From Lishizhenia tianjinensis (GTDB taxonomy: Bacteria; Bacteroidota; Bacteroidia; Flavobacteriales_D; Crocinitomicaceae), in assembly GCF_900116425.1 (NCBI RefSeq), contig NZ_FPAS01000001.1:620001-684000 (forward strand): a stretch of DNA of 64,000 nt, written 5' to 3'. The notes below the pieces were generated by a model. That model was given only the letters and a program-made list of their open reading frames with translations, was not told the DNA's origin and searched no databases. Both the position numbers and the translations under genes were made by a program. Of this stretch, positions 1 through 64,000 are shown in pieces. Every line of letters starts with the position of its first letter. The first letter of the stretch is position 1.

Positions 1-603
1 CCTGTACCCATAGAAGACCAAGCCATAGGTACAGCAAGCGCGCGTTATTTCTGGGGATTTGGAGGAAATGGCACGGATATACTCTTAAAAAACGCCAAGG
101 ATAATATGATAAAGAACAGACCTTTACATGCCAACGAAGTTTATAAAAACATCAACCTCAACGTTTCTCATGCCTTTTACCCCTTGTTTTCAAAGGTAAC
201 TTATACCATTACCGCGGATGTAATCGATGTAACACAAGACCCATCCTACCCCGACAGAACTGAATTTACATCAGAATTATACGCCTTTGGAGATTCATTA
301 TTTAATTACAAAAAGGAGTTTCTTGGATTTTTCATTGAACGACAAGCCAACGCTAAAGTGAAACTTCAAACACCCAAGGGCGTTATTAAATTGATTTCTG
401 AAAACGACTTTTATAAAGTACTCCCTGTCTTTAACAATTATCAGATGGGACAAGAGATTAGCTTTGAATCTGATTATTTTTCCAAGGGTACTATAAAAGC
501 CTTTGGTTACAACAGGGTTTTAGTAGATACTGAAGGAGATGCTGATTTTGAAATCGAATACACAGCAATCACCAATGAAGCTGAACAACCTAAAGAAGAA
601 TGA
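1..603 (+). CDS. Hypothetical envelope protein, DUF6567-like, 5' truncated
   Basis: The reading frame is open from the first base of the window, so the start and any signal peptide or lipobox lie upstream; 200 codons are visible. The visible N-terminal part (an ARYFWGFGG segment, then LLKNAKDNM and a stretch of alternating hydrophobics ending KVTYTITADVIDV) resembles small Bacteroidota lipoproteins that I remember as DUF6567, function unknown. An internal ATG at 106 would remove this conserved part, so it is not the real start. The stop overlaps the next gene's start by 4 bp (ATGA), so the two are probably co-transcribed. The family assignment is from memory and tentative. Confidence 0.6.
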   Translation, partial: PVPIEDQAIGTASARYFWGFGGNGTDILLKNAKDNMIKNRPLHANEVYKNINLNVSHAFYPLFSKVTYTITADVIDVTQDPSYPDRTEFTSELYAFGDSLFNYKKEFLGFFIERQANAKVKLQTPKGVIKLISENDFYKVLPVFNNYQMGQEISFESDYFSKGTIKAFGYNRVLVDTEGDADFEIEYTAITNEAEQPKEE

Positions 604-1145
604 AAAGTTTAAATGAGTTAATAACAGCCTTTGACGAAGGGCAAAAACTGAAATTTCTTTATTTCTGGGGACATCAACCCAGTAGAGATGGAAGTGTAAG
701 TAGTTCTTGTTTTAGTCAGTGGTGGAAATGCAGTTTTACCCATGAAAATCAACTCTTCACCTCTACCGAACAATGGATGATGTACCACAAATCACTGCTG
801 TTTAAGGATGAAGAAATAGCACAAAAAATCCAACAATCAAAATCACCAGGTGAAGCCAAAGATTTAGGGCGACAAGTACGTGGATTTGATATATATACTT
901 GGGAAGAAAAACGCTTTGATATCGTTGTTCAAGGAAATCTTTTGAAATTCAGTCAAAATGAAGATTTAAAAACCTTCCTATTGAATACACCGAACAGAGT
1001 ATTGGTAGAAGCCAGTCCTGTTGATGAAATATGGGGAATTGGATTAACCAAAGACAGCGAAAAGGCTCAAAATCCGCATACCTGGAGAGGATTAAACTTA
1101 CTTGGTTTTGCGTTGATGGAAACCAGGAGGATCTTAAATTCTTAA
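600..1145 (+). CDS. NADAR-domain protein (YbiA-like)
   Basis: Probable NADAR-family enzyme of 181 aa, close to the usual length for a single-domain member. Visible family features are the early FWGH motif, the SSSCFSQWW segment, EQWMMYHKSLLF, the central GRQVRGFD with a following WE..R, LVEASPVDEIWGIGL and the C-terminal GLNLLGFALMETR. E. coli YbiA acts as an N-glycosidase on reactive riboflavin-pathway intermediates, and other NADAR proteins remove ADP-ribose from guanine in DNA; which activity applies here cannot be read from sequence. It is translationally coupled (4-bp overlap) to the preceding envelope protein. No DarT-like toxin is visible nearby. Confidence 0.85.
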   Translation: MKSLNELITAFDEGQKLKFLYFWGHQPSRDGSVSSSCFSQWWKCSFTHENQLFTSTEQWMMYHKSLLFKDEEIAQKIQQSKSPGEAKDLGRQVRGFDIYTWEEKRFDIVVQGNLLKFSQNEDLKTFLLNTPNRVLVEASPVDEIWGIGLTKDSEKAQNPHTWRGLNLLGFALMETRRILNS

Positions 1146-1214
1146 AATCAGAATAAAGTAAAATTCAATTCCTTAAGCGAAAAATTATATAAACCATACA
1201 AACACGAATAATTA

Positions 1215-1781
1215 ATGAAATCAAGGTGCTACATCGAATCCGATCACAACAATGTTTTTGTTACCATTCAGAATCAGCCTTCCCGTCAAATGCAAATTGG
1301 ATTAATTCTACTTTGTCTATCTCTAGCCGTTCCTTTCTTCTTTTTATTTATTGATGATTCAGAGCAGGTTAGTAAAGGTAAATTACTCGGCGGCGTGGTA
1401 TATATGGCTTTGTATTTTCTAATTCCCTTACGACTTACGTTGTGGACCTTAAAAGGAAAAGAACAACTCGCATTCAACACCAAAAGTTTTTCCTTTCAAA
1501 ACAACTATGTTTTTTTTGACACACCGGTAAACACCACTCCCATTGGTCAATTTTCTATCTATTTCGACCCGGATAAACTTTACAACAAAGATCATCCTGA
1601 ACAACCGCTTGGAAAACTTATTGTGCAACACCTCGATAATGAAACAGGACTTCCCTATCATTTATACACCAGTGCATTTCCAATCAATGACTTCGAATAC
1701 CTGAATATTATTGATCAAATAGAATACGTTTTTACACATAGAAAAATGCTCGAGGGTCAATTTGTATTTTCATCCAATTAA
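1215..1781 (+). CDS. Hypothetical membrane protein, two TM segments
   Basis: 188-aa protein of unrecognised family. After about 28 hydrophilic residues there are two hydrophobic stretches (about residues 29-46 and 59-78), then a soluble C-terminal domain of about 105 residues with aromatic and acidic residues. This looks like a small integral membrane protein with a C-terminal globular domain. The ATG at 1215 follows an AT-rich spacer of about 70 bp after the NADAR gene; the stop lies 7 bp before the ATG of the next gene, so the two are probably in one transcript. No catalytic motif is visible. Confidence 0.6.
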   Translation: MKSRCYIESDHNNVFVTIQNQPSRQMQIGLILLCLSLAVPFFFLFIDDSEQVSKGKLLGGVVYMALYFLIPLRLTLWTLKGKEQLAFNTKSFSFQNNYVFFDTPVNTTPIGQFSIYFDPDKLYNKDHPEQPLGKLIVQHLDNETGLPYHLYTSAFPINDFEYLNIIDQIEYVFTHRKMLEGQFVFSSN

Positions 1782-1788
1782 AATAAAC

Positions 1789-3204
1789 ATGAAAGTTTCC
1801 ATATTAATAACAGCTTTATTATTTAGTCTCAGCTTTTCGCTTTCATTTGCTCAAGGGTATACTCAAAAAGTTCAATTCACGGAAGTTTTAGATACGCCTT
1901 TAAAGAAGGACACAAGTTTAGTTTACTGTGCCGGTGTAGAATTGGTGTGGAATGAAATCTACAAATATTTAGATGAAACTCCCCTTTTTATTGAGGAAAA
2001 AGAAATCGTTAAACAATTAAATTCAGCCGTAAGTAAAAACTACACCTCTCCTTTAGAAGCCAAAAGTTATTACGCTACTATAGGGTTGGAAAGTGAAGGT
2101 ATTCAAGACACCATTGCTCGCCATGTTAAAGACAAATTCAATAAAGATTATACAAAAGATTCATTACCGCCCACCGCACTTCTAGGTTATGCTTATTTAT
2201 ATAAGAATCTAGCGTACAAATCTGGTTTTTCAGAGGATTATCCGAAAGAGAAATTCAACAATAAATATATTGTGGATTACTTTGGAACTGCTAAATCTGA
2301 ATATGACAATCATGAAGGAATGGTATTACATGACTATGTTGATGAGGGAAATTTTATTCTAGAGATATTATGTAAAGACACGATGGATCAACTGCTATTT
2401 GCACAAGTTCCTGCAGGAAAAAGTTTACAAGAAAGTTATGCATATATCATGGATAGATGTGCAAAAAATAAAACAGAAAACTTAAAGGGAAGAGATATTA
2501 TCAAACTACCCTACCTATCCATAGACACAACGAGACATGTCACCGAACTAGAGGAATTAAGGTTTTCAAATGCTTCTTTGCACAATAAGAAAATTGAAAA
2601 AGTTACCGAAAACTTAAAACTTGAACTCAATAAAAAGGGAGTTAGGATTGAATCAGAAGTAAGGTTCGCCATTGTGGATTATGCGGATGAAGAGGAAATT
2701 CCAGATGGTCGAACCTTAAGCATAGATTCAGCCTATTTTGTTATTATGAAAAGAAAGGACAAAGATCTACCCTATTTCATGTACTACGTGAATGGTCCCG
2801 AATTTATGCGTCATTTCTACATACCCATGCGACCAGTAACACAAGAAGAAAATAACTTAACTGGAAGATGGCAATTTATGGAAAAGACATTTTTAGACGA
2901 AAATCAAGATACTGTAATTTACGATCTCTTTTCAAATCGTAAAACACTCTGTTTGTACAACAATTCACGCAGCGAAATTCAAAGCAATTTATATGTTAAA
3001 AAACGGGGAGAATTTGAATTAAAGGATAGCAAGCTTCTTTTAATTTGGCACGAGAGTTATAACAAGAGAACTCAAGAAGTATACATGATTGTTTCCTTTG
3101 TTGCCGATAAAGAAATGCTATTAAAACAAGGTGACACTTATTATAAAATGGAGTACATTCATGGTCATCAAGAGTTTAAGTTTATTCCAACGCATGCCGA
3201 ATGA
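1789..3204 (+). CDS. Hypothetical secreted protein with lipocalin-like C-terminus
   Basis: About 471 aa. I chose the ATG at 1789 because it opens a clean signal peptide (MKVSILITALLFSLSFSLSF, then AQ); an upstream in-frame TTG at 1762 would prepend nine polar residues and overlap the previous gene. The body is Lys/Glu-rich without a recognised enzyme motif. The last 110 residues begin LTGRWQFMEKTF and consist of alternating strands, a pattern typical of small lipocalin-like domains in Bacteroidota; this is inference. The product should be periplasmic or surface-located. Its stop overlaps the next gene by 4 bp. Confidence 0.6.
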   Translation: MKVSILITALLFSLSFSLSFAQGYTQKVQFTEVLDTPLKKDTSLVYCAGVELVWNEIYKYLDETPLFIEEKEIVKQLNSAVSKNYTSPLEAKSYYATIGLESEGIQDTIARHVKDKFNKDYTKDSLPPTALLGYAYLYKNLAYKSGFSEDYPKEKFNNKYIVDYFGTAKSEYDNHEGMVLHDYVDEGNFILEILCKDTMDQLLFAQVPAGKSLQESYAYIMDRCAKNKTENLKGRDIIKLPYLSIDTTRHVTELEELRFSNASLHNKKIEKVTENLKLELNKKGVRIESEVRFAIVDYADEEEIPDGRTLSIDSAYFVIMKRKDKDLPYFMYYVNGPEFMRHFYIPMRPVTQEENNLTGRWQFMEKTFLDENQDTVIYDLFSNRKTLCLYNNSRSEIQSNLYVKKRGEFELKDSKLLLIWHESYNKRTQEVYMIVSFVADKEMLLKQGDTYYKMEYIHGHQEFKFIPTHAE

Positions 3205-3740
3205 AAACCACCCTCCTCCGCATTCACTTAGTAGCTTGGGGACTAGCCTTGCTCAATTGGATTTCCTGCAAATCCTTTGCTTTCTCCTTGCATCAACACC
3301 TAGAACTAGGGGTAGAGATAAGTGTTTTCCTGAGTGGATTAGCGCTATTCTTTTACCACCTCAAACCTTTCAAAAAGTTTAGTTATTATTTTTCCATCTA
3401 TCCCTTTATCGTAGTAGTATTTGGAATTGGAGCACTGACCAAAAACTTATTTCTCTTTCTCATCGTTTACATCTTTCTTTTTCCTCTACAAAATGATGTT
3501 GAAGAATACAGAGAAAATGAATTTGCTTTAAAACTAACCTCTGACGGGTTGATGGACATGTGTTGTAGCTATAAACTTGTTGAAAACAAATTCTATCTTT
3601 TTGAGAAGGTACATCTACAGAAATTCTACGAAGGAGAAATAACTCCTTTTTCTATCGAAAACAACATCTACAAAAAGGAACTCTACATGCGCTTTACGAA
3701 CAACGCGGGAGATACTTTGGGAGAAAGTGTATATTACTAA
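3201..3740 (+). CDS. Hypothetical multi-pass membrane protein
   Basis: 179 aa. The first 95 residues hold three to four hydrophobic segments (around 7-28, 34-52, 57-75 and 78-95); the remaining 80 residues are soluble. The ATG overlaps the stop of the preceding secreted protein (ATGA), indicating translational coupling. No family recognised. Codon use and base composition are like its neighbours. The pairing of a secreted protein with a small membrane protein may reflect a shared envelope role, but the sequence gives no direct support for a function. Confidence 0.55.
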   Translation: MKTTLLRIHLVAWGLALLNWISCKSFAFSLHQHLELGVEISVFLSGLALFFYHLKPFKKFSYYFSIYPFIVVVFGIGALTKNLFLFLIVYIFLFPLQNDVEEYRENEFALKLTSDGLMDMCCSYKLVENKFYLFEKVHLQKFYEGEITPFSIENNIYKKELYMRFTNNAGDTLGESVYY

Positions 3741-3809
3741 GTTGCAATGAATCACACCTTCAACTAATGCACCCTCATTAAATCTCATCTAATCCTTTAT
3801 ATTTAAGGC

Positions 3810-4097
3810 ATGCAAAAGAACATACATCCTCAAAGATTGGCATTGTTTAACACCGTCGTAGCAAGTTATTTCATACTTCTCTTTATCGCGGCTGAACTAG
3901 AATTCAAAGCACCTTGGTTAGGCTTTTTTGTAGAACTGTTAACCATTCCTTTTTTCTTTGGTCAATTTGTACTCTTGTATTTTAGCATGAAACACTTAAA
4001 AGCCCATAAAAACAAGAAGTTTTTTCTTTACTCCACCTTAGCCGTACTTGTCACGAGCATAGTTACCTGTATTAGTTTAATGATTAGTTTTCTGTAG
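3810..4097 (+). CDS. Small hypothetical membrane protein
   Basis: 95 aa with three predicted transmembrane stretches (about 14-29, 36-58 and 71-93) and a short Lys-rich loop (LKAHKNKK) between the second and third. It starts at the ATG at 3810, preceded closely by TATATTTA, one mismatch from the Bacteroidota -7 element, so the transcript may have an extremely short leader. No family recognised. It stands about 70 bp after the previous gene and 54 bp before the next. Confidence 0.5.
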   Translation: MQKNIHPQRLALFNTVVASYFILLFIAAELEFKAPWLGFFVELLTIPFFFGQFVLLYFSMKHLKAHKNKKFFLYSTLAVLVTSIVTCISLMISFL

Positions 4098-4151
4098 TTT
4101 TTAGTACAGACTCAAATAATTCTTATTTTCGGAAATCTTAAAAACTACTAC

Positions 4152-5030
4152 ATGAAAAAAATAATCACCTTAATCGCCCTTATGGGTGCTACAGTATTTA
4201 CACACGCTCAAGTTGAGAAGAATAAGAAAGACGCAAGCATTAGCTTTCATCCCTCTTTTCAAAACAATAAAACCTATACCTACTCTATAAAGTCGTTACG
4301 TATCCTTCCCTCAGATACGGGTATGGATACAAGTCGAGCGGAACACCAAGTGAACTTGACAATACTCGAGAACAATGACAGTCTTTTACAATACTCTGTA
4401 TCTTTTGATGAGAATTATACTAACCTAGCAACGAGTGTTTATGCTAAAACACCACCTATTCTTCAATACAATTACAACACGAAGAAAACAAAACTGTTAA
4501 ACGATAGCATTTTGCAACAAAGCTACTTTGCCATGTTTGATTCTTTAGGTTTACCCAAAGATAAATACGCGCAAGCTGAGGAAAATGTGAGAGAAGACAT
4601 TGTAAAAACAATGAAACAAAGCTCTAGATTAATGGGCATTTATGTTACAGACTACCCTTATCTTGCTCCTAAAGTCGACACGACACAAAAAAAGGATATG
4701 TTCGGCAATGTTAGTCCACAAATTACTTCAGAATGGGTTGTTAAGAATGGTAAAAACTACCTTTTTCAATACAAAAGACATTTGGAATCAACAACAGATA
4801 TGAACCAAGTTTTCACACAAGCTGCACAAGAACAATTTGGTGATAGTGTAAAAATTCTATCTACAACAATAGAAGATAAGGCGGTTGACAAACCAACATC
4901 ATTTAAAAGTGTAGATGTACTTTTCAGTAAAAAAGGAATCATGACCAGTTACATCAGTGAAAGTCAGCAAAGCTTCTTAGGGCAACTCGTCCTTAGCCGC
5001 AAAGAATACACATTAATCGAAGAAAAATAG
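4152..5030 (+). CDS. Hypothetical secreted protein
   Basis: 292 aa with a standard signal peptide (MKKIITLIALMGATVFTHA, then Q). The mature part begins with a Lys/Asn-rich stretch, then a long domain with repeated strand-like segments (QVNLTILENNDSLLQYSVSF, later TTIEDKAVDKPTSFKSVDVL). It has the general look of periplasmic or surface DUF6263-type proteins of Bacteroidota, but that link is weak. No lipobox and no T9SS tail, so probably periplasmic. It has its own 5' spacer of 54 bp. Function unknown. Confidence 0.55.
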   Translation: MKKIITLIALMGATVFTHAQVEKNKKDASISFHPSFQNNKTYTYSIKSLRILPSDTGMDTSRAEHQVNLTILENNDSLLQYSVSFDENYTNLATSVYAKTPPILQYNYNTKKTKLLNDSILQQSYFAMFDSLGLPKDKYAQAEENVREDIVKTMKQSSRLMGIYVTDYPYLAPKVDTTQKKDMFGNVSPQITSEWVVKNGKNYLFQYKRHLESTTDMNQVFTQAAQEQFGDSVKILSTTIEDKAVDKPTSFKSVDVLFSKKGIMTSYISESQQSFLGQLVLSRKEYTLIEEK

Positions 5031-5075
5031 TTAAACACAAAGCGAATAACTTAAGCAATATTTTATACTCACAAC

Positions 5076-5453
5076 ATGAAAAAATTAAACTTTCTCCTAC
5101 TCTCTCTCCTAAGTCTTGTCCTTTTTAGTTGCTCAGGGTCTGACACTTTTCAAGGCACATGGAAATGTATGAATGGCCTCGAAGAAAAGTTTGAAATCAA
5201 CTTTACGCCAGACCATGTAACAGTTGTACAAGATGGTAAAACACTCGTGGATAGTGATTACAGTCAATACGCATACAGCAATCAAAATGGTATTATCAGC
5301 TATACGATTCAAGGTGATAACATTGGTGCTTGGATCGTACACTTTCCATACGAAGACAACAAGAAAAAAGGTTTAATCTTGGATGGTGAGCAACAAGTAA
5401 TTTGTACCATCTCCAAAGAAGATTACCAAAAAATTGAACAGATCGTTGACTAG
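5076..5453 (+). CDS. Small lipoprotein, possibly lipocalin-like
   Basis: 125 aa with a type II signal peptide: a hydrophobic N-terminus ending in the lipobox LFSC, lipidated Cys at residue 19. The mature protein starts SGSDTFQGTWKCMNG; the GTW near the start followed by short strands is typical of small lipocalin-like (YceI/DUF-type) beta domains of about 100 residues. This fold call is inference. No charged retention or LES-type export signal is obvious after the Cys. It lies in a run of secreted orphan proteins on the same strand. Confidence 0.55.
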   Translation: MKKLNFLLLSLLSLVLFSCSGSDTFQGTWKCMNGLEEKFEINFTPDHVTVVQDGKTLVDSDYSQYAYSNQNGIISYTIQGDNIGAWIVHFPYEDNKKKGLILDGEQQVICTISKEDYQKIEQIVD

Positions 5454-5491
5454 TTTAAAGTAACTTAGCGTCATAAATTCGTTAAAAGGAT

Positions 5492-6127
5492 ATGTTGAAA
5501 ATTCTACTTTTCCATATCCTTTTTTTGATGGCAATAACTCCCGTACATGCCAAACACAGGCCTATCTTCATAAAGGAACTACTTCATGAGACCGAAGAAC
5601 TTGCAGAAGTTGTTATTCTAGATTATACCCTTACGTTCGACACCCTCTTTCACGCAGAACCCTTGCAGGTGCACCGCAGGATAAAGTCAATCCGCTATAC
5701 TTACATCCACCAACCCGATTCCATCTTAAGTTATACAGCACCCAAGACTTGTAAATATGGTTGGCAATTTTATGGTCACCAAGATAGCACAAGCACCAAA
5801 AACCAACACCATCAAGGATTTTGGCCTAGTGTAAATGATACTGTACTCGTCTTTTTTGACCAAGAAGGTGTAATTAGTTTAATGGGACGAAAAACAAAGC
5901 AAAATAATTTCCAATTGTGGTCACCCTATCAAAACCTATCAGGGATTACTATCTTTTTTGGTATAGCTCCTTTCCAACAAGATAACTCTGCACAGATTAA
6001 CGATAGATTTCTACAAATTTTACAAAATCGTGCGGAGAAAGAGGGCTATGAATTTGCCAGTGTTTTTTATCTAAACATTGCCATCGAAGAGCTCGAAAAA
6101 TTAATACTTGTGCATCGCAAACCATAA
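5492..6127 (+). CDS. Hypothetical secreted protein
   Basis: 211 aa, starting at an ATG at 5492 with a signal peptide (MLKILLFHILFLMAITPVHA, then KHR). The mature region is rich in His, Gln and aromatic residues and contains a segment around NDTVLVFFDQEGVISLMG. No catalytic signature or known domain recognised. It is predicted to be exported, with no membrane segments after the signal peptide. Adjacent genes on either side are also unrecognised exported proteins, separated by 38 and 77 bp. Confidence 0.5.
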   Translation: MLKILLFHILFLMAITPVHAKHRPIFIKELLHETEELAEVVILDYTLTFDTLFHAEPLQVHRRIKSIRYTYIHQPDSILSYTAPKTCKYGWQFYGHQDSTSTKNQHHQGFWPSVNDTVLVFFDQEGVISLMGRKTKQNNFQLWSPYQNLSGITIFFGIAPFQQDNSAQINDRFLQILQNRAEKEGYEFASVFYLNIAIEELEKLILVHRKP

Positions 6128-6204
6128 ATTATTTTCACCAAACAATTACAGAGCCTAAAAAAATCGTTAAATTACTCTACTATAAACCCCTTTGTTTTGA
6201 ACAG

Positions 6205-6855
6205 ATGAAACTACTGCTAGGATTACTTACGCTAATTACCCTATTCTTGAGTCCTGCTTTGTTTGCACAAGGTTTAACAGATAAACAAACCCAAGAGGCT
6301 TATGAAGCTGGAATTTTCGAAGCCAGAGCAACCACCTCTCTTCAAATAAAATTACATACAGATTACCTAACCCCCTGCGAAATTAAATCCTACACCAATT
6401 ACGGTGTTCAACCCTTACTTCTGGGTAAAGCCGTGAGTGCTTACCAAGAAATAAAAACGTCGGCTTTCAATGAAGTAATGCGTCAACGAATACAAGACAG
6501 CCTTCCCCATCAAGTGGATTCAGTGGGTGTCATGAATGAAAACATGTTACACTTTGATTCAGAAGACTATTCGAATTTCTTTCAAGCTTTTGAACAAACG
6601 ATAATCTCTGATAGCCTTGTAGAATTAAAGCTACCAGAAAACACTTTAGAAAAACTCGGTTACACTTATCTGGAAGGATTAATAATCAAACATTTGGAAA
6701 CAAATAAAAGTTATTCGCTTTCAGATATCAAACAAGGTATTCGCCTACCCTATGTAAAAAATTCACCCCTCACTTTTGTTACTGACCCACGAAATATTAA
6801 CAATACGCAACTTTGTATAGATATGATTTATTATCCCCTTAAAATTAAAGCATAG
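6205..6855 (+). CDS. Hypothetical secreted protein
   Basis: 216 aa with a clear signal peptide (MKLLLGLLTLITLFLSPALF, then AQG). The mature part is largely helical in appearance (DKQTQEAYEAGIFEARATTS and following), with no known domain and no T9SS tail. It is most likely periplasmic. It is preceded by an AT-rich 77-bp spacer and followed by 65 bp to the next lipoprotein gene. Function unknown. Confidence 0.5.
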   Translation: MKLLLGLLTLITLFLSPALFAQGLTDKQTQEAYEAGIFEARATTSLQIKLHTDYLTPCEIKSYTNYGVQPLLLGKAVSAYQEIKTSAFNEVMRQRIQDSLPHQVDSVGVMNENMLHFDSEDYSNFFQAFEQTIISDSLVELKLPENTLEKLGYTYLEGLIIKHLETNKSYSLSDIKQGIRLPYVKNSPLTFVTDPRNINNTQLCIDMIYYPLKIKA

Positions 6856-6920
6856 AAAAGCGCTATATGCATTAGAACCAAGTGTTTATAAATTGATTAC
6901 TTTTACCAGAAATTTACAAC

Positions 6921-7343
6921 ATGAACCCTTCAATAAAGTACCTAGTACTGCTTTTGCTCTTCTCTTTCGTCGCTTGTAATTCTGAAGATCCTAAAGTAAA
7001 ATCGTCAAAGGAAAAATTACCCCAACCACCACTACCCAATGGGGAATACATGTTCAAACTTTTTTTAGCAGAACACGATACGCTTGTTCAAGGTGAAAAC
7101 GTGAAGGTAAAAATAGAAGGCAACCAAGTAGTAGTAAGTTTTACGGGAAAGGGTAAATTTAACCTCAAACAAGGGGACATTATTTCAGCCGGTACCCTGC
7201 GCCAAAACCAAGCAGGTATCTGGATGATTAGTAACAATCCTAAGGATGCAGAAGTTAATGATATTTACGGCTGCAACGGAGCACCAAACCCCATAGATTT
7301 TGAACTCAGAACCATACGCCTTTGTCCTACCACCCAAAATTAA
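6921..7343 (+). CDS. Small hypothetical lipoprotein
   Basis: 140 aa with a lipobox (FVAC, lipidated Cys19) after a Leu-rich hydrophobic core. The mature domain has short beta-strand patterns (YMFKLFLAEHDTLVQGENVK, KVKIEGNQVVVSFTGKGKFN) and ends in a Cys-containing loop (NDIYGCNGAPNPIDF). It resembles a small beta-sandwich envelope lipoprotein, but no family is recognised. Last of the + strand cluster; it converges with the ABC exporter genes across a 77-bp gap containing a tandem repeat. Confidence 0.5.
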   Translation: MNPSIKYLVLLLLFSFVACNSEDPKVKSSKEKLPQPPLPNGEYMFKLFLAEHDTLVQGENVKVKIEGNQVVVSFTGKGKFNLKQGDIISAGTLRQNQAGIWMISNNPKDAEVNDIYGCNGAPNPIDFELRTIRLCPTTQN

Positions 7344-7379
7344 TCCCCCATAATTCACAACAAGTTTTTCAAGCCTCCT

Positions 7380-7420
7380 AACTCATAACTCTTAACTCAT
7401 AACTCTTAACTCATAACTCA
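7380..7420. repeat. 14-bp tandem repeat, three copies
   Basis: Two exact copies and one nearly complete copy of the 14-mer AACTCATAACTCTT follow one another and abut the stop codon of the ABC permease gene on the - strand. Similar AT-rich word repeats (CTTATCACTTATC..., ATTCTTAATTCTTAATTC...) occur in other intergenic spaces of this window. It is not a CRISPR: units are contiguous and have no spacers. Confidence 0.85.
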
Positions 7421-8254
7421 CTACAGGTCTCTCTTCTTTAACAGCCTAAAACTTAAGAACAAATACACCCCTATCCAGAGTAATGCTGTAACAAAGGCTT
7501 TAACTCCAAAACCATTGTCGTAGTTGACTTCAGCGCCCATAGCTTGTCCCATTTGTTGGGCCGTTTCCAATTGAGAAAAAGGTTCTGGAGTGAGGTAGTA
7601 AATAGACATCAAAGGTAAATAGTGGTTCAATTCTGTGGCCAATTCAGGCATGTCAAAAGTCCAGCGAATCACCAATAAAATTATAACCTCAAAAACGTAC
7701 CAAACAAAGACCAAACCTAGGGTTAAGGCAGACTTACGTATCAAAAAGGCCAACAACATACAGAAGCTAATAAATGCAATGTGCTTTACCAAGTACCCCA
7801 ACATGTAAATGTATCCTTCAAAATACTCGCTCATTGTGTAGTCGGCAGAATGTATCCAACCCAATAAAGAACTTAATACGGTTATAAAGAGAGTGGCCAC
7901 CAAACTAAAAAAGACCACGGCCAAAAATTTAGAAAACAAAAACTCCCTTTTACTCAGTCCATCTATCAGGTTCTGCTTCAAAGTTCTTCCCGAATACTCC
8001 ATGGTAATAGAGTTGATAATAATGATGGCTAAAAACACCTTGAACCAAGCGGTAATAAAGGCAGCTATTTTCCAAACGATAGGAAAATCAAAAATGCCCT
8101 CTTTGGCCAAATCAAAGGTAAATAAACCGATATTAAACTTCACAGCCGTTAGTAAAGCCAGCAATGAAAGTAAGCCCAAATACAAGAAGATAAGTACTTT
8201 AACCAGCTTGTTGTTCCACAGTTTGAACAGTTCTATTTTTAATAATCTTATCAT
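7421..8254 (-). CDS. ABC-2 type transporter permease
   Basis: 277 aa with six hydrophobic segments (around 17-38, 62-83, 105-128, 146-168, 175-198 and 255-272), the layout of ABC-2 permeases that export drugs, peptides or lantibiotics or act as bacteriocin-immunity transporters. The N-terminus IRLLKIELFKLWNNK is the typical amphipathic start, and the segment after TM2 (EYSGRTLKQNLIDGLSKREF) matches the conserved cytoplasmic loop of this class. The gene lies 3 bp downstream of the cognate ATPase gene. The substrate cannot be deduced. Confidence 0.88.
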   Translation of the reverse strand: MIRLLKIELFKLWNNKLVKVLIFLYLGLLSLLALLTAVKFNIGLFTFDLAKEGIFDFPIVWKIAAFITAWFKVFLAIIIINSITMEYSGRTLKQNLIDGLSKREFLFSKFLAVVFFSLVATLFITVLSSLLGWIHSADYTMSEYFEGYIYMLGYLVKHIAFISFCMLLAFLIRKSALTLGLVFVWYVFEVIILLVIRWTFDMPELATELNHYLPLMSIYYLTPEPFSQLETAQQMGQAMGAEVNYDNGFGVKAFVTALLWIGVYLFLSFRLLKKRDL

Positions 8255-8257
8255 GAT

Positions 8258-9151
8258 TTAGGCTTGGGTTAATTGAATAAATTGCTCTTCTAAACTTTCC
8301 TTCTTAAATACTAAATGTGAAAGACTTACACCATTTTGCATTAAGTAATAATTTAAACTAGATGGCGTAATGATATCTTTGAAAAACACACGGTACAATC
8401 CATCTGTTTCTGTTATTTTATCGAAAGCGTTATGCAGTTTCAAATGCTTAATCATTTCTTCTGCATCGTCCGCTTTCAATTCAAAAAATCCATTGGAAGC
8501 GATCAACTCATCTACTTTTCCGTTGTAGAGCATTTTACCCTTTTGCAAGATCAAAACGTGCGTACACACCTTCTCTACTTCATCTAATAAATGCGAGGCC
8601 AAAATCACGGTTGTTCCGCTCTTGGCGATGTCTTTGATCAATTGTCTAATCTGCAAAATACCCTGCGGATCAAAACCATTGGTAGGCTCATCGAGAATCA
8701 AAACATCTGGGTCGTTTAACAAAGCCGAAGCTATGGCCAAACGCTGTTTCATTCCCAAAGAAAAGGTTTTAAAGGCATCGTGCTGCCTATCTCCTAGTCC
8801 TACTAAAGTCAGCTTATCAGAGATATTTGTGGTGTCAATTTGCTTAATCTTACAGACCAATTCCAAATTCTTATAGGCACTCATGTAGCTATAAAAATTA
8901 GGGCGTTCTATCAAGGCTCCTATGCGTTTTAAGGCCGCTTGTGATGAGCTTTTCCCATCAAACCAGCTAAAACTACCTTCCGTGGGGTTTATCACGTTGA
9001 GTAACATACCTAAAGTGGTAGATTTTCCACTTCCGTTCGGACCTAAGAGTCCGTAAACAGCGCCTTTCTCTATGCTTAAATCAATGTGATCTACAGCGGT
9101 GAGTCGCCTATATTTTTTGGTGAGACCTTTGACCTCTAATACACTTTCCAT
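8258..9151 (-). CDS. ABC transporter ATP-binding protein
   Basis: 297-aa ATPase of the BcrA/NatA-like class: Walker A GPNGSGKST at residues 37-45, signature SLGMKQRLAIASALL from 131, Walker B LILDEPTNGFDP from 151 and the H-loop ASHLLDEVE. The C-terminal 80 residues are the extension common to ABC-2 exporter ATPases. It should power the permease encoded immediately downstream (3-bp gap). Probable role: export of a toxic compound or lipid-linked molecule; substrate unknown. The pair has its own upstream region next to the 138-bp inverted-repeat element. Confidence 0.92.
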   Translation of the reverse strand: MESVLEVKGLTKKYRRLTAVDHIDLSIEKGAVYGLLGPNGSGKSTTLGMLLNVINPTEGSFSWFDGKSSSQAALKRIGALIERPNFYSYMSAYKNLELVCKIKQIDTTNISDKLTLVGLGDRQHDAFKTFSLGMKQRLAIASALLNDPDVLILDEPTNGFDPQGILQIRQLIKDIAKSGTTVILASHLLDEVEKVCTHVLILQKGKMLYNGKVDELIASNGFFELKADDAEEMIKHLKLHNAFDKITETDGLYRVFFKDIITPSSLNYYLMQNGVSLSHLVFKKESLEEQFIQLTQA

Positions 9152-9234
9152 AGTAGATAAAGTTTGGATAGCCTGAAAGTAACAAAATCTGGGTAATGAA
9201 TTTTTGACTTTTTATAAGTGGTGATTTTTAGGGG

Positions 9235-9372
9235 CAAATAGCCGCGCTATCCTTACAAGCCCATTTCTGGTGACCAGCTTGTACTAAGGCTCATCAAGCT
9301 TCCGCTGGTCGCTCGTTTAGCCCAAGTACACCAACACCCCAGTGCATGTGCTTTTCATCCTATCGCTATTTG
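9235..9372. repeat. 138-bp inverted-repeat-bounded intergenic element
   Basis: This fills most of the 312-bp gap between the ABC ATPase and the heme operon. Its ends are a perfect 8-bp inverted repeat, CAAATAGC at 9235-9242 and GCTATTTG at 9365-9372. The interior is distinctly more GC-rich than its surroundings and contains a second fold-back, GACCAGCTTG pairing with CAAGCT and GCTGGTC about 20 bases later. No open frame is supported. It looks like a REP- or MITE-type palindromic repeat, or a structured RNA; neither can be proved from one copy. Confidence 0.55.
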
Positions 9373-9422
9373 ATTTGACTCTAGCTTAAGCTTTAGGTTT
9401 TATGTAAAAGTATAGAAAATCA

Positions 9423-9451
9423 AAGGCGCCAAATCTAAGATTCAGCGCCTT
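9423..9451 (-). terminator. Terminator of the heme operon
   Basis: AAGGCGC (9423-9429) pairs with GCGCCTT (9445-9451) around a 15-base loop. Read on the - strand it follows the stop of the last heme-operon gene by 12 bases and is followed by a T-rich stretch (TTTGATTTT). Confidence 0.7.
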
Positions 9452-9463
9452 CTACCTCAGAAT

Positions 9464-10414
9464 TCAGAAAGCCCTTATTTCGAAACTTGGTGTTCCCTTT
9501 TCGCCCAGTTCGTTATAAAAACCAACAAAGGAGAGGTAGCGGTACTTGCCGTCCATGCATTTCAAAACGTAGGCATTTCCTTCTTCAAGAACATATGCGG
9601 AAGTTCCAAAATCAAAGGACTTCCAATCATAACCTATTGCATCTCTATTTACGGTATAGTTGAGGAGTTGTACACTGTTTAAATCTAATTCTTCAAACTT
9701 CTGACCTGTAACATTGGCCACTTCAACTCCAAAAGGATTCAGCAATACTCCGGTTACTAAATACGGAGTATGGCCTTCTAGAATATCTGTGTATTGGGTA
9801 AATTTTATATCCCAATCTTCCTTAATAGGAACATTTTCAAGTGACTTTTGTTCTAAAATTGAAAAATCTTGAATTCCAGCACTTTCATTATGTAAAACTA
9901 ATAAATCACTACCAAAGGTTGCATCTGGTAACGAAAACTTAACATTAAAACCATCTGTTACTTCTTGAAATTCAACCTTGTAAAAACCTAAAGCGCTTCC
10001 AGTAGCTGATTTTCCCATGTCTACCATGTATAGTTTTGAAAGGTCCAAATCAATTACCGTTGAGTCAAAAAATGTAGCAACTCTATCAACCTCAAACTTA
10101 TTTTCATCAGGTATGTAGCTCTCTTCAAAACTTCCAAACAAAGGGTAAGCCCTCATGTATTTGGCAGAATTCAAACGAATCAAAGTTGTATCTCCAACAT
10201 GGATCAATCTAAAATCGTGGTTAAACCTACTGTTACTGGCTACCACCTCTTGTTTTACCAAACTGTAAAAAAGTTGAGTTTCATAGGTTTCGCCCATTTC
10301 CACATTATCTATACTCAAACTACCATCTGCCTTGTAAACCACAGGCAGCTCTTCTTTTTCGCAAGCTGTTAAAATAACTGCAGCTAAACAAAGGATACAA
10401 CAAAATATTCTCAT
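9464..10414 (-). CDS. HmuY-like heme-binding lipoprotein
   Basis: 316-aa lipoprotein (lipobox LTAC before EKEE) that I assign to the HmuY family from the order of its conserved segments: EDWDIKFTQY in the middle, AIGYDWKSFDF later, and the final strand region AYVLKCMDGKYRYLSF followed by GTPSFEIRAF. HmuY of Porphyromonas gingivalis is a surface hemophore that passes heme to its TonB receptor. The gene is last in the heme operon and its ATG overlaps the stop of the TonB receptor gene by 4 bp. The same IGYDWKSF motif is in the T9SS-tailed protein that begins the operon, so the operon carries two paralogues. The heme ligands cannot be identified by eye. Confidence 0.8.
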   Translation of the reverse strand: MRIFCCILCLAAVILTACEKEELPVVYKADGSLSIDNVEMGETYETQLFYSLVKQEVVASNSRFNHDFRLIHVGDTTLIRLNSAKYMRAYPLFGSFEESYIPDENKFEVDRVATFFDSTVIDLDLSKLYMVDMGKSATGSALGFYKVEFQEVTDGFNVKFSLPDATFGSDLLVLHNESAGIQDFSILEQKSLENVPIKEDWDIKFTQYTDILEGHTPYLVTGVLLNPFGVEVANVTGQKFEELDLNSVQLLNYTVNRDAIGYDWKSFDFGTSAYVLEEGNAYVLKCMDGKYRYLSFVGFYNELGEKGTPSFEIRAF

Positions 10415-12645
10415 GGTTTACTGAATTTATAATTGAAAGAAAGAAAGACTTGTCTACCCGTGGCTAAGTTTAGACTACCCGTAGAAGCATTATGTGCTTG
10501 ACCTGTATTTAAGCTTCCTATAACCTGTCGTTGCGTGTTGTTAAACACGTTGTTAACCCCTGCACTCACCATTAATTTCTTATGAATAAAACTCTTGTTC
10601 ACCGAAAAATCGGCATTGAAATAAGGGGCCAAAGTAGAGCGCTCCACACCTGCTTCTGTAATCAATAAATTGCCTTGTTCAAATACATAATTACTTCTGA
10701 AAACAAAGCCCCAATTCCCTTTTACAAAATTGTAAGTTCCATTAAAAGCTAGATCTGCACTATTAATTTCTTCACTTATACTTCCTGAGAGTTTTGAAAG
10801 GGTGTAACTCCCTCCAAGGCGTAATCCCAATTGTTTTCGGGTATAATTCAGCATAAATGAGGCAGAATTCACATCGGCCTTATCTGTATTCAAATAGGTG
10901 TAAGTTGTAGTTCCCTCCAACAAACCCAATACTATTTGATGATGTATAGCATTGTACCTGTAACTGGCATCCACACTCCATCTTTTCTTCTTATCCAAAT
11001 CTGCTTTCAATAAGAATTGAAGGTTATCCGCGCGTTCACTTTTCAAATCAGGATTCCCTTGTATATTGTGGTTAATATCAACAAAGTCAAAATACAGTTC
11101 TTTAACGTTAGGTGCTCTATAGCCTTTGGAATAGGTGGCAATTAAATTCAACCTATCCTTTCCAAAACTTTTAGCTAGACTCAGTTTAGGTACGGGCTGC
11201 ATCACAAAAGAAGAATTATACCCATAGCGAAGTGAAGCCAAAACATGCATCTTCCAGGACTTTATTTCATACTGTCCATTTACAAAAGCATCCGCACTTA
11301 AAATAAACTTACTTCCTTCCTCTATTCTTCCTCCAAAATAATACTCCAAATACTCGTGAACCCCCATTTTCATCTTCCATCGTTTTAAGTCCAAATGATA
11401 AATTCCACGAAACATTTGTGCATGTATGCTACTGGTATCTTGGGTATTATTCACTCCATCAGGCAACAATTCCTGGGTTAATTCTGTTAAATCTTTCAAA
11501 TAGCTCTCCTTGCGACGTTCGTAAAAATTATAAGCCAACAAAGCCTGTAAATAACCCTTTTTAACAGGTATAATGCTTTGGTTACTCAACCCTAAGCGAG
11601 TTGTTTTATAGCGCTCGTCTATGGCTTGAAGTTGATAAGGCGCTATAGGTAATCCTCGGTTTAAGATATCATCGAAGTAACTATTCAATTTCAAGGTATT
11701 TTTAAGTCGTTTAGATTTATAACTCCAAGAAAGATCCCCGAAATAAACTTCTTTTGGTTTCCAGACATGAATTCTGTTTTCATCCGCTAACTGGGCTTGA
11801 GGAAACATGGTGTAAGTATCGTTCGGACTCCATCCATCAAAGTAATTTCTTCCCAAAGCCACAGAAACACGCTGCTTTTTAAAGGCGAAATGGCTGTAAA
11901 AATCAACATTATAATTTCCGGAACTTTCGTAATAAGCACTCAGTTGACCGCTGATACGCTTTGTAGTCGCACCCGAGGTAATCAAATTTATTGTACCTGC
12001 TTGAGCATTGTTTCCATATATGTCGGAGAGGTCTCCAATGAAGATCTCTATTTTTTCTACGTTATTTAAAAGGATTTGACTCGGGTCTATGTTCCCGTTC
12101 AACCTTCCGATTACAGGAACTCCATCTATAAGAATTTGTACATTTTCTCCTGATTGCCCCGCCAAACGTATGCTTTGTCCTAAAACAGGATCGTTGCTTA
12201 TGCTAATATTGGGCTGACTCTCGAGAACGTCTGTCAAGGTCTGAGATCCTGTCTTCTCTATAAAATCCTTTTCAATAATGGTCAAACTGTTTTTCGCTTT
12301 ATCCAAAGGAATTTCATCCATTTTAGCGTAAACATTTGCACCCTCCAAAAGCTGAACATTGGTGAGGTAAATTATATGGGTGGTTTTAAGTTGAAAAAGC
12401 GTGTCGAGTTGATAGCGTTCGAAATCATTGATACGTATATGTATGCTATCTCCTACTTTCCAGACATCACTTAAAAGAAGCTGTCCCTCTCCGTTGCACC
12501 TATATTCTTGGGTGAAATTTCTTTGAGAACTATGGCATAGTACATTTAAATCAGACAAGTCATCTTCGGCAATGAAATGAAGACGAACTTGTCCCAAAAT
12601 TACAAAGGGCAATACAACAAGGAGAAGGACAACAAATCTTTTCAT
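10411..12645 (-). CDS. TonB-dependent outer-membrane heme receptor
   Basis: About 744 aa. I chose the ATG at 12645 (MKRFVVLLLVVLPFVILG, then Q) over an ATG three codons upstream and a TTG at 12657. After a short N-terminal beta domain there is a plug (residues about 120-225, including VQILIDGVPV and EIFIGDLSDIYG) and a beta barrel ending in an aromatic-rich strand. Within the barrel, YRAP (about 509), a His (about 526) and NPDL (about 531) reproduce the FRAP-His-NPNL signature of heme receptors such as HemR. With the HmuY-like partner downstream it should import heme across the outer membrane using TonB energy. Confidence 0.9.
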   Translation of the reverse strand: MKRFVVLLLVVLPFVILGQVRLHFIAEDDLSDLNVLCHSSQRNFTQEYRCNGEGQLLLSDVWKVGDSIHIRINDFERYQLDTLFQLKTTHIIYLTNVQLLEGANVYAKMDEIPLDKAKNSLTIIEKDFIEKTGSQTLTDVLESQPNISISNDPVLGQSIRLAGQSGENVQILIDGVPVIGRLNGNIDPSQILLNNVEKIEIFIGDLSDIYGNNAQAGTINLITSGATTKRISGQLSAYYESSGNYNVDFYSHFAFKKQRVSVALGRNYFDGWSPNDTYTMFPQAQLADENRIHVWKPKEVYFGDLSWSYKSKRLKNTLKLNSYFDDILNRGLPIAPYQLQAIDERYKTTRLGLSNQSIIPVKKGYLQALLAYNFYERRKESYLKDLTELTQELLPDGVNNTQDTSSIHAQMFRGIYHLDLKRWKMKMGVHEYLEYYFGGRIEEGSKFILSADAFVNGQYEIKSWKMHVLASLRYGYNSSFVMQPVPKLSLAKSFGKDRLNLIATYSKGYRAPNVKELYFDFVDINHNIQGNPDLKSERADNLQFLLKADLDKKKRWSVDASYRYNAIHHQIVLGLLEGTTTYTYLNTDKADVNSASFMLNYTRKQLGLRLGGSYTLSKLSGSISEEINSADLAFNGTYNFVKGNWGFVFRSNYVFEQGNLLITEAGVERSTLAPYFNADFSVNKSFIHKKLMVSAGVNNVFNNTQRQVIGSLNTGQAHNASTGSLNLATGRQVFLSFNYKFSKP

Positions 12646-12657
12646 AATTGGCATCAA

Positions 12658-12981
12658 CTATTTTGAAACAAGGATATTCCCTACTTCTATCATCAATAAA
12701 CTAAACTCCAACAATTCAATAGATTGCACGATTTCATCTTTACTTAAACTTAAAGACATGTGTGCCGCGTTCAAGGCAAAGTTTACACGCGTTTGCTGAT
12801 GATATTTTTTACAATTTGAATGCTTAAAACATGAAGACAGCGTATCTTGAAAAGCGTAAATCAATTCCCTCATTTGTTTAGAAGAAAGGGGTAAAATTAC
12901 CGTACCTAAACGCAGAGAATATTTATCACAACATTCACATTTGGCCAGAGAACCTATGCTATTTTCATGTATTAAAATCAT
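12658..12981 (-). CDS. Small Cys-rich protein of the heme operon (DUF6686-like)
   Basis: 107 aa from the ATG at 12981; an upstream in-frame start at 13041 would overlap hemS by 64 bases, whereas 12981 gives the usual 4-bp ATGA overlap. It is cytosolic (no signal peptide) with a Cys cluster CECC (Cys15, 17, 18) and further Cys51 and Cys57, then HSNCKKYHQQT and a helical C-terminus. I recall this pattern as DUF6686, a family without known function. Its position between the heme-handling enzyme and the receptor suggests metal, heme or redox work, but that is inference from context only. Confidence 0.7.
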   Translation of the reverse strand: MILIHENSIGSLAKCECCDKYSLRLGTVILPLSSKQMRELIYAFQDTLSSCFKHSNCKKYHQQTRVNFALNAAHMSLSLSKDEIVQSIELLEFSLLMIEVGNILVSK

Positions 12982-14042
12982 AGTGCAACGGTTGTGTTTA
13001 AAGCGTGTTTGTGTGCTAAGTTTTCGCATAAGGTTTTCCAAGTATCCAATTCCGGTATGCCTGGCTTACGTTTTCCAAAAAATTGCACCAACATCTCACC
13101 TTGAGCATTGAAACACTCTATGGCGTGCACTGCTCCATCTTCAGTGGGCTTTTTCACCATCCAAGCTTGTGCTACATCTTCTAACTTAAGGTGTAAGTTA
13201 AATGCAAGATCTAACACGTTAATCCATGGTCCGTGCCATACAATCTTCTTGGCTTTCCCGGTATGAATTTGAATCATTCCTGAGTTTCCAACAAAACACA
13301 TGATTTCCATGTCCGTAGCACTCACTTCATTTAACATGCTTTCTACTACTTTGTTATCCACAGGGAAAGCATGACCTTCAGGTGCGTATTCCAAGGCACT
13401 TGTGCGGGCCAAGTTGAATTTCTTCAACATTCCAAAAAACTGGTGGGTATCGGTTAAGTTTAACCAAGTGGTTTTAAACTCCTGAGCTTCAGTGTCATTT
13501 AAATGCGAGCGTTCAGTAGATGGTTTTACCTCTGGTTTCGCTTCTACCTCTACCGTATCAAGGTTTGCGAAATTCAACTTTTGCTTTAGTGCTTCGTAGG
13601 CTTCAATTACTGACTTATTTGACAGATAAACCTTGTGTAAAGCTTCCCCGTATTTGTTAAAGAATTGTATCGATTTTCTATCACTCTCCTTGTTTTCAAC
13701 CACCAAGAAGTATTTCCAAGTACCAGGAAATATCCTTAAATCGATATCGGGATTGGCAAATAAAATATGATGTTTACTAAAGAATGGTTTTTCATACACC
13801 CCTTTTCTTTCATGCACTGTACTGTCATTTCTGGTCAAGGCCATCACCTCTCCCAGAGATTCAATGCCTTTAAAAACAGTTTCTAAATCATCTGCAATTG
13901 GCAGTACATGATCATCTACTTGCGTTAATAACAATTCTAATTCAGAAACACCTAAAGCATCTGCAGCATTTCTAATTCTTGACTTAGGATTGTTGGTTTT
14001 GTAATCCAAGTACAAGTCTGTTAATTCATTTCTATCTAACAT
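12978..14042 (-). CDS. hemS: HemS/HmuS-family heme-handling protein
   Basis: 354 aa, the usual length for HemS/ChuS proteins, which consist of two structural repeats. Characteristic parts are the N-terminal helix pattern LYLDYKTNNPKSRIRNAADA with a following LGVSELELL, the VFFNKYGEALHKVYL-like segment (here IQFFNKYGEALHKVYL) and the second-repeat motif MCFVGNSGMIQIHTGKAKKI, with the nearby HGPW. Family members bind heme in the cytosol and store, traffic or degrade it. Translationally coupled: 11-bp overlap with the upstream ATPase gene and 4-bp overlap with the downstream small Cys-rich gene. Confidence 0.9.
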   Translation of the reverse strand: MLDRNELTDLYLDYKTNNPKSRIRNAADALGVSELELLLTQVDDHVLPIADDLETVFKGIESLGEVMALTRNDSTVHERKGVYEKPFFSKHHILFANPDIDLRIFPGTWKYFLVVENKESDRKSIQFFNKYGEALHKVYLSNKSVIEAYEALKQKLNFANLDTVEVEAKPEVKPSTERSHLNDTEAQEFKTTWLNLTDTHQFFGMLKKFNLARTSALEYAPEGHAFPVDNKVVESMLNEVSATDMEIMCFVGNSGMIQIHTGKAKKIVWHGPWINVLDLAFNLHLKLEDVAQAWMVKKPTEDGAVHAIECFNAQGEMLVQFFGKRKPGIPELDTWKTLCENLAHKHALNTTVAL

Positions 14043-14838
14043 ATTCGTATTGTTTTTCTAATTGTAAAGTGGGCGTTAAATGTTTCAAGCCCTGTTCTCC
14101 ATATTCTCTATTGAACTCAACTCCAAATACATGGTCGAGTATTTTATTCTCCAAAACCTCTTTGGTTTCTCCCTGTAGAATAATGCGCCCTTTGTCCATC
14201 AAAAGCAAGCTATCACTCAGTTGTAAACAATCGCTCAAATTATGTAGCACGCAAACTATGGTGAGTCCTTGGGCCCTTAAATCCTTCATCCTTTCGTATA
14301 AGAACAGTGTATTTTTAATGTCTAGAGCACTATTGGGTTCATCCAAAAACAGTAAGGAATTGTTGGGGTTAAATTGCGGGTGAATTTGTGCCACCGCTCG
14401 GGCAAAATGTACCAACTGTTGTTCTCCTCCCGAAAGATTCAATATGCGCTTACATAAAAAGCGTTTCACCCCGCAGTATTCAGCTATATAATTTACAACC
14501 GTTTTCACCTCTTGCTTAGGGGCATAAGCACCAGCTTCAACCCCAAAGGCGATTAACTCATCCACTCTAAAATTGATGTCTATACGCGCTTTTTGCTCGC
14601 AATACGCTCTTTTAGTCGCCAAGTATTCATAGTCTAAATGCGCTATATTCTCAAGGTCGTAAAACACCTTTCCTTGAGCATCATTCAAACCTGCCAAGGC
14701 ATTGAGTAAAGAAGATTTTCCTGCTCCATTGGGACCTATGAGTCCGTGAATTTGTCCTTGGCCAAGCTCTCCAGCGAGATCGTGCAGCACTTCCCTTTTG
14801 TTATAATTCAAGATGATATCCTTAAAAGCTAAGATCAT
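14032..14838 (-). CDS. hmuV: Heme ABC transporter ATP-binding protein
   Basis: 268 aa of the FepC/HmuV class: Walker A GPNGAGKSS (35-43), signature LSGGEQQLVHFARAVAQ (from 135), Walker B LLFLDEPNSALD (from 162) and the switch His in VCVLHNLSDCLQL. The FARAVAQ sequence after the signature, followed by an inserted segment before Walker B, is typical of HmuV. It should drive heme import through the permease encoded just upstream, with which it overlaps by 4 bp (ATGA). It overlaps hemS by 11 bp on the other side. Confidence 0.92.
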   Translation of the reverse strand: MILAFKDIILNYNKREVLHDLAGELGQGQIHGLIGPNGAGKSSLLNALAGLNDAQGKVFYDLENIAHLDYEYLATKRAYCEQKARIDINFRVDELIAFGVEAGAYAPKQEVKTVVNYIAEYCGVKRFLCKRILNLSGGEQQLVHFARAVAQIHPQFNPNNSLLFLDEPNSALDIKNTLFLYERMKDLRAQGLTIVCVLHNLSDCLQLSDSLLLMDKGRIILQGETKEVLENKILDHVFGVEFNREYGEQGLKHLTPTLQLEKQYEYVR

Positions 14839-15830
14839 TTGAAAAACTTTTTAAGTATGAGGTAAATAAAAACCGGACATCCCACAATGGAGGTTACAAT
14901 ACCAACTGGAATTTGCTCCGGTGCGATGAGGGTTCTCGATAAGGTATCGGCCAACACCAAAAGTATTCCTCCGGCAAAAGCAGAATAAAGCATAAGGTAT
15001 TTATGTGTTGGTCCTATCACTAGCTTTACAATGTGAGGAACAGCCAAACCTACAAAACCTATAATTCCGCAAAAGGAAACGCTAATTGCAGTAACCAAAC
15101 TCACCAGAATAAGGGTTTGCATTTTTATTCTTTTTGGATGTAGCCCTAAGCTCTTCACGGCATGATCTCCTAGAGATAACAAAAGAATTTTCTTATGATT
15201 ACGCTGTAGAAAATACACAGCTGGAATCAACACTACACTAATCAAACTGATGATTAAATAATTTCCTCCGCCCAAATCGCCCATTGACCAAAAGGTAATG
15301 TTACGCATCTGGGTATCGTTGGATAAACTCACCAATAAGGCTACTAAGGACATAGCCAAAGCATTTACAGCTATGCCCAAAATCACTATAAAAATCACCT
15401 GATTGCCCTTGGATTTATTGAACAATGTAAAAATGAGTAAGCTCACTAAAAAGGCACCGATAAAGGCTGCCACAGGCAAAGCGTAATAATTTGTAATTAC
15501 TACCTGAGGAAGGAATAATATAAGACAGGCTACCAGAAGAATTGACCCCGAACTAATCCCAAGTATATTGGGATCAGCAAGGTCATTCTTAAATAAACTC
15601 TGCGTAGACAAACCTGCAGAAGCCAAACCAAAACCAACAATAAAGGAGAAGATAACTCGTGGTAAACGTATATTGTAGAAAACACTTCGTGCCAAAGCAT
15701 CTGTAGAAGAGAATGCAAAGACATCGGTTAATTCTACCTCAAAAACACCATTAGCAAGGGCGATGTATAAACTACTTAAAAGTACAAGTGCACCTAAACC
15801 TAATTGTGTTATTCTCTCCTTCTTGGTCAT
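14835..15830 (-). CDS. hmuU: Heme ABC transporter permease (FecCD family)
   Basis: 331 aa with about ten hydrophobic segments, the layout of BtuC/HmuU-type permeases. Recognisable family motifs are LPRVIFSFIVGFGLASAGLS near residue 54, the DPNILGISSGS-type loop after TM3, and the ATPase-contact region LGLHPKRIKMQ, then GIIGFVGLAVPHIVK and DTLSRTLIAPEQIPVGIVTS. It forms the inner-membrane channel for heme with HmuV. The gene is 3 bp downstream of hmuT and overlaps hmuV by 4 bp. Confidence 0.94.
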   Translation of the reverse strand: MTKKERITQLGLGALVLLSSLYIALANGVFEVELTDVFAFSSTDALARSVFYNIRLPRVIFSFIVGFGLASAGLSTQSLFKNDLADPNILGISSGSILLVACLILFLPQVVITNYYALPVAAFIGAFLVSLLIFTLFNKSKGNQVIFIVILGIAVNALAMSLVALLVSLSNDTQMRNITFWSMGDLGGGNYLIISLISVVLIPAVYFLQRNHKKILLLSLGDHAVKSLGLHPKRIKMQTLILVSLVTAISVSFCGIIGFVGLAVPHIVKLVIGPTHKYLMLYSAFAGGILLVLADTLSRTLIAPEQIPVGIVTSIVGCPVFIYLILKKFFK

Positions 15831-15833
15831 GTT

Positions 15834-16691
15834 TTACTGTATAGCGTTGTGTAACTCTTCCACCGCCTTTGGTAAAGAGATGGAGAAGTTGTGTAATATA
15901 TTGGCGTCCATGGTAATGAGCGCATTGTTTTTACCTGCCGTGGTTTCCATAATTCCAGGAATGGCCTTCAAACCATTGGCTTGTTCCAAACTTTTAAAAC
16001 CTGAATTGTACATCAATACAAAATCTGGATTCGCTTTTACCAGCGCTTCGGCAGTTACAGGTCTGTATTGCTCAAAATCAAAAGGATTTACCCCACCTGC
16101 CATTTGAATGATCTTCGTTTCGGCGGTTCCAGCTCCGGCCATTTGCATAGCACCCGGACCGCGGGCATAGATGAACACAACCTTAGGTGCCTTTTCCAAT
16201 TGGAAGCGGTGGGCAAAGTTTTCTTCCAATTTCAAGGCTGTAGCTTCCTCTTGTTTCCCAACAGCATTTGCAATTTGGTCTACAATTGCGTTTACAGAAT
16301 TCACGGTGTATTCTGGTTTCAATTCCAATAGTTCGACCTTCATTTCTTGAAGCTGTTGTATCAACTGCGCATTTAGCTCTCCTGTTTTGTAAATCAATAA
16401 AGTTGGATTTAAATTAAGGATAGGTTCAACGGCCATTCTAGAGGTGTGACCCAAATTCTGCGCTTGAGAGTAATTAGCAGAAGTAACATCTACCCCCACT
16501 AATTCCTGCTTAATTCCAAGTCCAAGTAAAATCTCCGTTGCTGTGCCGTTTAGGGAGATAATACGTTGTTCTTGCTGCTCAACTTCAGAGCTTAACTGCT
16601 CGGCATTTGTATTACTAATTTCTTCCGATCTATTATCTGTAGAACAAGCAAACAACAAGGCTAACGAACAAAGTGTAATGATTTTTTTCAT
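15834..16691 (-). CDS. hmuT: Periplasmic heme-binding lipoprotein
   Basis: 285 aa from the ATG at 16691 (MKKIITLCSLALLFACS; lipobox FAC). A longer frame reaches 16763, but it lacks a signal peptide there and would overlap hmuY. After a polar linker, the binding domain begins RIISLNGTATEILLGLGI, the standard start of class III (BtuF/HmuT) solute-binding proteins, and contains VFIYARGPGAMQMAG and GVNPFDFEQYRPVTAEALV, both typical of HmuT. The product should carry heme from the outer-membrane receptor to HmuUV. It begins 16 bp after the T9SS-tailed hmuY gene and ends 3 bp before hmuU. Confidence 0.92.
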   Translation of the reverse strand: MKKIITLCSLALLFACSTDNRSEEISNTNAEQLSSEVEQQEQRIISLNGTATEILLGLGIKQELVGVDVTSANYSQAQNLGHTSRMAVEPILNLNPTLLIYKTGELNAQLIQQLQEMKVELLELKPEYTVNSVNAIVDQIANAVGKQEEATALKLEENFAHRFQLEKAPKVVFIYARGPGAMQMAGAGTAETKIIQMAGGVNPFDFEQYRPVTAEALVKANPDFVLMYNSGFKSLEQANGLKAIPGIMETTAGKNNALITMDANILHNFSISLPKAVEELHNAIQ

Positions 16692-16707
16692 GCTAAAATT
16701 GATACGA

Positions 16708-17907
16708 TTATTTAATGATTTGTTGCGTGTAAACCCTTCCGTTATCCAATTGAATTTGAACAAAGTATGCTCCGCTTTCTAATTGTGATACATCCAGAGA
16801 TTTTTGAGTAAAACCAGCGTTTACAGTGTTCGATAAAACCAATAAACCCTGTGCATTTACGATGTTTACCACACCTGCTTGCTCTGTATCTAAAACAATA
16901 TTCAATGCTTCTTGTACAGGATTAGGATACACTTTGAATAAGGCCAAATCCATTTTCTCTGTATGTGCAGAACCAATTTTCTCTTTGGTAAAACTGAACT
17001 CACCTGTTGAAGATCCTGAAGTGCCTGTAAAAATTACTTTCCAGTAGTTTCCCATAACATCTTTTACGTAATAGACTCTGTCGTCAACTACAACATAGCC
17101 TGTTCCATTGAAAGATTTCCAATCGTAACCTATGGTATTAATTTCTGTGTTATATGCTACGCTTCCGTCTTGGGTATGGGTTGCAGGCGTCACTCCGTCG
17201 TATTGCGCAATTTCAACCTCACCATTTTGTAATACTCCGGTAACTCCATAGTTAATGGTGTTATCCGTGTATTTGGTAAACAAGAAATCCCAGGCGTCTG
17301 CAGCGGGTTCTCTATCCAAAACATTTTGGTTCACCACGTCTAAGTACACCAAAGATTTTGTAGCGTAGTTTGATTTATCTATCGTTACATAAGTATCTAT
17401 ACTGTTGTCTGCCGTTGCAATTCTCACGGTGTACACACCACTAATAAGGTTGGAGATCAAAACTTTGTACAAATCACCGTTACCTAATTCAATAACATAC
17501 ACTTGATCTCCGTTCACATGGTGGGTTGTCATGTCGTAATCTCCCCAGCCTATGTCAAACATCCCATCGTTGTCCAGGTTAAAAGCACCCTGGCTCCATG
17601 AGGTATCTGAGTCAACAAAACTTTCCCAAGTACTGTTATCGGTTAAGTTTAAAGTTGAGAACTGTGTGGTATCTTCTGAAACTTTGTAAAGCGTAGCTAT
17701 GGCCGAATTAAAACGTATGGCTGTGCCCATAGCGGAACTTTGGAAAGCCAAATGATATTCAGATAAATCGGCCAAGGTGGTGTTTCCCGTTTCTAGGCTA
17801 TACCAAGCCTGTTGTGCATATCCACTACCCAAAGTAACGGTTTCTGAACTTTGGGCCATCCCATAAAGACTGGCAAAAACAGAAAGTGAGAGTACTAATT
17901 TCTTCAT
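16708..17907 (-). CDS. HmuY-like protein with T9SS type A sorting domain
   Basis: 399 aa and first gene of the heme operon. Order: signal peptide (MKKLVLSLSVFASLYGMAQS), an HmuY-like region (residues about 90-310, with EPAADAWDFLFTKYTDN, TIGYDWKSF and YYVKDVMGNYWKVIF), then a C-terminal sorting domain from about 322 beginning FKVYPNPVQEALNIV and ending with GAYFVQIQLDNGRVYTQQIIK-like strands. HmuY proteins bind heme outside the cell; the sorting domain predicts export by T9SS and attachment to, or release from, the cell surface. It has a paralogue without the tail at the operon's other end. A strong promoter and a palindrome lie immediately upstream. Confidence 0.85.
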   Translation of the reverse strand: MKKLVLSLSVFASLYGMAQSSETVTLGSGYAQQAWYSLETGNTTLADLSEYHLAFQSSAMGTAIRFNSAIATLYKVSEDTTQFSTLNLTDNSTWESFVDSDTSWSQGAFNLDNDGMFDIGWGDYDMTTHHVNGDQVYVIELGNGDLYKVLISNLISGVYTVRIATADNSIDTYVTIDKSNYATKSLVYLDVVNQNVLDREPAADAWDFLFTKYTDNTINYGVTGVLQNGEVEIAQYDGVTPATHTQDGSVAYNTEINTIGYDWKSFNGTGYVVVDDRVYYVKDVMGNYWKVIFTGTSGSSTGEFSFTKEKIGSAHTEKMDLALFKVYPNPVQEALNIVLDTEQAGVVNIVNAQGLLVLSNTVNAGFTQKSLDVSQLESGAYFVQIQLDNGRVYTQQIIK

Positions 17908-17920
17908 TATATTTATTTAG

Positions 17921-17936
17921 ACTGTTTATAAATAGT
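17921..17936. promoter_or_regulatory. Near-perfect 16-bp palindrome, candidate operator
   Basis: ACTGTTTATAAATAGT: both 3-bp outer arms and the 8-bp TTTATAAA core are symmetric; only one base pair fails. It lies 13 bp before the hmuY start codon, directly downstream of the predicted transcription start, a position suited to an iron- or heme-responsive repressor. The regulator is not identified. Confidence 0.5.
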
Positions 17937-17946
17937 ATTACGAAGA

Positions 17947-17977
17947 CAAAATTAGGGTGAGAGCATCTTTAGCACAA
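17947..17977 (-). promoter_or_regulatory. Bacteroidota-type promoter of the heme operon
   Basis: On the - strand TAATTTTG (17947-17954) matches the -7 consensus TAnnTTTG exactly, and TTG (17975-17977) sits 20 bp upstream as the -33 element. The predicted start is near 17940, about 33 bases before the hmuY ATG, immediately beside the palindrome at 17921-17936. Confidence 0.65.
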
Positions 17978-18054
17978 TACCTAATGCGGTGAAAGAAGTA
18001 CCTAGAGATAGGTAATCTGTATTACTTCAGAAATGAAAGTTGAAATTGAACCCC

Positions 18055-18089
18055 AAAAAAAAGCAGTAAACACATAGGTCCACTGCTTT
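18055..18089 (-). terminator. Terminator of propeller gene at 18109
   Basis: On the - strand AAAGCAGT (complement of 18082-18089) pairs with ACTGCTTT (complement of 18060-18067) and is followed by a run of T. It separates the propeller gene from the heme operon promoter downstream. Confidence 0.8.
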
Positions 18090-18108
18090 ATAAATTGTTT
18101 TGTATTTA

Positions 18109-20265
18109 CTATTTCTTGATAAGTCTACCTTGATGAAGGAGTTTACCATCTTTTACTATTCTGTAAAAATAGATACCCGGTTCATGATTTATCTGAACAT
18201 CTTGAAGCATTTGATGTAAATCTACATTTCTTATCATTGCTCCCTGTGCATTATAGAATAAAATTCGACTTCCCTCTTCCCCACTATTCAATTGAACACT
18301 TATTCGATCCGAACAAGGATTAGGATAAATATGTACACCTTTATCCTCCAAAACGTTGTTTAAAGACTCCTCTGAATGTAACGCCACTAAATTTTCGTTG
18401 TAAATGGAGATGCCTTGATCGGTAGCTATCCAAACATTTCCAGCGTTATCCTTTGCAAATCCATGTATCCTATTACTTAATAAAGGTGAATTAGTAGTCT
18501 TAAAGACCTGAGCATTATTCCCATCGTAATAAATGATTTCTCTGTTGTTAGAGCCCATCCAAACTTGATCCAAAAAAACGCGGAGTACTGTCACATCATT
18601 GTAAGGGTCTATAGTATTTAAATCCAACAAATAAGTAAAACTTGATCCGTCATATTTAATCAAATTACCTGACTCCGATAACATGTATACATCACCATTT
18701 TCAGAGGCTTGGACCTGCTTAAAATTATCATCAGTTAAACCAGGGTGATTCGAGTCATACACCGTATAATTCGTACCATCAAATTGAACCAACTGTCTAC
18801 CATTGGAATTGGAAACTATCATCCAAAAATTTCCTGAAACATCTATAGTAAATGCCCTCAAAGTAGCAGCCATCACTACACCTGTAGTAAAGGAATATTC
18901 TAAATTCAAAGTGTTACCGTCATACTTTACCAAACCGTCATCGGCTGCAAACCAAAGGTTTCCCTGTACATCTTTTGCCACTATTTTGGTCCCTAAAGGA
19001 GATAAATCCGAGTTCGAGGAAGAGTAGAAACTTAAGGTTCCCGGACTTGCTAGCACCACTTCATCTCCAACTCCGTAAACAAATGTACCATTGGCATGAT
19101 CTATCATTTTACCTCCTTGCGCAACAAGGGTATGTAGCGTTTGAAATTGATTGTTCTCCACCGCCATCAAATCCGTCAAAGAACTACCGGCTTGTTCATT
19201 CAAAAACCTGACTTCACCTTCTTCCCCAATACATACATCTTTAATATTATTTGATACCAAAGGCGAATTCTTTAATTGATGTGTAGTAAGATAAGTACCA
19301 TCAAATTCTAATATGGTATGTTGATCTCCTGAATTGGACTGAAACCACAAGGTCCCTTCATCGTCTACCGCTAGTTTATCAAAGGTTTTCAAGGGTAAGC
19401 CAGCATTACTAGCATTGTACATACTAAGCATAGCATTCTCAATTTTTAGAATCTCACTCCAAATTCCATAACCACCACTTATACCGAAAACCGTATTACC
19501 ATGGTGTTTGATTTCATGAATCTCATTGTTGTGCAAAGCAGAATTAGTTGTAGAATAATTATTAAAAGTAGTTCCATTAAACACCACCACACCACTATCT
19601 CCAGTTGCCAAATAAACATCTCCATTATCCAGTATGGTCAGTGCATTCAACTTGTTCGACGGTAAATCAGAATTCGTTCTTGTATACAGGGTAAAACTAT
19701 TCCCATCGTATTTAAACAGCCCCTTGTTATAGTCTGTGATCCAAACGTTGTCGTTTCCATCAATTTCAAATTTGGGATTGGACATCATATTAAAGACTAA
19801 AGGACTATTGGTTTGATCAAAATAATGATAGTTGCTTCCGTCATACTTTACCAATAAAGCTCCAGCTAAATACCACATATTTCCCTGGCTATCGTAGCGT
19901 ATGTTCTTTATATTGTTAATGGGATTATACGGAAAGTTACTGGGATGATATTGCCAATTACTACCTTCTTTGGTAAAGGTGCGCCCTTCGTTATTAAACC
20001 AATGTTTTCCCATTCCATCTCCATGTATGTAAAATACTTTACTTCGTACGAGTCCCATTGTTGTGAAATCATATTCCATTTGATTTCCTGAAGTTCTATC
20101 TAAAATGGTATACCCTGCATTGGTGGATATATAAATATCATCGCCGTCTGGAAAGATATGATTGGCCTTATTGGCCTCATATACAAGGTTGGTCCAATTA
20201 GAATTTTGGGCATGTGCGCCTATATACAGAAGCGTACATAAACTGATTAGTGTGATTTTTATCAT
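18109..20265 (-). CDS. Secreted two-component-regulator-propeller protein with T9SS tail
   Basis: 718 aa from the ATG at 20265, which opens a signal peptide (MIKITLISLCTLLYIGAHAQ); the longer frame to 20301 adds polar residues. The body is a beta propeller built from repeats of the form NVWIATDQGISIYN, NLWFAADDGLVKYDGNTL and DVYLATGDSGVVVFNGT, typical of Reg_prop blades. The C-terminus (VHIYPNPCSDRISVQL onward to GRLIKK) is a T9SS type A sorting domain. It lacks the kinase parts that follow such propellers in hybrid two-component sensors, so it is a free surface protein. It has an equal-length paralogue just upstream. Confidence 0.82.
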   Translation of the reverse strand: MIKITLISLCTLLYIGAHAQNSNWTNLVYEANKANHIFPDGDDIYISTNAGYTILDRTSGNQMEYDFTTMGLVRSKVFYIHGDGMGKHWFNNEGRTFTKEGSNWQYHPSNFPYNPINNIKNIRYDSQGNMWYLAGALLVKYDGSNYHYFDQTNSPLVFNMMSNPKFEIDGNDNVWITDYNKGLFKYDGNSFTLYTRTNSDLPSNKLNALTILDNGDVYLATGDSGVVVFNGTTFNNYSTTNSALHNNEIHEIKHHGNTVFGISGGYGIWSEILKIENAMLSMYNASNAGLPLKTFDKLAVDDEGTLWFQSNSGDQHTILEFDGTYLTTHQLKNSPLVSNNIKDVCIGEEGEVRFLNEQAGSSLTDLMAVENNQFQTLHTLVAQGGKMIDHANGTFVYGVGDEVVLASPGTLSFYSSSNSDLSPLGTKIVAKDVQGNLWFAADDGLVKYDGNTLNLEYSFTTGVVMAATLRAFTIDVSGNFWMIVSNSNGRQLVQFDGTNYTVYDSNHPGLTDDNFKQVQASENGDVYMLSESGNLIKYDGSSFTYLLDLNTIDPYNDVTVLRVFLDQVWMGSNNREIIYYDGNNAQVFKTTNSPLLSNRIHGFAKDNAGNVWIATDQGISIYNENLVALHSEESLNNVLEDKGVHIYPNPCSDRISVQLNSGEEGSRILFYNAQGAMIRNVDLHQMLQDVQINHEPGIYFYRIVKDGKLLHQGRLIKK

Positions 20266-20432
20266 TTCATTTAGGTTTTGACCTAAACTAAGAATTTTCA
20301 AGTTGAGCGCAAATTTTAAAAAGAAGGAAAATATACAGGTCTACCCGTAAACACTAGCTTGTAGACTTTATTCAGCCTCTCACCTACTTTCTTCGTTTTC
20401 CCATTCATCCCAAAAACATGCATTTGGACAAT

Positions 20433-20668
20433 TAAGTTTGTTTTGTTTTTTCCTTTAACATAATTTTAATAGAACAATCCCCCAATAAAAAGGGGATCAT
20501 GACTAAGCTTTTATAAACCCTATATAAGAGGTGTTCTATTAGTATAAACGTCTACCTTTTTTCTAAACCTTAAAAGAACGTTTATCTAACCAAGAATACC
20601 GAAAATACAACTAAGCTCACAGCGCATGAAATGAAAAACAACTCTTCTCAGAAGGGTTGTTTTTTATT
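20433..20668 (+). ncRNA. Possible structured small RNA
   Basis: In the 564-bp gap between the two propeller genes, a -7-like TAAGTTTG at 20433-20440 is followed by three fold-backs: TAGAACA (20470-20476) with TGTTCTA (20532-20538), enclosing ATCCCC/GGGGAT; then TAAACGT (20545-20551) with ACGTTTA (20578-20584); then a strong U-tailed hairpin. There is no + strand gene for that terminator to serve, which is why I suggest an RNA starting near 20447. A good -33 box is missing. No match to 6S, tmRNA or SRP RNA is evident. Confidence 0.35.
20637..20666 (+). terminator. Rho-independent terminator without an upstream + strand gene
   Basis: AACAACTCTTCT pairs with AGAAGGGTTGTT and a run of six T follows, giving a canonical terminator on the + strand. 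The nearest + strand gene upstream is more than 10 kb away, so it may end a small RNA. The A-rich 5' flank means weak bidirectional action is possible. Confidence 0.65.
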
Positions 20669-20779
20669 TGCCTAATTCGATCTGAAATAGGAAAGTAGTT
20701 TGTAGTACGTGTACTAAGTAATATGGGGATTTATACTTCCGTGTTGTGGTTTATGCTAAGGGACTTTTCTTAGGAAACA

Positions 20780-20809
20780 AAAAAGCAGGAAACAATCGTT
20801 CCCTGCCTT
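20780..20809 (-). terminator. Terminator of propeller gene at 20830
   Basis: On the - strand GGCAGGGAAC pairs with GTTTCCTGC across a short loop (one unmatched position) and is followed by TTTTTTG, about 20 bp after the stop codon. Confidence 0.8.
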
Positions 20810-20829
20810 AGATTCTAAACTATCCTCGC

Positions 20830-22986
20830 TTATCGCTTTATTAATTTTCCGCTGTTCAGCACTACTCCATTTTGAACTATGCTGTAGAAGTAAACACCAC
20901 TTTCTTGTCCCTCTAAGCTCACCGTGTGTTGGAGTTGATTTATATTCATTTTCTCTATGAGCTGTCCCTTGAAATTATAAACCATTAACTCACTGTTTAA
21001 AGCAGTTTCTTTTACATTGATCTTAAAAGTATTGCTAAAAGGATTAGGGTAAACAAGCACTTCTTCTTCACTTTCTTGCTCAAAGAACTCCTCTGTGTTT
21101 AAAGTAGTAATATCATCTTCATTGAAAACAGACATTCCTTTATCTGTTCCTATCCACACGTTGTTATGGGCATCCACATCTATAGAAGTTACTGAATTGC
21201 TCAAAATAGGATTTGAAGTTGTCATCAAATAGTTATACCCCGTGCTACTGTGGTAAAGAACACCCATATTATTGGTTCCGATTAACCTAAGGTTAGGGGT
21301 TACTTTAATACAGGTCACCACACTATTATTAAATGTATTACCGTGGTTAATTATTCCATCAACGCCATCTGTTAAAAGTTTACAAAGAATATTGCTTCCT
21401 ATACTCATGGTGTAAATTGTACCGTCGTAGGCCTTAGACAATTGCGTGAAATTAACCGACATAACGCCTCCGTGTTGCAAATTATGAAATTCATAATTGG
21501 TGCCATCAAAAGAAACTAATTCACCATCAGCTGCATTTCCTGAAAGGGACCCAATCAACCAAAATTTACCATTGTTATCAACAGCCATATCAAGTATTTG
21601 GTGTGAGGCCATCAAACTACCTGCGAAAGAATATTCATCCGTAAAATTGCTTCCATCATATTTCACAAGTCCTAAATCTGTTGCCAACCAAAGGTTTCCA
21701 TTATCGTCAACATCAGCTTTGATAACGGTTAAAGTATTCACAGAAGCACTTGTCGATGTATGGGTAGTAAAATTCCCATTTGAAAAAATCTTCACTTCAT
21801 CCGTACCACCATAAATCACAGTAGAACCATTGTACTCTATGATTTTATGCGATGCATTAGAAACTGAGTTTTCTACGTTAAAAACGTTGTTTTGAGCTTC
21901 AATTAAGTTAACACCGGAATAATTCGTATTGTTATTGGTAAAACTTGCCTTGTTGTTGTTCGCTATTTTCACATCCAAAACTTTGGGCGTTTCCAACACC
22001 GATTTTTTAAGTACATAAGCTCCCAAATTTGTTCCATCGTATCTCAATATAGAATGATTTCCATTATCTATAGATTCGAACCATAACTCACCGTCATCAT
22101 CAATGGCCAAGTGTTCAAACTTTGCTTGGGGTAACGGACTGTTCCCAGAATTAATCATGGTTAATGTCCCTCCATTCAACTCAAAAACCTCACTTTGAAA
22201 AGCATCAGTAACCAATCCATAAAGGGTATTGTTAGCACTACACAACTCCACAACATTGTTCCACGTTAAATTCGAATTTTGGGCATTGTAAGTGGTGAAA
22301 TTGTTTCCGTCAAAGGCAATGAGTCCTTGCGTTGCACTACCGGTAAAAACTGTTCCATCATCCAAAACTGCAACAGACATTAAATCAGTGGCTGGCAATG
22401 CAGAGTTATTCATATCATAGAGGGTAAAGTTTGTTCCGTCAAAATGATACAAACCTTTTCCGTATTGAGCTATCCAAACCCCGTCATTATTATCCAAGCT
22501 CAAAGCCGTCGGTGAAGAAGATGGTAACTCAAAAATACTATTGGTATCGTTGTACATTTCATATCCCGTTTGATGTAGTTTAATAAAACCAAAATCAGAA
22601 ACGAAATAAGTTACACCCTGACCATTATCATGGATTTCACGTGAATTACTAAAGACATACAAAGGGTTCCAATAATAACCACTACTGTCCACCATCATCA
22701 AAAGTCCATCATTGTTCATGGTTCTAATACCATCATCAGATATAAAGATTTCATTTACACCACTTCTAAAGAGCTGAGCATTGTTAACATCCTTATATTG
22801 CATGTTGCCCGTACTTTTATTAAGGACCACAAAACCTGCTGAGTTACTGATGTAAATATCATCTCCATAGGTACAAATATCCCTAGCCTTCTCTGTATCA
22901 GGAACTATGTTATACCAACGTAAATGTTGCGCTTGAGCTCCCACAAGGGTTATACAAGTCAAAATAATCGTAAAGATTTGTTTCAT
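20830..22986 (-). CDS. Secreted two-component-regulator-propeller protein with T9SS tail (paralogue)
   Basis: 718 aa, exactly the length of its downstream neighbour, with the same architecture: signal peptide (MKQIFTIILTCITLVGAQAQ), propeller blades such as NVWIGTDKGMSVFNEDD, NLWLATDLGLVKYDGSNF and GVWIAQYGKGLYHFDGTNF, and a T9SS type A tail from VLVYPNPFSNTFKINV to GKLIKR. Both genes also share the word AAAACCTAAA just before the ATG (- strand), which points to tandem duplication including the leader. The inverted repeat GAACATT/AATGTTC at 23010-23029 lies in the 5' region and could be an operator. The role is probably surface binding or adhesion; ligand unknown. Confidence 0.82.
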   Translation of the reverse strand: MKQIFTIILTCITLVGAQAQHLRWYNIVPDTEKARDICTYGDDIYISNSAGFVVLNKSTGNMQYKDVNNAQLFRSGVNEIFISDDGIRTMNNDGLLMMVDSSGYYWNPLYVFSNSREIHDNGQGVTYFVSDFGFIKLHQTGYEMYNDTNSIFELPSSSPTALSLDNNDGVWIAQYGKGLYHFDGTNFTLYDMNNSALPATDLMSVAVLDDGTVFTGSATQGLIAFDGNNFTTYNAQNSNLTWNNVVELCSANNTLYGLVTDAFQSEVFELNGGTLTMINSGNSPLPQAKFEHLAIDDDGELWFESIDNGNHSILRYDGTNLGAYVLKKSVLETPKVLDVKIANNNKASFTNNNTNYSGVNLIEAQNNVFNVENSVSNASHKIIEYNGSTVIYGGTDEVKIFSNGNFTTHTSTSASVNTLTVIKADVDDNGNLWLATDLGLVKYDGSNFTDEYSFAGSLMASHQILDMAVDNNGKFWLIGSLSGNAADGELVSFDGTNYEFHNLQHGGVMSVNFTQLSKAYDGTIYTMSIGSNILCKLLTDGVDGIINHGNTFNNSVVTCIKVTPNLRLIGTNNMGVLYHSSTGYNYLMTTSNPILSNSVTSIDVDAHNNVWIGTDKGMSVFNEDDITTLNTEEFFEQESEEEVLVYPNPFSNTFKINVKETALNSELMVYNFKGQLIEKMNINQLQHTVSLEGQESGVYFYSIVQNGVVLNSGKLIKR

Positions 22987-23009
22987 AATTTAGGTTTTAT
23001 TTAGATGTT

Positions 23010-23029
23010 GAACATTATGTGAAATGTTC
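23010..23029. promoter_or_regulatory. Inverted repeat upstream of propeller gene
   Basis: GAACATT (23010-23016) and AATGTTC (23023-23029) form a 7-bp inverted repeat with a 6-bp centre, 24 bp before the start codon at 22986. The downstream paralogue has a different palindrome at the corresponding place (TTTAGGT/ACCTAAA at 20270-20287). Either may be an operator or a leader hairpin. Confidence 0.35.
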
Positions 23030-23124
23030 CTTTGTTCGGCTAAAGAAACGGAGAAAATTTTAGAAGGGTTTGAAGAAAAGAAAAAATAGTTTTGAGCATA
23101 GACAGCAAACAGTGTGAGTAATGA

Positions 23125-23276
23125 GCATACAGGATTAAATCTTTTTGAATTTTGAATTTTAAACTTTGAATTCTTCCCGGCCTTCGAGTATTCTTGAATT
23201 TTTGAATCTTTAAATTATTAAATCTTTGAATTCCCTTCAGGTTAACTAGCGGAGTCGAGATATCAGCTGAAGGGAA
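23125..23276. repeat. AT-rich word repeat plus 10-bp inverted repeat
   Basis: This occupies the middle of the 375-bp gap before tsaC. It consists of reiterated words (TTTTGAATTTTGAATTTT, CTTTGAATTC, TTGAATCTTTAAATTATTAA) followed by TTCCCTTCAG (23231-23240) and its perfect complement CTGAAGGGAA (23267-23276) around a GC-richer loop. The 90-aa reverse-strand frame across it is a by-product of the repeat. The rest of the gap holds the 5' regions of the flanking divergent genes. Confidence 0.75.
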
Positions 23277-23349
23277 AAAGAGACAAACATAGTCACGAAG
23301 CTTAAGCTCCAATAAAAAAGAAAAAAACCTTTATTTCCCCTAACTTCAC

Positions 23350-23357
23350 TATTTTTG
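23350..23357 (+). promoter_or_regulatory. -7 element of tsaC, near-leaderless
   Basis: TATTTTTG matches TAnnTTTG and ends only 4 bases before the ATG at 23362, so transcription would begin at or next to the start codon. No convincing TTG is seen at -33. Confidence 0.45.
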
Positions 23358-23361
23358 CAGC

Positions 23362-23916
23362 ATGGCAACGGTAAACGAAGCAAAAAAGACCCTACAAGAA
23401 GGTGGTATATTGCTCTACCCTACAGACACAGTCTGGGGTTTGGGCTGTGATGCAACAGACGAAAAAGCGGTGCAACGCATTTCAGAATTGAAAGGGAGAA
23501 GCAATGAGAAAAGCTTCATCGTATTGGTGAACTCTTTCCACATGTTGGAGAAATATGTTCCTGATTTCCCGGAGATTTGTTATGATCTTATCGACCTCTC
23601 TGAGCGTCCGTTAACCATCATTTACGACAACCCCAAAGGTTTGGCCAACAATGTTTTGGCGCAAGATGGTTCTATTGGAATCCGTTTAACCAATCACCCT
23701 GTGGTGAACCAATTGATTAGCAGCATACGTAAACCTATCGTGTCTACCAGTGCTAACATTAGTGGTGAGCCTACTCCAACTTGTTTTGCAGAAGTGTCTG
23801 AGAAAATAAAGCAAGGTGTAGATGCCATCGTAGAAGAAGAACTCGATAAAGTTTGTAAGCAAGCTTCATCCATCATAAAAATAGGAGCCGATAGCTCTGT
23901 TAAAGTCATCCGATAA
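23362..23916 (+). CDS. tsaC: L-threonylcarbamoyladenylate synthase
   Basis: 184 aa, the single-domain YrdC/TsaC form. It makes threonylcarbamoyl-AMP from threonine, bicarbonate and ATP, the first step of t6A37 modification of ANN-decoding tRNAs. Visible motifs: ILLYPTDTVWGLGCDA (substrate pocket), the basic ELKGRSNEKSFIVLV loop, SIGIRLTNHPV, and PIVSTSANISGEPTP, the family signature. It lacks the C-terminal Sua5 domain. It overlaps the DEAD-box helicase gene by one base (TAATG), so both RNA-related genes are translated from one message. Confidence 0.94.
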   Translation: MATVNEAKKTLQEGGILLYPTDTVWGLGCDATDEKAVQRISELKGRSNEKSFIVLVNSFHMLEKYVPDFPEICYDLIDLSERPLTIIYDNPKGLANNVLAQDGSIGIRLTNHPVVNQLISSIRKPIVSTSANISGEPTPTCFAEVSEKIKQGVDAIVEEELDKVCKQASSIIKIGADSSVKVIR

Positions 23917-25238
23917 TGGAATTCAAAGATTATAAGCTCAACAAGCAGCTTCAAAACGCCTTGGCGGAAATGAATATCACAACGCCAACGCCTATTCAGG
24001 AGAAAACCTTGCCGGTGATTTTGGCAGGAAAAGATGTGGTGGGTATTGCACAAACCGGTACGGGTAAAACTTTGGCCTTTTTATTACCTGTAATTCGCGA
24101 TTTGAAATACAGCGAACAAAAAACACCACGTGTTTTGATCTTAGTGCCAACTAGAGAATTGGTGGTTCAGGTTTGCGAAGAAATTGAAAAATTAACGCAA
24201 TACATCTCTGTAAGAACCCTTGGTGTTTACGGGGGGACCAACATCAATACGCAAAAGCAATTGATACACGAAGGTTGTGATATCTTGGTGGCTACACCTG
24301 GACGTCTCTTCGATTTGGCGATGACAGGAATTCTACGTTTTAAAACCATACAGAAGTTAATCATTGACGAATGTGATGAGATGCTCGACCTAGGTTTTAG
24401 ACCCCAATTGAAAAGTATCATAGAATTGTTGCCGGCTAAACGACAAAACCTTTTGTTCTCAGCTACCTTAGTAGAAGAAGTAGAAGATTTGATCAACGCT
24501 TACTTTAGAAATCCAGAGAAAATTGAGGCAGCCTCTTCAGGTACGCCTTTGGAAAATATAGATCAGCAGTTCGTTTCGGTGAAGAATTTCTACACGAAAA
24601 TCAACTATTTAAAAATGTTGTTGGCGGACAAAGAAACCTACAAGAAAATCTTGATTTTCACGGCGAATAAACGTTTGGCTGATTTGGTTTCTGACGAATT
24701 AGAAACAGAATTCCCAGAAGAATTTGGTACCATACACTCCAACAAGTCGCAGAACTACAGGTTGCGTATGGTACAAGAGTTTAAAACGGGAGATTTACGT
24801 GGTATTGTTGCTACCGATCTTGTGTCACGTGGTTTAGACATAGACAAGGTAACGCACGTAATCAACATGGACGTTCCTGAGGTACCGGAGAACTACATGC
24901 ACCGTATCGGTAGAACAGGTAGAGCCGAGGCCAATGGTCATGCCCTTACCCTAGTTACCGAAAAAGAGGAAGTATTCAAGCACCACATCGAAGGGTTAAT
25001 GAAAATGGAGGTCCCCCTCGACCCTATGCCCGAAGAAGTGACGGTTTCAAGCGAGCTCATTCTCGAGGAAGAACCTGCAGCTTTACACCAACCTTTGAAG
25101 GTTAAAATTGTAAAACACGAAGCCGGTCCAGCCTTCCACGAAAAGAAGGAAAAGAACAAGAAAGAAAACTGGGGAAACAGTAAAAAGAATAAAAAATTGG
25201 CCAAGTACAAGAAGCCGAAAAAAAAGAGAAGAAATTAG
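23916..25238 (+). CDS. DEAD-box ATP-dependent RNA helicase (DECD variant)
   Basis: 440 aa with the helicase core in order: Q motif (TPTPIQEKTLPVIL, about 23-36), motif I AQTGTGKT (45-52), Ia PTREL (78-82), motif II IIDECDEMLD with DECD at 151-154 instead of DEAD, motif III SAT (182-184), then VATDLVSRGLDID and motif VI HRIGRTGR (329-336). The C-terminus is a Lys-rich tail (KKNKKLAKYKKPKKKRRN) expected to bind RNA. Likely role: ribosome assembly or RNA remodelling. Co-transcribed with tsaC; a strong terminator follows. Confidence 0.93.
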   Translation: MEFKDYKLNKQLQNALAEMNITTPTPIQEKTLPVILAGKDVVGIAQTGTGKTLAFLLPVIRDLKYSEQKTPRVLILVPTRELVVQVCEEIEKLTQYISVRTLGVYGGTNINTQKQLIHEGCDILVATPGRLFDLAMTGILRFKTIQKLIIDECDEMLDLGFRPQLKSIIELLPAKRQNLLFSATLVEEVEDLINAYFRNPEKIEAASSGTPLENIDQQFVSVKNFYTKINYLKMLLADKETYKKILIFTANKRLADLVSDELETEFPEEFGTIHSNKSQNYRLRMVQEFKTGDLRGIVATDLVSRGLDIDKVTHVINMDVPEVPENYMHRIGRTGRAEANGHALTLVTEKEEVFKHHIEGLMKMEVPLDPMPEEVTVSSELILEEEPAALHQPLKVKIVKHEAGPAFHEKKEKNKKENWGNSKKNKKLAKYKKPKKKRRN

Positions 25239-25243
25239 GGAAA

Positions 25244-25269
25244 AGAGCACTTTAGGGTGCTCTTTTTTG
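25244..25269 (+). terminator. Terminator of tsaC-helicase operon
   Basis: AGAGCAC (25244-25250) pairs with GTGCTCT (25257-25263), followed by a T run, 5 bases after the helicase stop codon. Confidence 0.88.
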
Positions 25270-25500
25270 ATTCAAGAATTCAAGGATTCAAAACATTCAA
25301 AGAATGTATTTGGAGGTTAACGAAGTACAACATTACCGTGGCCTAAAACTCTTATCACTTATCTCTAATCACTTATGACTTCTAAGAAGATTTGATTACT
25401 CCTGAACGGAGTATTTGAAAGATTTGAATACTAGTATTTTCATATAATCATATGATCCTTTTTTTGAATTCTTGAATTGTTGAATCTTTGAATTCCCCAA
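25270..25500. repeat. AT-rich intergenic word repeats
   Basis: This is the first half of the 495-bp gap after the helicase. It contains reiterated words TTCAAGAATTCAAGGATTCA, CTTATCACTTATCTCTAATC, and TTGAATTCTTGAATTG followed by TTGAATCTTTGAATTCC. There is also a hairpin TACTCC (25397-25402)/GGAGTA (25408-25413). No frame is supported. The second half of the gap (25500-25733) holds the fold-back element at 25642-25690 and the leader of the next gene. Confidence 0.7.
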
Positions 25501-25641
25501 GAGGTTATCGAGCTAAGCACAAACCTTTTTTTCTACTCCAAAGAATTTCCCTAACCCCAATAAGTGAAATCTCCCCTATCTTCACAATTCCTTTGACAGC
25601 AAACCTTAACTAATTTATTAATGTTTATATTCGAAAACGTT

Positions 25642-25690
25642 GCGCATTATCTTAAATAATAATCTGCTATGCGCTATAAAATATAAGCGA
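25642..25690. repeat. Fold-back element, left edge of accessory cassette
   Basis: GCGCAT (25642-25647) pairs with ATGCGC (25669-25674) around an AT-rich loop. Directly after it, CGCTATA pairs with TATAAGCG, so the segment can fold into consecutive hairpins. It lies 44 bases before the first cassette gene and may mark the cassette boundary. Confidence 0.4.
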
Positions 25691-25733
25691 TAAACACTAT
25701 TGTGTATATATGCTACTTGCTAACAATTTGAAA

Positions 25734-25955
25734 ATGACCGAAAATAAAAAAATAGAAACCCTTGAAAAAGCAATTTCGAGTCTTGAAGTCTACAAAAGAG
25801 GCTTAAAGAAAGGAAATCTTCAGAGCTTTGAAAGTTTAAAATCAAAAGTGCTTGGGGTTTTGACTGAAAATGAAAGAATAAGATTTTCTCAAATTGAATT
25901 TTATTCAGAGCAAGATGACTTTGATGACATTATGAAAGATGATTTACCTTTTTAA
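25734..25955 (+). CDS. Small acidic-tailed protein with SSB-like C-terminal tip
   Basis: 73 aa from the ATG at 25734; an upstream TTG-type start at 25710 is possible but less likely. The first 55 residues look like two or three helices (KKIETLEKAISSLEVYKRGL, then a Lys/Leu-rich stretch), and the C-terminus is acidic and ends DDFDDIMKDDLPF. The final DDLPF is the same as the tip by which Bacteroidota single-stranded DNA-binding proteins recruit RecQ, ExoI, RecO and others. No OB fold is present, so this is not SSB itself. It is 9 bp upstream of an Abi-like gene; together they look like a two-gene accessory cassette. Confidence 0.6.
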   Translation: MTENKKIETLEKAISSLEVYKRGLKKGNLQSFESLKSKVLGVLTENERIRFSQIEFYSEQDDFDDIMKDDLPF

Positions 25956-25964
25956 TTCAAACTA

Positions 25965-26852
25965 ATGGCATTTGAAACAAATATTAGCGGGTTTGAACAA
26001 GCAAAAACACTTCTTTCAGACATCATTTTCAAATTAAAATCTGACAAGAAAAGTGAATCTGATTTACAGAAATTAAAACTACTTCAAGCAAGACATAACA
26101 ACCCAGAGTTTGAAATGGAAATTGCTGAATTAATTTGTGGTGACAACAATAGTTTTCCTTATCGAAGTTCTTTTTTCCTAACTAAGTTTTTTAAAGATTT
26201 AGGGTTGCCGTTTGAACACGATGGAACTACTAGAAGATTTTGGGTGAGAGATAGCTTATTACTTCTAGATATTCACGACTTATCCCTGGTCTTCAGAAAA
26301 GGACTTTTTAACAAAAAAGATTTTAAAAAGTATACGAAAGAAAACAAACTAGACTTTGATTCAGAATATCAAAAAGCTATTAAGGAATTTAAAGAAATAC
26401 TTAATGATAGCTTACAAATTGATGACGGTATGGATTTAACATACCTATTGGACTTAAATGTAAATGTTGAGCTACTTTTTGATAGAAAGACTAGAACTAA
26501 TGACCAAGAATTAGACTCTCTAATAAACGAAGCTAAAGACAGGTTTTTTATTCCAAAAGACAAACAAATTGCTCTAGAAAAATTATGGGACGCATTTGAG
26601 AGAATTAAAACCTATTTTGGTTCAAATAAGAAAAAATCATCTTCCGAATTAGTATCTATTGCATCTGATGGTTTTAACTTCGAAATCATAGAAAGTGAAT
26701 TTAAGCTGTTGACTAAAATTGGAAACGAATATAAAATACGACACCACGAAATAGATAAGTTGGAAGTGTCAAAATCGAAACATATTGATTATTTATTCTT
26801 TCGAATGTTATCATTAATAGACTTATGTATAAAAAGTATAAATGAAAAATAA
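25965..26852 (+). CDS. Abortive-infection (AbiJ/HEPN)-like protein
   Basis: 295 aa, AT-rich coding sequence unlike the housekeeping genes around it. Residues about 55-125 (ELICGDNNSFPYRSSFFLTK, then LGLPFEHDGTTRRFWV) resemble the N-terminal AbiJ_NTD3-type domain, and the C-terminal 110 residues contain EYKIRHHEIDKLE followed by a long helix, a motif I associate with Abi/HEPN-type C-terminal domains. A classical R-X4-6-H HEPN motif is not certain. If correct, it would be an RNase-like or nucleotide-responsive abortive-infection effector. Preceded at 9 bp by the SSB-tip protein; followed by a fold-back DNA element. Confidence 0.5.
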   Translation: MAFETNISGFEQAKTLLSDIIFKLKSDKKSESDLQKLKLLQARHNNPEFEMEIAELICGDNNSFPYRSSFFLTKFFKDLGLPFEHDGTTRRFWVRDSLLLLDIHDLSLVFRKGLFNKKDFKKYTKENKLDFDSEYQKAIKEFKEILNDSLQIDDGMDLTYLLDLNVNVELLFDRKTRTNDQELDSLINEAKDRFFIPKDKQIALEKLWDAFERIKTYFGSNKKKSSSELVSIASDGFNFEIIESEFKLLTKIGNEYKIRHHEIDKLEVSKSKHIDYLFFRMLSLIDLCIKSINEK

Positions 26853-26869
26853 AAACTGTTGGCAACAAT

Positions 26870-26977
26870 GGCTTTAAGTAATTGCTTGTTCTCAATCACT
26901 CCGAAAATTCCGCAGGAATTTTGAGTTAGGTGCGCACTTGCAAAATTAATCGCTAAAACACGCAACTACTCATAGCC
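26870..26977. repeat. Long imperfect inverted repeat, right edge of accessory cassette
   Basis: GGCTTTAAGTAATTGC (26870-26885) and GCAACTACTCATAGCC (26962-26977) are inverted copies matching at 13 of 16 positions. At the centre is a perfect hairpin, AAAATTCC (26904-26911) with GGAATTTT (26915-26922). The whole can fold into one cruciform or RNA structure of about 108 nt. It recalls integron attC or REP elements in shape, but the attC core sites (RYYYAAC, GTTRRRY) are not where they should be. It begins 17 bases after the Abi-like stop. Confidence 0.6.
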
Positions 26978-26986
26978 CACCCCCTC

Positions 26987-27436
26987 ATGAAAATAACTCA
27001 AATCATAATTACAATATTACTATCCCTAGCACTTCCTTTGTCGGATATTGTTACGTTGAGGCATTCATATGATTTCGAGGATGATATTGGGCCGGAATTC
27101 TATGGACTACCTTTTATATATAGAACTGAAATCCCTTGGGTAAATTCACTTAGTGGAGATTTCTACATACTTGGATATTTCGGAAATGTAATCTTCTTTA
27201 GTCTCGTTTTGGTAGTTTTCACCCTGCTAATAAAGAGCATAAAACTGAATGGATTCATTAAAAAACTTTGGAATGTGAGTTGGATGGGAACATCAGTTTT
27301 TCTGATTTTATTTGCGGCATTGTTTTTCTTTATAACAGAATGGAGATTTGAATGGACGAACTCCGAAATTTTAAAACATTCAAATCAACCCGAGCTTGGT
27401 TCTCGAACGCTTGAATTCTTTTCTACCGGTAAATGA
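26987..27436 (+). CDS. Hypothetical membrane protein
   Basis: 149 aa with three hydrophobic stretches (about 4-22, 60-83 and 98-121); the first may be a signal anchor. Between the first two is a polar loop with several acidic and aromatic residues. No family recognised. The ATG at 26987 immediately follows the inverted-repeat element, so its transcription may depend on, or be insulated by, that element. Composition is similar to the accessory cassette, and it could be the cassette's third member or the first gene beyond it. Confidence 0.5.
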   Translation: MKITQIIITILLSLALPLSDIVTLRHSYDFEDDIGPEFYGLPFIYRTEIPWVNSLSGDFYILGYFGNVIFFSLVLVVFTLLIKSIKLNGFIKKLWNVSWMGTSVFLILFAALFFFITEWRFEWTNSEILKHSNQPELGSRTLEFFSTGK

Positions 27437-27621
27437 AAGAGCAAAGGAAAATATTTGCAGAAAACGAAATAAAATTTTGATTAAATATAAAGTCAACTGC
27501 AATGAAATTACATCTCTTCCTAAATCTCACTCTCCCCTGCTCCTCATTCAGCTTTGGACAAACAAGAAACTGTTCTTAAAGAATTATTCCCTATACTTAC
27601 CACCAAACAAATTCAAAATAT

Positions 27622-28284
27622 ATGAAAGCACTCCTTATCACTGCCCTAATTAGTTTCTTGTGTTCAATTGTTTTTCGATTGATGCATTGGCCTGGAGTTG
27701 CACTTTTAATTTTGTTAGCACTCATGTGCGTGCTCACCTTTTCGCTCATCAATTCATTTGTAAAGAAAAGCGTTTGGAAAATCTCAATATTTGGAGGTTG
27801 GGTGTTGGCCGCATGGACTATTTACATTGTCTTCAGATCTTTCTATTGGTACTGTGGACCTAGAATTTTTGGAATTAATTCCATGTTCTTATTCAACAGC
27901 ATCTTGACCATAATATACCTTATCACACAGTCAAAACAGCTCTCGAAAACAGTGCTTACCTTATCAGTACTAGGCTTACTCTTACATTTCACTCCGAGTT
28001 ATAAAATCTGTTACTTCTTTGATTTAAATGAAGTCATCAATAAAGAATTCAATAAAGTAAATTTCTCCTCTTGGGATAAATACAGTTGGTTTTTATACAT
28101 ACGCGGAGAAAAAGAAGAAGCTCTGAAAGCCAATCAAAAAGCGATAGATGCATACACCTACAACGATACAGGAGTCAGTAATTATAGATTAAGAGTAGAC
28201 GACGAAATTTTAACACAACTAGAAAATCATAAAAGAGGCATCATCAACGATACTTGGGAGGATAGTTATATACGTATGTTTTAA
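27622..28284 (+). CDS. Hypothetical membrane protein with soluble C-terminal domain
   Basis: 220 aa. Five hydrophobic segments fill the first 135 residues (starting ITALISFLCSIVFRLMHWPG); the FRLMHWPG motif after the first segment also occurs in GldL-like and other Bacteroidota membrane proteins. The C-terminal 85 residues are soluble, with EKEEALKANQKAIDAYTY resembling a single TPR-like helix pair. Function unknown. Ends 9 bp before the next gene, so the two are likely one operon. Confidence 0.55.
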   Translation: MKALLITALISFLCSIVFRLMHWPGVALLILLALMCVLTFSLINSFVKKSVWKISIFGGWVLAAWTIYIVFRSFYWYCGPRIFGINSMFLFNSILTIIYLITQSKQLSKTVLTLSVLGLLLHFTPSYKICYFFDLNEVINKEFNKVNFSSWDKYSWFLYIRGEKEEALKANQKAIDAYTYNDTGVSNYRLRVDDEILTQLENHKRGIINDTWEDSYIRMF

Positions 28285-28293
28285 AATTTCGAA

Positions 28294-28611
28294 ATGAAAA
28301 AGTTCATTTTTCCTTTGTTATTATTGACTTCTCTCCCTCTTTGGGCAACCGTAGATGCATTGAAAGTAAACCACCTTACCAAACAACTCTATTGGGCAGA
28401 TGAAGATCATTACACAGGATTTTTAGGTTGGCGCTCTGTGCACGACGGAATCTATGATAAGGAAATAATTCGTTTTCAAGCTCAAGTTTATACACTAACG
28501 AACTATCCCTTTTTAATTGAAACGATTATCGTCTTTTTAATACTTAGTTTTCTATTTCTTAGATTCGTAATAAAGCGAAGAAAGAATAAGATGAAATCTG
28601 AATTTTTATAA
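28294..28611 (+). CDS. Small exported protein with C-terminal TM segment
   Basis: 105 aa: an N-terminal signal peptide (MKKFIFPLLLLTSLPLWA), a short extracytoplasmic domain of about 55 residues with Trp/Tyr/His, one strong transmembrane helix (about 75-93) and a basic cytosolic tail (KRRKNKMK). This gives a single-pass topology with a small periplasmic head. No family recognised. It follows the previous gene after 9 bp and is closed by a bidirectional terminator. Confidence 0.55.
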   Translation: MKKFIFPLLLLTSLPLWATVDALKVNHLTKQLYWADEDHYTGFLGWRSVHDGIYDKEIIRFQAQVYTLTNYPFLIETIIVFLILSFLFLRFVIKRRKNKMKSEFL

Positions 28612-28670
28612 AGGATAGTTGGACAACCCTCAGTTCAACTTATGGGATGAACCAAAATTCTTAATTAAAA

Positions 28671-28699
28671 AAACTGAAGCGTAAAATCCACTTCAGTTT
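28671..28699. terminator. Bidirectional terminator between convergent genes
   Basis: AAACTGAAG (28671-28679) pairs with CTTCAGTTT (28691-28699), with A runs on the left and T on the right. It serves the + strand gene ending at 28611 and the - strand gene ending at 28729. Confidence 0.85.
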
Positions 28700-28728
28700 T
28701 CGTGTTATTCTTTTGTGTAAGTTCACAT

Positions 28729-31700
28729 CTACTGTTTTATCACTCTATACGTTTTTTGCACACCTTCTGATTTTATAGTAATGAAATATATACCCTTAAC
28801 ACCGGTTAATTCCAATTCTATTTCATCAATATTTTGGTAGTGCTGACTAAAAATCTTTTTGCCTAAAACAGTAGTTATTTCAATCTTAACATTTGCATAC
28901 ATATCACCTAGTTCAACATATACATCTTGAGTTGTCGGGTTAGGATAAATAGTAATAGACTTATTCAATTCATTCTCGTTCAAACCAACATTGGCAACGG
29001 TGTAACACATGGAAGTATCCACACAGTTTCCATCCGTTATTATAACGGCATAATCTCCATTTGCCGTTGCTGTAAAACTTTGATTCGTTTCTCCTGGAAT
29101 GACCGTATAACCATTCGTACAATCTAGCCATTGATATTGAGCCCCGGCGTCAGAAGCTGTTAATGTAGGTGAAGTATTAACCACTCCAGTATTTACATCT
29201 CCTAGGGTCAAATCCAAGGTAATTAAAGAATCACAACCAAACACGCTTGAAACCATCCAAGTTGCTGTTGTATTATTATTGGTATACGTATTTCCATCTA
29301 ACCAAACTATAGAATCACAAGCATATTGAACATCAGTACCAGATGTTGCGTAATGCATGGTCAAATCTAAACTTACGATAGAATCACAACCAATACTGTT
29401 AATAAGGGTTACAGATGCAGTATCCGTTGAAGTTGTATAGGTGTTTCCATCTATCCAGGTATAAGAATCACAGGCACTAATTACGTCAGTGGTATTAATT
29501 AAAGGACAATCATAAAGTTGAATGAGGTAGTTTGCACCTTCCTTTCCAAAAGCCGTACTGTTGATCCTACCTCCTACCCAAAGCATAGAGTCTGCTCTAA
29601 CTGCAGCGGTGTACGCTTGGCTTATCATAGACAAATCATCTTCAACATAGAGTATAGAACTTCCATTTCCTGATCTATCAATACGTTCGATTACTAAGTC
29701 GCTACTCCCATTGGAATGAATTTCGGCTCCGTGAACTACAAATCTTTCAAGACTTGAAGAAAATGATAGTCCGTATACACGAGCCTCTAAAGTACTCAGG
29801 TTTGGTCTCAAATATTCCCATCCTGTAGCACCTGTGGCAGCTACGATTGCTTGCACTTGCATTTGACCGTTCGCTTCACCAAAAGTATAAATGGTATCCT
29901 GATCATACAATGTCCCTGCAAAAACACCGGTTTGATAATTTTGATCCCAATTTAAAGTATAGGCAATCGTATCTATTGATGTTAAGAATTGCGAACCTGT
30001 TGTGTTATCTCCGGATATAATAATACTCCCTTCTTTGTGCATTACACCATAAACATTACGGGTTGAAGGGTACTGATATATTGATGATATACTCAAATTT
30101 GATTTGTCTATACTGTATAAGTTCTGATTCCCACTATAAAGTAAGTTTGTAGAAGAATAATTATTTAAAATATCCAAGGGTCGTTTGCTTTCAACATTTT
30201 CTGTAACCATTGAAAGCGTTACTGGTGCTGATAAACCATTGGCATCCCATTTTACTAATTTCACATTTAAACCCTCAGCATATACTAAAAAAGCTTCACC
30301 AGAGGCATCTGACTCCATTTCAATTAATTCTATGTTTCCACTAATAATTAATGAATCTTCCGCAAGTAAGGAACCTGTACTTTTATTGAGTTGATAAAAG
30401 ACAATTGCATTAACATTTTCAAAATCAGTGGGCGAAGAATTATTTGTTTCTATGCGCATTGAGGCCATATAGGCTGAATTATCATTCACTGAGATACAAC
30501 CTGCTTTACTTCTTTTTATGGTTGCATCTGTGAATTCCCAGTTAGAAATTCCAAAATTGGTACGCATAGCAAGTGTTGCATGTTCTCCTTTTTGCATTAA
30601 AACGAACATGGTGTCTTTAGACTCCTGAATTGCTTTGGTATAGGAAAGTTGCTGAAAACCACCCTCTATATGATGACGAATATTCGGGTTACCTGTTAAA
30701 GGGTCTATCGCTACAAAGCTTGCTTTAGATTCATAGGGTAGTACCTCTTCATTTCCTACAAAGATAGGTATGTTATTTACAATGTTTACGTTTTTCCCTT
30801 CCCCTACGTTATCACAACTTAACGAATCTTGAGTAATTGTTAAGTCAAAAGCTTTACTTCCATTTGCAGCATTAAGCTTCATAATTCCCCATGTTCCAGG
30901 TCCGTATCCTGAATCGTCATAATGACCAGTCAAATATACATTTCCGTTACAATCTACTTCCAATGCTTTCGTACCTTCATGATGTCCACAAACACTACTC
31001 GGATGTAATTGAGTCATATCCTGGTAGGAGTACCACATCTCTGCGCCAGTGGTTTTGTTTATTTTAGAGGTGTAATAAGAATCTTGTATCCCTCCTACGT
31101 ATTTATGTCTATAAGTCATATATAAATATCCATTCTGGTCCTTCAAATCCATGAGTTTATTATTTGTACTAATCTGTGACCGCCAAATAGGAGCTCCATC
31201 CATAGGGTTCACCTTCGCCATCACCAAATTAGTTGACCCTGAACCAACGTATCCAGACACGAACATATATCCCTGATTATCTAAGTATAAATTTGTTATC
31301 TCATCTATATTGTTAGTAGCATTAGGATCTACATTATACCTCCTTTCCCAAAGGATTTGGTGCAAGTTATCACCATTAAATTTTTTAAGTTTATTTCCCG
31401 ATGCGTAATAAATGTTCCCATAAGGGTCAGTGACAACACTTTGAAATATTGGATCAGCTTCCTCCATTGGAACACTTTGAAGTGTGTCTCCATTAGACTT
31501 ATCCATAAAAGCCAAGTGGACGTCCGAGTAAGTTGTTTTATAACGAATTAAAAATCTTGATGAATCATAGTCATAAAAATCTATCACATAATTTGTTAAA
31601 TTATCTTCTATAGGTGTTGTCCATTCTATTTCTCCTGTTAAAACATTAATTTTTGTGATATCATAACATCCTTGTGCATAAACAAAACCATCGTCAAAAA

Positions 31701-31983
31701 CAGCTACATCTCGTATTATTGAACAATTAATTTGCTGGGGTTGAGTTAAGGTAGACCAAACTACCTCACCTATTTGATTAACCCTTAAAACTACTCCTTC
31801 ATATACATTTGGAGGAGTAATTTTCTGACCCGCGACAATAAATCCGTCGTCAACTTTTACCGATGACCTTATTTCAGTGAGATGGCCAGTTAATGGGTTT
31901 GAAAAATATTCCTCATCAACTAAGGATTGAGAAAAACTTAAAAAGGAAAATAAAAATGTAAGTGATAAGATATAAAATTTCAT
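28729..31983 (-). CDS. Large secreted propeller/PQQ-like protein with T9SS tail
   Basis: 1084 aa. Signal peptide (MKFYILSLTFLFSFLSFSQS), then about 800 residues of propeller-like repeats containing phrases such as GEIEWTTPIEDN, LKKFNGDNLHQILWERR and GYLYMTYRHKYVGG. Then come two Bacteroidota surface repeats (ACDSYTWIDGNTYTTS... and ACDSIVWLDGNTYTNN...), an Ig-like segment and a T9SS type A tail (TIYPNPTTQDVYVEL to TYRVIKQ). The protein should be exported to the surface by T9SS. It sits 12 bp downstream of another giant secreted protein, with which it forms an operon. Specific ligand or substrate unknown. Confidence 0.8.
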   Translation of the reverse strand: MKFYILSLTFLFSFLSFSQSLVDEEYFSNPLTGHLTEIRSSVKVDDGFIVAGQKITPPNVYEGVVLRVNQIGEVVWSTLTQPQQINCSIIRDVAVFDDGFVYAQGCYDITKINVLTGEIEWTTPIEDNLTNYVIDFYDYDSSRFLIRYKTTYSDVHLAFMDKSNGDTLQSVPMEEADPIFQSVVTDPYGNIYYASGNKLKKFNGDNLHQILWERRYNVDPNATNNIDEITNLYLDNQGYMFVSGYVGSGSTNLVMAKVNPMDGAPIWRSQISTNNKLMDLKDQNGYLYMTYRHKYVGGIQDSYYTSKINKTTGAEMWYSYQDMTQLHPSSVCGHHEGTKALEVDCNGNVYLTGHYDDSGYGPGTWGIMKLNAANGSKAFDLTITQDSLSCDNVGEGKNVNIVNNIPIFVGNEEVLPYESKASFVAIDPLTGNPNIRHHIEGGFQQLSYTKAIQESKDTMFVLMQKGEHATLAMRTNFGISNWEFTDATIKRSKAGCISVNDNSAYMASMRIETNNSSPTDFENVNAIVFYQLNKSTGSLLAEDSLIISGNIELIEMESDASGEAFLVYAEGLNVKLVKWDANGLSAPVTLSMVTENVESKRPLDILNNYSSTNLLYSGNQNLYSIDKSNLSISSIYQYPSTRNVYGVMHKEGSIIISGDNTTGSQFLTSIDTIAYTLNWDQNYQTGVFAGTLYDQDTIYTFGEANGQMQVQAIVAATGATGWEYLRPNLSTLEARVYGLSFSSSLERFVVHGAEIHSNGSSDLVIERIDRSGNGSSILYVEDDLSMISQAYTAAVRADSMLWVGGRINSTAFGKEGANYLIQLYDCPLINTTDVISACDSYTWIDGNTYTTSTDTASVTLINSIGCDSIVSLDLTMHYATSGTDVQYACDSIVWLDGNTYTNNNTTATWMVSSVFGCDSLITLDLTLGDVNTGVVNTSPTLTASDAGAQYQWLDCTNGYTVIPGETNQSFTATANGDYAVIITDGNCVDTSMCYTVANVGLNENELNKSITIYPNPTTQDVYVELGDMYANVKIEITTVLGKKIFSQHYQNIDEIELELTGVKGIYFITIKSEGVQKTYRVIKQ

Positions 31984-31995
31984 TTTCGTATCGAT

Positions 31996-34143
31996 TTAGT
32001 TCAAGGTTATTGATTTATTTACAACGCATCCGTTTAGATCTGTAAGTGAAACGGTCCAAACCCCAGGTGGAGATACTGTAATTATACTCGAAGTAGCCCC
32101 TGTTGACCAATTCAATGTACTATATTCTTGGTGTGGCACACTCAATTCAACATCAGAGATACAATCTGTAATTGTACTCACTTGAATGTTAGGTTCACCT
32201 AAATATTGATAAACCACACTTCCTTCATTGTTCAAGGTGTAATTATCAAATTCACCATTCGGTAAAGCTAGAGTCATAGTTAAATCATATCTTGTATTGG
32301 GACTAAAATTGTATTTACCCATATTCACTAATACGGTATCACCCGCTGGTAAAGATGTATAATTCCAAATAACAGAACTTTGTGTTCCAAAGGAATGGAT
32401 AACGAGCGCAAAAGAATCTATTTGAAAGGTCGAATAATTCGCTACTAATAATTGAATAGAATCAGCCTGCAAACATGAGCTATTACTCGGTTCAGCCGTA
32501 CTTATAAAGGCGATATCTCTTAAAGTTGTATAATCTAAATCAATTTCGTCGGCTCCTATATCAAACTCTAAAGGATTTCGTGGTTCACCGTCAAAGTCTT
32601 CTATTATTCCAGGATAAGAATATGCACTACCGTTAGCAATGACATGATTGTAAATATGTAAATCTATTGGCGAAATATAATTTGGGTTTAGATTCCATGA
32701 ACTAGAATCTTTTTGATAGCTACCTGTCCAATCTTGATAATTTACATAAATCTCACTCCAGTTATATTTAACCAGTGAGTCAGACGGACTATAATACATA
32801 TTGTGATGTGGATTAATCATTGATGTATCCGAAAGGAAGAATAGGTTTCCATATTCCTGAGACAATACCATATTATTGATGAAATCAATTTTCGATGAAG
32901 ACTGGAAGTGAAAAGCTTCTCCTATATCATTGTCAGCATCATATTGATACATACTATTATTGACTATGTTAATCGTGTCACTATTACTTATGTAGATAAC
33001 ATTACCATCACCTCGTAAAAAATTATTGGTTACCTCTATGTTGGAACATCCCACCATATACAAACTCAAATCACTCGAGCTTTCAATATTGTTCTTCGTG
33101 ATTATACTATTCAAACAAGTCATTACATCAAGGGTATGATTATCTGTAGGATAATCAATGTAATTACCTTCAATCAATAAATCTTTCATTAAAATAAATC
33201 TCATTTTAGAATTATGAAATCTATTATTAACTACTTCGACAAGTCCATTTGTATTTAAAGTAGCAGAACTATTTCCACCAAGCTTTAAAAGGGAACCGTC
33301 CGTAAAATTATTATTAAGGATTCTAACGTCATGAAAACTTGGTCCAGTACCTGCATAACCAGTTTGAAGTTCTGCATCTCTTATCCAACAGTTTTCTATG
33401 GTGAAATTTGAAACATTTTTAAGTTGAATACCAATTGAACCTGCATATGGATCAACTTTTATTTTTCTAAAAGTTATATTTGAAACAGCGTTAAACACTA
33501 AAGAAGGAGATGAATATATTTCTAAAGTAACTGCACTAGAATCTTGACTTGTTGACTGAAAAACCACAGGATTTGCAGCAGACATTCCTACATAGGAAGA
33601 TAAATTTAACTGACTCGTATTATAAATCCCATCCTCAATGTTAAAAGTTGTGGGACCACAAACACCGTAATCATTTAAATGATCAAAGGCATCATTAACA
33701 GTTGAAAAATCACATGTAGAACAACCAATAGTATAAATTCCAGATAACCGTGAATAGGTATACAAAACATACTGGTCGTTACTTGTTTGAACATCTAAAG
33801 TTGCATTGGGTAAACCGGTACTTAAGGAAATCATATTTTCTGGTAGAGAAAAAACGGAATAATTTCCCAAAGAAATATTTAACTGTTGACCCGCTGTAAT
33901 ACTTTGAACTATACTTGTTGAATCGACAAGGGTTCCATTTACATTAATATAAACGTAAAAACTATCCACCTGTTGAGTGCCAAAATTCTCTACAACAATT
34001 GATAAATTTGACAGATCTCCTGTGCAATCTACAGAATCCATGGCTGTTGCATCTACCACCCCTATATCAAAAGCTAGTGTATCAACAGATTTAAAAAATG
34101 TAAAAAATAGGAGAATTAAGAGTAGTATATTCTTATTGATCAT
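31996..34143 (-). CDS. Secreted right-handed beta-helix protein
   Basis: 715 aa with a signal peptide (MINKNILLLILLFFTFFKSV). Two CARDB/Ig-like segments (about 27-115 and 545-650) flank a parallel beta-helix (about 150-460) with serial phrases such as LVEVVNNRFHNSKMRFILMK, IEVTNNFLRGDGNVIYISNS and TINIVNNSMYQYD. This fold is found in polysaccharide-active enzymes and adhesins; no catalytic residues can be assigned. Unlike its neighbour it ends in an Ig-like strand set (TGATSSIITVSPPGVWTVSL) without a YPNP-type T9SS tail. The stop is 12 bp before the next gene's ATG, so they are co-transcribed. Confidence 0.75.
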   Translation of the reverse strand: MINKNILLLILLFFTFFKSVDTLAFDIGVVDATAMDSVDCTGDLSNLSIVVENFGTQQVDSFYVYINVNGTLVDSTSIVQSITAGQQLNISLGNYSVFSLPENMISLSTGLPNATLDVQTSNDQYVLYTYSRLSGIYTIGCSTCDFSTVNDAFDHLNDYGVCGPTTFNIEDGIYNTSQLNLSSYVGMSAANPVVFQSTSQDSSAVTLEIYSSPSLVFNAVSNITFRKIKVDPYAGSIGIQLKNVSNFTIENCWIRDAELQTGYAGTGPSFHDVRILNNNFTDGSLLKLGGNSSATLNTNGLVEVVNNRFHNSKMRFILMKDLLIEGNYIDYPTDNHTLDVMTCLNSIITKNNIESSSDLSLYMVGCSNIEVTNNFLRGDGNVIYISNSDTINIVNNSMYQYDADNDIGEAFHFQSSSKIDFINNMVLSQEYGNLFFLSDTSMINPHHNMYYSPSDSLVKYNWSEIYVNYQDWTGSYQKDSSSWNLNPNYISPIDLHIYNHVIANGSAYSYPGIIEDFDGEPRNPLEFDIGADEIDLDYTTLRDIAFISTAEPSNSSCLQADSIQLLVANYSTFQIDSFALVIHSFGTQSSVIWNYTSLPAGDTVLVNMGKYNFSPNTRYDLTMTLALPNGEFDNYTLNNEGSVVYQYLGEPNIQVSTITDCISDVELSVPHQEYSTLNWSTGATSSIITVSPPGVWTVSLTDLNGCVVNKSITLN

Positions 34144-34275
34144 TAGGTAATTTTGAAAAGTTTATTGATTTAAAATTAATGTAATTTCTGGAAACAGAGG
34201 TTGATGGATTCCGGAAAAACATGAAAGTAAATTGATATTGAAATAAATATCGAGAACTACGAGTTTTCTTATTGA

Positions 34276-34899
34276 TTATTTCAAACGATAAAAAGTGCCC
34301 TCTTCAGAAATATCCATTGCTACCAAATCCCAAGAGATAAAGAGGATAAGTAGTTTGTCTACCCTAGATTTTGGGAGTTCTGATTTTCTGTATAAACGAC
34401 TTAAAGTAGCGGGTTCTTCTTGTTTTATTACTTTCAAAAAGGCCAATTCTTCTTCGTCGAATTTTTCGGGTTTGGCGTGATTAAATTTCTTTTGTTTCCA
34501 GAGTCCAATCAATATTTTATTGGCCAATAAAGTGTGATCATCTCTACGGATGTAAGTTTTCCACACTCCGTTTTCATCTGGAGATTTGTGGGGTTTGTTC
34601 TCTGAAGGTGCAATGCGGATTTCAAGTACCAGTTTATGCTTGTCTTGCCAAACTTGAGATTCAAAAGGAATGGCTGGTTTACAGTACATTTCTGCAGCAC
34701 CCTGTATCATGTGGAATTCTTCTTCGGGGTGTATGCCCGTAACCTTTCCATTGTCTTTTACACCTATCAACAACCTTCCACCGTCTGTATTGGCAAAAGC
34801 GGTTAAAGTACGTGCAATTTTCTTGGCATCATCTATACGAAACTTAAAGTCCTGCTGCTGATGTTCACCCTCTCTGATATATGCCTTTAATGTATCCAA
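34276..34899 (-). CDS. AlbA_2 (Schlafen-like) ATP-binding domain protein
   Basis: 207 aa. Residues 5-130 are an AlbA_2 domain: EHQQQDFKFRIDDAKKIART, then LTAFANTDGGRLLIGVKDNG and VTGIHPEEEF, with a later YIRRDDHT. The C-terminal 60 residues look like a winged helix (EEPATLSRLYRKSELPKSRV, then LLILFISWDLVAMD). Such proteins are usually predicted DNA-binding regulators or nucleases of unknown specificity. The only possible start is a TTG at 34899, because the next in-frame Met is residue 63 and an in-frame stop, that of the upstream glycosyltransferase gene, lies one codon before it. Confidence 0.8.
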   Translation of the reverse strand: MDTLKAYIREGEHQQQDFKFRIDDAKKIARTLTAFANTDGGRLLIGVKDNGKVTGIHPEEEFHMIQGAAEMYCKPAIPFESQVWQDKHKLVLEIRIAPSENKPHKSPDENGVWKTYIRRDDHTLLANKILIGLWKQKKFNHAKPEKFDEEELAFLKVIKQEEPATLSRLYRKSELPKSRVDKLLILFISWDLVAMDISEEGTFYRLK

Positions 34900-34902
34900 T
34901 CT

Positions 34903-36021
34903 CTACAAATTCTTCGCAAACTCTACTATCTTCTTCCCCATGTTCTCCCAAGAATTCTCATCTTTCTCTGCTTGCATGTTGGCTACAAAACTCTCCATAT
35001 ATCCCTTTTCGAAATATTCTAGTATGCTCGCTTTTAGATTTTCTTGGGTTCTCTCTTTCACCAACAAACCTGTTTTCCCTTCTACGATACATTCACGCAA
35101 GCCTCCTACATCTGTAACAATAAGCGGTAAATTGAACTGATTCGCAATGAAGGAAATTCCAGATTGCGTAGCACTCTTGTAAGGTAAAATATTAACATCA
35201 GAGGCGCAGAAATAGTTCTTTACTTCACTATCCGGCACGTAGTCATTTATAAATCGAACACGCTTTGTTAAACTCGGATGTTTTAAAATTTCTCTGTACT
35301 CTGTATCATCACCGTAGACCTCCCCTACACAAAGCAAGGTGTAGTCTTCTGGTAACTCTTTCATGGTTTCAAGCAACAGCTTCAAACCTTTGTATTCTCT
35401 AATGATTCCAAAGAAAAGCAATACTTTATCTTCTTGAGGAATATCTAGTATTCTACGCGCTTCCTCCTTAGAAATAGGATCTCCAAAATGGGTATAGTCG
35501 GGGTGTTTTACAACCGTCGTTTTTGCAGTCGGGTGAAGTTTTTTAATATCGTCTTCTACCGCTTTTGACAGAGCTATTAAACCTGAATTTCGCTTTAAAA
35601 AGTACTTGGTGAAGGGTTTATCTATAATTTTCGTTTCGTGTGGAATGGCGTTGTGCACCACAGAAACTACTTTACATTTTTTCCTTACCAAACCTGCTAC
35701 CGTTCCTAAACTTGGTCCTACAAAAGGCATCCAATACCCGATAACCAAAAGGTCTGGATCGTAGGATTTAATGGCTTTGGCGGCAGAAAAGTAACTCAAG
35801 GGATTGACAGAATTCAACACCCTATCGTTTTCTATTTTCGTTGCATCATTACCTTCTTCTAAATACTGTGTAGTTCCTGGAAACAAGAAGTTTGGATACT
35901 GCAAGCTAAAGTTGAAGACCTTTACTTCATGGTGCATCATAAATGCTTTACACAAATCGTAGTTAAAGTGAGCTATTCCACCTCTATACGGGTAGAATAC
36001 AGATAAATATGCAATTTTCAT
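34903..36021 (-). CDS. Glycosyltransferase family 4-type protein
   Basis: 372 aa, GT-B fold. N-terminal domain begins MKIAYLSVFYPYRGGIAHFN, with the GG loop that contacts the nucleotide sugar. The C-terminal GT1-type domain (from about 185) has VLLFFGIIREYKGLKLLLET, LLCVGEVYGDD, then NILPYKSATQSGISFIAN with FNLPLIVTDVGGLRE, which hold the expected E/G donor-binding residues. It should transfer a sugar from a nucleotide donor during cell-surface polysaccharide or LPS assembly. It sits 7 bp downstream of a GT9 gene in the same direction. Confidence 0.88.
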   Translation of the reverse strand: MKIAYLSVFYPYRGGIAHFNYDLCKAFMMHHEVKVFNFSLQYPNFLFPGTTQYLEEGNDATKIENDRVLNSVNPLSYFSAAKAIKSYDPDLLVIGYWMPFVGPSLGTVAGLVRKKCKVVSVVHNAIPHETKIIDKPFTKYFLKRNSGLIALSKAVEDDIKKLHPTAKTTVVKHPDYTHFGDPISKEEARRILDIPQEDKVLLFFGIIREYKGLKLLLETMKELPEDYTLLCVGEVYGDDTEYREILKHPSLTKRVRFINDYVPDSEVKNYFCASDVNILPYKSATQSGISFIANQFNLPLIVTDVGGLRECIVEGKTGLLVKERTQENLKASILEYFEKGYMESFVANMQAEKDENSWENMGKKIVEFAKNL

Positions 36022-36028
36022 TTTCGTC

Positions 36029-37129
36029 TTACGCCGTAACTTCGGCTAATTTATTCACGTTTGTAGCTATTTCCTCTACAGAAATATCTTTCATACAACT
36101 TCTCTCTCTCGAACAAGTTACTCCATAGAAGCAATCACATGAAGAACTTGGTTCAACAATAACCCCACGCTTGTACAATTCAAATTCGTGTTTGTTAAAG
36201 ATGTTGTTCATCAATACCATTTTCTTTTGTAAAGCCGTAGCGATGTGCATCATCATAGATACTTGCGTTACCACCACGTCAACATTGGCGCTAAGGGCAA
36301 TGAATTCTTCCAAAGAGAAATGACCGGCATAATGAGCTCCAGACTCGCTGGCGATTTGTTTGTTTTGCTCATCTTCTTGTGATCCACCGAGCAACAACAC
36401 AAAGTAACCCTGTTCTCTTAAATTCTTGGCTAATTCAACCCAGTAAGCAATAGGCCACAAACGCGTTTTCCAGCGCGGACCACAGCCCGTGTTTAAACCT
36501 ATGATCGTTTTTCCTTCTTTGATTTCATTGAAATTGGTGTTCCATTTATTCACCAAAGCATGATTTAAGTTGATTTCATACTCCTGATAATCAAACTTCA
36601 ATTCACAGATGTTAAAGATTTCCTCTAAGTAACTTTTCGTATTTAATTGAGAAATTCCATCGTCAACCCCAGTTAAAATTTTCTCTTGCGCATGTGCATT
36701 GTAACCATCAATTTGATTTCCATTCATATAAAAACCAAACTTCTCAGGGGCTTTAACGTGGGTAGCCAGTAAACAAGCTTCCTTTTCTTTATCTAAATTG
36801 ATAACAATATCAAACTCACTGAACTGTAAAATTGAGAAATTGAGTCCATTAAAAGGAATTACCTTTTGGGCTCTAGTGTTTTCTATGATTGCTGGAGAAT
36901 GTGTAATCCAAGTAAAGTGACAGGTTCCATACTTTTCCTCTAAGGCCTTCATCAAAGGAGTTGTACGAATAACATCTCCCAAAGCACCTAGTTTTACGAT
37001 TAAAACACGCTTTTGAATAGGTTTGTAAACACTACAATCTATACATGAAACTCCTTGTTCTTTGTGCGGTTTACAGGGCAATTCTTGTTTGAAATACAAA
37101 CAGTCGAATTTGATATCAGAATAATTCAT
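36029..37129 (-). CDS. Glycosyltransferase family 9 (heptosyltransferase-like) with terminal Cys clusters
   Basis: 366 aa. The GT9 core begins at about residue 41 (RVLIVKLGALGDVIRTTPLM) and includes TIIGLNTGCGPRWKTRLWP and YFVLLLGGSQEDEQNKQIA, typical of heptosyltransferases that build LPS core or related glycans. Unusually, the core is preceded by a Cys-rich extension (Cys10, 19, 29, 32) and followed by a second cluster near the end (Cys331, 333, 339, 345; CDCFYGVTC...C). Eight Cys in two terminal clusters suggest a metal or disulfide site joining the two ends. It lies in a run of - strand glycan genes. Confidence 0.85.
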   Translation of the reverse strand: MNYSDIKFDCLYFKQELPCKPHKEQGVSCIDCSVYKPIQKRVLIVKLGALGDVIRTTPLMKALEEKYGTCHFTWITHSPAIIENTRAQKVIPFNGLNFSILQFSEFDIVINLDKEKEACLLATHVKAPEKFGFYMNGNQIDGYNAHAQEKILTGVDDGISQLNTKSYLEEIFNICELKFDYQEYEINLNHALVNKWNTNFNEIKEGKTIIGLNTGCGPRWKTRLWPIAYWVELAKNLREQGYFVLLLGGSQEDEQNKQIASESGAHYAGHFSLEEFIALSANVDVVVTQVSMMMHIATALQKKMVLMNNIFNKHEFELYKRGVIVEPSSSCDCFYGVTCSRERSCMKDISVEEIATNVNKLAEVTA

Positions 37130-37170
37130 TAAATACGTTTGGGTATGTAGTTTCGGTAAATATAAAAAAG

Positions 37171-37842
37171 CTATTCAATTCCGAAATCTGTAAGGGTTAG
37201 AAATTCCTCTATTCCCGTTTCTATTACGGTAGAATCCTCTCCTAAAATTCTTAAATCTTGGTAATATTTTTTAACCATCCCCACTCCTTTGGCATACACC
37301 TCGTAGCTGCGTTCATGATCATAAAAAGTAAAGTACTCGTTTTTTATAACGGCAACCGTTGTATCTAAAGCAATCCCGTTTATAGTTCTAGAAGCCCCGA
37401 TGGAAGCATATCTACAATTGATTTCTTCTTGGGTATTGTAGGCGTTTTCGTCCCACGTTTTATCTTCGGTTACCGCGAAAACAAGTTTTATTCTTCGTTG
37501 GTTCTCTTCAACTAGCTCGGCTTTACCTCCATCAATTATCGCGGTATACAGATCTTTAAACTCCCACTCTTGCGTAGCGTCATTCCATAAAAAACGCGTA
37601 AATTCTCTGGCCGTTCTTCCGGAGTTATCAATATAATCTTTGCCTACTAGGGTTTTCAATTTATAAAAAGTGGTGTCGTGTGCGGGTACAAGGTTCTTAT
37701 CATGGAAAATGTACATTCCATCATAAACAACAAAACGACCTTCTTGAAGGCCGAAATAGTCGTATCCAAAATCTATGGTTGTAGCTTCTTTTTTACAAGA
37801 AAATAAAAGCAAAGGTAAAATGAGGTAACGTAAGAATTTCAT
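37171..37842 (-). CDS. Hypothetical lipoprotein
   Basis: 223 aa with a lipobox (LLFSC then KKEAT). The mature protein begins IDFGYDYFGLQEGRFVVYDG, a start shared by a group of Bacteroidota lipoproteins of unknown function, and continues with beta-strand patterns and an EEINCRYASIG segment. No enzyme motif. It sits between the YwqK-like gene and the GT9 gene with about 40-bp spacers, so it may be part of the same envelope-glycan transcript. Function unknown. Confidence 0.6.
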   Translation of the reverse strand: MKFLRYLILPLLLFSCKKEATTIDFGYDYFGLQEGRFVVYDGMYIFHDKNLVPAHDTTFYKLKTLVGKDYIDNSGRTAREFTRFLWNDATQEWEFKDLYTAIIDGGKAELVEENQRRIKLVFAVTEDKTWDENAYNTQEEINCRYASIGASRTINGIALDTTVAVIKNEYFTFYDHERSYEVYAKGVGMVKKYYQDLRILGEDSTVIETGIEEFLTLTDFGIE

Positions 37843-37882
37843 AGTGCTTTAAAGATAAAGCTAATTTTGAAATAACACCTGT

Positions 37883-38638
37883 CTAGTCGTTGGGATTCAC
37901 ACCTTTTTCTTTAAGCTTTGCCATGTATTTATCCAAGGCTTCACCTTTTAATTCTTTACCGTGAACGTAATATTTACTACCGATAACCAAACCTTTTGCA
38001 TCAAAGGTCTGTTGCCAGCCATGGTACTTATCCATTTTATATCTGTAAGTAAACTGTAAATTCCCAGATGGTGTATACATTTTGAAAACTCCGTTGCGTT
38101 TTCCATCGGTGTAATTCCCAGATTCCTTCAGTACACCGTTGTCAAAATAAGCCTTCATTGGTCCATCCAACACACCATTTTTATAGGTAATGGTTTTGGC
38201 TACCTGCGTGGTTGGCTTACCCAATTCTTGCGGTACATAATAGATGGTTTTCACCCCATGTAAAACGCCATTCTTATAGGTCTCTTTTAAACTCAACCTC
38301 TCAGATGTTCCATAGTAATTCCAAACTGAATCCTTTTTTTGATCTCTGTAGATACCGTAAGACATCATTTTACCATTTTCGTGATAAGTATAAGCCACAG
38401 ATCGATTAGAGTTTTCATCGTGTATGATGATGGCTTTAATTTCATTGTTTGGGTACCAGTAAATGAATTTCCCTACGGGTTTGTCATTTTTAAACTGCCC
38501 CTTGTACATGTAAACAGTTTTGTTTTCGTATTTCTTCCCCCATTCTCCTTGCTTTCTACCTTGAGCATCCACTTTATTGGGTTGCGCAAATAGAACACCT
38601 GAGATGATTAAAAACGTGAAAAATAAAATGTTACGCAT
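37883..38638 (-). CDS. Exported YwqK/MORN-like repeat protein
   Basis: 251 aa with a signal peptide (MRNILFFTFLIISGVLFAQP). The body consists of repeated MORN-type units (GQFKNDKPVGKFIYWYPNNE, YTYHENGKMMSYGIYRDQKK, YKNGVLHGVKTIYY, YFDNGVLKESGNYTDGKRNG, MYTPSGNLQFTY), as in the YwqK family labelled toxin-antitoxin system antitoxin. In Bacteroidota these are usually exported and not part of a toxin pair; none is visible here. The start overlaps the upstream HAD phosphatase gene by 8 bp. Confidence 0.8.
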   Translation of the reverse strand: MRNILFFTFLIISGVLFAQPNKVDAQGRKQGEWGKKYENKTVYMYKGQFKNDKPVGKFIYWYPNNEIKAIIIHDENSNRSVAYTYHENGKMMSYGIYRDQKKDSVWNYYGTSERLSLKETYKNGVLHGVKTIYYVPQELGKPTTQVAKTITYKNGVLDGPMKAYFDNGVLKESGNYTDGKRNGVFKMYTPSGNLQFTYRYKMDKYHGWQQTFDAKGLVIGSKYYVHGKELKGEALDKYMAKLKEKGVNPND

Positions 38639-39173
38639 TGTGTTGAATGTTTTTTGCTAATTCTAATAAACTGTTGAATTCAAAGTCGGCTTGCTCGCTT
38701 ACTTCTTCCTTGGATTTAATAAGAACAGTTGTCATGCCAAGTTTTTTCCCGAATTGAATATCACCATTGGTATCTCCTACCATGATGGATTTTTTAAAAT
38801 CAATTTCTGGAAACATCTCTTGCGCCCAATAGCCCATCGTAGGATTGGGTTTTCTTGAATTGTTCTCTTGTGTTTTTAAATCTGCAGAATAGAATACGTG
38901 ATCAATTTTTGCGCCTGCCTTCTCTACTTCTTCAAGCATATAAGTATGAACCTCTGAAAGGTTACGAGCTGTCATTATTCCCTTCCCTACACCTTGTTGA
39001 TTGGTTACCACAACTACTCTTTGAAAGAGTTGACTAAATGCAAGCAAGGCCTCTAATGCTCCTTCTTCAAAAAAGAAATCTTCCGGTTTTTCTATATAAC
39101 CGTCAAAATTACGCTGATTGATTACACCGTCTCTGTCTAAAAATAAGGTCCAATCTTTCGAACAAGTAATCAT
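38631..39173 (-). CDS. HAD-IIIA phosphatase, GmhB-like
   Basis: 180 aa. The HAD motif I FLDRDGVIN (nucleophile Asp13, acid Asp15) near the N-terminus, the motif II region VVVTNQQGVGKGIMT, and motif III/IV PNPTMGYWAQEMF with MVGDTNGDIQFGKKLGM identify the HisB-N/GmhB group. GmhB removes a phosphate from D-glycero-D-manno-heptose 1,7-bisphosphate in ADP-heptose synthesis; neighbouring GT9 and GT2 genes make this substrate plausible. The usual zinc-loop Cys residues of GmhB are not evident, so the exact substrate is uncertain. It overlaps the GT2 gene by one base. Confidence 0.8.
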   Translation of the reverse strand: MITCSKDWTLFLDRDGVINQRNFDGYIEKPEDFFFEEGALEALLAFSQLFQRVVVVTNQQGVGKGIMTARNLSEVHTYMLEEVEKAGAKIDHVFYSADLKTQENNSRKPNPTMGYWAQEMFPEIDFKKSIMVGDTNGDIQFGKKLGMTTVLIKSKEEVSEQADFEFNSLLELAKNIQHNA

Positions 39174-40123
39174 TAAACTTCCTTTTCTATTAAATAGATA
39201 TTACGTGTAGATGAGTTTCGACCAATGAGTTCTGCAATAAAACCTGTTAAGAAGAATTGACAACCAATTATCATCGCAGCGAGAGCTAAGAAAAACTCTG
39301 TTTTGCGTGCCAACAATGTTCCTGATGGATCAATAAACACCTTCATAAAAGCCAAGTATAAAGCAAAGGCAAATCCTATGATGAACAATAAGGTTCCTAT
39401 AGCTCCGAAAAAGTGCATGGGTTTCTTTCCGAATTTCCCCATGAACACAACAGTAAGTAAATCTAAAGGTCCGTTTACAAAGCGGTTTAAACCAAACTTA
39501 GTTGTTCCATATTTTCTAGCTTGGTGCTCTACCACCTTCTCGCCTATTTTGTTGAAACCAGCGAATTTTGCTAGTGGTGGAATGTAACGGTGCATATCAC
39601 CATACACTTCTATACTTTTAACAACGGCTAATTTGTAAGCTTTCAAACCACAGTTAAAATCGTGCAAATAAATACCGGTTAACTTACGAGCTGCCCAGTT
39701 GTATAATTTGGTAGGTATAGTCTTCGAAATTGGATCGTAACGTTTTTTCTTCCATCCTGAAACCACATCAAAATCGTCTTCTGTGATCATGCGGTAAAGT
39801 TCTGGAATTTCTTCGGGTGAATCTTGAAGGTCGGCATCCATAGTGATTACAACATCACCTACAACCGCTTCAAAACCTTTTTGCAATGCCGCCGACTTCC
39901 CGTAATTACGTTGGAATTTGATTCCTCTTACGTTATCGTCTTGCGCTCTGAGTTCTTCAACAACTTTCCAAGATCCATCTTTAGAACCATCATCAACAAA
40001 CATCACCTCATAGGTGAACTTGTTATCGTTCATTACGCGAACAATCCATTTGTGTAATTCTGGTAAAGATTCCACCTCGTTATAGAGCGGAACTACGATT
40101 GATATTTGCTTCGAAGTACTCAT
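39173..40123 (-). CDS. Family 2 glycosyltransferase, polyprenyl-phosphate sugar synthase type
   Basis: 316 aa. GT-A domain with ISIVVPLYNEVESLPELHKW, EVMFVDDGSKDGSWKVVEEL, DVVITMDADLQDSPEEIPEL (the DXD-type metal site) and LHDFNCGLKAY, the layout of dolichyl/undecaprenyl-phosphate mannosyl- or glucosyltransferases (DPM1/GtrB-like). Two C-terminal transmembrane helices (about 233-258 and 272-297) anchor it in the inner membrane. It would load a sugar onto a lipid carrier for surface-glycan synthesis. First gene of the cluster, with a promoter element directly upstream. Confidence 0.9.
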   Translation of the reverse strand: MSTSKQISIVVPLYNEVESLPELHKWIVRVMNDNKFTYEVMFVDDGSKDGSWKVVEELRAQDDNVRGIKFQRNYGKSAALQKGFEAVVGDVVITMDADLQDSPEEIPELYRMITEDDFDVVSGWKKKRYDPISKTIPTKLYNWAARKLTGIYLHDFNCGLKAYKLAVVKSIEVYGDMHRYIPPLAKFAGFNKIGEKVVEHQARKYGTTKFGLNRFVNGPLDLLTVVFMGKFGKKPMHFFGAIGTLLFIIGFAFALYLAFMKVFIDPSGTLLARKTEFFLALAAMIIGCQFFLTGFIAELIGRNSSTRNIYLIEKEV

Positions 40124-40130
40124 ACGGAAA

Positions 40131-40138
40131 CAAAGATA
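40131..40138 (-). promoter_or_regulatory. -7 element of the glycan cluster
   Basis: TATCTTTG on the - strand matches TAnnTTTG and ends 7 bases before the GT2 ATG, so the leader would be only a few bases or absent. A TTG at -33 is not evident. Confidence 0.4.
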
Positions 40139-40179
40139 AAAATGTAAATGAAAAAACTTCTTTTCTACTCAGGCTTATC

Positions 40180-42513
40180 CTATTGCAAAACAATTTTTGC
40201 TTGAGCCCCCTCTAGAACAAGCGTATAAACACCTGCATTTAAAGCACTCAAATCCAATTGATTTACAACTTCATACACCTTTTGTGTAAACACTATTCTA
40301 CCTGTTTGATCATAAACTATTAATTCACCTTTCTGGGTGGTATTTAAGTTAACTATTCCTTCTGTTGGATTGGGGTAAATGTGTAAAGCCTGCGCCATAC
40401 TCACCTCTTGTGTTGAACTATTGTCTTGAGCGCTTATGTAAAATTCATCAAAAACAACTTCAACGATGTTACCTTGAGGTTCTATATCACTTACACTTAA
40501 GGTCAACTGCATGTTGGCTGTAGGTGTTAAAAAATCAGCAATGCGTATGGATTTATTTACGAAGTCCGTTCCCGTTGCACCTTCTTTATCTATGATTACT
40601 GTTTCTATACCATTCGACAAGGAAATTCGAAGCGTATCATCGGGTGGAAAGGGGCCAAACTCATTGAAGAAAAACCTTCTGTAATTCACATAAGGATCTG
40701 CAATGTTTGTAACATCAAATACGGGAGATGTAAGAAGAGCTACACCATTGGTCACCTCGTCGTAATTCACGCCATTCCCTGTTACATAGGCCATTTCTCC
40801 GCAATCCCAAGGACTATCACCATAGAGTTGACTGGGTGCATAAATATCTCCCTGTCCCAAAGGAACAACACGTTCAAACAATCCTGCTTCAGCATCACCA
40901 TAACTCGACCAACCAAAATCGAAAGTAAAATCGTCGTAATAGCCTTCTTCTAAAACTACAGTAATTTGTCCTGTATTCTGATCTATACTAATTTCTTCAC
41001 AACTCGTAACGTATCCCCATTTCCCTATAGTTAAGTCGTAATTATCTTCATAGTAAAGGTTGAACTGTGCTTCCCCTAAACCATTCGAGGTAGTATTTAA
41101 CGTAATGGCAGGGAAACTTAATTCTACAAAAGCTCCAAAAATGGGATTGCCTTGGTTATCCTCCACGTTTACTGTAAGGTTGAAAGCAGGCAAAGGCGTT
41201 AACGCAACATTTTCAACCTGTGTTTGTCCGTTCACAAAGTTTACCGTTCTGGTTTCTTCTTGAAAACCGTACTTGTAATAGTTAACCACACGAGCACCAG
41301 CTTGCGCGATCCCTGTTTTATAGCTACCATCTAGTTTTGAAAACTCCTCTTGGTTGTTATTTGCAATGGTTACACGAACATCATCCAATAAGGCATTGGT
41401 TGCGGCATTTGTGGTTACACCCTCTAATTTCGAAGCCTGTACATAGGTGGGACCAAGTATAAACAAGCCATACGCCCTGTCTGTTGCCATTATATTTCCA
41501 GAGGCAAAAAAAGGATAAACACCCCAATTCCCCACCGTAGATGTTGAAGTCCCCGGGTAGGTATCATAATTCCCTACTTCAACCATATTTTCAGGATCAG
41601 AAACATCATGAATAACTACACCATCTGCGTAATAACTTGTAATTACATAATCTCCTAATACATGCGAATTGTGTGGAACAGTATTGGTTCCCGGATTAGA
41701 TTGTATTCTATCGAGTTCAACAATGGAGGTAGGATCGCTAACATCATAGGCTGTAATGTAAGAATTTGTGATTTCATCGGTTGTAAAAGCGGTATTGCCA
41801 TCGTCACTCAACCAAATGTTGTGAGCGAAGTTAGTGGGTGTATCCTTAGACCCTAAAACAACAGGATTGGCTTTATCGCTTACGTCAACAACGGTAAAAA
41901 AACCTTCGTATATGTGGGCAAAATAAGCTGTATCGTTGCGTACATAACCATCGTGACAATAATAGGAATCAAACTCTCCTACCCATGTAGGTTGAAGTGG
42001 ATTGGGGTTTAAATCATAAATCTGTACTCCACCATTTCCTATGTTGGCACCAAAAATATAGCAAAAGCCATTTTCATCTATCCATAAGTTATGGGCCGAA
42101 CCAAGAGTATCCACACCATTCCCCCCTGTAAAATAGGTCGTAGGAATTTGTGTATTCGACGGTAATCCACTTAAATCCATAATGAACAAACCTGCATCGG
42201 CTTCTGTGGTGACATAGGCATAATCACCAAAGGTTTTCAAATCCCTCCAAACACTGTATGCACCTGTTTCCCAGAAAATCTCTTGAGGGTTGCTGGGTTG
42301 TGTAACGTCTACTACAGCCACGCCATTTTCGGCTCCAACCAAAGCATATTCATTGTTCAGTTCATCGGTGTATCCCCAAACATCATTTAAAAAAGTAGTG
42401 TGCGTACTCACATAATCTATATGTGAAAGACTATCTATATTCAACTGAGCAAGTGCTGAATTAAAAACACAAATGCCCGTAAAAATAAATCCAAGTAGGA
42501 GGTTTCTCTTCAT
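40180..42513 (-). CDS. Choice-of-anchor B family protein with T9SS tail
   Basis: 777 aa from the ATG at 42513, which starts a proper signal peptide (MKRNLLLGFIFTGICVFNSA, then LAQ); the longer frame to 42588 crosses the upstream terminator. The N-terminal half is made of LVIVD-type repeats (ALVGAENGVAVVDVTQPSNP, YVTTEADAGLFIMDLSG, FAHIYEGFFTVVDVSDKANP), the layout of choice-of-anchor B proteins. Carboxypeptidase-regulatory-like and jelly-roll-like domains follow, then a T9SS type A tail (LHIYPNPTEGIVNL to AKIVLQ). It should be exported to the cell surface; precise role unknown. Confidence 0.85.
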   Translation of the reverse strand: MKRNLLLGFIFTGICVFNSALAQLNIDSLSHIDYVSTHTTFLNDVWGYTDELNNEYALVGAENGVAVVDVTQPSNPQEIFWETGAYSVWRDLKTFGDYAYVTTEADAGLFIMDLSGLPSNTQIPTTYFTGGNGVDTLGSAHNLWIDENGFCYIFGANIGNGGVQIYDLNPNPLQPTWVGEFDSYYCHDGYVRNDTAYFAHIYEGFFTVVDVSDKANPVVLGSKDTPTNFAHNIWLSDDGNTAFTTDEITNSYITAYDVSDPTSIVELDRIQSNPGTNTVPHNSHVLGDYVITSYYADGVVIHDVSDPENMVEVGNYDTYPGTSTSTVGNWGVYPFFASGNIMATDRAYGLFILGPTYVQASKLEGVTTNAATNALLDDVRVTIANNNQEEFSKLDGSYKTGIAQAGARVVNYYKYGFQEETRTVNFVNGQTQVENVALTPLPAFNLTVNVEDNQGNPIFGAFVELSFPAITLNTTSNGLGEAQFNLYYEDNYDLTIGKWGYVTSCEEISIDQNTGQITVVLEEGYYDDFTFDFGWSSYGDAEAGLFERVVPLGQGDIYAPSQLYGDSPWDCGEMAYVTGNGVNYDEVTNGVALLTSPVFDVTNIADPYVNYRRFFFNEFGPFPPDDTLRISLSNGIETVIIDKEGATGTDFVNKSIRIADFLTPTANMQLTLSVSDIEPQGNIVEVVFDEFYISAQDNSSTQEVSMAQALHIYPNPTEGIVNLNTTQKGELIVYDQTGRIVFTQKVYEVVNQLDLSALNAGVYTLVLEGAQAKIVLQ

Positions 42514-42532
42514 GGAATAAATGTAACAAAAA

Positions 42533-42560
42533 TCGCCCGAATGTGTTGTACACCGGGCGA
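42533..42560 (-). terminator. Terminator after the 35-aa membrane protein gene
   Basis: On the - strand TCGCCCG pairs with CGGGCGA around a 14-base loop, then ATTTTTG follows, 5 bases after the stop codon at 42566. This separates the small gene from the choice-of-anchor B gene. Confidence 0.8.
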
Positions 42561-42565
42561 CTTCC

Positions 42566-42673
42566 TTACAATATAAAAAATGCGGCAATGATGAATACCA
42601 AAATAATTACCAGGTATTGCCAAACGTCCACGAAATAAGGATGATATTTTTTAAATGTCTCTTTCAATTTCAT
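42566..42673 (-). CDS. 35-aa single-pass membrane microprotein
   Basis: A short frame, ATG at 42673 to TAA at 42566, encodes a Lys/Tyr-rich head (MKLKETFKKYHPYFVDVWQY) and one hydrophobic helix (residues 20-35, LVIILVFIIAAFFIL). Support for it being real: a -7-like TATCTTCG ends 4 bases before the ATG, a strong terminator follows the stop by 5 bases, and the codon pattern is ordinary. Inner-membrane location with the basic end in the cytosol is likely. No family recognised; such microproteins often modulate larger membrane complexes, which is speculation here. Confidence 0.6.
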   Translation of the reverse strand: MKLKETFKKYHPYFVDVWQYLVIILVFIIAAFFIL

Positions 42674-42697
42674 GGTGCGAAGATAAAAATATCCGCT

Positions 42698-43510
42698 TTA
42701 GAAACTTAGGAGTTGAGAGAGTTTGGATTGTAAAGCTTTTAATTCTTTACTTTTTTCAGAGATTAAATTGTTATTGGTTTCCAAGTCGGTCTCCACCTCT
42801 GTTTTCTTCGCTTCTGTCTTGGAATTCTCTGCTTTAATTTCTTCAACTTCTTGCGTATTCTGAGCAATTTCTTCTTCTTCACTCTTTATCTCCTCTTGAT
42901 ACTTTTCTATCTTCAATTGAGCCTTTGACACTTTGCTTTCGTATTTGGCAATTTTCTTTTCATTTTTCGAAATTTCCTTTGCCAGACTCGCTTGTTCTGA
43001 AACATCTTTTTTGCGCTCCTTGTTCAACTTTTCTAACTCATCTGTTTTCTCCTCTATTCTTTCATTTACTATATCTGCATAAAAGCTTTTAGCAAAGTCT
43101 TTCAATAAATGCTCAAGCACATCCGACTCATCAGCATACTTTTCAGAACTCACGTACTCTCCATTGCTCAAGCGCATATAAAGGGCTAGCGCATTGCTCA
43201 TTCCGTTCTCTTTAATTACAAATACAAAATTGAATACTTTATCACTTATCCTCGAATTGGACAAAGCCTCGCCCTTCAGTGTACTACCTATACCTTTCAA
43301 CTCTAGAGCATACCTATCTTCTAGGAATTCCTTAAAACTTTTCTTCACGTCTTTGGCATCTCCTTGTACATTGAGCGTAAAGGCATTACACTGTTGTTCA
43401 TCAAGGGGTTGTAACTGTTCAGAAACGGTAATACTCGTTGGAATATCAATTTCTTGGGCGTCAAGTGTTAGTGCCAATAGGCACATGAGTAATGTAAAAA
43501 TCTTGTTCAT
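42698..43510 (-). CDS. Exported protein with C-terminal coiled coil
   Basis: 270 aa. Signal peptide (MNKIFTLLMCLLALTLDA, then QE), a small alpha/beta domain (about 25-145) and then a long, highly charged coiled coil (about 150-265) rich in Lys and Glu with heptad Leu/Ile, ending KALQSKLSQLLSF. It is probably periplasmic and may tether or space envelope components; there is no known domain. The gene begins 2 bp after the stop of the LapA-like gene, so the two are co-transcribed. Confidence 0.65.
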   Translation of the reverse strand: MNKIFTLLMCLLALTLDAQEIDIPTSITVSEQLQPLDEQQCNAFTLNVQGDAKDVKKSFKEFLEDRYALELKGIGSTLKGEALSNSRISDKVFNFVFVIKENGMSNALALYMRLSNGEYVSSEKYADESDVLEHLLKDFAKSFYADIVNERIEEKTDELEKLNKERKKDVSEQASLAKEISKNEKKIAKYESKVSKAQLKIEKYQEEIKSEEEEIAQNTQEVEEIKAENSKTEAKKTEVETDLETNNNLISEKSKELKALQSKLSQLLSF

Positions 43511-43512
43511 TT

Positions 43513-43809
43513 TTAGTTGTTTTTAATTTGTGACTCTTTTAGATTTTTGATTTCCTGCTGTAAGGATTTAATCTCTTTGTTTTTCTTACTAAAGGATGCA
43601 ATATCCGTTACTCGCGCGAAGAGATAACCGAATACACCGATTAGTAGAAGGATTAAAGACAAGGGCACTTTGAATTGATAGGTGACAAAGGTCAAAGTTA
43701 CTTCATCTAAATTTTGAAAAATAAAAACAAGCACCACCACCCCGAGGAGTAACATAAGTACGAGTTTAATTTTCCCAAAAAGATTTAAATTGTTCCAGTA
43801 AGATTTCAT
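43513..43809 (-). CDS. LapA-domain-like small membrane protein
   Basis: 98 aa from the ATG at 43809 (an alternative ATG at 43830 adds 7 residues). Two transmembrane helices (about 13-31 and 51-69 in this numbering) are separated by NLDEVTLTFVTYQFKVPLSL, a pattern typical of LapA/DUF1049 (LPS assembly protein A domain) proteins, followed by a short Lys/Glu-rich coiled coil (NKEIKSLQQEIKNLKE). Its coiled-coil tail and the following coiled-coil secreted protein could interact, but that is only suggested by adjacency (2-bp gap). Confidence 0.7.
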   Translation of the reverse strand: MKSYWNNLNLFGKIKLVLMLLLGVVVLVFIFQNLDEVTLTFVTYQFKVPLSLILLLIGVFGYLFARVTDIASFSKKNKEIKSLQQEIKNLKESQIKNN

Positions 43810-43830
43810 TCTCAAAATGTAAGAAAACAT

Positions 43831-44035
43831 TTTGGAAATCGGAAATTTGGTAACCGAGAATTGAGAAAGGAAATTTGAAATTGGAGAAAGAAAATTTGAA
43901 ATTTGAAATTGGAGATTGGTAATTTGAAATTGGTCCTTCGGCTACGATCAGGAACCTAGATTGGAAATGTTAATTTCAAAATCCTAATTCAATAACTCAC
44001 CATTCATAATTCTTAATTCTTAATTCTTAATTTAT
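43831..44035. repeat. AT-rich intergenic word repeats
   Basis: The 205-bp gap contains tandem, imperfect words GGAAATTTGAAATTGGAGAA and AAATTTGAAATTTGAAATTG, a GC-richer core with TCCTTCGGCTACGATCAGGA, and then TAATTCTTAATTCTTAATTC, ending at the next gene's stop codon. No frame is supported. It is of the same kind as the repeats near 7380, 23125 and 25270. Confidence 0.75.
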
Positions 44036-44806
44036 TTAGAATTTCATTGTTTCAAAATCATTGATGGGCACAAATTCAATTTTAAGGGATAGTTCTGACA
44101 TAACTTGGTTCAAAGTATCCCTACCCGCTTTTTTCCTTGGTTTGGGGTAGACGCACAACAAACTGTAGGCATTAAATTCATCGGATAGTGCCACAAGTTC
44201 TTTTAATCTTTCACTTACATTCTTGCTTGAAGTGTTAAAATCCAAACCTTTAACTACCAGTTTTTTATCTTTAGAAAAAAGATCTATCTTGATGTCCAAA
44301 TCAGAATTACGTTTCACCTTTTTAACCATCACGTCGCGTTTAAATTCTAAGTAACGGTTGGCATTTGTTAGCGCCCTCCATTTGTGGTAAAAACTCTTGC
44401 GAACTTGCTTTTTCTTTTGGGGTTTATCTCCCAACATTTTCATCATCAAATCTAAATGAGCATTCTCATCCATCCAGGCATTTACTGTTGTTGGCGCAGA
44501 GTACTTAATGGCTTTTTTACTGCGTTGAGACAACTTGGCCATTTGATCCGAACTATAGGTAGGATCGAACAACAACAAGTCATTCCCTGTAGTTCTGTAC
44601 TTATCTACTTGCTGCTGAAACCCCTTTAAATGTCGGCGTAGACTTAAGAAAGTATTTCTATGCACTACATCACCCAACAAACGCATACGTTTCTCTGAGA
44701 TATACAGTCGTGGTCCTTCTGCACCTGCTGTAAACAAAGCCACACAAAGTAGCTCGTCGTTCAAAACACTGGGTTTAATATATATGAGTGAGTAGAAAGA
44801 TTCCAT
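44036..44806 (-). CDS. Hypothetical protein, DUF3037-like N-terminus
   Basis: 256 aa, cytosolic. The first 60 residues (SFYSLIYIKPSVLNDELLCV, then ALFTAGAEGPRLYIS) resemble the DUF3037 domain; the rest is a basic, helical region (KKKQVRKSFYHKWRALTNAN) and an alpha/beta segment near the end. DUF3037 genes are often paired with HipA-like genes; here the partner is the 234-aa gene immediately upstream, which lacks recognisable kinase motifs. The two genes are separated by one base. Function unknown. Confidence 0.5.
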   Translation of the reverse strand: MESFYSLIYIKPSVLNDELLCVALFTAGAEGPRLYISEKRMRLLGDVVHRNTFLSLRRHLKGFQQQVDKYRTTGNDLLLFDPTYSSDQMAKLSQRSKKAIKYSAPTTVNAWMDENAHLDLMMKMLGDKPQKKKQVRKSFYHKWRALTNANRYLEFKRDVMVKKVKRNSDLDIKIDLFSKDKKLVVKGLDFNTSSKNVSERLKELVALSDEFNAYSLLCVYPKPRKKAGRDTLNQVMSELSLKIEFVPINDFETMKF

Positions 44807-44807
44807 G

Positions 44808-45512
44808 CTATAAATGTAAAATGTAGTCTTTAAATAAGGCTGTTGTATACTTTAAAAATTCAGGATCAAAACACTTTTTTAATTCATCCCAATAAGCATT
44901 ACGCTTACTTGGAAATAAGGACAATTGATGTTTTAGGTTTACCTGAAAACGTTCATCATTCAGTGCCAAAAACTCTTCTAGATTCACTTCCAAATCTGCC
45001 TTTTGATAGGCGAAAAACTGTTTAACCGAAGGAATGTTAAGTCCTGATTGCGAGAAATTTAAAGGAGAAAACTTAAAGCTTTCGTAATTATTGGCCGGTA
45101 CAGGATGAATTTTAAAGGAGTTCTTTTTTCCAGGGACTATCAACACCGTATTACGACCGCCGTACAAAGGAAAAAAAGTATCAAATAGGAAGCTTACAAA
45201 GAGCGCACTTGGCTTTAGAAACTGGTTAAATTTCCGTTTACTTTCCCACAAATAAACCTGCCATTCATCAAACTCTATGGTTGCTTCTTCCTCCTCTATA
45301 CAGAGGTAATTTTGACCTTTGTAGGAGAAACGCGCCGTATCAAAACTCTTCATTTTAAAGTGCGCAAAGCAATACTCTCGCAAGTAATGTATGATTTTTA
45401 GATCTTCTGAAATAGGCGACCACAAGGTATAGTTTTTACCCTCCTCAGTTAAAAGAACGGTGGGGGCATTCTTAATACTATTACTTATGGTATATGGTTT
45501 AAGTTCTTCCAA
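44808..45512 (-). CDS. Hypothetical protein paired with DUF3037-like gene
   Basis: 234 aa, predicted cytosolic, rich in Phe and Tyr. The frame starts at a TTG at 45512, one base after the pcm stop; no good ATG follows early, so I keep this start. Central features are FLFDTFFPLYGGRNTVLIVP and a C-terminal helical part with LKKCFDPEFLKYTTALFKDY. No family recognised; a distant relation to the HipA-like partner of DUF3037 proteins is possible only on context. Tight spacing on both sides suggests transcription from the pcm promoter. Confidence 0.5.
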   Translation of the reverse strand: MEELKPYTISNSIKNAPTVLLTEEGKNYTLWSPISEDLKIIHYLREYCFAHFKMKSFDTARFSYKGQNYLCIEEEEATIEFDEWQVYLWESKRKFNQFLKPSALFVSFLFDTFFPLYGGRNTVLIVPGKKNSFKIHPVPANNYESFKFSPLNFSQSGLNIPSVKQFFAYQKADLEVNLEEFLALNDERFQVNLKHQLSLFPSKRNAYWDELKKCFDPEFLKYTTALFKDYILHL

Positions 45513-45513
45513 T

Positions 45514-46158
45514 CTATTTTGCTGTTCGGGCTAACATAGGTACAAAGCTAAAATCTCCAAACTCTTGCTTGGTAAAATCAGTTGCACTCTTCTTTACAAT
45601 TTTAGTCATAATTTGCTTAGCTCCCTCACCTATAGGAATCACTAGAATTCCGCCCACTTTCAATTGATCCAAAAGAGCATCCGGAATAAAAGGTGCACCA
45701 CAGGTAACTAAGATTTTATCAAAAGGTGCAAACGTAGCCTTTCCAGCGTAACCATCTCCGTAATACAACTTTGGAGTGTAGCCCAATTGATGAATAATAT
45801 TCTTCGATTTCAAGGCCAATTCGCGCTGACGTTCTATAGAAAACACCTTCACGCCCATCTCACACAAGATAGAAGTTTGGAACCCACTACCCGTTCCTAT
45901 CTCTAACACCTTTTCTTTCGGTTGTAACTCAAGCAATTCGGTTTGAAAAGCAACCGTATAAGGGTGAGAAATTGTTTGACCAGCACCAATTTGAAAAGCC
46001 ATGTTAGAATAAGCTTGTTTTTCAAAGGCCAAATCCAAGAAAAAATGACGCGGAACAGCATCAAAAGCTTCAAGTACTCTATTGTCTCTAATTCCCTTCT
46101 CACGTAGCTCTTCTATGAGCTGTTTACGCATTCCCTTATGCTTAAATGTATCAACCAT
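45514..46158 (-). CDS. pcm: Protein-L-isoaspartate O-methyltransferase
   Basis: 214 aa, the normal Pcm length. It methylates isoaspartyl residues in damaged proteins with SAM. Visible features: RHFFLDLAFEKQAYSNMAFQ and the GQTISHPYTVAFQTELLEL active-site segment, SAM motif I VLEIGTGSGFQTSILCEMG, post-I acidic VFSIERQREL, and YGDGYAGKATFAPFDKILVT followed by PFIPDALLDQLKVGGILVIP. It heads a probable three-gene operon with the unknown pair that follows. The ATG at 46158 is preceded closely by a -7 element. Confidence 0.93.
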   Translation of the reverse strand: MVDTFKHKGMRKQLIEELREKGIRDNRVLEAFDAVPRHFFLDLAFEKQAYSNMAFQIGAGQTISHPYTVAFQTELLELQPKEKVLEIGTGSGFQTSILCEMGVKVFSIERQRELALKSKNIIHQLGYTPKLYYGDGYAGKATFAPFDKILVTCGAPFIPDALLDQLKVGGILVIPIGEGAKQIMTKIVKKSATDFTKQEFGDFSFVPMLARTAK

Positions 46159-46163
46159 CGGAA

Positions 46164-46171
46164 CAAAAATA
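46164..46171 (-). promoter_or_regulatory. -7 element of pcm, near-leaderless
   Basis: TATTTTTG (complement of 46164-46171) matches TAnnTTTG and ends 5 bases before the pcm ATG; GTG about 19 bp upstream may serve as -33. The transcript would start at or very near the ATG. Confidence 0.45.
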
Positions 46172-46272
46172 GACTTAATAGAAGAAGTAACACCAGAAAA
46201 AATTCAAAGAATATTAACAACAAATCTTTAAATAAATATGAAAAGAAAGCAGTGTGCTGAACTTTAAGATTT

Positions 46273-46280
46273 TATTTTTG
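46273..46280 (+). promoter_or_regulatory. Possible -7 element of ispH
   Basis: TATTTTTG matches TAnnTTTG, 35 bases before the ispH ATG, giving a leader of about 28 bases. The -33 position has TGTG rather than TTG, so the call is weak. Confidence 0.35.
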
Positions 46281-46315
46281 TTGTTGTAAGTATTCCAAAG
46301 ACGATATAAGGCATT

Positions 46316-47545
46316 ATGAAGAAATTTGACATCCCCGCACACTACAGATCTGAACTCATTTCTAAGGTGAAGGAAATCAGGAAACAAAAAGATCCACGTA
46401 AGAAGGATTTTAACCCAACGGTACTAGATTTTGGGGCTGTACGCTTCTTAATTGCCCGTCATTTTGGATTTTGTTATGGGGTAGAAAATGCCATAGAAAT
46501 ATCTTACAAGGCCATAGAAGAAAATCAAGGGAAGCGTATTTATTTGTTGAGTCAGATGATACACAACCCTATTGTAAATGCAGATTTGGAAGGATTGGGC
46601 ATACAATTCTTGCAAGACACCTTGGGTAATCAATTGATTCCTTTTGATGTATTGACCAAAGATGATGTTGTCATCATTCCTGCCTTTGGAACAACCTTAG
46701 AGTTGGAAGATAAGCTGTCTAAAATTGGTGTTGATGTTCAGAAATACAACACTACTTGTCCTTTCGTTGAAAAAGTATGGAAACGTTCGGCAAAATTAGG
46801 AGCTGATGATCATACTATTATCATACATGGTAAAAATAAACACGAAGAAACCAGAGCTACATTCTCTCATAGTTCTAAAAATGCACCTTCTATAGTTGTG
46901 AAGGATTTGAAGGAAACCCAAGTTTTGGCCGATTTCATCTTAGGAAAACGAGATCTAAGTGAATTTGCACAAACCTTCGAGGGTAAATACTCTGAAAATT
47001 TTGATCCTTCCATTCATTTTGAAAAGCTTGGCGTAATCAATCAAACAACTATGCTTGCTACAGAAACGCAAGAAATTGCGGACTACGTGAAGCAGGTTAT
47101 GGTTGAAAAATACGGCGAGGAAAACATCAAAGATCATTTTGCCGATACACGCGATACACTATGTTATGCAACAAATGACAACCAAAGCGCTACACTATCA
47201 TTAATGGAGCAAGATGCAGATATGGCCATAGTGGTTGGGGGGTACAATTCTTCTAATACATCACATTTAGTTGAATTGTTAGAACAAAAATTCCCTACTT
47301 ATTACATTTCTTCTGCAGATGAAATTAAGAGTGAAACAGAAATCCACCATTTCAATATGCACAGCAAAACGATGGAAACAACTACAGACTTCTTTCCTAA
47401 AAAAGAGAAGCCAACCATCATTTTAACAAGTGGAGCATCTTGTCCGGACGCTATGGTAGACAAAGTTTTATACACTCTATTGAGTAAGTACAACAATACA
47501 AAAGAGGTTGCTACCGTTTTGGAAGAAATAGAAAACACCTATTAA
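46316..47545 (+). CDS. ispH: 4-hydroxy-3-methylbut-2-enyl diphosphate reductase (long form)
   Basis: 409 aa, the long Bacteroidota form with an N-terminal extension of about 40 residues and an insertion around 200-235. It performs the last step of the MEP pathway, making IPP and DMAPP. The three [Fe-S] ligands are visible: Cys53 (HFGFCYGVENAI), Cys148 (NTTCPFVEKVW) and Cys376 (TSGASCPDAMV). GGYNSSNTSHL matches the substrate-binding loop. The following DUF218 gene begins 1 bp after the stop, so the two are co-transcribed. Confidence 0.95.
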   Translation: MKKFDIPAHYRSELISKVKEIRKQKDPRKKDFNPTVLDFGAVRFLIARHFGFCYGVENAIEISYKAIEENQGKRIYLLSQMIHNPIVNADLEGLGIQFLQDTLGNQLIPFDVLTKDDVVIIPAFGTTLELEDKLSKIGVDVQKYNTTCPFVEKVWKRSAKLGADDHTIIIHGKNKHEETRATFSHSSKNAPSIVVKDLKETQVLADFILGKRDLSEFAQTFEGKYSENFDPSIHFEKLGVINQTTMLATETQEIADYVKQVMVEKYGEENIKDHFADTRDTLCYATNDNQSATLSLMEQDADMAIVVGGYNSSNTSHLVELLEQKFPTYYISSADEIKSETEIHHFNMHSKTMETTTDFFPKKEKPTIILTSGASCPDAMVDKVLYTLLSKYNNTKEVATVLEEIENTY

Positions 47546-47546
47546 A

Positions 47547-48188
47547 ATGCGTACAATTTTCCTCGACCTGATTGCCCTTTTCATTTGTATTTTTCTTTCG
47601 GCCAATATATTGGTGGAGATACATGCGCAGCATAAAAACTTTTATTTCAGCAAAAGTTTAGAAGGAAAAGATTACACTACGGCCTTGCTTTTAGGATGTG
47701 GTAAGCATGGAAGAGTGGGAATTAACCCTTATTACAAATATAGAATTGACGCCACGGTTGAACTTTATCAGAAAGGTCACATTAAACAAATATTAATTTC
47801 TGGAGATAACGGAAGAAGTAACTACAGTGAACCTGAAGATATGCGTGACGATTTAATTGCACGTGGTATACCTGCGTGTGTAATCACCCTAGATTACGCA
47901 GGATTTAGAACTTTCGACAGTATGTACAGGGCCAAGGAGATTTTTAAGCAGGATAAATTTTTAATCATTTCTCAAAATTTTCACAACGAACGCGCTTTGT
48001 TTTTAGCACACGCCTTAGGAATTGATGCCATTGCCTATAACTGTAAGGATTTAAAGGCAAATAAATCCAAATTTAGCTTTATCAATGTTAGGGAATATTT
48101 GGCCAGAACCAATGCTTTTATTGATTGTTACTTGATTTTCAAGCGTCCTAAATTTTTGGGAAAAACTGAAAAGATGAGTAGCTGTTAG
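47547..48188 (+). CDS. DUF218 (SanA/YdcF/ElyC-like) membrane protein
   Basis: 213 aa: N-terminal membrane anchor (about 5-24), then a DUF218 domain with TTALLLGCGKHGRVGINPYY, IKQILISGDNGRSNYSEPED, TLDYAGFRTFDSMYRAKEIF and FLIISQNFHNERALFLAHAL. Such proteins in other bacteria affect envelope integrity (SanA, ElyC); the catalytic role is unclear. Being 1 bp after ispH, it could act on isoprenoid-linked envelope precursors, which is inference. The stop overlaps the convergent hydrolase gene by 4 bp. Confidence 0.85.
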   Translation: MRTIFLDLIALFICIFLSANILVEIHAQHKNFYFSKSLEGKDYTTALLLGCGKHGRVGINPYYKYRIDATVELYQKGHIKQILISGDNGRSNYSEPEDMRDDLIARGIPACVITLDYAGFRTFDSMYRAKEIFKQDKFLIISQNFHNERALFLAHALGIDAIAYNCKDLKANKSKFSFINVREYLARTNAFIDCYLIFKRPKFLGKTEKMSSC

Positions 48189-48823
48189 TCCTGTAGTTTA
48201 TCTTCTATATACAAGGAAATAGCCTCCCCCTGTTCCAATACTACTAGATGACCTTCCTCTGGCAAAAGTAAATCAGCATCTTCTCTGGCGGGTATTAATT
48301 TATCTGATGCTCCGTGTATAATATGAGCATGAATTGTAGTACAACCCTCCCACCGTGCAATCGCATCTATAGCTCTTCGAATAAATACAGGGTCTGCGTC
48401 TGCCATCATTTCTTTAAGAATACGTGTAGAATGAGTTGATTTTGCTCCAAAATACCAATCTAAGATGGGATTAGAATGGGTTAACATAAAGTCGGGCAAT
48501 AGATACTGAACCCCTAGTTTACCCAAAAGCAGAATTCTACTAATATCCTTAGGATGTTTAGCCGTTGAAAGCAAGAACAAATGCTTGGGTGCATGGATTT
48601 TTGAAATTTCTTGTGCAAGCATTCCGCCAAGAGACAACCCTAGAAGCGAAAACTCTTCTTCTACATCCATACTTTCATACAAACGCTTGGAATAACTTTT
48701 TAAGCTCTCTTTCTTATTAAAAGGAATCCAAGGAACCGGAATTAATTCCACGTCCCTTGGATTTAAAGCTGTAAAAGCCCTATGATTTACCCCTAATCCG
48801 CTAATACAATAAATCTTCCTCAT
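48185..48823 (-). CDS. Alpha/beta hydrolase
   Basis: 212 aa, small alpha/beta-hydrolase fold. The nucleophile elbow is LLGLSLGGMLAQEIS (Ser in GLSLGG); the acid may lie in HGASDKLIPAREDADLL and the His in PEEGHLVVLEQGEA. The protein begins IYCISGLGVNHRAFTAL, the typical oxyanion-hole region. Substrate unknown. It is 31 bp downstream of copA on the - strand but probably unrelated functionally. It converges with the DUF218 gene, sharing 4 bp at their stops. Confidence 0.82.
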   Translation of the reverse strand: MRKIYCISGLGVNHRAFTALNPRDVELIPVPWIPFNKKESLKSYSKRLYESMDVEEEFSLLGLSLGGMLAQEISKIHAPKHLFLLSTAKHPKDISRILLLGKLGVQYLLPDFMLTHSNPILDWYFGAKSTHSTRILKEMMADADPVFIRRAIDAIARWEGCTTIHAHIIHGASDKLIPAREDADLLLPEEGHLVVLEQGEAISLYIEDKLQD

Positions 48824-48854
48824 GCTTTCAACTGACTAACGTCACCTAAAATAA

Positions 48855-51062
48855 CTAAATCTTTTGTCCTTTAATACGCAAACTATTCAATACTACAGAA
48901 ATAGAACTAAAGGCCATGGCTGCACCCGCCAACATTGGATCTAGCAAGAATCCATTGATAGGATACAGTACACCTGCTGCGATAGGAATACCGATTAAAT
49001 TGTAGATAAAGGCCCAAAAGAGGTTTTGTCGTATACCCTTTACCGTTAAATGAGAAATTGCAAAGGCTTTGTTGAGTAATTTTAAATCAGAACCGATAAG
49101 GGTGATTTGCGCCACATCTATGGCTACATCAGAACCTTGTCCCATGGCTATACTTACATCTGCTTGCGCCAAAGCCTCCGTATCATTAATACCATCACCT
49201 ATCATGGCTACCGTTTTACCTTGTGTTTGTAGGTCTTTCGCCAATGCTGCCTTGTCTTGCGGAAGCACGCCTCCTTTAAAATGAGTAAGTCCAAGTTCTT
49301 TAGCAACTACAGCAGTTGTAGCTTGACTATCTCCACTCATCATATAGATATCAATTCCAGAAGCTTTTAAATCGTCAAGTACAGATTTAGCACCTTCCTT
49401 TATTTCATCTCGAATTCCAATTAATGCTAAAACACCCGCCTTATTGGCAAAAGCCACCAAAGTTTTGGCTTCACCTTGCCAATTTTCCGCTTCATCTAAT
49501 TGATGTTGCGGAAGAGGAATAGCAAGTTCTTTCATCAAAGCAATACTACCAATGAAATATTCCACACCTTCCTCATCCTTTGCTTTAACTCCTTTACCTT
49601 TAAGTGTATCGAAGGATTTTAATTCATCACTGCTCTTTATACCTTCGTCTTTAAGACGTTGAACAATGGCATGCGCCAAAGGATGTTCTGATTTCTCTTC
49701 AATTTCTAATAAGATAGGATTTAACACTTCAGTTTTCGCATCCTTGCTCCAAAGGATATCTGTAACTACGGGTTTTCCTTCCGTAACCGTTCCTGTTTTA
49801 TCAATGATAATGGCATTCACCTTGTGCGCCAATTCTAAGCTTTCCGCATTTTTAATGAGGATATTGTTCTCTGCTCCTTTACCCATCCCAACCATTATGG
49901 CTGTTGGTGTGGCCAATCCAAGGGCACATGGACAGGCAATAACCATCACGGCTATGGCATTCATGGTGGCATGGAAGACCTTATCTTCACCTCCCCACAA
50001 CATCCAAGCCCCAAAGGTCAATAAAGCGATACCAAAAACTGTTGGAACGAAAACACTGGCAATCTTATCGGCTAACTTTTGAACAGGAGCTTTACTTCCT
50101 TGCGCTTCCTTTACACGTTCTATCACTTGGGCAAGAAAAGTATCCTTCCCTACTTTGGCTGCCTTCATTTTAAAACTACCATTTTGGTTGATAGAACCTG
50201 TAAATACCTGATCATCCTTTTGCTTGAATTCAGCTACAGGCTCACCGGTAATCATACTTTCATCTACATAAGAATCACCGCTAATTATCTCTCCATCCAC
50301 AGGAATTTTATCTCCGGGCTTCACCAAAACAACATCGTGAACCGCAACTTTATCTATGCTTATGGTTTGAACTTCACCCCAGCGCTCAACTTGCACTTCC
50401 TTGGGTTGTAATCCGATGAGTTTCTTTAAGGATGCACTGGTTTTTGATTTGGCTCTTTCTTCGAGTAAATCACCTATGGAAATAAAAGTGATGATAACCG
50501 TAGCTGCCTCGAAGTAGACGTGAGACATCAACCCTTGTTCCATCCAAAATTGCGGATAAAAAGTATTGAAAGTACTGATTAGAAAAGCGATACCTGTACT
50601 CATGGCCACCAAAGAATCCATGTTGACTTGTCCGTGCTTGGCTTGTTTAAACGCATTGACAAAAAAGTGTTTACCAAAAACAAACAAAACTGGAATACTT
50701 AAAACAAAGGAGATATATTCCCCGGGCTTCCAATCCATAAAAAACATGGATAGTGCAAAGACAGGGAGTGTAAACACTCCTGCCCAAATGGTATTCTTTA
50801 ATTTCTTTTGATACGCCTCACCTTTCCGCTCCTCCTCGTCTTCATCTTCTATCAACAAAGTATAACCTGCCTCACTCACTGCATCGCGCAAACTTTCTTT
50901 GTTTACATCGGCTTCGCACTCTATAGTTACGGAGTTATCTGCAAAGTTTACGGCAGCATGAATTACTCCCTCTTGATTGTTCAAGGCTTTTTCAACGTGG
51001 TTGGCACAACTCGCACAACTCATTCCTTCTACTGGAAATGTATTTTTAATTGTTTTTGACAT
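48855..51062 (-). CDS. copA: Copper-exporting P1B-type ATPase
   Basis: 735 aa with one N-terminal HMA domain (GMSCASCANHVEKAL; Cys16 and Cys19), eight membrane segments, actuator TGEP (272-275), the CPC metal site in ACPCALGLATPTA (377-379), phosphorylation site DKTGTVTEGKP (Asp421), an HP motif in EEKSEHPLAHAIV and hinge GDGINDTEALAQADV. The CPC and the late YN/MxxSS-type residues fit Cu(I) export from the cytosol. It lies about 90 bp downstream of an HMA-AraC regulator gene in the same direction, without an obvious terminator between. Confidence 0.94.
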   Translation of the reverse strand: MSKTIKNTFPVEGMSCASCANHVEKALNNQEGVIHAAVNFADNSVTIECEADVNKESLRDAVSEAGYTLLIEDEDEEERKGEAYQKKLKNTIWAGVFTLPVFALSMFFMDWKPGEYISFVLSIPVLFVFGKHFFVNAFKQAKHGQVNMDSLVAMSTGIAFLISTFNTFYPQFWMEQGLMSHVYFEAATVIITFISIGDLLEERAKSKTSASLKKLIGLQPKEVQVERWGEVQTISIDKVAVHDVVLVKPGDKIPVDGEIISGDSYVDESMITGEPVAEFKQKDDQVFTGSINQNGSFKMKAAKVGKDTFLAQVIERVKEAQGSKAPVQKLADKIASVFVPTVFGIALLTFGAWMLWGGEDKVFHATMNAIAVMVIACPCALGLATPTAIMVGMGKGAENNILIKNAESLELAHKVNAIIIDKTGTVTEGKPVVTDILWSKDAKTEVLNPILLEIEEKSEHPLAHAIVQRLKDEGIKSSDELKSFDTLKGKGVKAKDEEGVEYFIGSIALMKELAIPLPQHQLDEAENWQGEAKTLVAFANKAGVLALIGIRDEIKEGAKSVLDDLKASGIDIYMMSGDSQATTAVVAKELGLTHFKGGVLPQDKAALAKDLQTQGKTVAMIGDGINDTEALAQADVSIAMGQGSDVAIDVAQITLIGSDLKLLNKAFAISHLTVKGIRQNLFWAFIYNLIGIPIAAGVLYPINGFLLDPMLAGAAMAFSSISVVLNSLRIKGQKI

Positions 51063-51155
51063 TTTCTTTGTGTTTAATGATTACAACAAAGTTCGTCCAT
51101 TCAACTAAAAATATACTTATACAATTTTGTGGAGATTTTATAAGATTTTGGTTTT

Positions 51156-51725
51156 CTAGAGTTGATCTATACTCAAACGCTTTTTTTCCTCGCTTTTCTT
51201 AAAGGCACTCGGAGTTTGTCCGGTTACTTTTTTAAACTGACTCGAAAGATAAGCCGCCGAGCTATAATTCATTTGAAAGGCAATTTCAGAAAGACTCATT
51301 TCATCGTAACTCAATAATTCTTTCACCTTTTCTATCTTTTGTTTGAGTATGAACTGTTCTATGGTCTCTCCTTCTTCTTTTGAAAAGAGTTTACTTAAAT
51401 AGGTGTATTCGTGATGTGTTTGCTCACTGAGGAAGGCTGAAAAATTAACCGTTAAAGGTTCTTTGGTATGATGTACTTGTTGTACCACAAGAGATTTTAT
51501 CTGCGTTACCAAATCATTTTGCACACTTTCACTGCGCTCAAAACCCAAGCCCTCTAATCCTTCGTCTAGTTTTATGAGTTCTTCTCTTGTTGGATCTTTT
51601 GATAGTTTTAGTCTTCCCAACTCTACATCTTCCACCTGTAGTTCCAAATCTTCGCATAAAGATTTAACAGCCGCTATACATCGCGGGCAGACCATATTTT
51701 TAATAATGATTTGTTTCGTATTCAT
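51156..51725 (-). CDS. AraC-family regulator with N-terminal HMA-like domain
   Basis: 189 aa. Residues 1-75 look like a heavy-metal-associated ferredoxin-like fold (MNTKQIIIKNMVCPRCIAAV) with the Cys pair CPRC at 13-16 instead of MXCXXC; the C-terminal 85 residues are an AraC HTH (LSEIAFQMNYSSAAYLSSQF, then KKVTGQTPSAFKK). The combination suggests direct metal sensing and control of the adjacent copA. The fusion occurs in Bacteroidota but I know no experimental work on it. An imperfect inverted repeat, TACCT-N6-AGGTA at 51725-51740, touches its start codon and could be an autoregulatory site. Confidence 0.82.
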   Translation of the reverse strand: MNTKQIIIKNMVCPRCIAAVKSLCEDLELQVEDVELGRLKLSKDPTREELIKLDEGLEGLGFERSESVQNDLVTQIKSLVVQQVHHTKEPLTVNFSAFLSEQTHHEYTYLSKLFSKEEGETIEQFILKQKIEKVKELLSYDEMSLSEIAFQMNYSSAAYLSSQFKKVTGQTPSAFKKSEEKKRLSIDQL

Positions 51726-51817
51726 ACCTAACTAAAGGTAAGCTTTTCTTTAAAAGAGGAAGAAAAAATTGATGGATAAGTTGGGAAAGGGTAATGTGAA
51801 ATACAGGTCACAAAAAA

Positions 51818-51840
51818 AGGGAAGTGCAAACCACTTCCCT
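51818..51840 (-). terminator. Terminator of mdh
   Basis: AGGGAAGTG (51818-51826) pairs with CACTTCCCT (51832-51840). Read on the - strand, it is followed by a run of seven T, about 30 bases after the mdh stop. Confidence 0.88.
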
Positions 51841-51869
51841 TCTCAATATTATAGTCGATTAACTATTGC

Positions 51870-52808
51870 TTATGATACAACGTTCATATCATCCAATACT
51901 TTCATCACTCCTTTAACAGCAACTGCAGATTCTTCTAACAATGCTCTTTCGTCAGCGTTCAAGTCTAATTCAATAATTTTCTCGATACCGTTTTTACCTA
52001 ATACTACTGGTACACCTAAGTAGATGTTATCCATTCCGTACTCACCTTGTAACCATGCACAAACTGGGAAAATACGTTTTTGGTCTCTTACGATAGCCTC
52101 AACCATTTGCGCTGCAGCAGCTCCTGGTGCGTACCATGCGGAAGTACCTAATAATTTAACGATTTCACCACCACCAAACTTAGTTCTTTCGATGATTTCG
52201 TTTAATTTATCTTCTTCGATTAATTCAGTTACAGGAATACCTCCAACTGTAGTGTAACGTGGTAATGGAACCATAGTATCACCGTGACCACCCATTAATA
52301 CCGCTTGGATATCTTTAGGAGAAACGTTCAATTCCATAGCCAAGAAAGAACGGTAACGTGCAGTATCTAAAACACCAGCCATACCGAATACTCTTGAAGG
52401 ATCTACTTTTGCAGTTAAGTATGCACAGTAAGTCATTACGTCTAACGGGTTAGATACGATAATGATTTTTGCTTCTGGAGAGTACTTGATTACGTTTTCA
52501 GTTACAGATTTAACGATACCTGCGTTTGTAGCGATTAAGTCATCTCTAGACATACCTGGTTTTCTTGGTAATCCAGAAGTGATAACAACAACGTCAGAAT
52601 CTGCAGTTTTTGAGTAATCATTAGTAGAACCAGTAGTTCTTGAATCGTATAAGTTAATTGGAGATGTTTCCCAGATATCCAAAGCTTTACCTTCAGCAAA
52701 ACCTTCTTTAATATCTAACAATACGATTTCATTTGCGATTTCTTTGTGCGCTAATACATCAGCACATGTTGCACCAACGTTACCAGCACCTACTACCGTT
52801 ACTTTCAT
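51870..52808 (-). CDS. mdh: Malate dehydrogenase
   Basis: 312 aa of the LDH-like MDH group. The NAD site VVGAGNVGATCADVLAHKEI is at the N-terminus, followed by EIVLLDIKEGFAEGKALDI (the Asp selects NAD), the substrate loop GLPRKPGMSRDDL with catalytic Arg residues, VSNPLDVMTYCAYL, and the active-site His in LMGGHGDTMVPLPRY. It oxidises malate to oxaloacetate in the TCA cycle. Single gene with its own terminator; a CRP-like palindrome lies about 100 bp upstream. Confidence 0.96.
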   Translation of the reverse strand: MKVTVVGAGNVGATCADVLAHKEIANEIVLLDIKEGFAEGKALDIWETSPINLYDSRTTGSTNDYSKTADSDVVVITSGLPRKPGMSRDDLIATNAGIVKSVTENVIKYSPEAKIIIVSNPLDVMTYCAYLTAKVDPSRVFGMAGVLDTARYRSFLAMELNVSPKDIQAVLMGGHGDTMVPLPRYTTVGGIPVTELIEEDKLNEIIERTKFGGGEIVKLLGTSAWYAPGAAAAQMVEAIVRDQKRIFPVCAWLQGEYGMDNIYLGVPVVLGKNGIEKIIELDLNADERALLEESAVAVKGVMKVLDDMNVVS

Positions 52809-52908
52809 TATAATTAGTTTATTGTATTAAAAAATTCAAAGCGAAATTAATCATTTTTTGAGGAAATATTTACCATTAAAGTATTTATCTTCCAGAAAAT
52901 TCTCTGAA

Positions 52909-52924
52909 TGTGATTTTTGTCACA
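52909..52924. promoter_or_regulatory. CRP/FNR-type palindrome TGTGA-N6-TCACA
   Basis: This is an exact match to the E. coli CRP half-sites with the correct 6-bp spacing, in the 313-bp gap between divergent mdh and the ECF sigma gene (100 bp from the mdh start, about 200 bp from the sigma start). The rest of the gap holds AT-rich leaders and a 10-bp palindrome AGCTTAAGCT near 52987. Whether a Bacteroidota CRP-family protein binds is unknown. Confidence 0.45.
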
Positions 52925-53121
52925 CAATTAAGCTCCATCATCTGTATTTCTTCCTAAAATTCCCTTATATTCAAATTAAGTTGACAGCTTAAGCTTAGTT
53001 TTTTCGTCAGAGTTTAGACAACTAGCTTATGAACATTTTGATGTTAACTATTAAAAAGAATTATCTCTATAAAAAAATGGCAACCTAATAAAAGGTAGGT
53101 CGTTAAGCAAGTGTATAAACG

Positions 53122-53688
53122 GTGGAAAAGGAACAATTAAAAAAAATAATTGATGGTTGCGTAGCGGGAAATCGATACGACCAAGAGCAACTATTCAAGA
53201 TGTTTTATGGTAAGATGTTGGCCGTATGTATGCGCTATACGAATGATAAAGACAGTGCTCAAGAGGTACTTCAAGAAGCATTTATTAAAATATTCGACAA
53301 GCTTAAAGATTTTGATTTTAAAGGATCTTTTGAAGGTTGGGTACGAAGAATCATGGTAAATGCATCGATAGACGCAACGCGTAGGTTAAAACGTCAACCC
53401 TTTAGAACAGATGAAACTTACCTATTTGTAAGTAACGAGGAAGATGAAAATGAAACAGATTTACAAGAACTTAAATCTATTAAAGCGGAAATGGCCTTAG
53501 AAGCAATTCAAGACCTCTCACCGGCTTACAGGACAGTTTTTAACCTTTACGCCATTGAGAATTACACGCACAAAGAAATAGCTGAGTTACTTGATATAAG
53601 TGAAGGAACTTCAAAATCTAACTATTCTAAAGCAAAACAAAACTTGAAAAAAATATTAGAACGCAAATTTGTCAAACTACACGAATGA
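53122..53688 (+). CDS. ECF-family RNA polymerase sigma factor
   Basis: 188 aa from a GTG start at 53122; no in-frame ATG lies nearby. Region 2 is visible as QLFKMFYGKMLAVCMRYTND, then KDSAQEVLQEAFIKIFDKLK and FEGWVRRIMVNASIDATRR (regions 2.1-2.4). Region 4 is EAIQDLSPAYRTVFNLYAIE, then HKEIAELLDISEGTSKSNYS. There is no region 3, as expected for ECF sigma factors. The stop overlaps the ATG of the membrane anti-sigma-like gene by 4 bp, the classic ECF/anti-sigma pairing. It diverges from mdh. Confidence 0.93.
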   Translation: MEKEQLKKIIDGCVAGNRYDQEQLFKMFYGKMLAVCMRYTNDKDSAQEVLQEAFIKIFDKLKDFDFKGSFEGWVRRIMVNASIDATRRLKRQPFRTDETYLFVSNEEDENETDLQELKSIKAEMALEAIQDLSPAYRTVFNLYAIENYTHKEIAELLDISEGTSKSNYSKAKQNLKKILERKFVKLHE

Positions 53689-54980
53689 AAGACAATTTAG
53701 AAAACATATTAAAGGACAAACTCGAAAATTTTGAGTTGCCTTACGAAGCATCCGCTTGGTCGCAAATGCAAGCCAAGTTAGATGCAAAAGCTAGTCCTAC
53801 CACATCACGTTGGTATTGGTTTGGAGGAGCTGCAGTAATTGCAATTTTAAGTTCCTTGTTGGTTATGACCTGGGATACCCATCCTGAAGCGCAACAACAA
53901 CGTTCAGAAGTAGAGGTTTCATCTCCTATTGAAGAACAACCTGACAATGTGCTACCAACTCCTCAAAACGACGAAACCAATTTGGTGAGTGAGGAAAAGG
54001 AAGTTAACCAAAACGAAGTGGTTATTGAATACGCTCCAGAAAAGGAAGTAGCAACAGAAAAACGCAAAGAAACGACAAAGGTGGAAAGCGAAAAGCCTCA
54101 GGCAACACCTATTACTTCGGTGATGAAGCAAAGTGAAGAAAACAAACTCGTAGAACAACCTGTCATAGATCTTCAACCTGAAAAGGATGTGAATGAATTG
54201 GTATACACTACAGGAATTATAGGTTCTACCTTGCTTTGTTATAACGACGAACTTGTTATCAGAAATAACAGTTTAAATCATAAAGTAAGAGCGCGTGTTA
54301 ACGGTAAAACGTTTGAGTTAATGCACAATGAACAAGCGAAAATCTCAAATATTACCGCTGCTACACAAGTAGAATACTTAAATGCGAAAAATGAAGTAAT
54401 TGGTGTAGAGTATATTTCTTTACACGAAAAACCAAATCTTTTCTTTAGAGCAGAAGCCAATTTGTTTAATGAGCGCAACGGATTACCTGTGATACAGATC
54501 TCAAATACAAATGAAGTTTATACTGGTCAATGGTATTTAGATGGAAAGCCAACTTCTTTAAATGAAAATGACGAAATCTATTGTTATACAAAAGGTGCGC
54601 ACACCTTAAACTATGAAGTAAGTGATATGAACGGGTGTACGTATACAGAACAAAAAACTGTAACGGTAGACAAGGATTTCAATTTAATGGCAAACAATGC
54701 GCTAAACCCAGAGAGTATAATTCCAGAAAACAGAACCTTCTTACCTGAAAGTTTAACACGTATGAATGTTCCTTTCACCTTTAGGGTTATAGATCCAAGT
54801 AACGGAGGAGTAATGTATGAAACTAACGATGTTACGCAACCTTGGGATGGAATAGACATTAGAACTGGACAACTTGCGAAATACAACCAAACTTTCATTT
54901 GGCAGGTAAGTTTAGAAAAGAGCATAGAGAATGCACCAAAAACATATAGAGGAGATGTAGTTCTTGTACAGAAACGCTAA
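53685..54980 (+). CDS. Putative membrane anti-sigma factor with periplasmic type B sorting-domain-like tail
   Basis: 431 aa. Residues 1-42 are cytosolic (LENFELPYEASAWSQMQAKL), a start common to Bacteroidota anti-sigma proteins; TM helix about 43-62; a Glu/Pro-rich spacer 63-170; one or two Ig/PKD-like domains about 175-330 (STLLCYNDELVIRNNS; GQWYLDGKPTSLNENDEIYC). Residues 351-431 read like the gliding-motility (T9SS type B) C-terminal domain: FTFRVIDPSNGGVMYETND, QPWDGIDIRTGQL, then YRGDVVLVQKR. Because a TM helix precedes it and there is no signal peptide, the tail stays in the periplasm. Coupled to the sigma gene by a 4-bp overlap. The anti-sigma role is inferred from context. Confidence 0.75.
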   Translation: MKDNLENILKDKLENFELPYEASAWSQMQAKLDAKASPTTSRWYWFGGAAVIAILSSLLVMTWDTHPEAQQQRSEVEVSSPIEEQPDNVLPTPQNDETNLVSEEKEVNQNEVVIEYAPEKEVATEKRKETTKVESEKPQATPITSVMKQSEENKLVEQPVIDLQPEKDVNELVYTTGIIGSTLLCYNDELVIRNNSLNHKVRARVNGKTFELMHNEQAKISNITAATQVEYLNAKNEVIGVEYISLHEKPNLFFRAEANLFNERNGLPVIQISNTNEVYTGQWYLDGKPTSLNENDEIYCYTKGAHTLNYEVSDMNGCTYTEQKTVTVDKDFNLMANNALNPESIIPENRTFLPESLTRMNVPFTFRVIDPSNGGVMYETNDVTQPWDGIDIRTGQLAKYNQTFIWQVSLEKSIENAPKTYRGDVVLVQKR

Positions 54981-55003
54981 GTTTCATTCTACTCCCTTTC
55001 TAT

Positions 55004-55030
55004 AAGGCTACCTTAAGGTAGCCTTTTTTG
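55004..55030 (+). terminator. Terminator of sigma/anti-sigma operon
   Basis: AAGGCTACC (55004-55012) pairs with GGTAGCCTT (55017-55025) and a T run follows, 24 bases after the stop. Confidence 0.9.
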
Positions 55031-55052
55031 TTTACCTTAAGTATGAAACATA

Positions 55053-55087
55053 AAAAAAGAGATAGTATTTACGACTATCTCTTTTTT
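55053..55087. terminator. Bidirectional terminator
   Basis: AAAAAAGAGATAGT (55053-55066) pairs perfectly with ACTATCTCTTTTTT (55074-55087). It serves the - strand patatin gene ending at 55140 and backs up the + strand terminator just before it. Confidence 0.88.
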
Positions 55088-55139
55088 GTATTTCTATGTA
55101 CTCCTCCTCTTTCCAACTACACAACAAACAAAAAATCAA

Positions 55140-56036
55140 TTATTGATAAGCATCAGCTCTTATGGTCATGAGTTTAAACAAACGGTCAAACACATGATTA
55201 TTCTCTTCTATAAAGGTATTAGCATCGTGCATTAGGTTTTCCAAATTCTCATCGCCGGTATCATCCATGAGGTGATTGGCCTTGCGTAAATCTGGTTGCA
55301 GTCTGAAATAAAGTAGATTCCTATCTTTTCTTGCATAGTCTTCCATCTCTAGATGAACCCTTTGCATTTCCAACTCTATCATATCGTGTTTTTCCTTGGG
55401 CAGTTCACCAGTACCTAAACTTATTACCACAATAGGATCATTGGGATAATACATCTTGGCGTATTCATAGGCCAACTTACTTGGATTTTTCGCGGTTAAA
55501 ATTCCATCGGCAAGTTGTTTGTCTCCTAATTGAACTGGAGGGAAATAACCGGGAACTGCAGAACAAGCCATCATGATTTTAGATAGAGATAGATTTCTAT
55601 ACATATCCATTCTATCGGTAAATATGAAAGGAGAATCTGCATTCATGTCATAACTTACAAAAAGAAAGTGCTTGGAAATACCACTTACGTTCACCTCTCC
55701 AAAATTATTTTCTAAAATTAATTTCAAAGGATACTCAGGCATGGCACTGTGCAAGGAAACATCTCTACTAAAGATTTGATGACCTCTTTTTAAATAAAGG
55801 TCTAATATTCTATCTGGCGTAAATATGCTGCGTTCATTTTCATCGCGCAACATTAGGGCTCCTGAAATAATTGCTCCAGTAGAGGTTCCAGAAAACACGT
55901 CTATCCAGTTAATCATATCGATATCTGGATCTATTCCATAACAAGTCTTCTCTATATGTTTCAATAAAGTTAGGGGTATAACTCCCCTTATGCCACCGCC
56001 GTCGATAGCCAGTACTGTTCTATATTTACAACGCAT
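55140..56036 (-). CDS. Patatin-like phospholipase
   Basis: 298 aa. Patatin fold with oxyanion loop DGGGIRG (12-18), nucleophile elbow GTSTG (Ser in 50-54) and the DG dyad partner LADG (Asp177). Ser-Asp dyad enzymes of this type hydrolyse phospholipids or other acyl esters. There is no signal peptide, so it is cytosolic or membrane-peripheral. The start MRCKYRTVLA puts the oxyanion loop at the expected distance. Patatins also act as effectors in some CBASS defence systems, but no cyclase gene is present here, so a lipid-metabolism role is the simpler reading. Confidence 0.9.
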   Translation of the reverse strand: MRCKYRTVLAIDGGGIRGVIPLTLLKHIEKTCYGIDPDIDMINWIDVFSGTSTGAIISGALMLRDENERSIFTPDRILDLYLKRGHQIFSRDVSLHSAMPEYPLKLILENNFGEVNVSGISKHFLFVSYDMNADSPFIFTDRMDMYRNLSLSKIMMACSAVPGYFPPVQLGDKQLADGILTAKNPSKLAYEYAKMYYPNDPIVVISLGTGELPKEKHDMIELEMQRVHLEMEDYARKDRNLLYFRLQPDLRKANHLMDDTGDENLENLMHDANTFIEENNHVFDRLFKLMTIRADAYQ

Positions 56037-56129
56037 GTAGGTAAGTTAAGAAATTTAGAGATGCAAAACAAAAATATTTATGCACCTTCAGTCAAGCTGT
56101 AAATTCTAAAAAAAACTGATTTAATTGAA

Positions 56130-57455
56130 TTAAGCGGGAAAGGATTTTAAGTATTTATGAAAATGAAAATAAGGTAGGAAACCTCTCAAGAACATCCACG
56201 CCACCATGGCCCACCAAACACTTTGAAGCGTAGGTGAAAAATAATCAAGAATTAACAAAGCGGGAAGAAAACCTATACAGGAAGAAATAATCAGGAGGTT
56301 CCTTAAATATTTCGCTTCACCCAAACCTTTATAAATACCATCCATTACAAAAGCCAAAGCATTAACAGGTAAACACAAGGCGAAAAGAGGAAGTATATTG
56401 GGATAATAATCTTTAACCGCATCATCCTTGATAAATAAGCCTATAATTTCTTCATCAAAAATCAACAAAGCAGCTGCAAGTACAAAGGATACTCCTATAC
56501 CTAACTTTAGATTTTTGGCCCTGGTTTCGTGCAAGGCCGCTCTATTTTTTGCCCCCAAATATTTACCACTCAAAGCATTGGCAGCCGTGGCAAACGCATC
56601 TAAAAAGAAGGCTGAAAACAACCATAAATTGAGTAACAAGGCATGTGTACCGGCTTGAGCTTTACCATAGGCATTGGCATATCTATAGGTAAGCATCAAG
56701 GTAAGGTTGAGCACCAAAGTTCTGGCAATTAAGTTGAGGGCTATCAGAAGTAATTCTTTAAAGTAATGGTTGATGGTCCATGAGAAATAGAGTTTTAATT
56801 GCGACTTCAACAAAAAATACAAACTCATCAACAACATAACTCCTTGTGCAATTAGAGAAGCGATGGCTGCACCCTCTATTCCCATTTCCAATCCAAAGAC
56901 AAAAAAGAAATCCAGCGCTACATTTAATACTCCCCCCACTATAGAGGTAGTCATGGCCCAATAGGTATTTTGTAATCCTCTAAATACACCAAACAAAGAA
57001 AAAGTAATCAAAGTGATTGGGAAACCAAAGGCCCTAATTCCGTAATAGCTAGTGGCTACCTCGCCCACGATGGGATCTGTGTTGTAGACTTCTAAGAATA
57101 TCCAATTGGAAATAAAATAGGTACTTACAAAAGCGAATACGCCTAATAGGAAATTAAGCAGCACCATTTGTGGAATCAAAGTAGCAACTGTTCTGAGTCG
57201 TTCAGCGCCAAATTGACGCGATACGATGGCGGAAATTGCACTTTTTGTTTGGGCAAATATCCACAACAAAGCAGAAACTAAACTTCCAGCAACACCAACA
57301 GCAGCTATGGCTTCTAGTGCTCCGTAGTTCTCTTGATCTGGCATGTTTCCTATGATGGCCAAATCAGTTAAACTTAAAAAAGGTTCAACTATCCCACCAA
57401 ATAAGGCAGGAATAGCTAATTTATAAATCGCTTTGTATTGGGGTTCCTTTGACAT
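56130..57455 (-). CDS. MATE family efflux transporter (DinF-like)
   Basis: 441 aa with twelve hydrophobic segments in two pseudo-symmetric halves. The start YKAIYKLAIPALFGGIVEPF, then LSLTDLAIIG, and later GSLVSALLWIFAQTKSAISA with VSRQFGAERL are typical of DinF/NorM-type MATE exporters that use Na+ or H+ gradients to expel cationic compounds. The gene begins 35 bp inside the 3' end of the upstream lipoprotein gene, a longer overlap than usual, so translation is probably coupled. Confidence 0.9.
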   Translation of the reverse strand: MSKEPQYKAIYKLAIPALFGGIVEPFLSLTDLAIIGNMPDQENYGALEAIAAVGVAGSLVSALLWIFAQTKSAISAIVSRQFGAERLRTVATLIPQMVLLNFLLGVFAFVSTYFISNWIFLEVYNTDPIVGEVATSYYGIRAFGFPITLITFSLFGVFRGLQNTYWAMTTSIVGGVLNVALDFFFVFGLEMGIEGAAIASLIAQGVMLLMSLYFLLKSQLKLYFSWTINHYFKELLLIALNLIARTLVLNLTLMLTYRYANAYGKAQAGTHALLLNLWLFSAFFLDAFATAANALSGKYLGAKNRAALHETRAKNLKLGIGVSFVLAAALLIFDEEIIGLFIKDDAVKDYYPNILPLFALCLPVNALAFVMDGIYKGLGEAKYLRNLLIISSCIGFLPALLILDYFSPTLQSVWWAMVAWMFLRGFLPYFHFHKYLKSFPA

Positions 57456-58077
57456 CTGCTGGCAAAACTAACCAATTCGCTTTTTTCCCCGACTTTTGTT
57501 CTAAAATATATTTGTCCTCCCCCAAAAGCTCATCCTTTAAAACTTCAACTATGGGAGCCAAATCTTCAATTTCTGAACTACTTGCAAAAAGTATTTCTCT
57601 TTGGGTCACCTCCAAGAAAATGGTAAGGTCTGAAAAATTAGCATCCTCGCCTACTCTTACGCTGGCGCATCGTTCACCAAAACAATCCAACCAATTAAAA
57701 AAAGCATTTTCAGTCAAAACACTATCGCTAAAGGTCCATTTTACCACGGTGAATTTCAGGGAATCTAAATTTCCAACTCTCGCCCATTTCTGGGAATAAT
57801 TTAACCGATCAGGGAAATAAGCAAAATCGTTTGTCAGTTTTTTAAGTTGAAGTCCTTGCACATTTTCCAATAACAAACTATCTTCTTTTACCGCATTAGC
57901 CAAATAAAAAACCTCTTTATGCTCCAAAGTATCGCGTTCCAATCCTTCTTGGTACTCGCGTTCAGAGGTAGGCATGATATCTTTATAATCAACGGCTTCT
58001 ACCTCCGCCTTTTTGGAACAAGCTGTTATAGTAAGTAAGGCTAAACTACAAGCCAGCAATACATTGTATCGTTTCAT
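57421..58077 (-). CDS. Hypothetical lipoprotein
   Basis: About 218 aa from the ATG at 58077 (a TTG one codon upstream is the alternative). Lipobox ITAC followed by SKKAEVEAVDYKDIMPTS. The mature protein contains EREYQEGLERDTLEHKEVFY and an FFNWLDCFGERCASVRVGED segment with two Cys; no family recognised. It is embedded between the threonine aldolase gene (32-bp overlap at its 5' end) and the MATE gene (35-bp overlap at its 3' end), a strongly compacted arrangement. Confidence 0.65.
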   Translation of the reverse strand: MKRYNVLLACSLALLTITACSKKAEVEAVDYKDIMPTSEREYQEGLERDTLEHKEVFYLANAVKEDSLLLENVQGLQLKKLTNDFAYFPDRLNYSQKWARVGNLDSLKFTVVKWTFSDSVLTENAFFNWLDCFGERCASVRVGEDANFSDLTIFLEVTQREILFASSSEIEDLAPIVEVLKDELLGEDKYILEQKSGKKANWLVLPADVKGTPIQSDL

Positions 58078-59062
58078 CAATATCCTTTTCAGAATTGTCT
58101 AAATGAGTCACAATTCTAATTTTATCATCTCCGAAAGGCATAATCAAAATTCCTTTCGCTTTGAACTCCTCCACTAACGCAGCTACATCGCTTTTCTTGT
58201 GCAGTTCTGCAACAACTATGTTAGTATGTACATCCAAAACGCGTTTCACTCGAGAAACGTTAGTCAAAGCCTCACCTATTTTTCGGGCTGCAGCATTATC
58301 CTCTTTAAGTCTCTCTATATGATTTTGAAGTGCAAACAAACCTCCTGCAGCAATTATACCTGCCTGACGCATACCTCCACCCAATACTTTTCTTACTCTG
58401 CGGGCTTTAGGAATAAAATCTTTTGATCCTAATAAAAGCGACCCAACTGGAGCGCCAAGTCCTTTAGACAAACAAATGGAAATGCTATCAAATTGTTCTC
58501 CGTATACTTTGTAATCTATACCCGTTTCAACCAAAGAATTGAAAAGTCGTGCACCGTCTAAATGAAGCGGTAAACCTTTCTCTACACAAAGAGCCTTTAT
58601 CTTTTTAATTTCTTCGAAATCGTAAATGGCCCCTCCTCCTCTATTCATGGTATCTTCCAAAGCCACCAGTGTGGTAAGTGGTAAATGAATATCCAAGGGA
58701 TTGTTAATATTTTGAGCGATTTCATCTGCAGTAATTCTACCTCTATCCCCCAATAATAATCGAACAGAAGTTCCTGAATTCTTAGCTATTCCTCCACCTT
58801 CATACTTGTAAATATGGGCATCTGCAGCACAGATTACTTCATCTCCAGGTTTACAATGAACGTTGATGGCAATTTGATTGGTTTGCGTACCTGAAGAACA
58901 AAATAACGCAGCCTCTTTACCAAACATCTCCGCTGCAAAGCGCTCTAATTCATTAATGGTTGGATCATCTCCAAAAACATCGTCTCCAACTTCTGCTTTG
59001 AACATGAATTCTTTCATTGCCGCAGTTGGCTTCGTTACGGTGTCTGATCTAAAATCTATCAT
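58046..59062 (-). CDS. ltaE: Low-specificity L-threonine aldolase
   Basis: 338 aa from the ATG at 59062 (MIDFRSDTVTKPTAAMKEFM, the classic start); the frame extends to 59080 but would overlap the O-methyltransferase gene. PLP fold type I: FCSSGTQTNQIAINVHCKPG, LEDTMNRGGGAIYDF, LHLDGARLFNSLVETGI and the PLP lysine in SICLSKGLGAPVGSLLLG. It cleaves threonine or allo-threonine to glycine and acetaldehyde. Starts 1 bp after the upstream gene and overlaps the downstream lipoprotein gene by 32 bp. Confidence 0.93.
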   Translation of the reverse strand: MIDFRSDTVTKPTAAMKEFMFKAEVGDDVFGDDPTINELERFAAEMFGKEAALFCSSGTQTNQIAINVHCKPGDEVICAADAHIYKYEGGGIAKNSGTSVRLLLGDRGRITADEIAQNINNPLDIHLPLTTLVALEDTMNRGGGAIYDFEEIKKIKALCVEKGLPLHLDGARLFNSLVETGIDYKVYGEQFDSISICLSKGLGAPVGSLLLGSKDFIPKARRVRKVLGGGMRQAGIIAAGGLFALQNHIERLKEDNAAARKIGEALTNVSRVKRVLDVHTNIVVAELHKKSDVAALVEEFKAKGILIMPFGDDKIRIVTHLDNSEKDIDETIQCIAGL

Positions 59063-59063
59063 A

Positions 59064-59705
59064 CTACAGTTTTCTTGCAATGTTTAATCCATCTCTTATT
59101 GGAAACAAGACATTCTGAACACGCTCATCTGCCTGTACCATTTTATTGTAATCCATGATAACCTGAGTATCGGTATCCAATTTGTCGTAATCTTCAAGTA
59201 CTTTACCGCTCCACAACACATTGTCGGCAATGATGTATCCACCTTTCTTCACTTTGTCAAAAACCAAATTGTAATAATTCACATAGTTGCCTTTGTCTGC
59301 ATCAATGAATACCAAATCATATTCTTCCTTTAAAGAAGGAATGATCTCCATGGCATCTCCGATAAGGGCTTTGATTTTACCCTGCATTCCAGCTTTTTGG
59401 ATAAACTCTTGAACCATATCTTCAAGTTCGTAGTTCACATCTATGGTTGTAATGCAACCTCCATCTGCCAATCCTTCAGCAAAACACAAGGCTGAATACC
59501 CGGTATAAGTTCCAATTTCCAATACATTTTTCGGTTGTATCATGTGCGAAAGCATGCTCAACACTCTACCTTGAAAATGACCACTTAACATTCTAGGTTG
59601 TAATACCTTTATGTGTGTTTGTCTGTTCAGTTGGTATAATACTTCTGGCTCATTTTCTGAATGAGCAACCACGTAATCGTCTAATTTTTGATCTAAAAAC
59701 TGCAT
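59064..59705 (-). CDS. SAM-dependent O-methyltransferase (COMT-like)
   Basis: 213 aa, class I methyltransferase of the caffeoyl-CoA/catechol OMT group. Features: MIQPKNVLEIGTYTGYSALC (SAM motif I), the acidic end of strand 2 in CITTIDVNYELEDMVQEFI, GDAMEIIPSLKEEYDLVFID with ADKGNYVNYYNLVFDKVKKG (metal-binding Asp residues) and ADNVLWSGKV. The substrate is probably a small aromatic diol. First gene of a compact four-gene run to the MATE gene. A -7-like TATCTTCG lies about 30 bp upstream. Confidence 0.92.
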   Translation of the reverse strand: MQFLDQKLDDYVVAHSENEPEVLYQLNRQTHIKVLQPRMLSGHFQGRVLSMLSHMIQPKNVLEIGTYTGYSALCFAEGLADGGCITTIDVNYELEDMVQEFIQKAGMQGKIKALIGDAMEIIPSLKEEYDLVFIDADKGNYVNYYNLVFDKVKKGGYIIADNVLWSGKVLEDYDKLDTDTQVIMDYNKMVQADERVQNVLFPIRDGLNIARKL

Positions 59706-59845
59706 TTTTTCTCGTATTCTAGTGAACTGTGTCGAAGATAATTAAATTTGCGTACGATGCTCTATGCAGCCTGGTAAAATCATTTCACCGTCTTCCTAGA
59801 GCCAAAACTTTAATAAAATAGAATACAGTGAAGGTAAAAGATGAA

Positions 59846-60295
59846 ATGACGGGATATTGTGGAATAGGTATTATGCGCCACAAAAGAGATCACAATATTG
59901 GAACTTTATGGAGATCAGCATACATACTTGGTGCTTCTTACATTTTTACCATAGGTAAGAGCTATAAAAAGCAGACTTCTGATGTGTTAAAGTCATGGAC
60001 AAAAATTCCTCTTTTTCACTACGAAACTTTCGAGGATTTTAAAAAGCACTTGCCTTACGATTGTAGATTAATAGGAATAGAATTAGACGAAAGAGCAACA
60101 CCTTTGAAAGAGTTTGTCCACCCAAAGCGATGTGTTTATCTTTTAGGAGCAGAGGATAACGGATTACCGCCAAAGGTATTAGACGAATGTCACGCTTTAA
60201 TTCAATTACCAGGAACCAACTCATTAAATGTAGCCGTTACAGGAAGTATAGTCTTGAACGACAGGGTTGAAAAAATACCCATGAAATTACCATAA
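59846..60295 (+). CDS. SPOUT-class RNA methyltransferase (TrmH/TrmL-like)
   Basis: 149 aa from the ATG at 59846 (MTGYCGIGIMRHKRDHNIGT); a GTG at 59828 would add six residues, but the family normally begins at this Met. The N-terminal NIGTLWRSAYILGA is SPOUT motif 1, CVYLLGAEDNGLPPKVLDEC is motif 2, and IQLPGTNSLNVAVTGSIVL is motif 3 with the SAM-binding knot. It 2'-O-methylates an RNA ribose; the size fits TrmL-type tRNA enzymes. Single gene, ended by a bidirectional terminator. Confidence 0.9.
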   Translation: MTGYCGIGIMRHKRDHNIGTLWRSAYILGASYIFTIGKSYKKQTSDVLKSWTKIPLFHYETFEDFKKHLPYDCRLIGIELDERATPLKEFVHPKRCVYLLGAEDNGLPPKVLDECHALIQLPGTNSLNVAVTGSIVLNDRVEKIPMKLP

Positions 60296-60300
60296 AGAAA

Positions 60301-60328
60301 AAAAGCCTCATTTTACGATGAGGCTTTT
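60301..60328. terminator. Bidirectional terminator overlapping a coding end
   Basis: AAAAGCCTCAT (60301-60311) pairs with ATGAGGCTTTT (60318-60328). On the + strand it ends the SPOUT gene. On the - strand the right arm is the last sense codons and the stop codon of the 213-aa gene lies in the loop, so the hairpin is partly coding. Confidence 0.88.
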
Positions 60329-60954
60329 TTTTCGAGTATTCTTTTGGTTTGAATAAATTTTATCTCAAAATAAAGTATAGCAATAAAACACAAGACGGAT
60401 AATACAACGGCACCGTACATGAAAATAGGTTGTTCTTTGTCCATCAATAAAACAGCTGTAGCTAAGCAAACACCAACAAGAACTACAAGTAAATATCTTA
60501 CCTTCTTCTTTTTTTGGTGATTAAGCATTAATAACCAGGTTAAATACTCCGATTTATCTGGATATAAATCATACAGGCGCTTGAACCTTTTATAAGATGT
60601 TTCTACATCATTAAGTTTGTACGCGATTTTTGCCAAGTTGAAGAGCATGAGTTGGTAGAGCTTAGTACTATCTCTTTCTTTCTCTGTTAAATTATCGAAT
60701 TGAAAAAGAGCTTGTCGGGTAACACTCTCAGCTTCTTGATATTTTTCTACCTGGTATAATTTATCGGCATAATTGGATAACAGAACCAGTCGTTTGCGTT
60801 GTATGGATGAGTCAACCTCCTCCTCTTCTATTTTCTTTCCGAGAAACACAAAGTTGTCTTGATACAATTTGATGTAATCGCAATGTTTCTCCCCTTGATT
60901 AAGGGAAAGAAGATGAGTATATAGTTTATTGAACTTAGTAAGGTCCTTGTACAT
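60313..60954 (-). CDS. TPR-like membrane protein
   Basis: 213 aa. The first 150 residues are helical with TPR-like spacing (LYQVEKYQEAESVTRQALFQ, then LMLFNLAKIAYKLNDVETSY); two transmembrane helices (about 153-170 and 176-197) and a short basic tail follow. The topology suggests a cytosolic helical head on a membrane hairpin. Function unknown. The final residues KKASS and the stop codon are encoded by the shared terminator hairpin. A -7 element lies 24 bp before the ATG. Confidence 0.6.
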   Translation of the reverse strand: MYKDLTKFNKLYTHLLSLNQGEKHCDYIKLYQDNFVFLGKKIEEEEVDSSIQRKRLVLLSNYADKLYQVEKYQEAESVTRQALFQFDNLTEKERDSTKLYQLMLFNLAKIAYKLNDVETSYKRFKRLYDLYPDKSEYLTWLLMLNHQKKKKVRYLLVVLVGVCLATAVLLMDKEQPIFMYGAVVLSVLCFIAILYFEIKFIQTKRILEKKASS

Positions 60955-60977
60955 TTATTCGGTGACTTGGTCAGCAC

Positions 60978-60985
60978 CAAAAGTA
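60978..60985 (-). promoter_or_regulatory. -7 element of TPR-like gene
   Basis: TACTTTTG on the - strand matches TAnnTTTG exactly, 23 bases before the ATG at 60954. About 20 bp upstream is a TTTT where TTG is expected. Confidence 0.45.
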
Positions 60986-61053
60986 ATCAATTCGAAAGCT
61001 TATAAAAAATTAACACTTTCGTTTTACAGGAGTTCTTTCTTAACGGATGGAAA

Positions 61054-61100
61054 TAACTTCTAAACGACAGAAGTTATAAATAACTAAAATATTAGTTATT
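61054..61100. other. Two adjacent perfect hairpins between typA and TPR-like gene
   Basis: TAACTTCT (61054-61061) pairs with AGAAGTTA (61069-61076), and directly after it AATAACTAA (61079-61087) pairs with TTAGTTATT (61092-61100). Neither has a T run suited to termination. They lie between the typA terminator and the promoter of the TPR-like gene and may be an operator or RNA structure. Confidence 0.45.
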
Positions 61101-61124
61101 CATTTTAAGTTCATAACGAAAAAA

Positions 61125-61152
61125 ATCCTCACCGTACTACTACGATGAGGAT
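61125..61152 (-). terminator. Terminator of typA
   Basis: ATCCTCAccGTA (from 61125) pairs with TACgaTGAGGAT (to 61152), with a single wobble. On the - strand a seven-base T run follows, about 26 bases after the typA stop. Confidence 0.9.
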
Positions 61153-61178
61153 AATTATTTTGATAACAAATAAATGAA

Positions 61179-62978
61179 TTATTTACCTGCTCTTTTTCTT
61201 TCGTTTTCTGATAACAAGATCTTACGCATACGTAAAGATTCTGGAGTACATTCTACGTACTCATCAGCTTGGATGTATTCTAAACACTCCTCTAAAGAGA
61301 ACTTTTGAGCTGGAGCAATTTTCACTTTATCATCAGCACCTGAAGAACGCATGTTAGACATTTTCTTCGTCTTTGTTACGTTTACAACTAAATCGTTGTG
61401 TCTTGAGTGCTCACCAATAACCTGTCCTTCGTAGATAGGTTCGTTTGGATCGATAAAGAATTTACCTCTTTCTTGTAAGTTACTCAAAGAGTAAGGAATA
61501 GAAGTTCCTTTTTCCATAGAGATTAAAGAACCATTCAAACGTCCAGGAATCTCTCCTTTGTACGGTTGGAATTCAATAAATCTATGTGTCATAATAGCCT
61601 CACCAGCTGTTTGCGTTAACAAGTAGTTACGTAAACCGATGATACCACGCGAAGGAATGTTAAAGTTAATGATCATACGATCACCTTTCGCTTCCATGTT
61701 TGTCATTTCTCCTTTACGCTTAGAAACTGCTTCTACTGCTGTACCTGAGAATTGCTCTGGAAGGTCAATTGTTAACTCTTCAATTGGCTCACATTTTACA
61801 CCATCAATTTCTTTGATGATTACTTGTGGCTGACCAACTTGTAATTCGTATCCTTCACGACGCATTGTTTCGATCAATACAGATAAGTGCATTACCCCTC
61901 TACCGAAAACCATCCACTTGTCTGCTTTCTCTCCTTTTTGAACTCTCAACGCCAAGTTTTTCTCTAACTCTTTGTCTAAACGCTCTTGGATGTGACGAGA
62001 AGTAACAAATTTACCTTCTTGTCCAAAGAAAGGTGAATCGTTAATAGAGAACAACATACTCATTGTTGGCTCATCAATAGCGATAGTTTCTAATGGCTCT
62101 GGGTTTTCTGCATCACAGATAGAATCTCCAATTTCGAAACCTTCGATACCTGTAATTGCACAAATATCTCCTGGTTGTACTTCGTCTACTTTAATACGCT
62201 CAGTACCTTCGAAAACGAATACTTCTTTGATTCTGTGTTTTTGTTGCTCACCATCTCCTTTCGCTAAAACGATAGGTTGGTTTGCTTTCAATACACCTCT
62301 AGACAATCTACCGATGGCAATACGACCAACGAAAGAAGAGTAATCTAATGATGTAATCAACATTTGTGTATTTCCTTCCTCAATTTTACGAGGCGGGAAG
62401 TAATTCAAGATCTCATCCAATAAAGGAGCTACTGAATCAGTTTGATTTTTCCAATCTGTAGACATCCATCCGTTTTTCGCAGAACCATAAATCGTTGGGA
62501 ATTCCAACTGATCTTCGTTTGCGTCTAATTCGAACATCAAATCGAAAACTTTTTCGTGTACTTCATCAGGAGTACAGTTTTCTTTATCTACTTTATTTAC
62601 TACTACCAATGGCTTAATACCCATTGATAATGCTTTTTGCAATACGAAACGTGTTTGCGGCATCGGTCCTTCAAAGGCATCTACCAACAAACAAACACCA
62701 TCAGCCATGTTCAATACACGCTCTACCTCACCACCAAAGTCGGCGTGACCAGGAGTATCGATAATGTTGATTTTTGTGTTTTTGTAAGTAACAGAAACGT
62801 TTTTAGAAACGATAGTAATCCCTCTTTCTCTTTCAAGGTCATTGTTATCCATCATTAACTCACCTGAGTTATTTCTGTCTCTTTCTGTGAAGCTTTCTCC
62901 AGCTTCAATCATTCTATCAACCAAAGTTGTCTTACCGTGGTCAACGTGTGCGATAATCGCAATGTTTCTAATTTCCAT
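61179..62978 (-). CDS. typA: Ribosome-associated GTPase TypA/BipA
   Basis: 599 aa, typical length. G1 AHVDHGKTTLVD (10-21), switch I with RERGITI, G3 DTPGHADFGGEVERVL, G4 VVNKVDK, and EF-G-like domains with RGVMHLSVLIETMRREGYEL, SRGIIGLRNYLLT and the C-terminal LEECLEYIQADEYVECTPES, then LRMRKILL. TypA binds the 70S ribosome and helps ribosome assembly and stress or cold adaptation. Single gene with its own terminator. Confidence 0.97.
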   Translation of the reverse strand: MEIRNIAIIAHVDHGKTTLVDRMIEAGESFTERDRNNSGELMMDNNDLERERGITIVSKNVSVTYKNTKINIIDTPGHADFGGEVERVLNMADGVCLLVDAFEGPMPQTRFVLQKALSMGIKPLVVVNKVDKENCTPDEVHEKVFDLMFELDANEDQLEFPTIYGSAKNGWMSTDWKNQTDSVAPLLDEILNYFPPRKIEEGNTQMLITSLDYSSFVGRIAIGRLSRGVLKANQPIVLAKGDGEQQKHRIKEVFVFEGTERIKVDEVQPGDICAITGIEGFEIGDSICDAENPEPLETIAIDEPTMSMLFSINDSPFFGQEGKFVTSRHIQERLDKELEKNLALRVQKGEKADKWMVFGRGVMHLSVLIETMRREGYELQVGQPQVIIKEIDGVKCEPIEELTIDLPEQFSGTAVEAVSKRKGEMTNMEAKGDRMIINFNIPSRGIIGLRNYLLTQTAGEAIMTHRFIEFQPYKGEIPGRLNGSLISMEKGTSIPYSLSNLQERGKFFIDPNEPIYEGQVIGEHSRHNDLVVNVTKTKKMSNMRSSGADDKVKIAPAQKFSLEECLEYIQADEYVECTPESLRMRKILLSENERKRAGK

Positions 62979-63189
62979 TGAATAATTCTAAAATCGGTGC
63001 GAGGTTCTTTCTTCAACCGAACACCAAATTTGTCATTTTTTACTTTACTCTATATTAAGGTCACATTAAACTTTATAGAAGTAGGAAGAAGTTGCCTCCC
63101 TCCTACTATTAAGCTTTGCTTTCTTAATCTTTTGTTTGATTTAAAATCTTCATTCAACTTTTTGAACGTATCATTCTAAATCAGATATT

Positions 63190-64000
63190 CTATCGTCTAG
63201 CGCTAGATCTTCTGTTTCCACCTCCAGAACGACTCCCTGGTCTTCTGTCTCTAGAACCAGCGTTTCCTCTTCCTCCGCCTGAGCGACCTCCGAATCCACC
63301 TGATGATCTACCTCCACGTCCACCAGAAGAACGACCACCACCTGAGCGACCTCCACCTGATTTCTCTTTCGATAATTCTATCTTCATTTCTTTACCTTCG
63401 AAGTCAGCTCCGTTGGCTTTTGCTAAGATTTGATCGATGTCTGTTTTGTCTGCATCAAAGAAAGAGTAAGACCCCATTACGTCAATACGACCAATAGAAC
63501 CAGAATTGATTCCTGTTGAATCGCAGATTACACGCAATAATCCACCTTTATTTAATCCATCCTTCTCACCTAAAGTAACAAAGAATCTAGCTTTGTTTTC
63601 ATCGGTTCTACCACGTCCGTTAGAACGACCACCTCTATCACCTCTGTCAGATCTATCTTCTCTGTCAGATGCACTTGCATTAAGGTCTCCCGCATGCTTG
63701 TAGTAGTCTAAGAATCTATTGAACTCAGCAGATACAAATCTTTTGATTACTTCTTCCTTCGTTAAATCTTCGAAGTCAGAAAGTATAGCTGGTAAAAACT
63801 TCTCTATATCAGATTCTTTTACCTCTGTGCTTTTAACTTTGTCTATCATTGCCGTTAACTGAATACCACAAATTGCTTGTGCATCCGGAATATTAGCAAA
63901 TGTAAACTCTGTTCTAATAACACGCTCTATAGCTCTAATCTTACCTTTTTCTCTTGTATTGATCAATACTAAAGATTCACCTTTTCTACCTGCACGTGCT
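63190..64000 (-). CDS. DEAD-box RNA helicase with RRM-like domain and RGG tail, 5' truncated
   Basis: The frame runs off the right edge of the window, so the helicase core is missing except for motif VI: the last codons read ARAGRKGESLVLINTREKGK. A linker domain follows (FTFANIPDAQAICGIQLTAM onward), then a DbpA-type RRM-like RNA-binding domain (ARFFVTLGEKDGLNKGGLLR, SIGRIDVMGSYSFFDAD) and a 55-residue Arg/Gly/Ser-rich tail. This is the DeaD/CsdA layout for ribosome assembly and cold shock. The TTG at 63966 is internal, not the start. Distinct from the DECD helicase at 23916. Confidence 0.9.
   Translation of the reverse strand, partial: ARAGRKGESLVLINTREKGKIRAIERVIRTEFTFANIPDAQAICGIQLTAMIDKVKSTEVKESDIEKFLPAILSDFEDLTKEEVIKRFVSAEFNRFLDYYKHAGDLNASASDREDRSDRGDRGGRSNGRGRTDENKARFFVTLGEKDGLNKGGLLRVICDSTGINSGSIGRIDVMGSYSFFDADKTDIDQILAKANGADFEGKEMKIELSKEKSGGGRSGGGRSSGGRGGRSSGGFGGRSGGGRGNAGSRDRRPGSRSGGGNRRSSARR

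Follow-up and report, generated by a model that had tools for sequence, protein, structure and literature searches.

An ECF sigma factor operon of Lishizhenia tianjinensis whose putative membrane anti-sigma partner ends in a degenerate T9SS type B domain

FlgM, the anti-sigma factor of the flagellum, is a soluble protein that is itself exported. For the very large surface proteins of Bacteroidota, we know of no way in which production is matched to T9SS export, and the open-licence papers searched contained neither an account of such matching nor a report of an anti-sigma factor with a CHU_C tail.

Several described systems come close in one respect or another. The Dma anti-sigmas of Bacteroidota are paired with ECF sigma factors, have domains that reach from the cytosol to the outer membrane, end in a beta-barrel, and target NigD or polysaccharide loci (PMC13088901). 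PorXY-SigP of Porphyromonas gingivalis is a T9SS-linked system in which the ECF sigma SigP drives machinery genes and is affected by a CTD protein, PorA, a secreted surface protein that acts via PorX/PorY (PMC7712824). In F. psychrophilum, the motif SM6 is an ECF-type promoter with a CGT -10 box that is common to T9SS genes (gldN, porU, and others) and to an ECF sigma/anti-sigma pair (PMC9723704). The RsgI anti-sigmas of the Gram-positive Clostridium thermocellum sense extracellular substrates, and their outer domain resembles domains of the proteins they regulate (PMC12203970). On the side of the cargo, PorP/SprF shuttles are known binding partners of type B tails (PMC9143113; PMC12618676), and mutating any one of five conserved motifs in the type B tail of F. 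johnsoniae SprB abolished its secretion (PMC12618676).

The sigma–partner operon and its domain architecture

The window, a stretch of 64,000 nucleotides from contig NZ_FPAS01000001.1 of L. tianjinensis, holds a conserved two-gene operon that consists of an ECF sigma factor gene and a gene for a single-pass membrane protein. Genes were called as simple ORFs throughout, and the genomes compared are related to each other. The features of the operon are as follows:

53079..53104, + strand: ECF-type promoter GGCAACC-N15-CGTT of the operon (predicted autoregulation; motif in 28/28 orthologs)
53122..53688, + strand: ECF sigma factor gene, 188 aa, GTG start (Sigma70_r2, Sigma70_r4_2, TIGR02937)
53685..54980, + strand: putative membrane anti-sigma gene, an ORF of 431 aa (sigma-linked in 28/28 loci)
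53685..53804, + strand: predicted cytosolic head, residues 1-40, two helices (model; head relatives across Bacteroidota)
53814..53870, + strand: predicted transmembrane helix, about residues 44-62 (hydrophobic stretch; helix 50-62 in the model)
53871..54197, + strand: disordered Glu/Pro-rich linker, residues 63-171 (pLDDT mostly below 50)
54198..54428, + strand: predicted first Ig-like domain, residues about 172-248 (model)
54429..54677, + strand: PKD-like domain, residues about 249-331 (PKD_4 matches of orthologs; VIA-align)
54678..54977, + strand: degenerate T9SS type B (CHU_C) domain, residues about 332-431 (hhalign; PF13585 matches of orthologs)
55004..55025, + strand: intrinsic-terminator-like hairpin that closes the operon

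The 188-aa product matches TIGR02937 (sigma70-ECF) with an E-value of 2.7e-29, and Sigma70_r2 and Sigma70_r4_2 are also above cut-off. Its gene shares 4 bp (ATGA) with that of the partner, both being on the + strand, an overlap from which the sequence-only reading had proposed a sigma/anti-sigma-like unit. That proposal is borne out by the gene order in relatives: 30 loci were fetched, and an ECF sigma gene lies immediately 5' of the partner in all 28 that include the upstream flank, with gaps of -11 to +35 bp. All 28 upstream genes match a sigma profile, which was built from a subset of the same 28. In most orthologs (L001-L030), as at 53122 in the window, the sigma gene starts with GTG about 14-20 nt 3' of the promoter CGT, a spacing that implies very little leader sequence and may mean weak translation.

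The partner as a query gave matches with E < 0.001 in 97/99 related genomes, many of the lower-ranked ones being only tails of large secreted proteins. No relative was found when the single partner protein was searched against genome contigs, and a small alignment of partners as query gave 17 named loci. The named relatives belong to Crocinitomicaceae and include Brumimicrobium, Fluviicola, and Lishizhenia. Elsewhere in the window, the gene at 51156-51725 (- strand) seems, judging by its sequence, to encode a fusion of an HMA-type metal-binding domain with an AraC-type HTH, and a gene for a copper-type P-ATPase (48855-51062) adjoins it.

In gene order and architecture, the 431-aa partner has the marks of a membrane anti-sigma factor and is putatively assigned as one. 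Its predicted structure has head helices at residues 3-14 and 22-35 and, C-terminal to the linker, three beta domains of Ig-like type, all confident in the model; the domain order read earlier from the sequence (short head, one transmembrane helix, long spacer, Ig-like domains) is the one seen there. PKD_4 is matched by 13/25 orthologs (best 3.8e-10), and alignment of the PKD-like domain with PKD chain 4l9d by VIA-align gave a Z of 7.5 and an rmsd of 2.4 over 73 residues. An outer-membrane beta-barrel is absent from the C-terminus, where the model and hhalign place the three Ig-like domains with the CHU_C-like one last. Whole-model comparison with Foldseek and VIA-align was rejected as a means of identification, being non-discriminating: it returned Ig-like arrays, such as the grappling-hook protein GhpA and the C-terminus of PorU (VIA-align Z 6.7, rmsd 14.7 over 148 residues). 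Two cysteines, C185 (54237-54239) in the first and C318 (54636-54638) in the second Ig-like domain, are invariant in 25 aligned orthologs, and a disulfide or redox sensing is possible.

Homology of the tail and relatives of the head

The likeness of the tail to the type B sorting domain had been noticed by eye, and a comparison of profiles agrees with it, although at the level of the ortholog group and not of the window protein. The window protein alone found nothing significant in Pfam, NCBIfam, and PDB sequence searches, with no match to PF13585 or TIGR04131 over cut-off, whereas PF13585 is matched by 12/25 orthologs (best 1.4e-4) and TIGR04131 by 4/25. Aligned by hhalign with the 17 CHU_C cargo domains of the own genome, the ortholog tails gave 98.9% and an E-value of 3.4e-16 from end to end, in a single comparison. 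Given this end-to-end alignment and the ortholog matches, the resemblance is one of homology, and the partner tail is, by these comparisons, homologous to the T9SS type B (CHU_C) domain. Specific mimicry of the regulated cargo by the tail was also tested and is not supported, the tail profile scoring regulated and other own-genome cargo similarly.

The cargo motif [ND]R[WYH]G separates the two kinds of protein. It is found in 17/17 own-genome cargo domains (two of them read off the hhalign alignment) and in 18/20 cargo entries of the regulon described below (of the two without it, one is truncated where the fetched sequence stops), which is 35/37 cargo entries vs 0/43 sigma-linked tails. The FTPNGDGxND loop is also lost in family 1, the family of the window protein. 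[ND]R[WYH]G presumably corresponds to one of the motifs A-E of type B tails. Because the cargo motifs are lost, and because motif mutations in SprB stop its secretion (PMC12618676), the anti-sigma tails are probably not export signals; the predicted transmembrane anchor and the lost motifs together argue against export of the partner. [ND]R[WYH]G may serve as a sequence mark that distinguishes exported from anchored CHU_C domains, and the tailed proteins may carry an annotation as secreted T9SS cargo though they are probably membrane regulators.

The head has relatives far beyond the family of the partner. In a sample of 296 Bacteroidota genomes, matches to the head alone occur in proteins of about 230-560 aa, and all 12 relatives that were fetched follow an ECF sigma. 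Judged by C-terminal sequence, 10 of the 12 look barrel-ended and two are short; the six that were scanned among the barrel-looking ten all match an outer-membrane beta-barrel model, one over the cut-off and five below it. Since the same head occurs with a barrel, a short tail, or a CHU_C end, the periplasmic end appears to be exchangeable, and the pair suggests a single anti-sigma family in which a barrel or a sorting-like domain can occupy this position. The architecture of the barrel-ended relatives matches that of the Dma anti-sigmas (PMC13088901). The partner is likely a Dma-like anti-sigma in which the barrel has been replaced by a pseudo-sorting domain and which controls type B cargo genes.

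The connection to T9SS suggested earlier was followed through sprA, which is present in the own genome and in 97/99 relatives, the two without it (G015 and G096) being fragmented assemblies. Presence of the gene is uninformative on its own in this order, where it is near-universal. In the 296-genome sample, full-length tailed proteins occur only in the own genome (G000), G021, and G067, all with sprA, in line with the suggested connection. Three members of the class without sprA (G100, G326, and G334) match the family-1 profile, and the two of these matches that were read have no CHU_C tail, one being short (L304) and the other barrel-like (L298).

The promoter motif, its predicted regulon, and a second tailed pair

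GCAAC-N16-CGT[TC] stands upstream of the sigma gene in 28/28 ortholog loci, so the window sigma probably transcribes its own operon, and from this conserved position, we infer that it uses a GCAAC-N16-CGT motif. A wrong-spacer control has 54 sites in 59 genomes, a number clearly exceeded by the stricter form GGCAACC-N15-CGTY, and 22/29 fetched sites of the real motif are intergenic vs 0/30 for the control. When one mismatch was allowed in the own genome, 4/30 matches were intergenic and 26/30 intragenic; as such matches are mostly intragenic chance, only intergenic sites were used. Of the four, one precedes the sigma gene, one precedes a 155-aa secreted protein followed by a 1029-aa CHU_C cargo protein, one belongs to the adjacent 1222-aa CHU_C cargo protein, and one is probably chance. 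The predicted target cluster lies as follows:

G000:C8:641489-649071 (L281:3490-11072): 155-aa secreted protein and 1029- and 1222-aa CHU_C cargo, with two promoter near-matches upstream

Both cargo proteins of this cluster have a PKD domain before the CHU_C domain, as the partner does. The 155-aa secreted protein is without a Pfam family and is related to small motif-linked proteins in other genera (L163 and L170).

In the 59 genomes, the other intergenic sites of the motif often precede operons for secreted proteins. A CHU_C protein follows directly at 9/48 intergenic non-sigma sites that have a gene (binomial P 6e-9 against an assumed base rate of 1.2%, that is, 38 CHU_C matches in about 3200 genes, the sites being in related genomes and not independent). 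Within the operon, a CHU_C protein is found at 17/48 sites, often with a small secreted protein (115-180 aa) ahead of it; several of the 48 run off the fetched stretch, and the one that was completed (L175/L237) is CHU_C. Several candidates of the regulon are not T9SS cargo; some are small secreted proteins, and one, seen in other families, is a DUF5684 membrane protein. On these sites, the predicted regulon of the window sigma appears to consist of T9SS type B cargo and not of machinery. The switch seems to activate genes for tagged proteins, and the cell may in this way match their production to its ability to export them.

Two further observations concern the motif. A membrane protein of about 145-180 aa stands behind it in several families of the order (L239, L242, L247, L254, L255, L190, and L194), and the one of these that was scanned is DUF5684. 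L249 (G069:C67) has the motif 149 nt upstream of a protein (QDPHFSHINNSEWYFNPAMV) that looks like a PorP/SprF-like shuttle, a likeness taken from its sequence only.

The own genome encodes a second pair of this kind. One of its PF13585 matches is a 361-aa protein that has the same architecture as the partner and directly follows another ECF sigma:

G000:C7:87936-89547 (L068:3937-5548), - strand: family-2 pair, an ECF sigma and a transmembrane protein with a CHU_C tail

The genes for the 361-aa protein (L068:3937-5022) and its sigma (5012-5548) overlap by 11 bp, the tail passes PF13585 with 52.8 bits vs a cut-off of 27, and the two sigma factors are 45% identical. ECF sigmas also precede the family-2 orthologs, and [ND]R[WYH]G is lost in both tailed families. 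The promoter of the family-2 sigma differs and reads TGCAACC-N17-GTCTTT; 11 of 30 fetched sites of this motif are intergenic, three of them before sigma-2 genes and most others before secreted proteins, and one site (L316) coincides by coordinates with a CHU_C cargo of G011 (G011:C33). The gene downstream of the pair (L068:1483-3834) encodes a large protein with a C-terminal transmembrane helix and an RRKRRRK end.

A candidate mechanism, its rivals, and comparison with known systems

A sigma factor that would drive type B cargo, together with an anti-sigma that has a cargo-like tail, points to this tail as a reporter of type B export. With the gene arrangement, the domain order, the homology of tail and head, the conservation of the promoter, and the motif sites before cargo operons as the starting point, we infer that the tail senses the occupancy of T9SS or of its shuttle. 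The preferred reading, to which we give somewhat less than an even chance, is an autoregulated ECF sigma with an anti-sigma whose PKD-CHU_C tail reports type B export and frees the sigma when capacity is free. The cytosolic head would hold the sigma factor, the single helix would anchor the partner in the inner membrane, and the linker of about 110 residues would cross the periplasm and present the PKD-CHU_C unit, which would be a degenerate version of the C-terminus of type B cargo. The sigma would transcribe its own operon and a few giant type B cargo operons, often headed by a small secreted protein. The tail would compete with genuine cargo tails for contact with a PorP/SprF-like shuttle or with the SprA translocon; since PorP/SprF shuttles bind type B tails, such competition is the simplest form of contact, and the loss of the cargo motifs means that the tail may no longer be recognised by either. 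Free export capacity would then release the sigma, possibly by regulated proteolysis or a conformational change, and cargo that backs up would keep it held. This sign is favoured because the predicted targets are cargo and not machinery or repair genes. A degenerate cargo tag on an anti-sigma with tagged cargo as its predicted targets is a direct and testable candidate for how production could be matched to T9SS export.

The PKD-CHU_C end could instead have been recruited as an Ig-like module that binds an unrelated ligand or senses the state of the envelope without contact to T9SS, the sigma still controlling genes for surface proteins. The loss of the cargo motifs in both families and the exchangeable end, which elsewhere is a beta-barrel or a short tail on the same head, fit such a sensor. 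Both sigma-linked families of the order nevertheless keep the CHU_C end, type B cargo lies behind sites of each of the two promoters, and the full-length tailed form in the 296-genome sample is confined to genomes with sprA, so that we regard this sensor as unlikely, though deserving some weight.

A tether in the manner of Dma is a quite improbable explanation, in which an outer-membrane PorP/SprF-like barrel would bind the tail as a substitute for the missing barrel, and the anti-sigma would span both membranes and respond to the spacing of the envelope or to a signal at the surface, not to secretion load. Outer-membrane barrels at the end of the head relatives, type B tails that stay bound to PorP-like barrels (PMC9143113), and a linker of about 110 residues that could reach the outer membrane speak for it, whereas the tail is without the motifs that the SprB tail needs for secretion (PMC12618676). 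The contact of the tail with the outer membrane would be conjectural, and it is difficult to envisage how the translocon could export the tail of a protein that stays anchored in the inner membrane.

The sequence-only reading also allowed the opposite sign, in which backed-up machinery engages the tail and the sigma is released when secretion is blocked; many ECF systems answer envelope stress, but the predicted targets would supply more cargo, not export machinery, proteases, or chaperones, and would worsen the block, which makes this reading highly improbable.

Coming back to the preferred reading of a tail that reports free export capacity, the window pair shares with Dma the class of Bacteroidota ECF sigma/anti-sigma systems with domains from the cytosol toward the outer membrane, and its head relatives end in an outer-membrane beta-barrel, a likeness of architecture and not one drawn from Dma sequences. 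The window partner differs from Dma in its PKD-CHU_C end, and its sigma in predicted targets that are T9SS type B cargo. The type B sorting domain of SprB-like cargo (PF13585 and TIGR04131) is homologous to the partner tail and, in the two target cargo proteins as in the partner, is preceded by PKD, but the copy of the partner sits on an inner-membrane protein without [ND]R[WYH]G and, in family 1, without the FTPNGDGxND loop.

In contrast to PorA, the partner is a candidate anti-sigma that shares an operon with its own sigma, and unlike SigP and SM6, with their machinery and other T9SS targets, the window sigma is predicted to act on cargo; SM6 is likened to the window system by its promoter, not by anti-sigma sequence. 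RsgI resembles the partner in that the outer domain is like those of the regulated proteins, with no homology claimed. FlgM, for which none is claimed either, shares the principle that late substrates are controlled by an anti-sigma monitoring the state of a secretion machine, but it is exported and soluble, whereas the window partner is membrane-anchored with a degenerate tag. More tentatively than the reading above, the pair may be seen as a FlgM-like checkpoint of T9SS in which a non-exportable pseudo-cargo tail reads free type B export sites and matches cargo transcription to capacity, with two such switches in the own genome that differ in promoter specificity.
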